This document shows, in pieces, positions 1 to 27,426 of a stretch of DNA of 27,426 bases. The translations under genes were made by a program, and so were the position numbers. Numbering within the stretch: the first letter of the stretch is position 1; each line of letters starts with the position of its first letter. Source of the DNA: a virus; IMG/VR virus record IMGVR_UViG_3300005518_000037, positions 1 to 27,426 of that record, one strand, 5' to 3'. The notes under the pieces were generated by a model. That model saw nothing but the letters and a program-made list of their open reading frames with translations. It was not told where the DNA came from and did not search any database.

Positions 1-8
1 AATGGAAA

Positions 9-182
9 CTACTTCTTTCGGGCTCTTGCCTTTCGCTTGCGACCAGCAGCACTAAGCTTAGCCATCTTCTTCTTACCTAGCTTCTTGCGACCAATATACG
101 CCGCAAGCGCAGCCGATCCAACTTTGTTCTTCAATTGCTTGAATCATTTACCAGAACCAAGCTTAGGCTTCTTTTTCGCCAT
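9..182 (-). pseudogene. small basic phage protein interrupted by in-frame TGA
   Basis: From ATG at 182 the frame reads MAKKKPKLGSGK, then TGA at 146-144, then continues in the same frame for 44 residues (FKQLKNKVGSAALAAYIGRK and a lysine/arginine-rich tail ending RARKK) to TAG at 11-9. Both halves look like one basic protein of about 57 residues. As recalled from similar small phage proteins, GSGK followed by a basic residue, F and K is a common start, so the stop may replace an arginine CGA codon by one transition. TGA clearly ends other genes here (for example the portal gene), so global TGA recoding is unlikely. It follows the 195-569 gene and is probably in the same operon. Read-through or sequencing error are alternatives. 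Confidence 0.6.
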
Positions 183-194
183 TGCAGCGCTCCT

Positions 195-569
195 TTAGGC
201 AGCCGTAAAAAAGTTATTGCGAAACTTCGGTTTATTCACCCCAATCAACCAAGTTCTTTTACCACCAAAGTCCGGTTGTTCGATACCATTATGATCGTAA
301 GCTTCAGACAGCACTCCATCAATCTTATACCGAATGGTTTTAACAAGCGCCATCTGATCGTCGTATCGCACATCATCTTCTGCAATCTTGATTTGATATT
401 CAAATGAATTTGCCGTCCAATTCTTTCGCTTGTAAATGAACCAAAACTGATCAATTGTGGCTACTTCTTCGCCCTTCTCATTATAGAAAACAACCGACGC
501 ATCAGAACCAAAGTAGACGATTCGATCCGTTTCAAACTCAATGCGATCCTCTACAGTCCAATCAGGCAT
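195..569 (-). CDS. hypothetical phage structural-region protein, 124 aa
   Basis: This 124-residue reading frame begins MPDWTVEDRIEFETD and ends RNNFFTAA before TAA. The composition is aromatic and charged with alternating hydrophobics, suggesting a small beta-rich domain. No signal peptide or membrane segment is visible. It is the fourth gene after the capsid gene on the same strand, 6 bases after the 576-1040 gene, a place where head-completion or head-tail connector proteins usually lie. I do not recognise the family, and connector function is only an inference from position. Confidence 0.65.
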   Translation of the reverse strand: MPDWTVEDRIEFETDRIVYFGSDASVVFYNEKGEEVATIDQFWFIYKRKNWTANSFEYQIKIAEDDVRYDDQMALVKTIRYKIDGVLSEAYDHNGIEQPDFGGKRTWLIGVNKPKFRNNFFTAA

Positions 570-575
570 TTACAA

Positions 576-1040
576 TTACGGAAACGGATCAAACTCATCA
601 TCTCGATCCCAATCCCAACCATGATGGCTACCAAGCTCACCATAATTAACCGGAATACTTTGAATCATCACTCCGCCCAATTCACGTTCCTTTGCTTCGG
701 TGAGCACATCTTCCAACGGCACCTGTTTGTCACGCGGAAAGACAAAGTTTTGCATCATCAAAGCAATGCGTAGACGTTGCTCTTCCGAAGAAAAATTCTT
801 GACTCCAGCAAGCTCAATGACATCATCACCAAGCTTACCATAGCGCGCAATGAGGGTACGAAGCGCTTTATTGAAGAACACGCTTGATGCCATCGACGTA
901 AAGCGTTCTTCAGACTTAGTAAAGAGATCGGTGGTAGAATCTTCGGGGATGCCAAGAACAAAACGAACGTATGATCTCTCATCCGCTGTAAGCGCCGCGC
1001 CATTAGACTGCGCAAGTATCTCTTCATTGAGCTTCGGCAC
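576..1040 (-). CDS. hypothetical phage protein, 154 aa (head-tail connector candidate)
   Basis: The start codon is GTG at 1040 (protein begins MPKLNEEILAQSNGAALTAD). AAGGA lies about 11 bases upstream, inside the end of the previous gene, which suggests coupled translation. The middle is helical (EERFTSMASSVFFNKALRTL; EEQRLRIALMMQNF) and the tail is acidic and aromatic (WDWDRDDEFDPFP). It is soluble, with no membrane segment. Gene order after the capsid gene fits a head-completion or adaptor protein, but no motif proves this. Confidence 0.65.
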   Translation of the reverse strand: MPKLNEEILAQSNGAALTADERSYVRFVLGIPEDSTTDLFTKSEERFTSMASSVFFNKALRTLIARYGKLGDDVIELAGVKNFSSEEQRLRIALMMQNFVFPRDKQVPLEDVLTEAKERELGGVMIQSIPVNYGELGSHHGWDWDRDDEFDPFP

Positions 1041-1047
1041 AAACTAT

Positions 1048-1191
1048 TTAATCCTTGAACTGGAAATACGGTGTAGGGATAGATCGAACCGCATCTGCTT
1101 CATCATGGAAACCAAGAAAGTCCAGTACCGTTGCTCGTAGCTCCCTGGCTTCTACGAAAGATGCTCGCATCATCTCTTCATCATCCTTCAT
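1048..1191 (-). CDS. small hypothetical protein, 47 aa
   Basis: A 47-residue frame starts MKDDEEMMRASFVEARELRA and ends PYFQFKD before TAA. GGGGGTGA sits just upstream of the ATG, a strong ribosome site. It fills the gap between the 1215-1676 and 576-1040 genes on the same strand with short spacing, as in a packed phage operon. It is acidic and predicted helical. The function is unknown. Confidence 0.6.
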   Translation of the reverse strand: MKDDEEMMRASFVEARELRATVLDFLGFHDEADAVRSIPTPYFQFKD

Positions 1192-1214
1192 AAAACTTCA
1201 CCCCCAGAAAGTTT

Positions 1215-1676
1215 CTACATCTCTTTCATGGACGTAGCGCGATCAACAATCATCTCTTGTCGCATCGGTCTGCTGTCCGGCGCTTTCTTAATTCGAGTAC
1301 CGTTCGGATCGCACAGCCATCCACCAACTGCGTAAACCGGCATCTCACCTTCTTTGAGTCCGTAAGGATTCTGCGTGTTCACGCTATCCATCAATCGTTG
1401 CGCCCTGGCCGCTGCAACACGCCGCTGCGCCTCTTCTTGCACATACTGATCGTGCATCGCATCTTCAACGGCTCGTTGCACCTCCGCTTCTGCTTTGTTA
1501 CTTGGCGGCAAAGCATCCAACGACTTCAAATTCGTTTGTGCAACGCGATCATCCGGTGCCAGGCCGGTAGGACTCTGCGCGCCTGTACGTGACGGAGCGT
1601 CAAGCTCCCTGGGATTGCTCCTTGTGACATCACCTTGAGCGTTGTCACTCTTATTATCCTGTTTCGAATCAGCCAT
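1215..1676 (-). CDS. hypothetical phage protein with disordered N-terminus, 153 aa
   Basis: The protein begins MADSKQDNKSDNAQGDVTRS. Its first 60 residues are rich in S, N, D, P and Q and probably disordered. A helical stretch follows (residues about 60-95, rich in A, E, Q and R), then a compact segment with YAVGGWLCDPNGTRIKKAP. A GGGAGTGA ribosome site precedes the ATG. It is the first gene after the capsid gene, separated from it by a hairpin at 1712-1748. The WLCDPNGTRI segment could be a small folded motif, but I do not recognise a family. Confidence 0.65.
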   Translation of the reverse strand: MADSKQDNKSDNAQGDVTRSNPRELDAPSRTGAQSPTGLAPDDRVAQTNLKSLDALPPSNKAEAEVQRAVEDAMHDQYVQEEAQRRVAAARAQRLMDSVNTQNPYGLKEGEMPVYAVGGWLCDPNGTRIKKAPDSRPMRQEMIVDRATSMKEM

Positions 1677-1711
1677 GATTCACTCCCACAAAAGAAAGAT
1701 TAAGGAGGGAT

Positions 1712-1748
1712 GAGCGGCGAAAAGAAATTTTCATTCAATTCGCCGCTC
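1712..1748 (-). terminator. hairpin between capsid gene and downstream genes
   Basis: Perfect 10-bp inverted repeat: GAGCGGCGAA at 1712-1721 and TTCGCCGCTC at 1739-1748, with a 17-base loop. It lies in the 110-bp gap after the capsid stop codon. The sequence after it on the minus strand has only short T runs, so it may be a partial terminator or an RNA-processing/stability hairpin that sets capsid expression above the following genes. Confidence 0.5.
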
Positions 1749-1786
1749 TGTTGATCTACACGGCCCTTGCCATACCGCGCAGAACC

Positions 1787-2911
1787 TTATGGGATTGTCG
1801 GCATGACGTATTGTGTTGCTCCGGCGTGGACATACAACACAGCCGCCTTGTGCCGAACAAGCACGCCAGCACTGAACTCCGCGTCAAGAACGCGAGCACG
1901 CAGAGGAAATGTTTCGTTCTCGTAGGCAATCTGCAATTCAAAGCCACTTGGATTGTTTGCGCGAGTCCTGATTGCAATCGGACGCGATCCGTCATCCCAA
2001 CAATCCATGTAACCAGGAAATTGCCAGTTCTTCACCCACACCTGAGCGGCACCGTAAACGCCGATGTAACGATCCGACGTGTTGATGACTTGCGCGCGGC
2101 CCTGAGCAATCGCACCGGAACTGCCGAAGCCCTGAAAGCCTGGAGCCTCTTCAACATTGACCGGCAATGCCGCGAGAAAACCATTCAACGCTCGCACCGC
2201 AGGTTCGTCCGTCTGGCTGATCTCCAGCCGCAACGTTCCATCAACGCCGTGCTCTTGCACTGTCTTGATCAATAGTGCGACAGCCGTATCGTTGATTGAA
2301 GTAGCGAAGAGATAGTGCGTGTGCGTAGTGGGATCGAAATCCTCACCCGTGAACGGATTTGGAGGAATTGGAGCACCGTCCGCATTGAGTAAAGCTCGCA
2401 GCGGATAGTTGAGATAATCAACCAACTCATCTTCATAGTTCACGTTGTTAGTCGGAGTGAACAATGCACGAAGAATCTCACGACGAACGCGACGAATATG
2501 AGCCAGCCGCGCGGCGATTGCCTCTTTCAACAAATCTTCGACGGTGTTGTTCTGCATGAATTTTCGAGTCCACTGAACAGCAATGCCGAAATAATCAAGA
2601 GGCAGGCCAAGCGTTGCTCCGGTCATCCGGCGCTGAGCGTCCGGCGTACCGTATTCATCAAGCCGCTGCATCTCAGACATTGGATCACCACCATAGCGAA
2701 ACAGCCTGCCGGTAGTGAATTGAACACGCTCAGAGATCATCTGGCGCACAAGACGATTGTGAATCTTAAATCCTTCATCAATCGTCTGGAACACTTTATC
2801 TTCGCCATAGGCCGCAATCGTTTGATCACGTGCTTGCGCTGCAAGACTGGCAAAGACATCAAGTGTTCCAAATTGAGCAACATTAGTTAGATCAACAAAT
2901 CTTGTTGGCAT
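1787..2911 (-). CDS. major capsid protein
   Basis: This 374-residue soluble protein begins MPTRFVDLTNVAQFGTLDVF. The order portal, MuF, scaffold, cement, then this gene is the standard head cassette and makes it the major capsid protein. Features that fit are a helical N-terminal third with many charged residues, a central segment (LRALFTPTNNVNYEDELVDY) and a beta-rich C-terminal half ending in hydrophobic, aromatic residues. The length suits a HK97-fold shell protein, but I cannot show that fold from sequence alone. AAAGGA lies 8 bases before the ATG. It would assemble with the scaffold into the procapsid and be stabilised by the cement protein encoded just upstream. Identity is inferred mainly from context. 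Confidence 0.82.
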   Translation of the reverse strand: MPTRFVDLTNVAQFGTLDVFASLAAQARDQTIAAYGEDKVFQTIDEGFKIHNRLVRQMISERVQFTTGRLFRYGGDPMSEMQRLDEYGTPDAQRRMTGATLGLPLDYFGIAVQWTRKFMQNNTVEDLLKEAIAARLAHIRRVRREILRALFTPTNNVNYEDELVDYLNYPLRALLNADGAPIPPNPFTGEDFDPTTHTHYLFATSINDTAVALLIKTVQEHGVDGTLRLEISQTDEPAVRALNGFLAALPVNVEEAPGFQGFGSSGAIAQGRAQVINTSDRYIGVYGAAQVWVKNWQFPGYMDCWDDGSRPIAIRTRANNPSGFELQIAYENETFPLRARVLDAEFSAGVLVRHKAAVLYVHAGATQYVMPTIP

Positions 2912-2948
2912 TTTGGTTTCCTTTTATCCTTTCCTAGAATTGAAGCGC

Positions 2949-3575
2949 TTATGGCGCGATGATTCCCGCTGTTCGCAGCTTAGCGAGAAGACTGTTGATT
3001 TTAGCGTTAGTTGTATCCAACTCACTCTTGAGTGCGACTTGTGCCGGGCCTAGCGCGGCGACATCAATACCAGTAGTCGCACCGAGATTAGGTTCCGCAG
3101 CTTGCGGAACGGCAGCAAAAAACGCTGACGCTTCAGCGCCGACGCCGATGCCATAAAGACCAACGTTTTGCAGACAGTAAATACGTTGACCGTCTTCCAT
3201 GACGAAAGCACACGGTACAGGTGATCCGGTTCCAGGCGTGGTGTCAAGTCTGCCCTTCTTAGTATTGTCCGCTGAAAGGAACAATGCCGCGCCTGGTGTC
3301 ATACTTGCAGGATCGCCGTACGCTATGCGCTCATGAAAACCAAGCGTGATAGGGCCACCTTGCTTCACTGCACGCCAAGACCAACCATGAACATCCGCAT
3401 GGAAGTCAGCCACGTTCGCCGATGATAGATAGACAGTCCCATCCGCATCAACCCTACACGCAGCACCAGCGAATATATTTTCTCCGGTAATCAATCCGCT
3501 AAGACGATGACCGGCTGGCGGCTCAAGTGAAGAAAGAGACGCAATCACTTTCGCAGAAAGCGCAATAAGACTCAT
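2949..3575 (-). CDS. capsid cement / head decoration protein
   Basis: A 208-residue protein. Residues about 25-60 (ITGENIFAGAACRVDADGTV) resemble the phage cement family in which a small beta-barrel starts with G-rich, valine-rich turns (DUF2190-like). The last 40 residues form a short coiled-coil-like segment (LKSELDTTNAKINSLLAKLR) ending GIIAP, as seen in head-fibre or decoration trimers. GAGGGAG precedes the ATG. Its position between scaffold and capsid genes is typical of a decoration protein, which binds the expanded shell. The family call is from motif and context, not alignment. Confidence 0.7.
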   Translation of the reverse strand: MSLIALSAKVIASLSSLEPPAGHRLSGLITGENIFAGAACRVDADGTVYLSSANVADFHADVHGWSWRAVKQGGPITLGFHERIAYGDPASMTPGAALFLSADNTKKGRLDTTPGTGSPVPCAFVMEDGQRIYCLQNVGLYGIGVGAEASAFFAAVPQAAEPNLGATTGIDVAALGPAQVALKSELDTTNAKINSLLAKLRTAGIIAP

Positions 3576-3645
3576 CTCGTTCTCCCTCTTCTCAGAAAGT
3601 TGAAATCAGAATTCAATTCGCACGTTGCCGCGCAGATCGAACAAC

Positions 3646-4287
3646 TTAGAGGTTCATGTACATCGGATGCTTCGCTTGCTCAACAACCTTTGTACGTTCC
3701 TCTGCTTCTGTTTCAGAGCGAGTGCCTTCATTTGTGGTTCTTCCGCCGCCGCGTCCACCAGGAGTGGACGGAGGTGTTTGGGGTGCTTTCGGAGCGCCAA
3801 AACTTTCCTTCAACTGCAATGCGTCAGCTTCAAGAGCTTCGTCATCGTCAGTATCGATTAACCGTTTCCAGTTAACATCAGGATTGGGTAAGCCAACTTT
3901 AATCGCCATCAGCAGTTTTCGAAGTTGAGTTTCAGCCGCTGCTTTTTCTGCTTTAGCAGTCAACAGATCAGCATTAGCTTTATTCAACTTCTCTTCTGTG
4001 GTGGCAGTCGCAGCCGCTTGCTCTTCTTCAAGCTCTTCACGCGCCTTGCGCTTACCTTCTTCTAATGACGAACGACGAGCCTTTGCAAGCTCGGCATTCA
4101 GGTAAGCTTCAACTTCCGGCGTTACACCATCAGGCTTCTCGCCCTTCTTCTTCGTAGCGCCCGCGCCGGTATCAGCACCCGCAGTTGACAGGTCTGGTGC
4201 TGGCGGATCGCCAACGCCGGACTGTTGCCCTGGTGCGGTTCCAGGTGTAGGTAGTTGCTGATCGTTTGGTTTGGTAGGTTCAGGCAT
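3646..4287 (-). CDS. head scaffolding protein
   Basis: This 213-residue protein has the scaffold layout. The first 55 residues are rich in P, G, T and D. A long charged coiled coil follows at about 60-130 (runs of A, E, K and R, including EEGKRKAREELEEEQAAATA). A short segment with GLPNPDVNWKRLIDTDDDEA is next, and a disordered glycine/threonine/glutamate tail ends it. Lengths near 200 and the NPDV-like segment after the coil recall phage scaffold families such as GP20-like or DUF4355. It sits between the MuF and cement genes. No protease domain is visible, so it probably exits the procapsid or is cleaved by another enzyme. Confidence 0.8.
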   Translation of the reverse strand: MPEPTKPNDQQLPTPGTAPGQQSGVGDPPAPDLSTAGADTGAGATKKKGEKPDGVTPEVEAYLNAELAKARRSSLEEGKRKAREELEEEQAAATATTEEKLNKANADLLTAKAEKAAAETQLRKLLMAIKVGLPNPDVNWKRLIDTDDDEALEADALQLKESFGAPKAPQTPPSTPGGRGGGRTTNEGTRSETEAEERTKVVEQAKHPMYMNL

Positions 4288-4371
4288 AACCTTATTCAGA
4301 TCGTTCCTTCACGGCCACAGAGAATAAACCAGCATTGTTAAATTTGTCAAGCAAGAAGATTAGAAAACTTC

Positions 4372-5046
4372 TCACTTAAATGGAGTTACATAGCAGTTAC
4401 AAAATGGATGAAACGGCGGCAAGCGCCGATAAGGCGGGCCGGTAATTTCAGAGACAAGAAAAACACCAACTAACTGATCGCATATATCAGTTACAGTATG
4501 CTCATCCGATAAGCGAATGCGCAAAAACTCCGCATTAGACTCAAGCAATCTTGCTAATAATTGAAGATTGTACGCTCGCGCCGTGTCATATGCCATCACC
4601 CGCTTAAAAGCGCTGTGCTGAGAAAGAATTCCAAAGACAGTAGTAGATACATCACTTCTGGATTCTTCCTGCAATACGGCTTCCGTCATGCTCCTATCGA
4701 TTTGATGAATCAACTGTTCTTGAGCACGATCTAGCCTGGAAGAAAGAATCAATCCGTATTCATCAGCAACAGTAAGTTCGTAATTAACTACATCGGGGCC
4801 AGCCTTGCGAATAGACTCAGCAATTACACGATAGATCGAACCATCAATCGCCGTTCGCTCTGAAAGCTCTGACTGCAAGATAGCGATCACCCTCTGACGA
4901 TCTTCATTAAGGATGGGTTGTCGAAAGGTAAGCTGGAGGAGTCTAAGAAGAAACAAAGCGCCAAACGCTTTACGCAGAGCAATCAATCCTGCCGCAATCA
5001 GCCTATCAATTTCACGATCATGGCGCTTATCGATTTCATTAGCCAT
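4372..5046 (-). CDS. MuF-like minor head protein
   Basis: A 224-residue, mostly helical protein overlapping the portal gene by the TGATG junction. Its end carries the MuF signature: VTDICDQLVG, then a proline/aromatic segment, then HPFCNCYVTP at residues 213-222. MuF-family proteins end in a similar H-P-x-C-x-C motif and bind the portal inside the head. Many are about 250-350 residues, so this is a short form with no toxin domain fused at the C-terminus. An N-terminal hydrophobic helix (residues about 18-40, FGALFLLRLLQLTF) is unusual but probably amphipathic. It likely acts in DNA ejection or portal assembly. Confidence 0.8.
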   Translation of the reverse strand: MANEIDKRHDREIDRLIAAGLIALRKAFGALFLLRLLQLTFRQPILNEDRQRVIAILQSELSERTAIDGSIYRVIAESIRKAGPDVVNYELTVADEYGLILSSRLDRAQEQLIHQIDRSMTEAVLQEESRSDVSTTVFGILSQHSAFKRVMAYDTARAYNLQLLARLLESNAEFLRIRLSDEHTVTDICDQLVGVFLVSEITGPPYRRLPPFHPFCNCYVTPFK

Positions 5047-6683
5047 CAGTCAAGGTTAGCATTCACATTTCCGGCTCGCGGCTGTCTAGGCGCTGGCGTC
5101 ACATCCGTTCTTGCCGGATTATTCGATCCTGGAAGCTGACTCAATGATCCTTGACCGGCTGCACTATTAACTACAGGCCTGTTACCATTGCCAGCAGCAA
5201 GGGAACCACTCACCTGTCGTTCAGATTCGATTTGCAGTTGCAATAATTGATTTTGTAGCGACTCAGACTTAGTAACAGTAAGATAGTCACGCTCATTAAA
5301 CTTATGATCGAGTAACTTACCTTTAATTGCTTGTTTCACCGCATCAATATTGCCTTTACCACTTCCGACATCCCATAGACCAAGAAGGATGCCGTAGGCC
5401 AGTGCCATCTTCTGCGCCTTGATCAAAGCTGACTCATAATTAGCTCTAGCAACCTTCAATCTATCCACAGCGGGAGTACGAAGCTGCGCAATGGTCTGAC
5501 CAGTAGTATTAGACAAGAAATCGCCGTCAGTCGCTTTAAGTTCCGGCATACGATCACGTAGCTCACTCATAATCGTCTTAGCCTGCGTAATTGCGTCGGC
5601 TATTTTTAGATCAGCTACCAGCGCCTGAATGTGAGTGTCATTCGCGGTTTGTTCAGGAAGCAGCTTAATGAACAATACCGAAGTATCACTGAAGTTGAAT
5701 TCCCTCGGTGGATTACCTTTTGAGCTAACCAGCCACTTCACTCTGACGTGACGAATGATTTGCCGGTTGATGTGCGCGATAAGAGAATTCAATCTGTCAA
5801 TAGGATTCTCTGATCCCATAAACCACCAAGCACCCCAATTACCTTCAAGCTTGCGATGAAACGAGAGTACATAAGGGACAGTACCAAGGATGTTCGGAGA
5901 ACTCGCAAACTCACCGTCTACCTTATCAACTACCTCATCATACGGCGCATCGTTTTTGTAAGTCTCAAAAACTTTCTCATTCATCAAAGTCTTATAGACC
6001 TCAATCGAGCGAGAAGTTTCAGGATCATCGATCTTAATATCACCCTCAACTACGCGATGCGTCGTCAAGATTTGTGTTATGTCTTGCTGCTCATTCTTTG
6101 AATAATCTTCGATGATCGAAGGGTGTTCAAACTGAATATAGACAAGACGATCATCGATTGAATCATTCGGCCAATCTTTGCCGACTTTCGCAACGACACG
6201 AATGCCAACTGTGCCAAGCATCGATCCCAAACGCGGAAAGCGTTCTTTCTCACCTGAATTGAAGTTCGACCACTCCCAGATTTGTTCCAGCGGATCGATG
6301 ATCTTTTCATTTAACTTACGCGGCTTGTTCTTGGTGCCCACAGAATCGGCAAGATATATCTCGTCACCGAAGTTACCAGCGAAGATGTTCTGCGCGTATA
6401 ACTCCGTACCGCGCTCAACAGGATTGAATAAGCCAGACAAGTCACGGGCCGCTGCTTCACCTAATTCACGATTCACATAATCCAATGATCCGTGCCAAAT
6501 CTCACGATTGTAGATAGTGTTGTAGTAATACGCTTCGAGTAAGAGATAGACACGTCTGCGATCAATAGGAGTGATCGACGCGGGCCGCAGACTTTCAATG
6601 GAGCTTGGCGCAAAGATTTTAGAAACCAGCGCCAGCGGATTGAGGATGTGCGTCCTATTCGCAATGTTCGGATCGAAAGTCAT
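5046..6683 (-). CDS. portal protein
   Basis: A 545-residue protein between terminase and MuF genes, the fixed place of the portal. Early segments are PASITPIDRRRVYLLLEAYY and YNREIWHGSLDYVNRELGEA. The central part has PYVLSFHRKLEGNWGAWWFM and repeated amphipathic helices. The last 60 residues (NGNRPVVNSAAGQGSLSQLP onward) are low complexity and probably disordered. Length and layout fit SPP1-type dodecameric portals, which form the DNA channel, dock the terminase and nucleate head assembly. AAGGTGAG lies 10 bases before the ATG. The stop TGA overlaps the next start, so translation is coupled. The call rests on position and size rather than an exact motif. Confidence 0.82.
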   Translation of the reverse strand: MTFDPNIANRTHILNPLALVSKIFAPSSIESLRPASITPIDRRRVYLLLEAYYYNTIYNREIWHGSLDYVNRELGEAAARDLSGLFNPVERGTELYAQNIFAGNFGDEIYLADSVGTKNKPRKLNEKIIDPLEQIWEWSNFNSGEKERFPRLGSMLGTVGIRVVAKVGKDWPNDSIDDRLVYIQFEHPSIIEDYSKNEQQDITQILTTHRVVEGDIKIDDPETSRSIEVYKTLMNEKVFETYKNDAPYDEVVDKVDGEFASSPNILGTVPYVLSFHRKLEGNWGAWWFMGSENPIDRLNSLIAHINRQIIRHVRVKWLVSSKGNPPREFNFSDTSVLFIKLLPEQTANDTHIQALVADLKIADAITQAKTIMSELRDRMPELKATDGDFLSNTTGQTIAQLRTPAVDRLKVARANYESALIKAQKMALAYGILLGLWDVGSGKGNIDAVKQAIKGKLLDHKFNERDYLTVTKSESLQNQLLQLQIESERQVSGSLAAGNGNRPVVNSAAGQGSLSQLPGSNNPARTDVTPAPRQPRAGNVNANLD

Positions 6684-6693
6684 CTACCGATAC

Positions 6694-6954
6694 TCACCTT
6701 TCATAGCCGCCAAAATTCCCGATCCAAGTAAATGGTGTGGTAGCACTTGGAGTACAGACCAACCGCACAACGACCCCGGAAGCTATCGGCAAATGCTTTA
6801 CCGCTTGATGCGTGCGGCGGAACGAAGTTGAACCACCTCCAGAAACGTTCTGTTGAGGTGCCACCGCCAGCGAGTAACCAGCGAGTGCGATTAAGCTCAA
6901 CACTACAAGTGAAAGCTTAGTTCGTGCATTTTTCGTAAAGTTCACCGGCTTCAT
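6694..6954 (-). CDS. small protein with N-terminal signal/membrane segment, 86 aa
   Basis: I start it at ATG 6954 (MKPVNFTKNARTKLS), because a basic start followed by the hydrophobic run LVVLSLIALAGYSLAVA then looks like a signal peptide, with a possible cleavage after AVA. The longer frame to 6996 has a weak GTG start. The mature part is short and beta-like (IASGVVVRLVCTPSATTPFT). AAGGAG touches the ATG directly, closer than usual. It overlaps the 6917-7102 gene and ends 10 bases before the portal start. An exported or membrane-bound small protein is odd in the middle of a packaging operon. The function is unknown. Confidence 0.5.
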   Translation of the reverse strand: MKPVNFTKNARTKLSLVVLSLIALAGYSLAVAPQQNVSGGGSTSFRRTHQAVKHLPIASGVVVRLVCTPSATTPFTWIGNFGGYER

Positions 6955-7102
6955 CTCCTTTGAAGAAAAGTAACGTTTCCCCTTGTGACAGACCACGGCT
7001 GTTTTGTATGACTGTTTCTTTTATTAATTCAGGAACAGCGCGAATAGCACCGGATTCAATGTTCGTACACCAATACCATTTTTTAGTGCCGGTTAATTCC
7101 AC
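6917..7102 (-). CDS. small hypothetical protein, 61 aa (possible C-terminal part of a split gene)
   Basis: The frame starts at GTG 7102 (protein VELTGTKKWYWCTNIESGA) and ends GELYEKCTN. The residue pattern is convincing, but no ribosome site precedes the GTG. An 11-bp tandem duplication at 7102-7123 lies directly upstream. Removing one copy would join this frame to the 7093-7188 gene and give a single protein of about 86 residues. As it stands, translation may be coupled to the upstream gene through a 10-base overlap. The function is unknown. Confidence 0.5.
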   Translation of the reverse strand: MELTGTKKWYWCTNIESGAIRAVPELIKETVIQNSRGLSQGETLLFFKGDEAGELYEKCTN

Positions 7103-7188
7103 AGTGCGACATCAGTGCGACATAAGATGCTGGGAGCGAACGGCTGCCATTCCGTTGTCATTGTCAGCTTGCCTAGATAAAGTCCCAT
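7093..7188 (-). CDS. small ORF, 31 aa (possible N-terminal part of a split gene)
   Basis: ATG at 7188 opens MGLYLGKLTMTTEWQPFAPS and the frame stops at TAA after LCRTDVALWN. AAGGA in the terminase tail region gives a good ribosome site 6 bases before the ATG. The final residues are read through the second copy of an 11-bp tandem repeat. With one copy removed the frame runs into the 6917-7102 protein. This short ORF is therefore probably the start of a gene broken, or switched, by the duplication. Confidence 0.5.
   Translation of the reverse strand: MGLYLGKLTMTTEWQPFAPSILCRTDVALWN
7102..7123. repeat. 11-bp perfect tandem duplication inside a coding junction
   Basis: CAGTGCGACAT occurs twice without a gap (7102-7112 and 7113-7123). 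Eleven is not a multiple of three, so the copy number decides whether the 7093-7188 and 6917-7102 frames are one gene or two. This is the classic form of a slipped-strand event. Confidence 0.85.
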
Positions 7189-7197
7189 GAGACTTCC

Positions 7198-8769
7198 TTA
7201 CATCTCTGATTCAACGTCAATGATTCGCTGCATATCACCATGTGGTCGGTACATCAGCGCATTACGTCGTTCAATCAGTCTACGCACACGCGGAGTGTCA
7301 AGATTCACATCATCATCGAGCATCTCTAGCATATCCGCAAGCTCTGAATCAACGTCAGGATGTAGTCGGCGTATGTCATCTTCTGTCCACTCTTCAGCCG
7401 GATTAGGATCAGAGATCGCACTGACGGCGTAACGTATCGCATCTAAGCAGTGATACTTCTTCTTATTGACTATCGTGCCAGGAATCGGATTGCCGTCTGC
7501 ATCGATTTCACGTGAGTACGATCCAAACTCACTCAATAGATAGCGGCAAGTGTCGAAGAGTTTGAACCAGCGTTGCTGCACCGTGTTATAGACACGATCA
7601 ATGCCGATCTCAACCTCTTTAAGCAAGGTAGGGTGAACCTCAAGGCCAGACGATGATATCTCAGTGCGCCACTGACGTTCACTAAGTGATCCAGCGACGA
7701 TTGTATAGAGAGATTTGCTATATGTCAACGTCGGAACCGGCCGGGCCTTTGATGTGCGCCAATCAACGCTCACCGTAGGCTCATGCTCCATGATGTAACA
7801 GGCGTGCTCAGCGGTTGATCGATGAATGCGTGGGTAATACTCCTCGTAACAAACAAAGAGTGGTTGTGTAGGATGAATGGCGATCTTAATCGCTGCTGTG
7901 TTAATTCCGCCAAAGTCGATCCCTATGACACGCTTCCAAGTAGATGGAATGACAATCGGCTTTATCCGATTATGATCGGTATCAAAACAGTCATAAATCA
8001 ATCCGGCAGGCTTACTGAATAATCCCAGAGCGAACATCTCATACTTCCACTTTGGAAGCGTTCGCTTCAGCCGTTCCATCTCTGCTTGCGGGAACGCCGG
8101 ATTTTCAATGGACGGAAAATTGATCACTTCATAGTCTGTATCCCCCGCCATCCAACGATCATAAATTTCAGTCTTCAACCATCCAAAGTTGTACGGAGTC
8201 GTACAAATCAGCGCGCGACCCTCATTCAACGCTAACCGGCGTTGAATAGCATCCCACGATTCCAGCTTGAAGTCTTCCTGGCCCGCTTCATCAAGTACGG
8301 CAGCCTTCGCGGTTGCTGACTCCAAGCTCTCTGCATTATTCGCGTGACCAAAGAATACAGTTGTTGGCTTATCGGCTTCATAGTTGCCGTCACCGTGAAT
8401 CCAACGCATCCCCGCTACCGAAAATACAAACGTCTTATCAGCACTCTTGTACTTTCCAAGCTTACCACGAAACTCGAAGACCTCTCTGAATTCAGGAATC
8501 GCTTTCTTTTGGAGCAGTGTAAAGGTTGAGGAGACGTACAGGTAATCGCCGGTGCCGCAGTTATGTATCTCGCGCATCAGCCAATGCGGCGCGTATGAAG
8601 TCTTCCCTGACTGGAATCCTGCGATGATTCCAATGAAACGCGCTTCACTGTTCCAAGCTCGCCGCTGTCCAGCATGGAAGTTAAGTTTCAATCCACCATC
8701 CGCAGTATACTCGCGGAGTTGAGGCTTGACGGCCTGATCGCGGATCGGTGATTCAGTTGATGAGATCAT
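7198..8769 (-). CDS. terL: terminase large subunit (ATPase/nuclease)
   Basis: The 523-residue DNA-packaging motor has both domains. In the ATPase, Walker A is AGFQSGKTS (residues 50-58), Walker B is AAVLDEAGQ (156-164, D160 and E161), and the coupling motif is ICTTP (188-192). The RNase H-like nuclease starts at VIGIDFGG (281-288, D285 as first metal ligand) and ends near KKKYHCLDAIRYA with D443. It cuts concatemeric DNA and pumps it through the portal. The acidic tail (LEMLDDDVNL) is extra. The upstream ribosome site is weak. A strong hairpin at 8779-8814 precedes it, so it may have its own promoter or depend on read-through. Its small-subunit partner is 4.4 kb away. Confidence 0.95.
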   Translation of the reverse strand: MISSTESPIRDQAVKPQLREYTADGGLKLNFHAGQRRAWNSEARFIGIIAGFQSGKTSYAPHWLMREIHNCGTGDYLYVSSTFTLLQKKAIPEFREVFEFRGKLGKYKSADKTFVFSVAGMRWIHGDGNYEADKPTTVFFGHANNAESLESATAKAAVLDEAGQEDFKLESWDAIQRRLALNEGRALICTTPYNFGWLKTEIYDRWMAGDTDYEVINFPSIENPAFPQAEMERLKRTLPKWKYEMFALGLFSKPAGLIYDCFDTDHNRIKPIVIPSTWKRVIGIDFGGINTAAIKIAIHPTQPLFVCYEEYYPRIHRSTAEHACYIMEHEPTVSVDWRTSKARPVPTLTYSKSLYTIVAGSLSERQWRTEISSSGLEVHPTLLKEVEIGIDRVYNTVQQRWFKLFDTCRYLLSEFGSYSREIDADGNPIPGTIVNKKKYHCLDAIRYAVSAISDPNPAEEWTEDDIRRLHPDVDSELADMLEMLDDDVNLDTPRVRRLIERRNALMYRPHGDMQRIIDVESEM

Positions 8770-8778
8770 TTTCGATAA

Positions 8779-8814
8779 GACAAGAGCGGCCAGTCACATC
8801 CAGCCGCTCTCGTC
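8779..8814 (-). terminator. strong hairpin upstream of terL
   Basis: A 12-bp inverted repeat with one G-T pair: GACAAGAGCGGC (8779-8790) and GCCGCTCTCGTC (8803-8814), with a 12-base loop. It separates the cargo genes from terL. No clear T tract follows on the minus strand, so termination may be partial. The core GAGCGGC/GCCGCTC is the same as in the hairpin after the capsid gene. The surrounding 150 bp (8770-8919) has no convincing gene. Confidence 0.55.
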
Positions 8815-8919
8815 ATTCCCTTATCTTATTCAAAAGAAGCGTTTGCATCCCGCTTACGCTGTACGTGATTAAAGCCTGAGCACGATGCCCGGCAAGATAA
8901 AATGTCTCAAGGCAATCAC

Positions 8920-9126
8920 CTACTTTCTGCCTGATAAGGCCGTTATGAATTCGATTAGCTGAACGTAGCGCAAAACGACAAGCAGAGCAACAACCGTAAC
9001 CGTCCAACAAATCGCTGTGAACCATCGCTCACCGATCTTGTTGCGCTGAAAGTAAGCCATCAACACAACAAGCAGCAAGAATAGCAGAAAGATAACCGCG
9101 CTCAATGCTTGAATACCAAACCCCAC
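8920..9126 (-). CDS. small two-helix membrane protein (holin candidate)
   Basis: The 68-residue product (GTG start at 9126) has two hydrophobic helices, about residues 7-26 (LSAVIFLLFLLLVVLMAYF) and 37-60 (FTAICWTVTVVALLVVL), joined by a basic turn (QRNKIGERW). It ends FITALSGRK. Size and topology suit a small class II holin, but no endolysin is visible nearby. An alternative TTG start at 9105 overlaps the previous stop as TTGA. It overlaps the 9102-9680 gene. Any two-helix membrane protein would look the same, so the lysis role is only a guess. Confidence 0.55.
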   Translation of the reverse strand: MGFGIQALSAVIFLLFLLLVVLMAYFQRNKIGERWFTAICWTVTVVALLVVLRYVQLIEFITALSGRK

Positions 9127-9680
9127 GGCTGCTCATCTGCGCGCGCCTCAATCGTCTTAATCGCGCGTTGCAGTCGTGGATCGCGAGCCGCTTGCTTATG
9201 CACCTCTGACTGCGCCGCCGGAACCGCGACAACCGTCTTCTTTAGATGATCCGCGATCAGATGCAGAGCAATGCTCGCCAGCGCCAGGATCGCTTCAAGC
9301 TGCACACGAAATGTGATCGAGAGCAATCCCAAATCATTGGCGATCTGATCCAACGTCGCCGATAACTTGTCGAATAGCGTCACAAAATCCGTCGATTGGT
9401 TATTAGCAAACGCAGCTTTCAGGTCATTTGCGATGATCACGGCATCAGCAACAAGCTTAACCAGGTTAGGCACACCAAGCGAAGTCAAGATCGGCTGCAT
9501 GCGCTGAAGCGCGTTCACGATCTCCACTGTCCATGAAATCAGCGTGCCTGTATTAAACGGACAAGCCGTCATGAGCACCGTACCTGCGCCAATACCCACT
9601 GCTGCAAGCGCTCGCGTCACGAAATACAGCAAACCAAACGTAACACTACCTTTCATCATCTCTCTACGATTAAACGCCAT
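9102..9680 (-). CDS. helical protein with Tat/lipoprotein-like signal sequence, 192 aa
   Basis: I choose ATG at 9680: AAAGGA is 9-10 bases upstream, and the overlap with the previous gene is then 11 bases. The N-terminus reads MAFNRREMMKG, close to the twin-arginine pattern RRxFLK. A hydrophobic stretch follows to LMTAC with Cys40, which resembles a lipobox. The rest is helical (LDQIANDLGLLSITF; LEAILALASIALHLIADHLK). A plausible picture is a lipoprotein anchored outside the membrane, for instance for superinfection exclusion or lysis, but the lipobox is not perfect. It lies between the SHExxE-motif gene and the holin-like gene. Confidence 0.6.
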   Translation of the reverse strand: MAFNRREMMKGSVTFGLLYFVTRALAAVGIGAGTVLMTACPFNTGTLISWTVEIVNALQRMQPILTSLGVPNLVKLVADAVIIANDLKAAFANNQSTDFVTLFDKLSATLDQIANDLGLLSITFRVQLEAILALASIALHLIADHLKKTVVAVPAAQSEVHKQAARDPRLQRAIKTIEARADEQPWGLVFKH

Positions 9681-10362
9681 TTGAAGTAATCCTTTCATGT
9701 CTGATCTGTCTAAGCCAGCGCCGACTACCAGGAAACGGCGGCTTGTAGTTTGGCGCGTGTTCAGCAACGATGTCACTAAACTTGCCGTTTGAAAAAATGT
9801 TCTGATATCCGCCAGGCAATAACTCGCCTGGCCGCTTGATCAGCCCTTGTGCATCGTAAGGCCCGTTCTTAGCGCCATCCTGGAAGTATCGCGGCGTAAC
9901 GAAATTCGACATCGGAATGCCGTTGACCATAATGGCGAACTCGTCACCTTCAGGCGGATCGCATATCTCGTACGCACGAAAGACTACCTGTCCGTTGACT
10001 CTTCCCTGAGAATACAGGTCAGTCCAGGGATCGATGCGCAGTTCACCAAGCTCGTGCGAGAATGTCACCGACCAAAGCGCACCGCTTTCAAGATCAGTCT
10101 TGACGAATACGTACCCAACAGGCAAGCCGTCTACGGTTCGATCATGATAACCAAGCGCACCTTCCAAGTCACTTGTATCTCTGAGAAGGAGTTGCCAGGT
10201 ATTAGGCGGGATAAGCTGATCGCGTCCAACGAAACTCAACCAAGCGCTCGCATTCCAGAACTTTGCGACATAGTTAAATAGCCAGGTCTGCGCAGCTTGC
10301 ACCTTCGGCACGATCTCTTTATCAGCCAATACAGTAGTTTGATTGACAACAGCGATTTGCAT
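9670..10362 (-). CDS. phage protein with SHExxE...D metallopeptidase-like motif, 230 aa
   Basis: The 230-residue product begins MQIAVVNQTTVLADKEIVPK. Residues 102-113 are SHELGELRIDPW, close to the SHExxE...DP pattern I recall in hypothetical phage and bacterial proteins with a zincin-like core (His103, Glu104, Glu107, Asp111). Later EICDPPEGDEF and GIPMSNFVTPRYF also match that family as remembered. The third metal ligand and enzymatic activity are unproven. There is no signal peptide. It could be a virion-associated or cargo protease. The preceding tiny basic gene and the downstream Tat-like gene are on the same strand with short spacing. Confidence 0.65.
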   Translation of the reverse strand: MQIAVVNQTTVLADKEIVPKVQAAQTWLFNYVAKFWNASAWLSFVGRDQLIPPNTWQLLLRDTSDLEGALGYHDRTVDGLPVGYVFVKTDLESGALWSVTFSHELGELRIDPWTDLYSQGRVNGQVVFRAYEICDPPEGDEFAIMVNGIPMSNFVTPRYFQDGAKNGPYDAQGLIKRPGELLPGGYQNIFSNGKFSDIVAEHAPNYKPPFPGSRRWLRQIRHERITSNGV

Positions 10363-10370
10363 TAACGAAA

Positions 10371-10484
10371 CTACTTCTTTCGTGCTTTCATGCGACTTTG
10401 CAAAGCCTTGACGTTGGGATGACTCCGACCACGCTTGAGCGCAGCTCTTTGCGCTGCACTCAATTTGCGTTTCTTCTTTTTCAT
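10371..10484 (-). CDS. tiny lysine/arginine-rich protein, 37 aa
   Basis: ATG at 10484 opens MKKKKRKLSAAQRAALKRGR and the 37-residue frame ends SRMKARKK at TAG. It lies 8 bases before the ATG of the 230-residue SHExxE protein and 1 base after the stop of the 10486-10761 gene. More than a third of residues are K or R. It may bind DNA or RNA. Its final ARKK-TAG bases match the end of the broken gene at 9-182, sharing a 16-base run. Too short for certainty, but spacing and composition support it. Confidence 0.5.
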   Translation of the reverse strand: MKKKKRKLSAAQRAALKRGRSHPNVKALQSRMKARKK

Positions 10485-10485
10485 C

Positions 10486-10761
10486 TTAGTGCAGACCTTC
10501 GAACTTCAATTGGATATCTTTAATCGGAAACGGTTCACCAGCCCGTTTCGCTGCTTTGATGAATTCTCGTTCTGAGTAATTCGGACGGCCGATTGTGAAA
10601 ACAATTGTGAGACTAGCACTACGCTTATCACGTTTGCCGACCAAAGTCGCTCTGACGATTTGTCTTGGACTAAGATACTTGGTAGCTCGCTTCGCGCCGC
10701 CTTCAATGATCTTCGCGGCGAGTTGACCGTATGTCCTGGCAGGAATGGGATCAGTTTTCAT
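10486..10761 (-). CDS. hypothetical basic protein, 91 aa
   Basis: I prefer ATG 10761 (MKTDPIPARTYGQLAAKIIE). Earlier starts add MWMIKTPI (TTG) or MIKTPI (ATG at M3). None has a clear ribosome site. The product is basic, with a beta-like stretch RSASLTIVFTIGRPNYSERE, and ends IQLKFEGLH. The segment ATLVGKRDKRSASLTIVFTI could be a nucleic-acid-binding hairpin. It lies between the Ig-like protein gene and the tiny basic gene. The family is not recognised. Confidence 0.55.
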   Translation of the reverse strand: MKTDPIPARTYGQLAAKIIEGGAKRATKYLSPRQIVRATLVGKRDKRSASLTIVFTIGRPNYSEREFIKAAKRAGEPFPIKDIQLKFEGLH

Positions 10762-10856
10762 GATCGGCGTTTTTATCATCCACAAGACCAGACGCGAGTT
10801 TGGTGTGCGCTCGCGTCCGGCATTGTGACATGGAGCAAGGAACTGGTGAAACCGGC

Positions 10857-11195
10857 CTACGCTTGCTCGCGCACCGCGCCAAACGTCGGCTCCGCAAAGC
10901 CAACCGCAGCGCCGCCGCTGACCTCCACCGGAAACGCGCCAACGATGTTCGTGACACCGTCGCCAAGATCAGCGTCTGCTTGAATGACTACCGTGCCGGG
11001 CTTTGTGATGTCCGTCGTAGGCTTGCTCGCCTTGAACGTTCCCGCAAACGGATTGGTTGGATTCGGAACGATGGTGCCGTTGCCGTCTGAAACGGATAAT
11101 ACCACTGAACCGTCCTGAACCGACGCCGGGGCACCCTTCTTGTCAATCGGTTTGCCAAACTCAAAATCGAATTCCTGTGTGTCAGTACACTTCAT
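10857..11195 (-). CDS. small Ig-like/beta-sandwich phage protein, 112 aa
   Basis: I start it at ATG 11195 (MKCTDTQEFDFEFGKPIDKK) because AGGAG lies 11 bases upstream. The sequence has the pattern I recall for small phage Ig-like proteins: DKKGAPASVQDGSVVLSVSD, then TVVIQADADLGDGVTNIVGA, then FPVEVSGGAAVGFAEPTFGA. ADADLGDG is the most typical motif. Such proteins often decorate virions or bind surface sugars. The frame stays open upstream to about 11474 with coding-like residues, so a longer N-terminus is possible. It is the third gene of the cargo block downstream of the GIY-YIG-like gene. Confidence 0.65.
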   Translation of the reverse strand: MKCTDTQEFDFEFGKPIDKKGAPASVQDGSVVLSVSDGNGTIVPNPTNPFAGTFKASKPTTDITKPGTVVIQADADLGDGVTNIVGAFPVEVSGGAAVGFAEPTFGAVREQA

Positions 11196-11507
11196 AGCCG
11201 TGATCACTCCTCTCAAAGTTAACTGCGTGTCTGCAATGTGAATGTAAATACATGATAGCGTCTTTGAACGCTTGTCGATGACATCACCGCCAGGTAACGC
11301 TCTGATCGTGTCAATGATCTCACGTTTGATGAGATCGAGCTTGAGTGAGATCGGTTGCACGATCAAACTCACGAACCACCTGGAAGTGAGCCATCCGAAT
11401 TGCATGATCGAGGGACTCCAAAGACGCCATACCGCGCAGCCGGAGCTTATAACACAGCGCCGAACGGAATGCAAGGGAAAATCAGCACTCTTCTTTCTTG
11501 TGATTGT
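11196..11507 (-). other. upstream frame open in phase with Ig-like gene; no certain gene
   Basis: On the minus strand this stretch is open in the same frame as the Ig-like gene. Part of it reads plausibly (VSLIVQPISLKLDLIKREII, RALPGGDVIDKRSKTLSCIY), starting at GTG near 11376. This could be an N-terminal extension or a separate small frame. The outer part (11380-11474) is arginine/cysteine-rich and looks non-coding. No RNA gene was recognised. Confidence 0.3.
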
Positions 11508-12164
11508 TTAATCTACTGCTTCTAATGGTGCCTGCAAAACGAACTGAACAGCAAGCTCAGTATTGAAGTAAGAGAGCAGCCGACTCACTTTACTAATGTC
11601 CTTTGTCACTTCCCGTAATTGTTGATCCGTTTTTCCAAGAAGTGAGTAAGAATAACTCCATTCGAGAGTATTACTCTTTTTAGACTCTTCAATCTCGAAC
11701 GCGCGTAGGTGCAGTCCAAACTTGAACAACAAGCCAATAACGACAGATAAGTGCCAACGTTCACTCTTAATAAGATGTTGAAAGAAACAAGCACGCGGAA
11801 CATCTCTGCTTTCTCGATCATCCAATCGACAAACTGCTACACTTACTCCAATGGCATTCAAGATGTCTTCCAGTTTATTTATCCTGGGGTTCCCCTCACC
11901 GCTATTCAGCAAGATTGAAATCGCTTGATAGGTAGTATTCGCGTTTTCGTCTATCTCAACGTGATAAGTCTGGTGTGCGACTACTTGAAAAACTCGACGC
12001 ACAAAGCTTCTGTAATTATTGATGGCTAAATAACAAAGAACATTGTCAAGCTCCGATGCAATCTCAAAAGGATCAAGAGCTTTGAGGTGTTTGCCAGACG
12101 ACCTTAAAATATGATCATACTTGGTATTGCGTTCAAGTTTATCTATTGTGAAATCAATCTCCAT
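11508..12164 (-). CDS. hypothetical protein, 218 aa
   Basis: I start at ATG 12164 (MEIDFTIDKLERNTKYDHIL), where GAGGA lies 8 bases upstream. The longer frame to 12191 has no such site. The protein is helical, acidic to neutral, with cysteines scattered and no membrane segment. It has segments ALDPFEIASELDNVLCYLAI and HLSVVIGLLFKFGLHLRAFE. It overlaps the end of the GIY-YIG-like gene by 22 bases, so the two may be cotranslated. Codon choice is more AT-rich than the head genes, which hints at separate acquisition. The family is not recognised. Confidence 0.6.
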   Translation of the reverse strand: MEIDFTIDKLERNTKYDHILRSSGKHLKALDPFEIASELDNVLCYLAINNYRSFVRRVFQVVAHQTYHVEIDENANTTYQAISILLNSGEGNPRINKLEDILNAIGVSVAVCRLDDRESRDVPRACFFQHLIKSERWHLSVVIGLLFKFGLHLRAFEIEESKKSNTLEWSYSYSLLGKTDQQLREVTKDISKVSRLLSYFNTELAVQFVLQAPLEAVD

Positions 12165-12520
12165 CGTTGTATTCCTCGATTCATCGCACACTCATTGATC
12201 AGCTCGATGTGATTACCTCGATCAAGACGCTGTATGAACAACACATCTTCGGGTGTTAGCATGTACCACTCACCTCTCACATGCTTGGATTTGAAGAGTC
12301 TTTTCAATGCCCCTTCAACGATGACCGGCTTCAGTGTTAGAAAGAAATGGATCACACGAATCTCTTTGTGATGACTTGTTTGTAATTTAGCTACACGATC
12401 AACGATGCTGGTTGTTCTTCCTATCTTAAATCCAACGTCATCAGCGGTAATGAGATAGATCGTCGCCAAACGCGCAGAACCCTTTAATCGCGCGATCTTT
12501 TCTAGCTCAGAAAGTTTCAC
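12143..12520 (-). CDS. GIY-YIG-like (T5orf172/MUG113-type) protein, 125 aa
   Basis: This 125-residue protein carries a degenerate GIY-YIG domain: TIYLITADDVGFKIGRTTS (residues 20-38, TIY and KIG in place of GIY and YIG), Arg42 (IVDRVAKL), Glu69 (IVEGALKRLF), and the family's closing GEWYMLTPEDVL (83-94). Domains of this type occur in phages as small nucleases or DNA-binding modules. The conserved R and E suggest a functional core, but activity is unproven. A similar protein is encoded at 19312-19863. It is the first gene after the long non-coding region 12521-13169, so its promoter is probably there. Confidence 0.75.
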   Translation of the reverse strand: MKLSELEKIARLKGSARLATIYLITADDVGFKIGRTTSIVDRVAKLQTSHHKEIRVIHFFLTLKPVIVEGALKRLFKSKHVRGEWYMLTPEDVLFIQRLDRGNHIELINECAMNRGIQRWRLISQ

Positions 12521-12556
12521 TCCACAGACGCTCCGGTAGTAGGAATACCACAGGTG

Positions 12557-12773
12557 TATCGCGAGAGAGATCGATGCTTTAAGAGTTTGTTTTTACAGTA
12601 ACTCACAGAATAAAAAGGCGGGCCGCGCCCCGATCCTCTCCGAGACAGGATACTACACATTCTGTGGAAAACACAAGGGGAAAACACAAGAAGACTATTG
12701 TAGTATGAATTTCAGGTTGAAAAATGGAAAGTGTAAATCGCAATCATCCAATTTTCTGATCTCTCTCGCGATA
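12557..12773. repeat. 16-bp perfect inverted repeat flanking an iteron-like segment
   Basis: TATCGCGAGAGAGATC at 12557-12572 is the exact reverse complement of GATCTCTCTCGCGATA at 12758-12773. The arms are 185 bp apart and enclose the tandem repeats and the DnaA-box-like site. This could bound an origin, a recombination site or a small inserted element. Confidence 0.7.
12663..12690. repeat. iteron-like tandem repeats with DnaA-box-like site
   Basis: GGAAAACACAAG occurs at 12666-12677 and 12679-12690 (period 13). TGTGGAAAA at 12663-12671 fits the reverse of the DnaA box TTWTNCACA. Repeats beside a DnaA-like box and AT-rich sequence are typical of replication-initiator binding regions. Only two copies are visible, so this is suggestive only. 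Confidence 0.45.
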
Positions 12774-12943
12774 GGGCTCCCGTAGGAACAACAATGTTAA
12801 AACGGGAATTGGATTCCAGGGTGTGTGAGCGACGGTATTTGGGCCTACCGGCATCCGGAGGCGAAAAAAGCGGGTGGCGGCTGCGGTCGCGCATTTCGTT
12901 CTATGATTGCGTTGCTCATCGTGTCAACGTCATTCGGGCCCGC

Positions 12944-13013
12944 GATCATGCGATCTTCTCGCTAATCGCCGATGCCAGGCACGATCATTCACTCAAACCA
13001 AGATCATGCGATC
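12944..13013. repeat. 12-bp direct repeat GATCATGCGATC
   Basis: GATCATGCGATC occurs at 12944-12955 and 13002-13013, 58 bases apart start to start, in non-coding DNA just downstream of terS. Each copy has two GATC sites, the expected target of the Dam-like methylase encoded at 26255-27037. It could be a protein-binding or packaging site. Confidence 0.5.
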
Positions 13014-13169
13014 AGCGATCCGACTGCACTTGCTTGTGTTTCATCGATAGCACAATTTTAGGGTAATCGCTCCATAATGACGATTATCAGACGCGGTTAT
13101 GTCTGTAAACTGTTGATTCTAAAGGACTGAGCTTTTCAGTGCTGTTTCATCTGTGAGAAACTACTACAT

Positions 13170-13859
13170 CTAGCGGTCTGAATGATCGCCGTCTGTGAGT
13201 TGTCTTGATTCTGGGATCGGCGCACCTGGTAGCTGATTGTCGGATCGTGGTTGTGGTGACGTATCAGTTAGCGTGTTAGATGCTATTTGGATCGATTGAT
13301 AACCGACAGTGACGTTGATGTTTGTCTCTCGCTCTTCACTCTTCGCCCAGCGCTCAGGGTGTCGCCGCTCCAAGAGTGATAGCGCAGCAGCCCAGGAGCC
13401 ACGTTGCGCTGCACCTACGATGACATTCACCATTGCCACTTCGCTCTTGGATTCGTTCAATTCGAACAGTTCCAGTAATTGAATTAACTCTTTGTCTCTC
13501 TTCGATTTGCGAATGCCCTTATTCTCACGTTCTAGCGCCTTGTAAGCATGTCGCATCCAGACGGTGAACCTATCTCTTCGGATGCCCGCGTGTGAGAATG
13601 CAAGCGGCAAGGGATACCCTTTGCGGAGTCCGATGAGTATTAATTCAAGCTTCTGTTCTGTGATAGATGGTAATCTGCCGCCTGTTCTGGTAGGATTGCT
13701 GACGCCGTTGTTAACTCTGCCGCCTTTACGCGCAAGGCTGAATCCCTGGCGGATCATTTCAGGATTATCCGATCCGTTGGGCTCAGATTGAACCGCTTCA
13801 GCGATTGAATGATCGCTCCGTTCGTCGTTAACTTGTTCTGATATAATCACTTGCGACAT
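13170..13859 (-). CDS. terS: terminase small subunit
   Basis: This 229-residue protein has an N-terminal basic region (residues 42-62: ARKGGRVNNGVSNPTRTGG) and a helix-turn-helix from about 66 to 106 (TEQKLELILIGLRKGYPLPL, then GIRRDRFTVWMRH). The small-terminase signature is QRGSWAAALSLLERRHPERW at residues 152-171. It recognises viral DNA and passes it to TerL. The tail (QPRSDNQLPGAPIPESRQLT) is disordered and may contact TerL. It is the upstream-most gene of the minus-strand block, separated from terL by 4.4 kb of cargo, unlike the usual adjacent pair. The ATG has no clear ribosome site, and a promoter-like sequence abuts it. Confidence 0.82.
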   Translation of the reverse strand: MSQVIISEQVNDERSDHSIAEAVQSEPNGSDNPEMIRQGFSLARKGGRVNNGVSNPTRTGGRLPSITEQKLELILIGLRKGYPLPLAFSHAGIRRDRFTVWMRHAYKALERENKGIRKSKRDKELIQLLELFELNESKSEVAMVNVIVGAAQRGSWAAALSLLERRHPERWAKSEERETNINVTVGYQSIQIASNTLTDTSPQPRSDNQLPGAPIPESRQLTDGDHSDR

Positions 13860-13887
13860 ATTATCACACGCCTGATTCCGCCGTCAA
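13860..13887 (-). promoter_or_regulatory. candidate promoter abutting terS
   Basis: On the minus strand TTGACG (13887-13882), 16 bases, then GATAAT (13865-13860) resemble a sigma70 promoter. Transcription would start inside the first codons of terS, so either terS is read from a later start (GTG at codon 4) as a leaderless message, or this promoter is not used. It is reported because it faces the plus-strand promoter at 13952. Confidence 0.3.
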
Positions 13888-13903
13888 CGATCCTGGTATC
13901 GCC

Positions 13904-13918
13904 TGACAAGTTTTGTCA
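13904..13918. promoter_or_regulatory. palindromic operator candidate TGACAAgttTTGTCA
   Basis: A perfect 6-bp palindrome with a 3-base spacer lies between the terS start and the plus-strand promoter. The position is right for a repressor or activator of one or both promoters. No regulator gene is visible nearby; the Fis-type HTH protein at 18878 is one candidate, as a guess. Confidence 0.4.
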
Positions 13919-13951
13919 CTGAAAATTCTTTGTCTATTCACTGGAAAGCTG

Positions 13952-13980
13952 TTGACGTTAGGCATTTACTTTGATAGAGT
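13952..13980 (+). promoter_or_regulatory. plus-strand sigma70-like promoter
   Basis: TTGACG (13952-13957), a 17-base spacer, then TAGAGT (13975-13980). Matches are 5/6 and 4/6 to consensus with ideal spacing. It points into the plus-strand operon, and an inverted repeat lies at the expected start site (13986-14003). Probably an early promoter. Confidence 0.5.
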
Positions 13981-13985
13981 CGTCT

Positions 13986-14003
13986 TGTTGACAGCAGTCA
14001 ACA
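13986..14003. promoter_or_regulatory. operator candidate TGTTGACagcaGTCAACA
   Basis: A perfect 7-bp inverted repeat with a 4-base spacer begins 6 bases after the -10 box of the plus-strand promoter, at the expected transcription start. A further TGTTGAC half-site lies at 13950-13956, over the -35 box. Half-sites on both sides of a promoter core are typical of repressor control. Confidence 0.5.
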
Positions 14004-14021
14004 GAAAGCGAGATCGAACAA

Positions 14022-14123
14022 GTGCTCACACAAACGCTAGCTTTAACCGCGATAATCGAATGTTTCGTCTTAATCCCCGTATTCCTTCTCATGGCGAAGA
14101 TACGCCAAGCGAGACGCTATTGA
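14022..14123 (+). CDS. possible tiny membrane protein, 33 aa
   Basis: GTG at 14022 opens a 33-residue frame with a single hydrophobic helix (LALTAIIECFVLIPVFLLMA) and a basic end (KIRQARRY). It is the first frame after the plus-strand promoter and operator. GAGA about 8 bases upstream is a weak ribosome site. One-helix tiny proteins are common first genes in phage early operons, but this may be chance. Confidence 0.35.
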   Translation: MLTQTLALTAIIECFVLIPVFLLMAKIRQARRY

Positions 14124-14260
14124 TTCCCTCATAATCACAGACAACGGCCTATCTGTAGATAGTTCGTTGCGTGCGATTAGGCACGATCAGAGCGGTTTTG
14201 ATTGTCAAACCCTACGGGCTATCCGCTCATCAGTTCATTGATAACCAGCAACGCGAGAAT

Positions 14261-14289
14261 TTGATCTAGTCGGCTTATGCCGGTAGGAT
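14261..14289 (+). promoter_or_regulatory. weak promoter candidate upstream of DUF932 leader
   Basis: TTGATC (14261-14266), 17 bases, TAGGAT (14284-14289), each 4/6 to consensus. It lies about 70 bases before the long hairpin leader. Upstream, bases 14124-14260 contain no gene but include a hairpin near 14193-14210 (GGTTTTGATTGTCAAACC). Confidence 0.25.
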
Positions 14290-14308
14290 CGGGCGTTGCG
14301 TAATAGGT

Positions 14309-14332
14309 AAGCATTCAATTAAAGGATCGTGT
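14309..14332. repeat. left copy of imperfect inverted repeat around DUF932 gene
   Basis: AAGCATTCAATTAAAGGATC plus GTGT. Its reverse complement recurs at 15583-15608 with two extra T bases, and weaker similarity extends outward through GTAATAG on both sides (about 35 bp in total). Confidence 0.7.
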
Positions 14333-14358
14333 GCTGAAACTGCGAGCTTCAGCGCTCC

Positions 14359-14453
14359 ACCTCACAATTGAGTGATTCGAGACAAAGACTCATTCGGCCT
14401 GGCTGTGGGGCTGCGACTGGACGAGTCAGGCTTGGATCACTCAGTTGTGAGGT
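14359..14453 (+). ncRNA. structured 5' leader of the DUF932 gene (long hairpin)
   Basis: Bases 14359-14376 (ACCTCACAATTGAGTGAT) pair with 14436-14453 (ATCACTCAGTTGTGAGGT) as an 18-bp helix with one G-U. Inside it GACTC (14387-14391) can pair with GAGTC (14423-14427), enclosing a GC-rich loop. The element ends 9 bases before the AAAGGAG ribosome site of the DUF932 gene. It could be an attenuator, a protein-binding leader or an unknown regulatory RNA. It resembles no riboswitch class I know. Confidence 0.5.
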
Positions 14454-14474
14454 AGGAAGCAAAGGAGATCGAAC

Positions 14475-15554
14475 ATGGAGCTTTACAAAGCAAATCGACA
14501 GTGGAGTACACGTCCCGAAGATGAGAAGTTCAGCAGCTTAGAAGAGATGCGCGCCGCGTGTTTCGCTTACTATCAATCGGCGAAGCAGGCGACCGTACCC
14601 TTCTCCTCTTTACGTGTCGAAGCGGTAGGTGCAGAGGTAATGCTGTTAGGCAACGCCAACAATCAAGCGGCGTTGACTAACTACGCATTCGGACAGCTTA
14701 GCGCGCGTGTCAACGCTCCGGCCAGTTATCTGCGGACGTTGCCGCCAACACTCGCCGCGCAGAACATCAATCACGGCATCAAATGCCGCGTTGATAAAGC
14801 TGACGGCGAAGAGGACAACGCGAAGCTGTTACTGCACAGCAACGGATCGCTGTTACTGCGGGCGATCACATCCGAGAAGTATACGCGAATTTGGAATTGG
14901 GAAGTGATGGATCGGATCATTCCGTTACAGTCACTTGGTTGGGAGCCTGCACGTCCCGACATTCGCGTAAAGGATGACATGCCCGCGCTGTACGCTTCGG
15001 ATCATGATATGTTCGCGTTCATTCGCAACAAGTCAGTAATCGTGCGCGAGCCCGGCAATTCTGATGGACTGCAACGCGGCGTGATCATCGAGAACTCGGA
15101 AGTCGGCGCCTCGGCGCTGAAGCTGACACGGTTCCTCTACCGCGAGATGTGTGGAAATCACATCATCTGGGGAGCGTCAAACGTGCTGGAGATCAAAGTA
15201 CGGCATGTGGGCGACGCCCAGCAAAGGTGGAGTGGTTACGCCGCGCAGATCAAGAAGTATGCAGAGGAATCGGCCAGCGACGATGAGCGCACAATTGCGG
15301 AAGCGCGTACGCTCAAGATCGGTGATACTAAGGAAGAGGTGCTTGACAAGCTTTTCGGCAAGCGCTCGCTGCAAGTGTCACGCAAGGCGCTGGAGTCGTC
15401 GTATGAAGCGGTAATCCCCGACCAGGACGGCGACCCGCGTACAGTATGGGGATTCGTGCAAGGCATGACTCGCCACAGCCAAACGATTGCCTACGCAGAC
15501 CAGCGCACGCAGTTAGACCGTGCGGCTGGCCGCGTGATGGAAATCGCGTTCTAA
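14475..15554 (+). CDS. DUF932 (phage/plasmid-like) protein, 359 aa
   Basis: The 359-residue protein matches the phage/plasmid DUF932 family in length and landmarks as recalled: early NNQAALTNYAFGQLSARVNA then PASYLRTLPPTLAAQNINHG, LLLRAITSEKYTRIWNWEVM, a middle GVIIENSEVGASALKLTRFL, and MCGNHIIWGASNVLEIKVRH. Function is not established for the family; it occurs with mobile-element replication and anti-defence genes. It has an excellent AAAGGAG site and a structured leader, and is flanked by an inverted repeat, so it may be a strongly expressed early cargo gene. The helical C-terminal third carries KKYAEESASDDERTIAEART. Confidence 0.85.
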   Translation: MELYKANRQWSTRPEDEKFSSLEEMRAACFAYYQSAKQATVPFSSLRVEAVGAEVMLLGNANNQAALTNYAFGQLSARVNAPASYLRTLPPTLAAQNINHGIKCRVDKADGEEDNAKLLLHSNGSLLLRAITSEKYTRIWNWEVMDRIIPLQSLGWEPARPDIRVKDDMPALYASDHDMFAFIRNKSVIVREPGNSDGLQRGVIIENSEVGASALKLTRFLYREMCGNHIIWGASNVLEIKVRHVGDAQQRWSGYAAQIKKYAEESASDDERTIAEARTLKIGDTKEEVLDKLFGKRSLQVSRKALESSYEAVIPDQDGDPRTVWGFVQGMTRHSQTIAYADQRTQLDRAAGRVMEIAF

Positions 15555-15582
15555 ATCGTTACTAGACCTGCTCGCATCACAG

Positions 15583-15608
15583 ACACGATCCTTTTTAATT
15601 GAATGCTT
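15583..15608. repeat. right copy of imperfect inverted repeat around DUF932 gene
   Basis: ACACGATCCTTTTTAATTGA plus ATGCTT, the reverse complement of 14309-14332 apart from a 2-base insertion in the T run. It lies 28 bases after the DUF932 stop codon and just before the ribosome site of the next gene. Confidence 0.7.
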
Positions 15609-15633
15609 CATCTATTACAGAAAGAGTTACACC

Positions 15634-15849
15634 ATGCACTTCTTTATTGACCGACGAAAGAATCTAACGCTAAGAGCGGAAATCGACGCGAAGATCGCTA
15701 GCTTGCGCCAGGCACAAAGCGGCTTGATGCTGCTTTGCGACGTGCAGCCTTCGCTGAGCGCTCAAGCCCTGCTGTCCGACGTAGACGCGGAGCTTGTCTA
15801 TGCTACTGAGCTTGAACGATCTTGTCGTGAAGTAATGATCGTTGCATGA
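15634..15849 (+). CDS. small hypothetical protein, 71 aa
   Basis: ATG 15634 (MHFFIDRRKNLTLRAEIDAK) follows AAAGAG by 9 bases. The 71-residue product is helical (IASLRQAQSGLMLLCDVQPS; DAELVYATELERSCREVMIV), with no membrane segment. It lies between DUF932 and the 129-residue Cys-containing protein on the same strand. The function is unknown; a small helical early protein that binds a host target is conceivable. Confidence 0.6.
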   Translation: MHFFIDRRKNLTLRAEIDAKIASLRQAQSGLMLLCDVQPSLSAQALLSDVDAELVYATELERSCREVMIVA

Positions 15850-15903
15850 GTGCGCGCACACCGAAAGGGAGATCGCTTCAGATGCAAAGGAGATCAATAA
15901 AAA

Positions 15904-16293
15904 ATGAGCAGTATCAATCTTGGGAACGGTGGTACTTATTGCAACGGCTACACCTGGTACACCTTCAAGCCCTACGGTCGCAGCCTTCCGCAGTTGGACG
16001 GCTATAAGAAGATAGATATTGGCAATCTGCGAAACGTGTGGGCCAAGGTCGAAGATAGAGGCGAGTATAAGCACTACTATCAGTGTAGCAGTTGTTCACG
16101 AAGTGGGGAATCGAAGCAGATCGGTTGCGAAGAACACCCGACCGAGGGCAGCGTTTTGATTCACGTCCAGCCGCGCTATTCGATCAATATTCTGGGTTGG
16201 GGCAGCAACACAGTCGGTAGTCACCTTTGTATCTTCGAGAATGAGATCGACAAAGAGGAATTTTGGCGACTCTACTGCTTTCTGACCGAATAG
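15904..16293 (+). CDS. hypothetical Cys-containing protein, 129 aa
   Basis: The start has AAAGGAG 11 bases upstream. The product begins MSSINLGNGGTYCNGYTWYT and has a central CSSCSRSGESKQIGCEEHPT (residues about 61-80), where C-x2-C plus a later C-E-E-H could bind zinc. The rest is aromatic with beta-type spacing (YSINILGWGSNTVGSHLCIF) and an acidic end. It is a soluble early-operon protein of unknown family; the zinc idea is inference. Confidence 0.6.
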   Translation: MSSINLGNGGTYCNGYTWYTFKPYGRSLPQLDGYKKIDIGNLRNVWAKVEDRGEYKHYYQCSSCSRSGESKQIGCEEHPTEGSVLIHVQPRYSINILGWGSNTVGSHLCIFENEIDKEEFWRLYCFLTE

Positions 16294-16311
16294 CTTTACG
16301 AGCTATGTCAG

Positions 16312-16611
16312 TTGACATCACCGGCGACCACAGTTGAGACGATCTATCGTGCGGCCCTTAAGCGACAGCACGGCAAAAAGGTTGCAAGGCGCGTGATGTA
16401 CAGTTACGATATGCGTGGCACGTATGGCAACGCGCGCCGAACACTGCGCGTAGCTCCACGCGATCTCGCGTCACTGCGAATTGAGCATGAGGTAAAGATC
16501 GAAGCGCTGAAAGTGGCGTGGATTCTATCTGAGCGCGTGAACGTCTCTGCGCGCCACGCCGCGCCGTGCATTGCTAATTATCAACGAGACAATCCAGGAG
16601 TCATACTATGA
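16312..16611 (+). CDS. hypothetical basic protein, 99 aa
   Basis: The only usable start is TTG 16312 (MTSPATTVETIYRAALKRQH), with GAG 9 bases upstream. An ATG at 16305 leads to an early stop. The 99-residue protein is basic and helical (KRQHGKKVARRVMYSYDMRG; ARRTLRVAPRDLASLRIEHE). Its TGA overlaps the ATG of the alanine-repeat gene (ATGA), so the two are coupled. The odd start might reflect one more reading-frame lesion. Function is unknown; nucleic-acid binding is possible from charge. Confidence 0.55.
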   Translation: MTSPATTVETIYRAALKRQHGKKVARRVMYSYDMRGTYGNARRTLRVAPRDLASLRIEHEVKIEALKVAWILSERVNVSARHAAPCIANYQRDNPGVIL

Positions 16612-17240
16612 AAACATCAAAACACGTAACTGCGCTTAACAGGTTAGATGCTTGCTCCACTGCTGTAGAGTATGCTGCACAGTTTCCAACACTTCAAAAG
16701 GCCTGGGATGCCTGTGAGCGTGGTGATTGGATGCTTTGGCTTATCGGAAAGCAAGTTACTAGCGCACCTTGGAGTGAAGATCGAAAACCACTGTTGGCTT
16801 GCGCTTTGGATTGTGCTGAAACTATCAAGCACCTCTGGAACGATAAGACAAGAGCACAAGTGGCTGTACTTAGAAAGTGGATCACAGGTGAAGTCACAAC
16901 TGATAGAGCACAAGAAGCCAGAAGACAGTTATACGCCGCCGCCGCCTACGCCGCCGACGCCGCCTACGCCGCCTACGCCGCCGCCTACGCCGCCGCCGCC
17001 GCCGCCTACGCCGCCTACGCCGCCGCCGCCGCCGCCGACGCCGCCTACGCCGCCGCCGACGCCTACGCCGCCGCCGCCGCCGCCTACGCCGCCGACGCCG
17101 CCGCCGACGCCGCCGACGCCGCCGACGCCGCCGCCGACGCCGCCGACGCCGCCGCCGACGCCGCCGCCGCTCGAAAGAAAAATCGACAGCAAACCGCTGA
17201 TATAGTTCGCGCTCATTATCCAAAAGCACCAAAATTGTGA
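16608..17240 (+). CDS. alanine-repeat protein with conserved N-terminal domain, 210 aa
   Basis: Residues 1-105 form a domain recalled from phage and bacterial proteins: CSTAVEYAAQFPTLQKAWDA then CERGDWMLWLIGKQ, a cysteine-rich helix (LLACALDCAETIKHLW), and VAVLRKWITGEVTTDRAQEA. From about 110 to 187 the chain is almost only A with Y or D every few residues (YAADAAYAAY-type), which should be a long helix. The end returns to normal sequence (QQTADIVRAHYPKAP). Similar domains are sometimes labelled putative immunity protein; I cannot confirm that. CCAGGAG precedes the ATG. The repeat may vary in length between relatives. Confidence 0.75.
   Translation: MKTSKHVTALNRLDACSTAVEYAAQFPTLQKAWDACERGDWMLWLIGKQVTSAPWSEDRKPLLACALDCAETIKHLWNDKTRAQVAVLRKWITGEVTTDRAQEARRQLYAAAAYAADAAYAAYAAAYAAAAAAYAAYAAAAAADAAYAAADAYAAAAAAYAADAAADAADAADAAADAADAAADAAAARKKNRQQTADIVRAHYPKAPKL
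16933..17169 (+). repeat. GCC/GAC/TAC trinucleotide repeat inside the alanine-rich gene
   Basis: About 237 bases composed almost only of GCC, GAC and TAC codons. Read in other frames it gives proline/threonine, arginine or glycine/valine runs, so long open frames here on both strands are artefacts. Such DNA is prone to slippage in steps of 3 and to assembly collapse. It is more GC-rich than all surrounding sequence. Confidence 0.9.
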
Positions 17241-17249
17241 GAAGCGGTC

Positions 17250-17723
17250 ATGACTACCGGCAAAGACATCACCACGCACGATCCTGACTCGGTTCCTTGG
17301 CTTGAGCGCGACTGGCGTCTAATTCGCAAGTACCGCACGAACTATCCGAGTAAACAAGTGTTCGACGTACAACCAAACGAAGAGCATCCGCTAGGACAAT
17401 GGCACTATGAAGACGATACAACGCAGACGCCGCACATTGAAGAGCTAACGCCGCTCTTCTTAGAGAAGAATGCAGACGGCAGCTATACTACCTGGCAAGG
17501 ATCGCTCTACGGGCCCATTGGACAGTCAGGCACACTCACGCCGGAAGCAGAAGCGAAGCTTGAGAAAGTCACCCGGCGCAAGGATCGCCGCCAGCTTGAA
17601 GCGTTCATCAAGACTTTAGAGCGCTCTGACAGGATCGGCCAAACACTCGCAGAATCGATGTTGACCGCGAAGCACGGCAAGCCAGTTGACTTGAGCAAGG
17701 ATAACGGAAGGAACAAAGCATGA
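17250..17723 (+). CDS. hypothetical protein, 157 aa
   Basis: The product begins MTTGKDITTHDPDSVPWLER. The first 90 residues are polar and aromatic (WRLIRKYRTNYPSKQVFDVQ; LGQWHYEDDTTQTPHIEELT). The last 60 are a charged helix (AEAKLEKVTRRKDRRQLEAF, IKTLERSDRIGQTLAESMLT). GAGAAG precedes the ATG. Its TGA overlaps the next ATG (ATGA). It is soluble, and the family is not recognised. It sits in the tightly packed run leading to ruvB. Confidence 0.6.
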   Translation: MTTGKDITTHDPDSVPWLERDWRLIRKYRTNYPSKQVFDVQPNEEHPLGQWHYEDDTTQTPHIEELTPLFLEKNADGSYTTWQGSLYGPIGQSGTLTPEAEAKLEKVTRRKDRRQLEAFIKTLERSDRIGQTLAESMLTAKHGKPVDLSKDNGRNKA

Positions 17724-17863
17724 CTAGGTTTCTACTCACACCGGCAGCGGAAAGAACGACATTACTAAAAACCAAACAAGAGATAATGCGGCGCGCGGCT
17801 GAGTATGGTTATCAGGCAAGTTACTCGGGACACAGGCGTAAATGGTTCTTTACACACCACTGA
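17720..17863 (+). CDS. small basic protein, 47 aa
   Basis: ATG 17720 overlaps the previous stop as ATGA, with GGAAGGAAC upstream. The 47-residue frame (MTRFLLTPAAERTTLLKTKQ ... HRRKWFFTHH) ends TGA at 17863. It is basic with an aromatic end. Coupling and a good ribosome site support it. The function is unknown. Confidence 0.55.
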   Translation: MTRFLLTPAAERTTLLKTKQEIMRRAAEYGYQASYSGHRRKWFFTHH

Positions 17864-17943
17864 GATCAAATAACCTATTTCCATTATCAAAGCTACGGAC
17901 AGAGCTACGTGCGGCTGGTGTTAATGGCGTGACTGCAAAATGA
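17842..17943 (+). CDS. tiny ORF coupled to ruvB, 33 aa
   Basis: ATG 17842 opens MVLYTPLRSNNLFPLSKLRT and the frame ends VNGVTAK at TGA 17943, overlapping the ruvB ATG as ATGA. It overlaps the preceding small gene by 22 bases. Because ruvB has no clear ribosome site of its own, translation of this ORF may deliver ribosomes to it. Length makes the call uncertain. Confidence 0.45.
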   Translation: MVLYTPLRSNNLFPLSKLRTELRAAGVNGVTAK

Positions 17944-18881
17944 GCGAAGAGATTAGACCACAGCACTTGTCAGAGTATCTTGGTCAGGATCAGATACGCA
18001 ATAGCCTGGCGCTGAGCATCAAAGCCGCGCTACAGCGCCGTGAGACGTTGGATCACGTATTACTCACAGGCCCGCCAGGACTCGGCAAGACTACCCTTGC
18101 GCAGATCATCGCGCGTGAGATGCACACCGAAACGCATATCGCGTTTGCGCCGTCACTCAAAGCCGCAAGTGATCTATCTCGTACGCTTAAGCAGCTAAAT
18201 GAGGGTGACGTACTATTCATCGATGAGCTTCACCGGCTGCATCCAGCGATGGAAGAGTGCTTATATACCGCGATGGAGGACTTCACTGCGCCGGTTACTA
18301 CTTATCAAGGCTCACAAGTCATGATTGAGTTGCCACGCTTTACGTTAGTTGGCGCAACGACGCGGCCAGGACTGCTCACGCAGCCATTACGTAATCGCTT
18401 CGGCATCATCGGACAGCTTGACTTCTACTCCGAAGCACACCTGATAAGCATTTGTCAGCGCAGCGCTGAAGTGTTAGGTCTGACCATTGATTATAGCGGT
18501 ATGAAAGAGATCGCGCGACGGGCTAGAGGCACTCCGCGTGTCATCAATCGCCTGCTTAGACGTGTGGGCGACTTCGCAATGATCCACTGTAAGGGTGAGG
18601 TAATCGATCAGTGGATCGCCGACGCTGCGCTGAACTTCAACGGTATAGACTCTTTGGGCTTGGAACGTGTAGATCGCGACTACCTACAATTGCTGGTTGA
18701 AAAGTACAATGGCGGGCCGGTTGGTCTGATCACCCTGGCATCCACACTCAACCAGGAAAAGGATAGCTTGGAGGAAGTAACGGAGCCTTACTTACTGCGT
18801 CTGGGTTTCATCGACCGTACACCACGCGGTAGAGTTGCAACCGAACTGGCTTGGAAACATCTGAAAGGATCGAAACAGTGA
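17940..18881 (+). CDS. ruvB: RuvB-like Holliday-junction branch-migration helicase
   Basis: The 313-residue product aligns by eye with bacterial RuvB over nearly full length: RPQHLSEYLGQ at the start, Walker A GPPGLGKT (44-51), Walker B LFIDELHR (92-99), sensor 1 GATTRPG (138-144), the arginine-finger region LRNRFG (150-155, R151 or R153), RARGTPRVINRLLRR in the lid, and a C-terminal winged-helix (VGLITLASTLNQEKDSLEEV; PYLLRLGFIDRTPRGR). RuvB is a ring ATPase that drives Holliday junctions with RuvA. No ruvA or ruvC is visible here, so it either uses host RuvA or acts alone on replication forks. Phage copies of ruvB are uncommon. It is coupled to the upstream 33-residue ORF and overlaps the next gene by GTGA. 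Confidence 0.92.
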   Translation: MSEEIRPQHLSEYLGQDQIRNSLALSIKAALQRRETLDHVLLTGPPGLGKTTLAQIIAREMHTETHIAFAPSLKAASDLSRTLKQLNEGDVLFIDELHRLHPAMEECLYTAMEDFTAPVTTYQGSQVMIELPRFTLVGATTRPGLLTQPLRNRFGIIGQLDFYSEAHLISICQRSAEVLGLTIDYSGMKEIARRARGTPRVINRLLRRVGDFAMIHCKGEVIDQWIADAALNFNGIDSLGLERVDRDYLQLLVEKYNGGPVGLITLASTLNQEKDSLEEVTEPYLLRLGFIDRTPRGRVATELAWKHLKGSKQ

Positions 18882-19315
18882 GCGAAGAAGACTATCAAAG
18901 ACCGTATCAGGTACGATATGGCGAGAATGTCTGTTTTATCGAGGGGCCGGATCATTATCAAGACGAGTTTCCACTAGCTGAAGACTACTTCGCTAATCGT
19001 CAAGCCAATGGTCTCAATCGAGCGTTCAATGCGGGACGCTACTCTGAGCATCAACGAATGCGCGTTAAGATTCAACAAGACGGTTATAGAACTTTCATCC
19101 ATCAACTTGAGCGGCGTATCTTTGATTGGGCGCTGGAAGCGGAGAAAGGCTCAATAACTCGCGCCGCGCGCTTACTGAAGATCACGCATCAAGGCTTCGC
19201 CTTCATGCTAACCAGACATAAAGGCGTCAACCGCTTACCGATCCGAAGACGGGGCAAAACTCTGATAGATCATTCTAAAGTTGGCAAGTCAATACGATTC
19301 AGGAAGGTATCATGA
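18878..19315 (+). CDS. Fis-type helix-turn-helix protein, 145 aa
   Basis: I choose GTG 18878, which overlaps the ruvB stop (GTGA) and has AAAGGA 8 bases upstream, over a TTG 27 bases earlier. Residues about 75-95 form a helix (IHQLERRIFDWALEAEKGSI) leading into the HTH SITRAARLLKITHQGFAFML (92-111), matching the Fis/NtrC-terminal HTH pattern T-xAA-LL-I. A basic tail follows (RLPIRRRGKTLIDHS). Fis-type domains bind and bend DNA. The acidic N-terminal half (DHYQDEFPLAEDYFANRQAN) is not recognised. It may regulate this operon or assist recombination alongside RuvB. Confidence 0.75.
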   Translation: MSEEDYQRPYQVRYGENVCFIEGPDHYQDEFPLAEDYFANRQANGLNRAFNAGRYSEHQRMRVKIQQDGYRTFIHQLERRIFDWALEAEKGSITRAARLLKITHQGFAFMLTRHKGVNRLPIRRRGKTLIDHSKVGKSIRFRKVS

Positions 19316-19863
19316 GTCAATACGTCGTCGTCATTGAAACATATACAGTGCAACCGGTAATTGCCTGGAATATCACTGCATCACGCCTTGTTAAGTCGTC
19401 ACAGATCGTACAGCCTCTAAGTGATCAGCACCGACGTTACTGGATTGGAATAAGCAGCGATCCTGAAGGAGCGCGGGCAAGCTTCGCCCGAACCTACCCC
19501 TTTGCTTTCTACCGGGTAATCCACGCAATCCGGGCAGAAAATAGATCCGAAATGCTGTACGATGCGCTACGCATGAAATTTCAACCAGATCACATCGTGC
19601 ATAGTTGGTATCATCTCACGCCATCCGATCTGCAATGGCTTCGCAGCATCACCGATGAGAATATGGCGCAGATGATCCCACAGATCGAAAACGCGCTTGC
19701 TAAAGAAAACGGCGTTGAGGTACGCGACGTAACGCGGCGGCATGGTCGGAACGTCAAGACTTGTATTATTGATGAGATGCCGCCTCAGATGACGGTTGAA
19801 GAGCTTCAAGAAATGAAACGCAAATTGATTGAACAAGCAAACGAATTATTGGGAGTGTCGTAA
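19312..19863 (+). CDS. GIY-YIG-like domain protein with C-terminal helix, 183 aa
   Basis: The ATG overlaps the previous stop (ATGA). Residues 40-110 resemble the T5orf172/MUG113 domain in the protein at 12143-12520: YWIGISSDP (43-51, WIG in place of YIG), R60 and neighbours, Glu80 (NRSEMLYDAL), and WYHLTPSDLQWL (99-110). The GIY strand is hard to place, so catalysis is doubtful. The C-terminal part has a charged region (RDVTRRHGRNVKTC) and a helix (TVEELQEMKRKLIEQANELL). The two copies in one phage probably arose by separate acquisitions, as their sequences are distant. Confidence 0.6.
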   Translation: MSQYVVVIETYTVQPVIAWNITASRLVKSSQIVQPLSDQHRRYWIGISSDPEGARASFARTYPFAFYRVIHAIRAENRSEMLYDALRMKFQPDHIVHSWYHLTPSDLQWLRSITDENMAQMIPQIENALAKENGVEVRDVTRRHGRNVKTCIIDEMPPQMTVEELQEMKRKLIEQANELLGVS

Positions 19864-19870
19864 TAATAAA

Positions 19871-20015
19871 ATGACCGCTGAGCTTGACATCCTGTTAACG
19901 GCACAGGTAAAATCTTCTTCTAAGGTTCACTCTACCGACTTGGACTATTGATAATGAAGGCGTCATGACGTTTGTTTGCTTTTGGATGGATGAGCGCGCA
20001 CAGTCACCTCTTTGA
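19871..20015 (+). pseudogene. small gene with probable frameshift near 19915
   Basis: ATG 19871 opens MTAELDILLTAQVKSSSK. About 45 bases in, the same strand one base later reads RFTLPTWTIDNEGVMTFVCF then WMDERAQSPL to TGA 20015. Both parts look coding, and the second has no ATG, GTG or TTG before its middle. The break lies near a TCTTCTTCTAAGG run, so a one-base indel is likely. Joined, the product would be about 47 residues. Confidence 0.5.
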
Positions 20016-20070
20016 TTACAATACTGAACGCATTAACGAGGTGTTGAGTGATCAATCTCGATTGTCCTGA
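19990..20070 (+). CDS. tiny ORF, 26 aa
   Basis: ATG 19990 (MSAHSHLFDYNTERINEVLS) ends at TGA 20070. GGATGG directly upstream may serve as ribosome site. It overlaps the end of the preceding broken gene and the start of the following zinc-type gene. The residue pattern is plausible, but the length gives little proof. Confidence 0.35.
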   Translation: MSAHSHLFDYNTERINEVLSDQSRLS

Positions 20071-20217
20071 GTGCGGCGAAGATGAAGCACACTTCTCGGT
20101 TGAGTACGACACCGACGATGAGGCTTACGGCGTGAGTTAACCGAAACACAGCTAGAGTCAACGCGCGAGCAAGCAGTTCACGTTTATACGGAGAGTGAAT
20201 TAAAAAAAGGCACATGA
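20048..20217 (+). pseudogene. small zinc-ribbon-like gene with probable frameshift near 20133
   Basis: GTG 20048 (GAGG 7 bases upstream) opens MINLDCPECGEDEAHFSVEY then DTDDEAYGVS and stops at 20140. A frame one base back continues as ELTETQLESTREQAVHVYTE then SELKKGT and its TGA (20215-20217) overlaps the next gene's ATG as ATGA. That junction supports the second frame as the true end. Joined, it is a small CPxCG protein of about 56 residues. A one-base indel or -1 shift is needed. Confidence 0.55.
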
Positions 20218-20434
20218 AGGATGAGCTTCGCTATCACCTGGTACTGAAATTCAAGGTAGAGGAACCGGCGCAAGATTACGAGTTGACGCTGAAGTCACCA
20301 GCTACCTCAAGCTTGCGCGGAACCTCATCGAATCCGGCAACCTCGATCAAATTCAAGTAGAGAATGGGCGATTGTACTTCGCTGAAGGGATCGATCAGAA
20401 GACCGGCCGATCTGTTGGTAGACAGGGAGCATGA
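20214..20434 (+). pseudogene. small gene with probable frameshift near 20298
   Basis: ATG 20214 follows AAAGG and reads MKDELRYHLVLKFKVEEPAQ then DYELTLK. From about 20300 the coding pattern moves one base back to DAEVTSYLKLARNLIESGNL, then DQIQVENGRLYFAEGIDQKT and GRSVGRQGA to TGA 20434. The second frame has no start codon of its own. Joined, it gives about 73 residues. No classical slippery heptamer lies at the break, so an indel or sequence error is more likely than programmed shifting. Confidence 0.6.
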
Positions 20435-20570
20435 GTGGTGGTTTTCTTCTTACTACCTTTGTGTGAGGTTTAGCTGCCGGACATCCTTTACATACTCCTT
20501 GATTGGCGTGTCTGCACACTTCAATCACTCTACGAACACTCTCTTTTTCATTTTTAACTTTGCGGTTCAT
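20325..20570 (-). CDS. possible small Cys-containing protein, 81 aa
   Basis: ATG 20570 opens MNRKVKNEKESVRRVIEVCR, then HANQGVCKGCPAAKPHTKVV. The first 50 residues look real, with C-x-x-C spacing (VCKGC) that may bind metal. AAGGGG precedes the ATG, inside a GGGGCGCGCCCC palindrome at 20573-20584. The remaining C-terminal part lies opposite the 20214-20434 gene and may be antisense read-out. It is the only likely minus-strand gene in this convergence zone. Confidence 0.4.
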   Translation of the reverse strand: MNRKVKNEKESVRRVIEVCRHANQGVCKGCPAAKPHTKVVRRKPPLMLPVYQQIGRSSDRSLQRSTIAHSLLEFDRGCRIR

Positions 20571-20855
20571 GGGGGCGCGCCCCTTCGATCTCGGGGATTG
20601 TCAACCTTACAATCTATCCATGCAGAATCTTCCCCTCTGCCTTGCGTTTCGTACCCTTGGTCAATGGTTTGTATTGCCTTTTTGGAGCCTGATGACGGCC
20701 TTTGATGTGGCGTGGAGGCCACCAGGTAAACCGGCTGCGATCGCCGCGATTTGCCGTGCGCTTGAGTCGCAGCCGGTGCCGGTCGTCCCTGAAGTCCGAA
20801 GGCTAATTTCAATGGAAAAGAACCAATCGTAGCGGTTTCAACGCGCCGGATCGTA
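20435..20855. other. convergence zone with no confident gene
   Basis: Apart from the start of the 20325-20570 frame, I see no certain gene here. A plus-strand frame at 20631-20832 (MQNLPLCLAFRTLGQWFVLP ... MEKNQS) and an opposing minus frame over 20567-20878 are both open, and their residue patterns do not settle which, if either, is real. The plus frame starts at an ATG without a good ribosome site. The region ends in the hairpin at 20842-20868. Confidence 0.4.
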
Positions 20856-20868
20856 TCACAGCGGCGCG
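20842..20868. terminator. GC-rich hairpin at the operon convergence point
   Basis: CGCGCCG (20842-20848) and CGGCGCG (20862-20868) form a 7-bp stem with a 13-base loop. The stop codon of the minus-strand gene 20856-21086 lies in the loop. It may terminate transcription of the minus operon, or of the plus operon from the other side. No long T tract is present. Confidence 0.35.
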
Positions 20869-21086
20869 CGGCTGTCAACCTGAATCTCTATATCATCTCT
20901 TGGCGAAAGCTTTCCTGTGGCTTCAATGTTTCTTCGTTGCGCGTCTTTAACAATTGTCACCAAATAGTCTCTGCAATCAAGCAATAACTCGATCTCCACC
21001 ATAAAGAGCTTGAAGCCGCGTGTCGTCGCATCCTGCTCCTTATATAGCTTCTCGCAATGAGTTCTGATTTGTTCGCGTGTTCTCAT
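20856..21086 (-). CDS. small helical protein, 76 aa
   Basis: I start at ATG 21086, which overlaps the previous stop as ATGA; the longer frame upstream is antisense to the membrane protein gene. The product (MRTREQIRTHCEKLYKEQDA, then FKLFMVEIELLLDCRDYLVT, IVKDAQRRNIEATGKLSPRD) is helical and soluble. It is paired with the two-helix membrane protein encoded just before, so the two may act together. The function is unknown. Confidence 0.6.
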   Translation of the reverse strand: MRTREQIRTHCEKLYKEQDATTRGFKLFMVEIELLLDCRDYLVTIVKDAQRRNIEATGKLSPRDDIEIQVDSRAPL

Positions 21087-21337
21087 CGCAAGTCCAACCA
21101 GATCGCCAGCATCCACAGGCCAAAGAAAGTAGTAACGGTCGTGATCGTGGTGTCTACCACAGCCATCACGATCAATGAGTGAATGCGAAAGCCAGTAATG
21201 ATCAGTGCTGTCAGGAACAGTGAGATGAGTTCCGTAAAGATTGTCACCGTTACGGCTTGAGTAGCGATCTTGAATAATCGATGACGGTACGCGCCTTTCT
21301 CTTCGATGATGCGCTGAAATACTGTTGACTCCTCCAT
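21083..21337 (-). CDS. two-helix membrane protein, 84 aa
   Basis: The start overlaps the previous stop as TGATG. Residues 1-22 are cytosol-like and charged, then come helix 1 at about 28-49 (VTVTIFTELISLFLTALIIT) and helix 2 at about 54-80 (LIVMAVVDTTITTVTTFFGL then WMLAIW), with a short loop FRIHS. It could be a holin or an inner-membrane protein that blocks superinfection. It is a second holin-like candidate besides 8920-9126, and no lysis enzyme is adjacent. Confidence 0.6.
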   Translation of the reverse strand: MEESTVFQRIIEEKGAYRHRLFKIATQAVTVTIFTELISLFLTALIITGFRIHSLIVMAVVDTTITTVTTFFGLWMLAIWLDLR

Positions 21338-21522
21338 CAGTTATCCTCCGCTGTACGCACGTGTCCGCGCTCCTTAGCACGCTTCCCGGCTGAATTGGTG
21401 GTCACTACGCAGCCTTTGATGTCTCTAGCCATGAGCATTGATTCAATCTGCTTTGCTTCTTGGTAAGTAAGATCACAGTAAACATCTTCGTCTGTGATCA
21501 CAGCCCACTCTTTCTGTGTCAA
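21337..21522 (-). CDS. small hypothetical protein, 61 aa, start uncertain
   Basis: From TTG 21522 the product is MTQKEWAVITDEDVYCDLTY, then QEAKQIESMLMARDIKGCVV and an end KRAKERGHVRTAEDN. The same frame stays open and coding-like for another 26 or more residues upstream (VHLTATYIDPPGIYITEDRS, then QLQSAL) with no ATG, GTG or TTG. Either the real start was lost by an indel, or an unusual codon such as ATA near 21600 is used. The downstream stop overlaps the next start. Confidence 0.5.
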   Translation of the reverse strand: MTQKEWAVITDEDVYCDLTYQEAKQIESMLMARDIKGCVVTTNSAGKRAKERGHVRTAEDN

Positions 21523-21596
21523 AGCTGATTGTAATTGTGACCTGTCCTCAGTGATATAAATGCCTGGCGGATCAATGTAAGTTGCCGTGAGGTGTA

Positions 21597-21761
21597 CTAT
21601 ACTGTTCTTTGAGTAAGTGATTGATGGATTTTACAAAGAGCGTATTCAAAATCTCCTGGACTTGCGCATGCATAGCCCCGGCCATCAACTAGAGAGATAT
21701 AGATCGTCTGGCCTGGTTGTAAATCTTCACCGGCTTCGAATATAACGGCTTCATCACTCAC
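21597..21761 (-). CDS. small hypothetical protein, 54 aa
   Basis: I choose GTG 21761 with GAGGA 8 bases upstream; a longer frame to 21800 would overlap the previous gene by 47 bases. The product is MSDEAVIFEAGEDLQPGQTI then YISLVDGRGYACASPGDFEY and an end HQSLTQRTV. The beta-rich GQTIYISLVDGRGYA resembles a small barrel, like phage cement or DUF2190-like pieces, but this is faint. The overlap with the upstream stop codon is 8 bases. Confidence 0.55.
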   Translation of the reverse strand: MSDEAVIFEAGEDLQPGQTIYISLVDGRGYACASPGDFEYALCKIHQSLTQRTV

Positions 21762-21885
21762 ATTCGAATTCCTCAACTGACTCGCCACAGTAACACTCAT
21801 GCTCGCCTTTGTGATCCTTAATTAAGATACAACCATGATTTGTGTTATCATGCTCGTTGTCGTCTCCCCACTCAAAGCCGCACAT
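21754..21885 (-). CDS. small Cys/His-rich protein, 43 aa
   Basis: ATG 21885 overlaps the previous gene's TGA (TGATG). The 43-residue product begins MCGFEWGDDNEHDNTNHGCI and ends HECYCGESVEEFECE, with six Cys and several His and acidic residues. Spacing (C-x-C near residue 31-33) suggests a metal site. It is strongly acidic. It is too short for a family call, but the coupled start and composition support a real gene. Confidence 0.5.
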   Translation of the reverse strand: MCGFEWGDDNEHDNTNHGCILIKDHKGEHECYCGESVEEFECE

Positions 21886-22133
21886 CACAATTCAATCAGG
21901 GCATCCCACTCCGGCGTTAACCGGCGAACACCATCTTTCTCCCCTTTATCCCATTCCATTATACAACGACGCAATGATTCAACTGCCGGCCCTTGTTGAT
22001 TTTCAATGAATGCTTTTCTAACCGCAGCGTTGTAGAGTTGATTTACTGTTACCATCCTCATTACTTCCAGCTCTACACCGATCCGTGCAAACATCGCTAC
22101 TTCTTTTCTTGAGTATCCTCGATAGTCACTCAT
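21885..22133 (-). CDS. small hypothetical protein, 82 aa
   Basis: The frame begins MSDYRGYSRKEVAMFARIGV and ends PEWDALIEL. It is helical, with a basic N-terminus and a conserved-looking NQLYNAAVRKAFIENQQG. It overlaps the upstream gene's end by 8 bases and the downstream ATG by TGATG. No membrane segment or metal motif is visible. The function is unknown. Confidence 0.55.
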   Translation of the reverse strand: MSDYRGYSRKEVAMFARIGVELEVMRMVTVNQLYNAAVRKAFIENQQGPAVESLRRCIMEWDKGEKDGVRRLTPEWDALIEL

Positions 22134-22323
22134 CGTCGTATTCCTCTCTCACCAAAAGCATACGCCGGACAACTCGATCACCGTTATAAGCGATCCATTC
22201 CTGGGCCTCAGCATCGGCGAATAATGGTTGCTCGACAGCGAAGCCAAGATTACGCCATGTGTTTAGCAGCCTTTCAATCAACTGATCGGGCTTCTCATCA
22301 AAGCTCTGATAAACTGTTCTCAT
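22126..22323 (-). CDS. small hypothetical protein, 65 aa
   Basis: I start at ATG 22323 (MRTVYQSFDEKPDQLIERLL). A TTG 15 bases earlier would add MASLA. The protein continues LNTWRNLGFAVEQPLFADAE and ends REEYDDE. Helical start and beta-like middle suggest a small mixed fold. The stop overlaps the next gene by 8 bases. The family is not recognised, and no ribosome site is clear. Confidence 0.55.
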   Translation of the reverse strand: MRTVYQSFDEKPDQLIERLLNTWRNLGFAVEQPLFADAEAQEWIAYNGDRVVRRMLLVREEYDDE

Positions 22324-22347
22324 CGCCAGTGATGCCAAGATGATAGA

Positions 22348-22494
22348 TCATTCATTCGCTGCGCCTGGTTCATCCGGTGCTGTGTATCCTTTATCGTGAA
22401 TCTCATCAGATACTTCAAGACCGTTTGTGAGATTACAACCAAGCTTGGCTTCAATTTTATCTCTTATAATTTTTGATATTTGATTATGACTCAT
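22348..22494 (-). CDS. small hypothetical protein, 48 aa
   Basis: ATG 22494 overlaps the nuclease gene stop as ATGA. The 48-residue product is MSHNQISKIIRDKIEAKLGC then NLTNGLEVSDEIHDKGYTAP and DEPGAANE. Helix then turn-rich tail. It is coupled to the VRR-NUC gene and may be its partner, though no evidence beyond position supports this. Confidence 0.5.
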   Translation of the reverse strand: MSHNQISKIIRDKIEAKLGCNLTNGLEVSDEIHDKGYTAPDEPGAANE

Positions 22495-22820
22495 GTATAA
22501 CCGCTCACTTCGTATTCAAGCAACCGGCGCATTCGCGCTTCTTCTTCATTGACAATACTGATTACTTGACTGACATCGTCACAGACCGCAGTACGCGCAC
22601 CAGCAACTTGCCATTCTCTCTGTCGCAGTGCTTGGCCTTTACTTGCTATCTCACCGGGTACTTTCATCTCAATTAAAATCGAGCGGCCAAGTACACAAAG
22701 CAACCAGTCAGACTGATTAACTGAAAATACAGAACCATGAAATTTGTGCCATGCAATGTCAGGCCGATGTTTCAGCCAATTACGAAGTTGCTGATCGGTG
22801 TTGCGCTCACGCTTTCCCAT
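22491..22820 (-). CDS. VRR-NUC domain nuclease, 109 aa
   Basis: The product is a stand-alone VRR-NUC domain (PD-(D/E)xK fold): HKFHGSVFSVNQSDWLL (residues 25-41, Asp38), GRSILIEMKVPGE (45-57, Glu51 and Lys53), then a Gln-rich helix (KGQALRQREWQVAGA, Gln63), as in phage Holliday-junction-type or replication nucleases. The usual GxPD before the core is NQSD here, so the acidic residue is kept but its neighbour proline is lost. It would cut branched DNA and could act with the RuvB on the same intermediates. It precedes the coupled 48-residue gene and follows the broken 22837-23065 gene. Confidence 0.82.
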   Translation of the reverse strand: MGKRERNTDQQLRNWLKHRPDIAWHKFHGSVFSVNQSDWLLCVLGRSILIEMKVPGEIASKGQALRQREWQVAGARTAVCDDVSQVISIVNEEEARMRRLLEYEVSGYT

Positions 22821-22836
22821 TCGCGTTGCTCACTTT

Positions 22837-23065
22837 TCAATGCGGGATGATCTCCGCTTCCAGGATTTTATGCCCACCACAGTAACCAATGAGTTTCGTT
22901 CCTTCATCTTCAGTAATGAAGCGCGTACAGTTGATCGATAGTTCTTTAAGGATGTCGAGGTAGTGGATGGCGTGATCCAGGGAACCATCGATTTCGATTG
23001 CTTCATCGTGGCCGGTTCCCGGCGCTCGTTTTAATCTGAGAATTCGAGGTGCGCAAGAGTGTCAT
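22837..23065 (-). pseudogene. small gene with probable frameshift near 23050
   Basis: ATG 23065 (6 bases after the PAPS-like gene's stop) opens MTLLRT. The coding pattern then continues one base later as ILRLKRAPGTGHDEAIEIDG, SLDHAIHYLDILKELSINCT and RFITEDEGTKLIGYCGGHKI to TGA at 22837, with no normal start in that frame. Joined, it gives about 75 residues. The break near 23050 is best read as a one-base indel; a non-ATG start (ATT) is an alternative. Confidence 0.5.
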
Positions 23066-23070
23066 TGTCT

Positions 23071-23860
23071 CTATGTCCAACACAAACCGCTTTCGCATTT
23101 TTCTCCACGTCCGAATAAGGGAACTTGTAATCCGTCATCGCCATCGAGATTCACTTGGGACAGCGGAACGCCTGAGCGATGCACGAACAATCCACCTCGC
23201 TCATCTGTCTGTATGATCTTGGCGTCGAAAGCGATGGCTTTCGCATGGTCGGCGGGCTCGTGATCTCGTTGATTCCGCCACTGACGGTCGGATTGGAACG
23301 GACACATCCAACAGCAAGATTCAGGCGGCTCCGGCCAGCCGTAATCAACGACAAGCTGAGCGCATTCAGCCGCTGACAATTGAACGCCATATCCCATGAT
23401 GAGCGGCCAATGAATCTCAGCCCACTTTCGCTTGCTCGGTTTGCATCGATGTTTTTCGTTTGTGCTGAAGCCGATCCACTGAATCACCGGATTCTCTGGA
23501 CCGTAGCCACGTTCAGGTTCGCGCAGATAGCGATAGATGGCGTCGCGCTTCCATTCACCGGAACAGAAAGTTCTCAACTGGCCTTCTCCGTTTTTGGTAA
23601 ACGCCGGAATCAACAAACCGCCTTGCTTATCGTAGAGGTCAACCGAGGCGTAAGAATGCGGAACTGTCTCGATATTCAATCCCACGGTTAACAGGCCAGG
23701 CCGTATGTAATCTTCGAGGTACCGCCATGTGGAAGCTTTCTCTCGACGACGTGTCGGCAATAACCGCACGTTCCGGCACCGGCAATCTGCCGGTGATGAT
23801 CAATACCGCGATTGCAGCCGACTGGCGCCCTCCCCCGCAACTCCAGATAATCGGTTTCAT
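23071..23860 (-). pseudogene. PAPS-reductase-like (PP-loop) gene split by a frameshift near 23745
   Basis: ATG 23860 opens MKPIIWSCGGGRQSAAIAVL with the PP-loop SCGGGRQS (7-14), then PERAVIADTS. There the coding pattern shifts one base: the second frame reads REKASTWRYLEDYIRPGLLT and continues for 220 residues to TAG at 23071. The pattern ADTxREKxSTWxYL is what the joined family shows, so both are one gene with one extra base in the ACGTCGTCGAGAG run. The C-terminal half has CCWMCPFQS and two further Cys (EKCESGLCW), possible metal or Fe-S ligands. PP-loop proteins activate sulfur or nucleotides; in phages their target is usually unknown, and DNA or RNA modification is one idea. Confidence 0.75.
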
Positions 23861-23971
23861 TGATTGACCGCTCGCTTCACTTCTCGAAGATGGGTCGTTT
23901 TCTTTCCGCCAGGTAACTTCTGGCCATACTAACTATATACATCTTGGCAAGACGGTTGAAAGAGCACTACA

Positions 23972-24005
23972 AGCGGGATCATGGCCCGTCCATTTTGATC
24001 CCGCT
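23972..24005. terminator. 10-bp hairpin between 24033-24386 and the PAPS-like gene
   Basis: AGCGGGATCA (23972-23981) and TGATCCCGCT (23996-24005) form a perfect 10-bp stem with a 14-base loop, in the 172-bp non-coding gap 23861-24032. No T tract follows on the minus strand. It could terminate or attenuate reading from the gene at 24033-24386 into the PAPS-like gene. The stem carries two GATC sites. Confidence 0.5.
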
Positions 24006-24032
24006 CATAGCTCCCCCCATGCGAACGGCGCG

Positions 24033-24386
24033 TTAAGACTTCGCCTTCTTCGCTGCTTGGATTTTGCCGCGCTGTGCGGCGCTTAGACGCTTGCCTAGCT
24101 CGATCAGCGTTGCCGCTGCGCCGGGCTCCGAGGCGTCCACTGACTGCATCTCAGTCTTGATCTTCTCGATCTCTTGCGCGCGCGATGGACGCGGTTCGAA
24201 TCCGGCATCGCTGAGCACCTTGCGGGCTGCAACGACTTCCGGTGTTCCCTTGTCATCTTCGTGCAGAGTCAAAAGATCGTTCAAAGCGTACTGAGCTTGC
24301 GTTTTTGCCGACATCTGAGCTTTTGCCTTCTTAGCCTTAGTGCCGTCGCCTGTGCTCTGACTTGAACTTCTACGACTCGTTACCAT
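24033..24386 (-). CDS. hypothetical alanine/lysine-rich protein, 117 aa
   Basis: ATG 24386 has AAAGGAG 8 bases upstream and a strong promoter at 24436-24464. The product has a disordered basic start (MVTSRRSSSQSTGDGTKAKK), a helical middle (AQYALNDLLTLHEDDKGTPE, VVAARKVLSDAGFEPRPSRA) and a helical end (TLIELGKRLSAAQRGKIQAA then KKAKS). High charge and Ala/Lys content recall small DNA-binding proteins, but no motif is exact. A strong promoter suggests high expression. Confidence 0.6.
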   Translation of the reverse strand: MVTSRRSSSQSTGDGTKAKKAKAQMSAKTQAQYALNDLLTLHEDDKGTPEVVAARKVLSDAGFEPRPSRAQEIEKIKTEMQSVDASEPGAAATLIELGKRLSAAQRGKIQAAKKAKS

Positions 24387-24435
24387 TGGTATGCTCCTTT
24401 CTTTTAGTTATAGGGCCGTGTACTGCTTGAATCGT

Positions 24436-24464
24436 CTTATAACACAATCAATCAGCCATTTCAA
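24436..24464 (-). promoter_or_regulatory. strong sigma70-like promoter
   Basis: On the minus strand TTGAAA (24464-24459), a 17-base AT-rich spacer, then TATAAG (24441-24436): 5/6 and 5/6 to consensus with ideal spacing. It lies about 50 bases before the ATG at 24386 and would drive that gene and, past the hairpin at 23972, the genes below it. Confidence 0.65.
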
Positions 24465-24498
24465 GTATAAAATGATTAATTTGCGGACTATTCCGTAA

Positions 24499-24717
24499 TC
24501 ACCGCATTTCCTGTTGAAAGGCTCTAGCAATGTTCCTCTTCAAATCCTCAATGCCAGCTTTATAGACGGTCTGTAAAAGGTTGATCAGTTCCGGTACTGT
24601 CAGGTTCTCGATGTCAATATCTCTGGACTCCTCACGAAAGCCGCCACGTATCGTCATGGTGACTTTGTTGTCACCAAACGGCGTGAATATGTGTTCATGG
24701 ATGTTGAGTATCTGCAT
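24499..24717 (-). CDS. small hypothetical protein, 72 aa
   Basis: I start at ATG 24717 (MQILNIHEHIFTPFGDNKVT), with AAAGG 9 bases upstream; the longer frame to 24753 is antisense-like with the preceding gene. It continues MTIRGGFREESRDIDIENLT and LTVPELINLLQTVYKAGIED with a basic end. Beta N-terminus then helices suggest a small folded domain. It overlaps the 24695-24865 gene by 23 bases. The function is unknown. Confidence 0.55.
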   Translation of the reverse strand: MQILNIHEHIFTPFGDNKVTMTIRGGFREESRDIDIENLTVPELINLLQTVYKAGIEDLKRNIARAFQQEMR

Positions 24718-24865
24718 TTGCTTTAACCTTTCTTGTGGCAGGCGCATGAGCACTGCTCACCAGCGCCACGCAGAAGACCATCAATATAGCCAGGCTGCCA
24801 ACCTGGACACGCGCTGTGATTTTCCTGACGACATGCTGGAAAGCAGTAGCGCCGAATCGGTTCAT
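24695..24865 (-). CDS. small secreted/membrane protein, 56 aa
   Basis: ATG 24865 opens MNRFGATAFQHVVRKITARV, then a hydrophobic stretch GSLAILMVFCVALVSSAHA that looks like a signal peptide with a type I cleavage site after SSAHA (residue 41). Only about 15 basic residues would follow (PATRKVKANADTQHP). It could be a short membrane-tethered protein or secreted peptide. It overlaps the next gene by 23 bases. Spanin-like or exclusion function is possible, not shown. Confidence 0.5.
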   Translation of the reverse strand: MNRFGATAFQHVVRKITARVQVGSLAILMVFCVALVSSAHAPATRKVKANADTQHP

Positions 24866-24893
24866 GTTCTCTAGTCAGCGTATCTGTCATCTC

Positions 24894-25058
24894 TCATCTA
24901 TACTCCAACAAAAGTTTTCCATTGTGAGTAGCACAGATCAACTCAACGTCATCTTGATCCAGCAAAGCGGTCGGTGGAATGATCCAATAGTCTGGACGAC
25001 TTGCCAGCACTACACCCCAACGCTCTGTAAGATGATCATAGATGTCAGTCGGCTCCAT
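24894..25058 (-). CDS. small hypothetical protein, 54 aa
   Basis: I start at ATG 25058 (MEPTDIYDHLTERWGVVLAS), 5 bases after the Toprim gene stop; a longer frame would overlap that gene's lysine tail. It continues RPDYWIIPPTALLDQDDVEL and ICATHNGKLLLEYR. Mixed fold, no motif. Tight spacing suggests co-translation with the Toprim gene. The function is unknown. Confidence 0.55.
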   Translation of the reverse strand: MEPTDIYDHLTERWGVVLASRPDYWIIPPTALLDQDDVELICATHNGKLLLEYR

Positions 25059-25062
25059 CGGA

Positions 25063-26049
25063 TCAGCGCTTCTTGGCAGCCACTTTTCTTTTAGACGCAC
25101 GCCTTTTGCTCGCTTTCTTTTTTCGCGGTCTACGCGGCTTAGGATTATTTAGTTTGTGGACGTACTTAATGACCTTATCCCAATGTGTCTCGACACCTCT
25201 GAGCGCGTTTACTTCCTCTGATTCGCGCTCCAGAGCTTCATTCCATTTTTCCTCATCGCGCACGCTCTCAACGGCGTCACGCACTAAGCCAGTAAGCGTC
25301 ACCGGATCGAGCGCATCAAGCTCCCAACTGTCATTCCCGTAAATCGCAATGTAAGCTGGAGCCCGCGGATCAGTCATCTTCGCGTACTGAGGCGGTAATT
25401 TATGCTCCTTGATTTGTTCCATTGTCAGCGCCATACGCCGTACCTCTGCGCCATCAATGAACATATCAAACTTGCGCGTGATATCCCGCGTCATGTCCAG
25501 ACCAGAGCTATCATGATCGCCGAAGTGAAAAATGATCGGCGTCTGCCCTTCATCAGCGATCCGTTGGAAGCGCATCGCAGCTTCGTGTGCCTCCGACAAG
25601 CTGAGATAGCCCTTGCAAGCAAGCAGATCGACATCAAACTTTGCGCATATACCCTCAAAGACACCGGACAGAGCATCCTTCTCGATCCAGATTTCCGGCC
25701 GTACTGTTTGAGTGTCCCACATATCGATACGGTAGCGGCGTGCTCCGTCTTCAATGACTTCCAGCGGCGAAGCGTAATGATAGATGCCGCGTAGTTGCCG
25801 TGCACGATCTTCCAGATGATCCCAATCAACCAAACCAGCTAACCGCGCATCACCAATGAGATTACCTAAATTTGAGTAGTCCTTGAAGGTGTTAGGAATT
25901 TTGTTTGAACGTACTAATTGATAGAACAGTTGCCGCAGTGTCATGCGATAACCTAGCTCTGCATAGTGCTCCAAGATCGCGTTGGCCTCTTCGATTAGCC
26001 AGCGTGATCGACTGCGAAAGGTTTTCGTGATGTAAGCAATACAAGCCAT
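25063..26049 (-). CDS. Toprim-domain protein (topoisomerase VI A-like)
   Basis: The 328-residue protein has an N-terminal winged-helix (residues 20-60, TLRQLFYQLVRSNKIPNT) and a Toprim core: EIWIEKDALSGVF (Glu123), YLSLSEAHEAA, then IFHFGDHDSSGLDMTRDI (Asp178 and Asp180 in GDHDSSG). This layout resembles phage Toprim proteins related to the DNA-cleaving A subunit of topoisomerase VI and Spo11, but the catalytic tyrosine is not clear. The tail is very basic (KPRRPRKKKASKRRASKRKV). It probably binds DNA for replication or recombination. Its ATG overlaps the previous TAA as TAATG. Confidence 0.8.
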   Translation of the reverse strand: MACIAYITKTFRSRSRWLIEEANAILEHYAELGYRMTLRQLFYQLVRSNKIPNTFKDYSNLGNLIGDARLAGLVDWDHLEDRARQLRGIYHYASPLEVIEDGARRYRIDMWDTQTVRPEIWIEKDALSGVFEGICAKFDVDLLACKGYLSLSEAHEAAMRFQRIADEGQTPIIFHFGDHDSSGLDMTRDITRKFDMFIDGAEVRRMALTMEQIKEHKLPPQYAKMTDPRAPAYIAIYGNDSWELDALDPVTLTGLVRDAVESVRDEEKWNEALERESEEVNALRGVETHWDKVIKYVHKLNNPKPRRPRKKKASKRRASKRKVAAKKR

Positions 26050-26258
26050 TATTCTGATTGTTTTTGCAGGCCAACAAAGACAGCGATCCCTCTACCACCA
26101 TCCTGACATTGGTGCAGCATTCGCTCAGCGGATGGCACGATCTCAATAAGGGCAAGTTCAAACCTGTCAATGTCTTTCTTGTCGCTTATTTGTCTGGTTG
26201 TGCTTACCAGACAGTTACAAAGTAAACAGCGATACATCTCAAGATAGGTTGTGCTCAT
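26049..26258 (-). CDS. small hypothetical protein, 69 aa
   Basis: The 69-residue product begins MSTTYLEMYRCLLCNCLVST and contains C-x2-C-x-C (CLLCNC) then TRQISDKKDIDRFELALIEI. The Cys cluster may bind metal. Start and stop overlap the Dam-like and Toprim genes (ATGA and TAATG), so it is coupled with both. Possible link between methylation and DNA processing, but no function can be assigned. Confidence 0.55.
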   Translation of the reverse strand: MSTTYLEMYRCLLCNCLVSTTRQISDKKDIDRFELALIEIVPSAERMLHQCQDGGRGIAVFVGLQKQSE

Positions 26259-27037
26259 AGATTCCTCACCGCCAGCATCTCTTTCGCCGGTGTCCGATCA
26301 CCTGTGCGGCTAATACGGCGCGGCGCGTCCAATAACTCGATCTTGAATTCATCACGATACAGATCGAGTATCCTATCGGTTGCCTGGTTGGAGACTACAA
26401 CAGGGCCGTGATGTTTCAGTAACCACTTGTAGAGTCTGATCTGATCATTCCAACCAAAGCCACCGGCTGAGTAGGTGGTGAACACAACATCGTAAGGCGG
26501 ATCGGCATAGATGAAATCATCTGATTGAATGTCAACGTGTTCAAAGTCTCGATTCTCGAATGTCCAATGTCGGAACGCCTCTTTGTACGGCATGAAGTCA
26601 GTCGCGTAGTTAACCGTAGTGTACTCACCGAATGGCACGTTGAAGAAGCCTTTAGCATTGAACCGGCACAGACCGTTAAAGCAAGTGCGATTGAGGTAGT
26701 AGAACAACTCTGCTGCTTCAATAGTATCTTGTTGACCATGTCTAATCAATTCATTGAATCTCTCACGATGCCTGTAGTAAAGCTCTTTGTCATAGTGCAT
26801 CTCAACAGTCATTCTTAGACCGTGTAACTTGATTTGACGATAGAAGTTGATGAGATGGTAGTTGAAGTCATTCAACAAAGCAATGTGTGGTTGCAGTCTG
26901 AAGGATGGAGCCATGCCGCCACAGAAAGGCTCTACAAAGCGCTTCTTGTGGTGTCCGTGGTACAACTCAGCCAGAAGCGGCACTAGCCATCTTTTTCCGC
27001 CAGCCCACTTCAGAGGTGGAGTCATTTGATCCGTCAT
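26255..27037 (-). CDS. Dam-like adenine-N6 DNA methyltransferase
   Basis: I start at ATG 27037, overlapping the previous TGA as ATGA; a longer frame would extend into that gene. The 260-residue product has the Dam family motifs: PPLKWAGGKRW (7-17, SAM-binding start), FVEPFCGGMAPSF (34-46), LNRTCFNGLCRFNAKGFFNV with PFG (115-137), and IYADPPYDV (177-184, catalytic DPPY). Dam-like enzymes methylate adenine in GATC. Many GATC sites are visible throughout this window, which may fit protection from host restriction or marking of replicated DNA; no paired restriction gene is seen. It is coupled to the Cys-rich gene before and after. Confidence 0.9.
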   Translation of the reverse strand: MTDQMTPPLKWAGGKRWLVPLLAELYHGHHKKRFVEPFCGGMAPSFRLQPHIALLNDFNYHLINFYRQIKLHGLRMTVEMHYDKELYYRHRERFNELIRHGQQDTIEAAELFYYLNRTCFNGLCRFNAKGFFNVPFGEYTTVNYATDFMPYKEAFRHWTFENRDFEHVDIQSDDFIYADPPYDVVFTTYSAGGFGWNDQIRLYKWLLKHHGPVVVSNQATDRILDLYRDEFKIELLDAPRRISRTGDRTPAKEMLAVRNL

Positions 27038-27240
27038 GGCATCACCCAAAGATCGTGCGCCATTGCAGACATCCCGCAGTTGACACACTCGCGCGAGAAA
27101 GAGCGGCCATCACCTTGATCAACCATCTCATCACCCCAAACGTGACCGCAGGACTCAGGACAGTTGCAGATGCACGTAGGATACGTTGTAGGGCCGCACA
27201 CTGCGACAGTGACGGCTTTCTTTGAATCGTCAATGCTCAT
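27034..27240 (-). CDS. small Cys-rich zinc-type protein, 68 aa
   Basis: MSIDDSKKAVTVAVCGPTTY, then PTCICNCPESCGHVWGDEMV and a later CVNCGMS. Several C-x2-C and C-x-C pairs suggest a zinc-ribbon pair. It overlaps the Dam-like gene (ATGA) and the partial gene at the right edge. Small zinc proteins next to methylases often bind DNA or RNA, but the role here is unknown. Confidence 0.6.
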   Translation of the reverse strand: MSIDDSKKAVTVAVCGPTTYPTCICNCPESCGHVWGDEMVDQGDGRSFSRECVNCGMSAMAHDLWVMP

Positions 27241-27426
27241 GTTGCTTATGATACTCTTCCCACTCTTTCAGTCGTTCAACGATCTCACCAACCTGAGTTG
27301 ATTTAATCCCTGCACGGTGAGCAATCCAGGCAAGTGTATTGATCCGCTCATCCATGCACAGTTTCCCTTGATGCTGTTCTTGCTCGTGTAGCATCATGAA
27401 AGCCTCAACTTCAGCGCTTACTATTG
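27230..27426 (-). CDS. partial CDS running off the right edge
   Basis: Open on the right and ending at TGA 27230. The visible part reads IVSAEVEAFMMLHEQEQHQG, then KLCMDERINTLAWIAHRAGI and KSTQVGEIVERLKEWEEYHK. It is helical and soluble. The segment AGIKSTQVGEIVERLKEWEE could be a small HTH, but this is only a guess. Its stop overlaps the start of the zinc-type gene. The start of the gene lies beyond the window, so size and family are unknown. Confidence 0.5.
   Translation of the reverse strand, partial: IVSAEVEAFMMLHEQEQHQGKLCMDERINTLAWIAHRAGIKSTQVGEIVERLKEWEEYHKQHEH

Follow-up and report, generated by a model that had tools for sequence, protein, structure and literature searches.

A leader–trailer helix and a leader hairpin predicted around the DUF932 gene of a phage, and structured gene flanks among its relatives

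The early mRNA of phage T7 carries long RNase III processing hairpins, which lie between the early genes near ribosome sites. In bacterial pre-16S and pre-23S rRNA, leader–trailer helices of 25–44 bp stand beside leader hairpins and are cut by RNase III (PMC10250234). The 5′ and 3′ UTRs of the icaR mRNA of Staphylococcus aureus pair with each other, and the paired RNA is likewise cut by RNase III (PMC3868564). The locus described here lies in a viral record of IMG/VR (IMGVR_UViG_3300005518_000037), and the whole stretch analysed, 27,426 nt in length, is referred to as the window. The features of the locus are as follows, with the basis of each in parentheses.

13952–13980, + strand: sigma-70-like promoter TTGACG-17-TAGAGT, predicted start of the early transcript (consensus match only)
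14022–14123, + strand: small ORF of 33 aa, hydrophobic, GTG start, first frame of the leader (sequence)
14248–14299, + strand: P1, hairpin of the leader, GCAACGC/GCGTTGC, with a GATC/GATC helix inside it and a stem at the apex (predicted fold)
14300–14347, + strand: 5′ strand of P2, the leader arm (duplex energy, compensatory changes, whole-mRNA fold)
14359–14453, + strand: P3, hairpin of 23 contiguous pairs and inner helices (predicted fold, sequence)
14461–14468, + strand: Shine-Dalgarno sequence AAAGGAGA (sequence)
14475–15554, + strand: DUF932 gene, 359 aa (Pfam and PHROG profile matches)
15570–15618, + strand: 3′ strand of P2, the trailer arm (self-search, duplex, compensatory changes, whole-mRNA fold)

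P3 is located in the predicted rightward early transcript. A preliminary description, made from the letters alone, had pointed to an inverted repeat exactly at these positions, and the repeat is present. The helix, reported there as 18 bp with one G-U pair, is larger: 14359–14381 pairs with 14431–14453 in 23 uninterrupted pairs, 20 of them Watson-Crick and three G-U (14368–14444, 14377–14435 and 14379–14433). The inner 5-bp helix reported with it was found as GACUC/GAGUC, with more pairs further in. The Shine-Dalgarno sequence begins 8–9 nt past the helix, in agreement with the perfect ribosome site noted 9 bases after the hairpin, and the ATG follows at 14475. The MFE of 14340–14480 on the + strand is −67.7 kcal/mol, against −43.4 ± 3.9 kcal/mol for dinucleotide shuffles (z −6.2, reached by 0 of 200), whereas the opposite strand gives a z of just −3.4. 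After GC correction, P3 ranks first among 5,464 segments of 110 nt on both strands of the contig, which bears out the remark that the leader is structured beyond chance; overlapping palindromes aside, no other local inverted repeat of the contig is as long. In an unconstrained fold of the whole predicted mRNA of 1,674 nt, P3 is part of the MFE structure with pair probabilities of 0.98–1.0. All these fold energies apply to naked RNA at 37 °C. The leader has no match in Rfam 15 at the gathering score and no ribozyme match at E ≤ 10, and none of the known riboswitch or leader families among the Rfam 15 covariance models matches it even at a permissive threshold, as expected from the earlier statement that it is unlike known riboswitches. 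The suggestion that P3 might be a processed small RNA found no support.

The gene behind P3 matches PF06067 with 31.2 bits (curated cut-off 23, E 2.4e-7) and phrog_1362 (E 5e-35), and leaders are structured throughout its family. The description of P3 as a structured leader preceding DUF932 was right. One search gave 31 relatives of the protein and later ones gave more. Its AlphaFold model is fair (pLDDT 83). Compared with the PDB, the model has no fold match and no structural relative with known RNA binding; the neighbours in a viral structure library are mostly DUF932/TIGR03299 or unnamed proteins. As the PDB gave no match and the named neighbours were all DUF932/TIGR03299, assignment of a function from the fold was rejected. 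The papers found in the literature name DUF932 just once or twice each, in passing. Upstream of the gene, the aligned place in L004, one of two closely related loci (L003 and L004), carries the same promoter element as TTGACA-17-TAGAGT and a reading frame aligned with the small ORF. P1 adjoins P2, and compensatory differences in it were read by eye in L003 and L004. Further along the window, 16608–17240 encodes a protein of 210 aa in which a long Ala-rich tract consists of A, D and Y only; the DNA for this tract, near 17061–17170, has a GC content of about 90%. Positions 17940–18881 encode a phage homologue of the RuvB Holliday-junction helicase (RuvB_N, E 1e-59).

P2 was first seen as a second, larger inverted repeat in a self-search of the window by local alignment. 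It is a helix of 43 pairs between leader and trailer, with arms about 1.2 kb apart, and encloses both P3 and the DUF932 gene. The duplex has an energy of −59.6 kcal/mol, against −18.5 kcal/mol for shuffles (z −12.3). The nearest relatives, L003 and L004, whose DUF932 proteins are 77 and 73% identical to that of the window, share this helix, with 41 pairs (z −11.0) in L003 and 45 (z −13.3) in L004. Counting paired columns alone, P2 has eight in which both sides differ between the three phages and four more that differ by G-U, while a bulged G followed by CUG/CAG is kept in all three. P2 also appears in the unconstrained MFE structure of the 1,674-nt mRNA, and its pairs have probabilities of about 1.0 in most of the part examined. 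The trailer arm has no local structure of its own (z +1.9 for the 80-nt 3′ flank in the window). A DNA search of viral contigs for further phages with P2 returned L003 and L004 again, together with chance matches and nothing more. Because P2 is seen in three related phages only, its covariation rests on few independent events, and gene conversion that keeps inverted repeats alike could mimic it.

Both computable marks of a leader–trailer processing helix are found in P2, namely a long helix flanking the gene and covariation, the latter in few sequences. Like the pre-rRNA helices, P2 joins complementary flanks, has covariation support and lies next to leader hairpins, and its arm spacing of about 1.2 kb compares with 1.5 and 2.9 kb in rRNA (PMC10250234). 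Unlike them, it encloses a protein-coding phage gene, and its cutting by RNase III is presumed. As in icaR, the two ends of one mRNA pair into dsRNA (PMC3868564). In icaR, however, a 7-nt motif pairs on the Shine-Dalgarno sequence, whereas the helix of P2, about 43 bp, lies upstream of the ribosome site and does not include it; moreover, pairing in icaR brings repression and decay, the opposite sign to the protection proposed for P2. The T7 hairpins are local only, whereas P2 is long-range and its cleavage putative.

Because the arrangement in the window resembles that of pre-rRNA, with icaR as the nearest mRNA precedent, P2 is best read as an RNase III processing stem. We propose, giving the proposal an even chance, that P2 isolates and protects the DUF932 message as a leader–trailer processing stem, while P3 shields the 5′ end or serves as a second site. 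Provided that the region is transcribed as predicted, the leader arm and the trailer arm would form a rod that keeps both ends of the cistron side by side. Host RNase III, whose presence is assumed, would cut this rod as it cuts the leader–trailer helices of pre-16S and pre-23S rRNA, and the cut would free the DUF932 mRNA from a polycistronic early transcript. P3, just inside P2 and directly before the ribosome site, would then guard the newly made 5′ end against decay or be cut itself by RNase III. The outcome would be a DUF932 message that is stable and well expressed. Computation shows the two helices, the covariation of P2, the strand signal and the pattern across the family (see below), whereas transcription through the region, cutting, protection and high expression are inferred.

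In L003 and L004 the place of P3 is also taken by a hairpin, but a shorter one of unrelated sequence, so the exact helix of P3 is lineage-specific; judged from these alignments, it is the slot that is conserved and not the sequence of P3. The preliminary description had looked to covariation in homologous leaders for confirmation. Such covariation is present in the long-range P2 and, in other lineages, in the motif described below, but neither L003 nor L004 has a helix that matches P3 itself in sequence. Structure around the gene extends to the family as a whole. Dinucleotide shuffles of 36 sequences, including the window, gave a z of −1.46 for the 5′ flank of DUF932 against −0.35 for the flanks of other genes at the same loci (p 4e-6), and a z of −2.41 against −0.10 for the 3′ flank (p 2e-8). 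The excess on both flanks was repeated in 15 distant relatives, which brings the comparison to about 50 relatives in all. The phages with P2 are the exceptions on the 3′ side, with local z values of +1.9, 0.6 and −0.1, as if P2 stood in for the local 3′ hairpin in these three. Some 3′ hairpins of the relatives resemble intrinsic terminators, and for this reason part of the 3′ signal may reflect termination rather than processing. The common denominator is RNA structure that sets the DUF932 cistron apart on both sides.

Relatives at 44–63% identity mostly have a different leader in the slot of P3, of the form X-ACRGU-N-Y-loop-Y′-ACRGU-N-X′, in which X and Y are covarying stems and an A stands opposite a G in the middle of the motif in 26 of 27 sequences (A opposite A in the remaining one, L057). 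The alignment of these 27 sequences (A6) pairs in 98.3% of its cells, 58 cells being changed on both sides, and its covariation score is 0.534 against 0.111 for shuffles (0 of 500); it was built with the motif in mind, and slid and shuffled controls fall far below it. A covariance model built from these sequences, R1, has 31 matches with E values of 0.0013 or lower among 66 loci, and almost all of them lie immediately upstream of DUF932. At the level of whole phage records, 24 of 27 have a match, with few strong ones outside DUF932 leaders; the record of L017 has a weak match outside its DUF932 leader, and that of L061 has one before a neighbouring gene. A strict pattern searched in 2.9 million viral contigs returned five loci, all five on contigs with a known ACRGU leader of DUF932. 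In L012 (2439–2470), L013 (2656–2694) and L055 (1867–1899), second copies of the motif immediately precede a gene that weakly matches the ArdC N-terminal domain. The motif has no match in Rfam 15, and the case that it is a structured RNA missing from Rfam is well supported by the sequence comparison, where newness means absence from Rfam 15 and from those open-access papers that were searched. Model R1 finds the motif in none of the window, L003 and L004, and an assignment of the window leader to it was rejected for want of an R1 match.

These observations bear on the main rival to a processing stem, namely that P3 is a translational operator to which a phage protein, in the simplest case DUF932 itself, binds beside the ribosome site to limit its own synthesis, the ACRGU motif being the ancestral operator. 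The position of the motif, about 15–20 nt upstream of the DUF932 ATG and nearly always there and once per genome, is what such an operator would show; its near-symmetric ACRGU/ACRGU core, with the opposed A and G and the bulged bases, resembles a protein site, and the second copies stand before an ArdC-N-like DNA-binding gene. However, the motif is missing from the very phages that carry P2, DUF932 lacks a structural relative of known RNA binding, and an operator leaves the structure of the 3′ flank, P2 and the twisters (see below) unexplained. We therefore consider an operator at P3 unlikely, although the ACRGU motif is a better candidate for an operator, possibly an autoregulatory one, than the leader hairpin of the window.

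Other relatives have matches to self-cleaving ribozymes at the two places. In L017–L019, a Type-P5 twister (RF02684) lies before DUF932 and another starts at the first base after the stop codon, the one before DUF932 in L018 scoring below the family cut-off. Thus RF02684 occupies the same places around DUF932 in these loci, whereas the window is without any Rfam match; RF02684 and its clan gave no covariance-model match in the window leader. The whole records of L017–L019 (G024, G028 and G029) contain 5–8 twister matches per phage, on one strand and also around neighbouring genes. L040 combines an ACRGU motif upstream of DUF932 with a twister directly downstream. The distant relatives L028, L029, L031 and L032 carry before DUF932, at about 3876–3952, a two-hairpin motif (CCUGUAGC...GCUAUGGGGUGCAAUC) that no Rfam family matches at the gathering score; in L031 it is repeated downstream of the gene (5103–5142). 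The phage contig of L036 has a permuted tmRNA (RF04321, 84.5 bits) at 2027–2277, about 0.7 kb upstream of DUF932. If P2 is a processing stem, the elements that fill the same two places in related phages, twisters on both sides or a covarying leader motif and a 3′ hairpin, would isolate the cistron as well. A broader proposal is that the DUF932 mRNA is, across the family, cut from or insulated within an early operon by interchangeable, lineage-specific RNA devices, whether a P2-type helix, twisters on both sides, or a 3′ hairpin combined with the ACRGU motif, which may itself be a new catalytic or protein-binding RNA. This proposal we regard as doubtful.

Are the repeats selected as RNA at all, rather than as DNA? 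In the paired columns, all eight transition-type mismatches (one, two and two in P2 of the three phages and three in P3) are G-U in + strand RNA and none is A-C, an outcome with a probability of 0.004 if the two were equally likely. Selection on DNA or on the other strand would be expected to leave A-C in half or more of the mismatches. Selection on + strand RNA is therefore indicated. This speaks against taking the repeats as DNA features, either terminal repeats of a mobile cassette that carries DUF932 or a hairpin of a replication origin in a divergent intergenic region, for which one may cite the inverted repeats of 33–36 bp of DNA around the gene in three phages and their location between divergent gene clusters. 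The conserved bulged G within P2 suits an RNA helix. The window has no copy of the P2 repeats beyond these two, viral contig searches found none around other genes and no unrelated carrier, and the idea of the terminal inverted repeats of a transposable element was rejected on these grounds. In addition, no target duplication was seen at the repeats. The three phages have their terminase genes in common, which argues that the repeats are not the ends of a cassette that has moved. A role as DNA is thus improbable.

The preliminary description also raised control of translation, which is possible, but the predicted alternative folds affect the ribosome site weakly. P2 could act as a switch if, without the trailer, the leader arm partly covered the Shine-Dalgarno sequence and P2 formation pulled the arm away. 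In L003 and L004, predicted folds do pair the inner end of the leader arm with the ribosome site, and P2 formation raises the unpaired probability from 0.48 to 0.72 in L003 and from 0.52 to 0.62 in L004; the change in the window, from 0.65 to 0.68, is negligible, and such a switch is very improbable. The leader might also serve the early operon as a transcription attenuator or as an antitermination element, for which its several hundred nt with stacked hairpins downstream of a promoter-like site might speak; this reading is the least probable of all, given that the leader has no terminator with a U tract and that P2 requires prior transcription of the trailer.

A processing stem at P2, if true, would mean that a leader–trailer helix in the style of rRNA insulates one protein-coding phage message and that related phages do so with ribozymes. 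To our knowledge, the biological function of phage twister ribozymes is generally unknown, and the arrangement around DUF932 would give them a testable natural role. It would also provide a handle on DUF932 itself, which is widespread in phages and plasmids.
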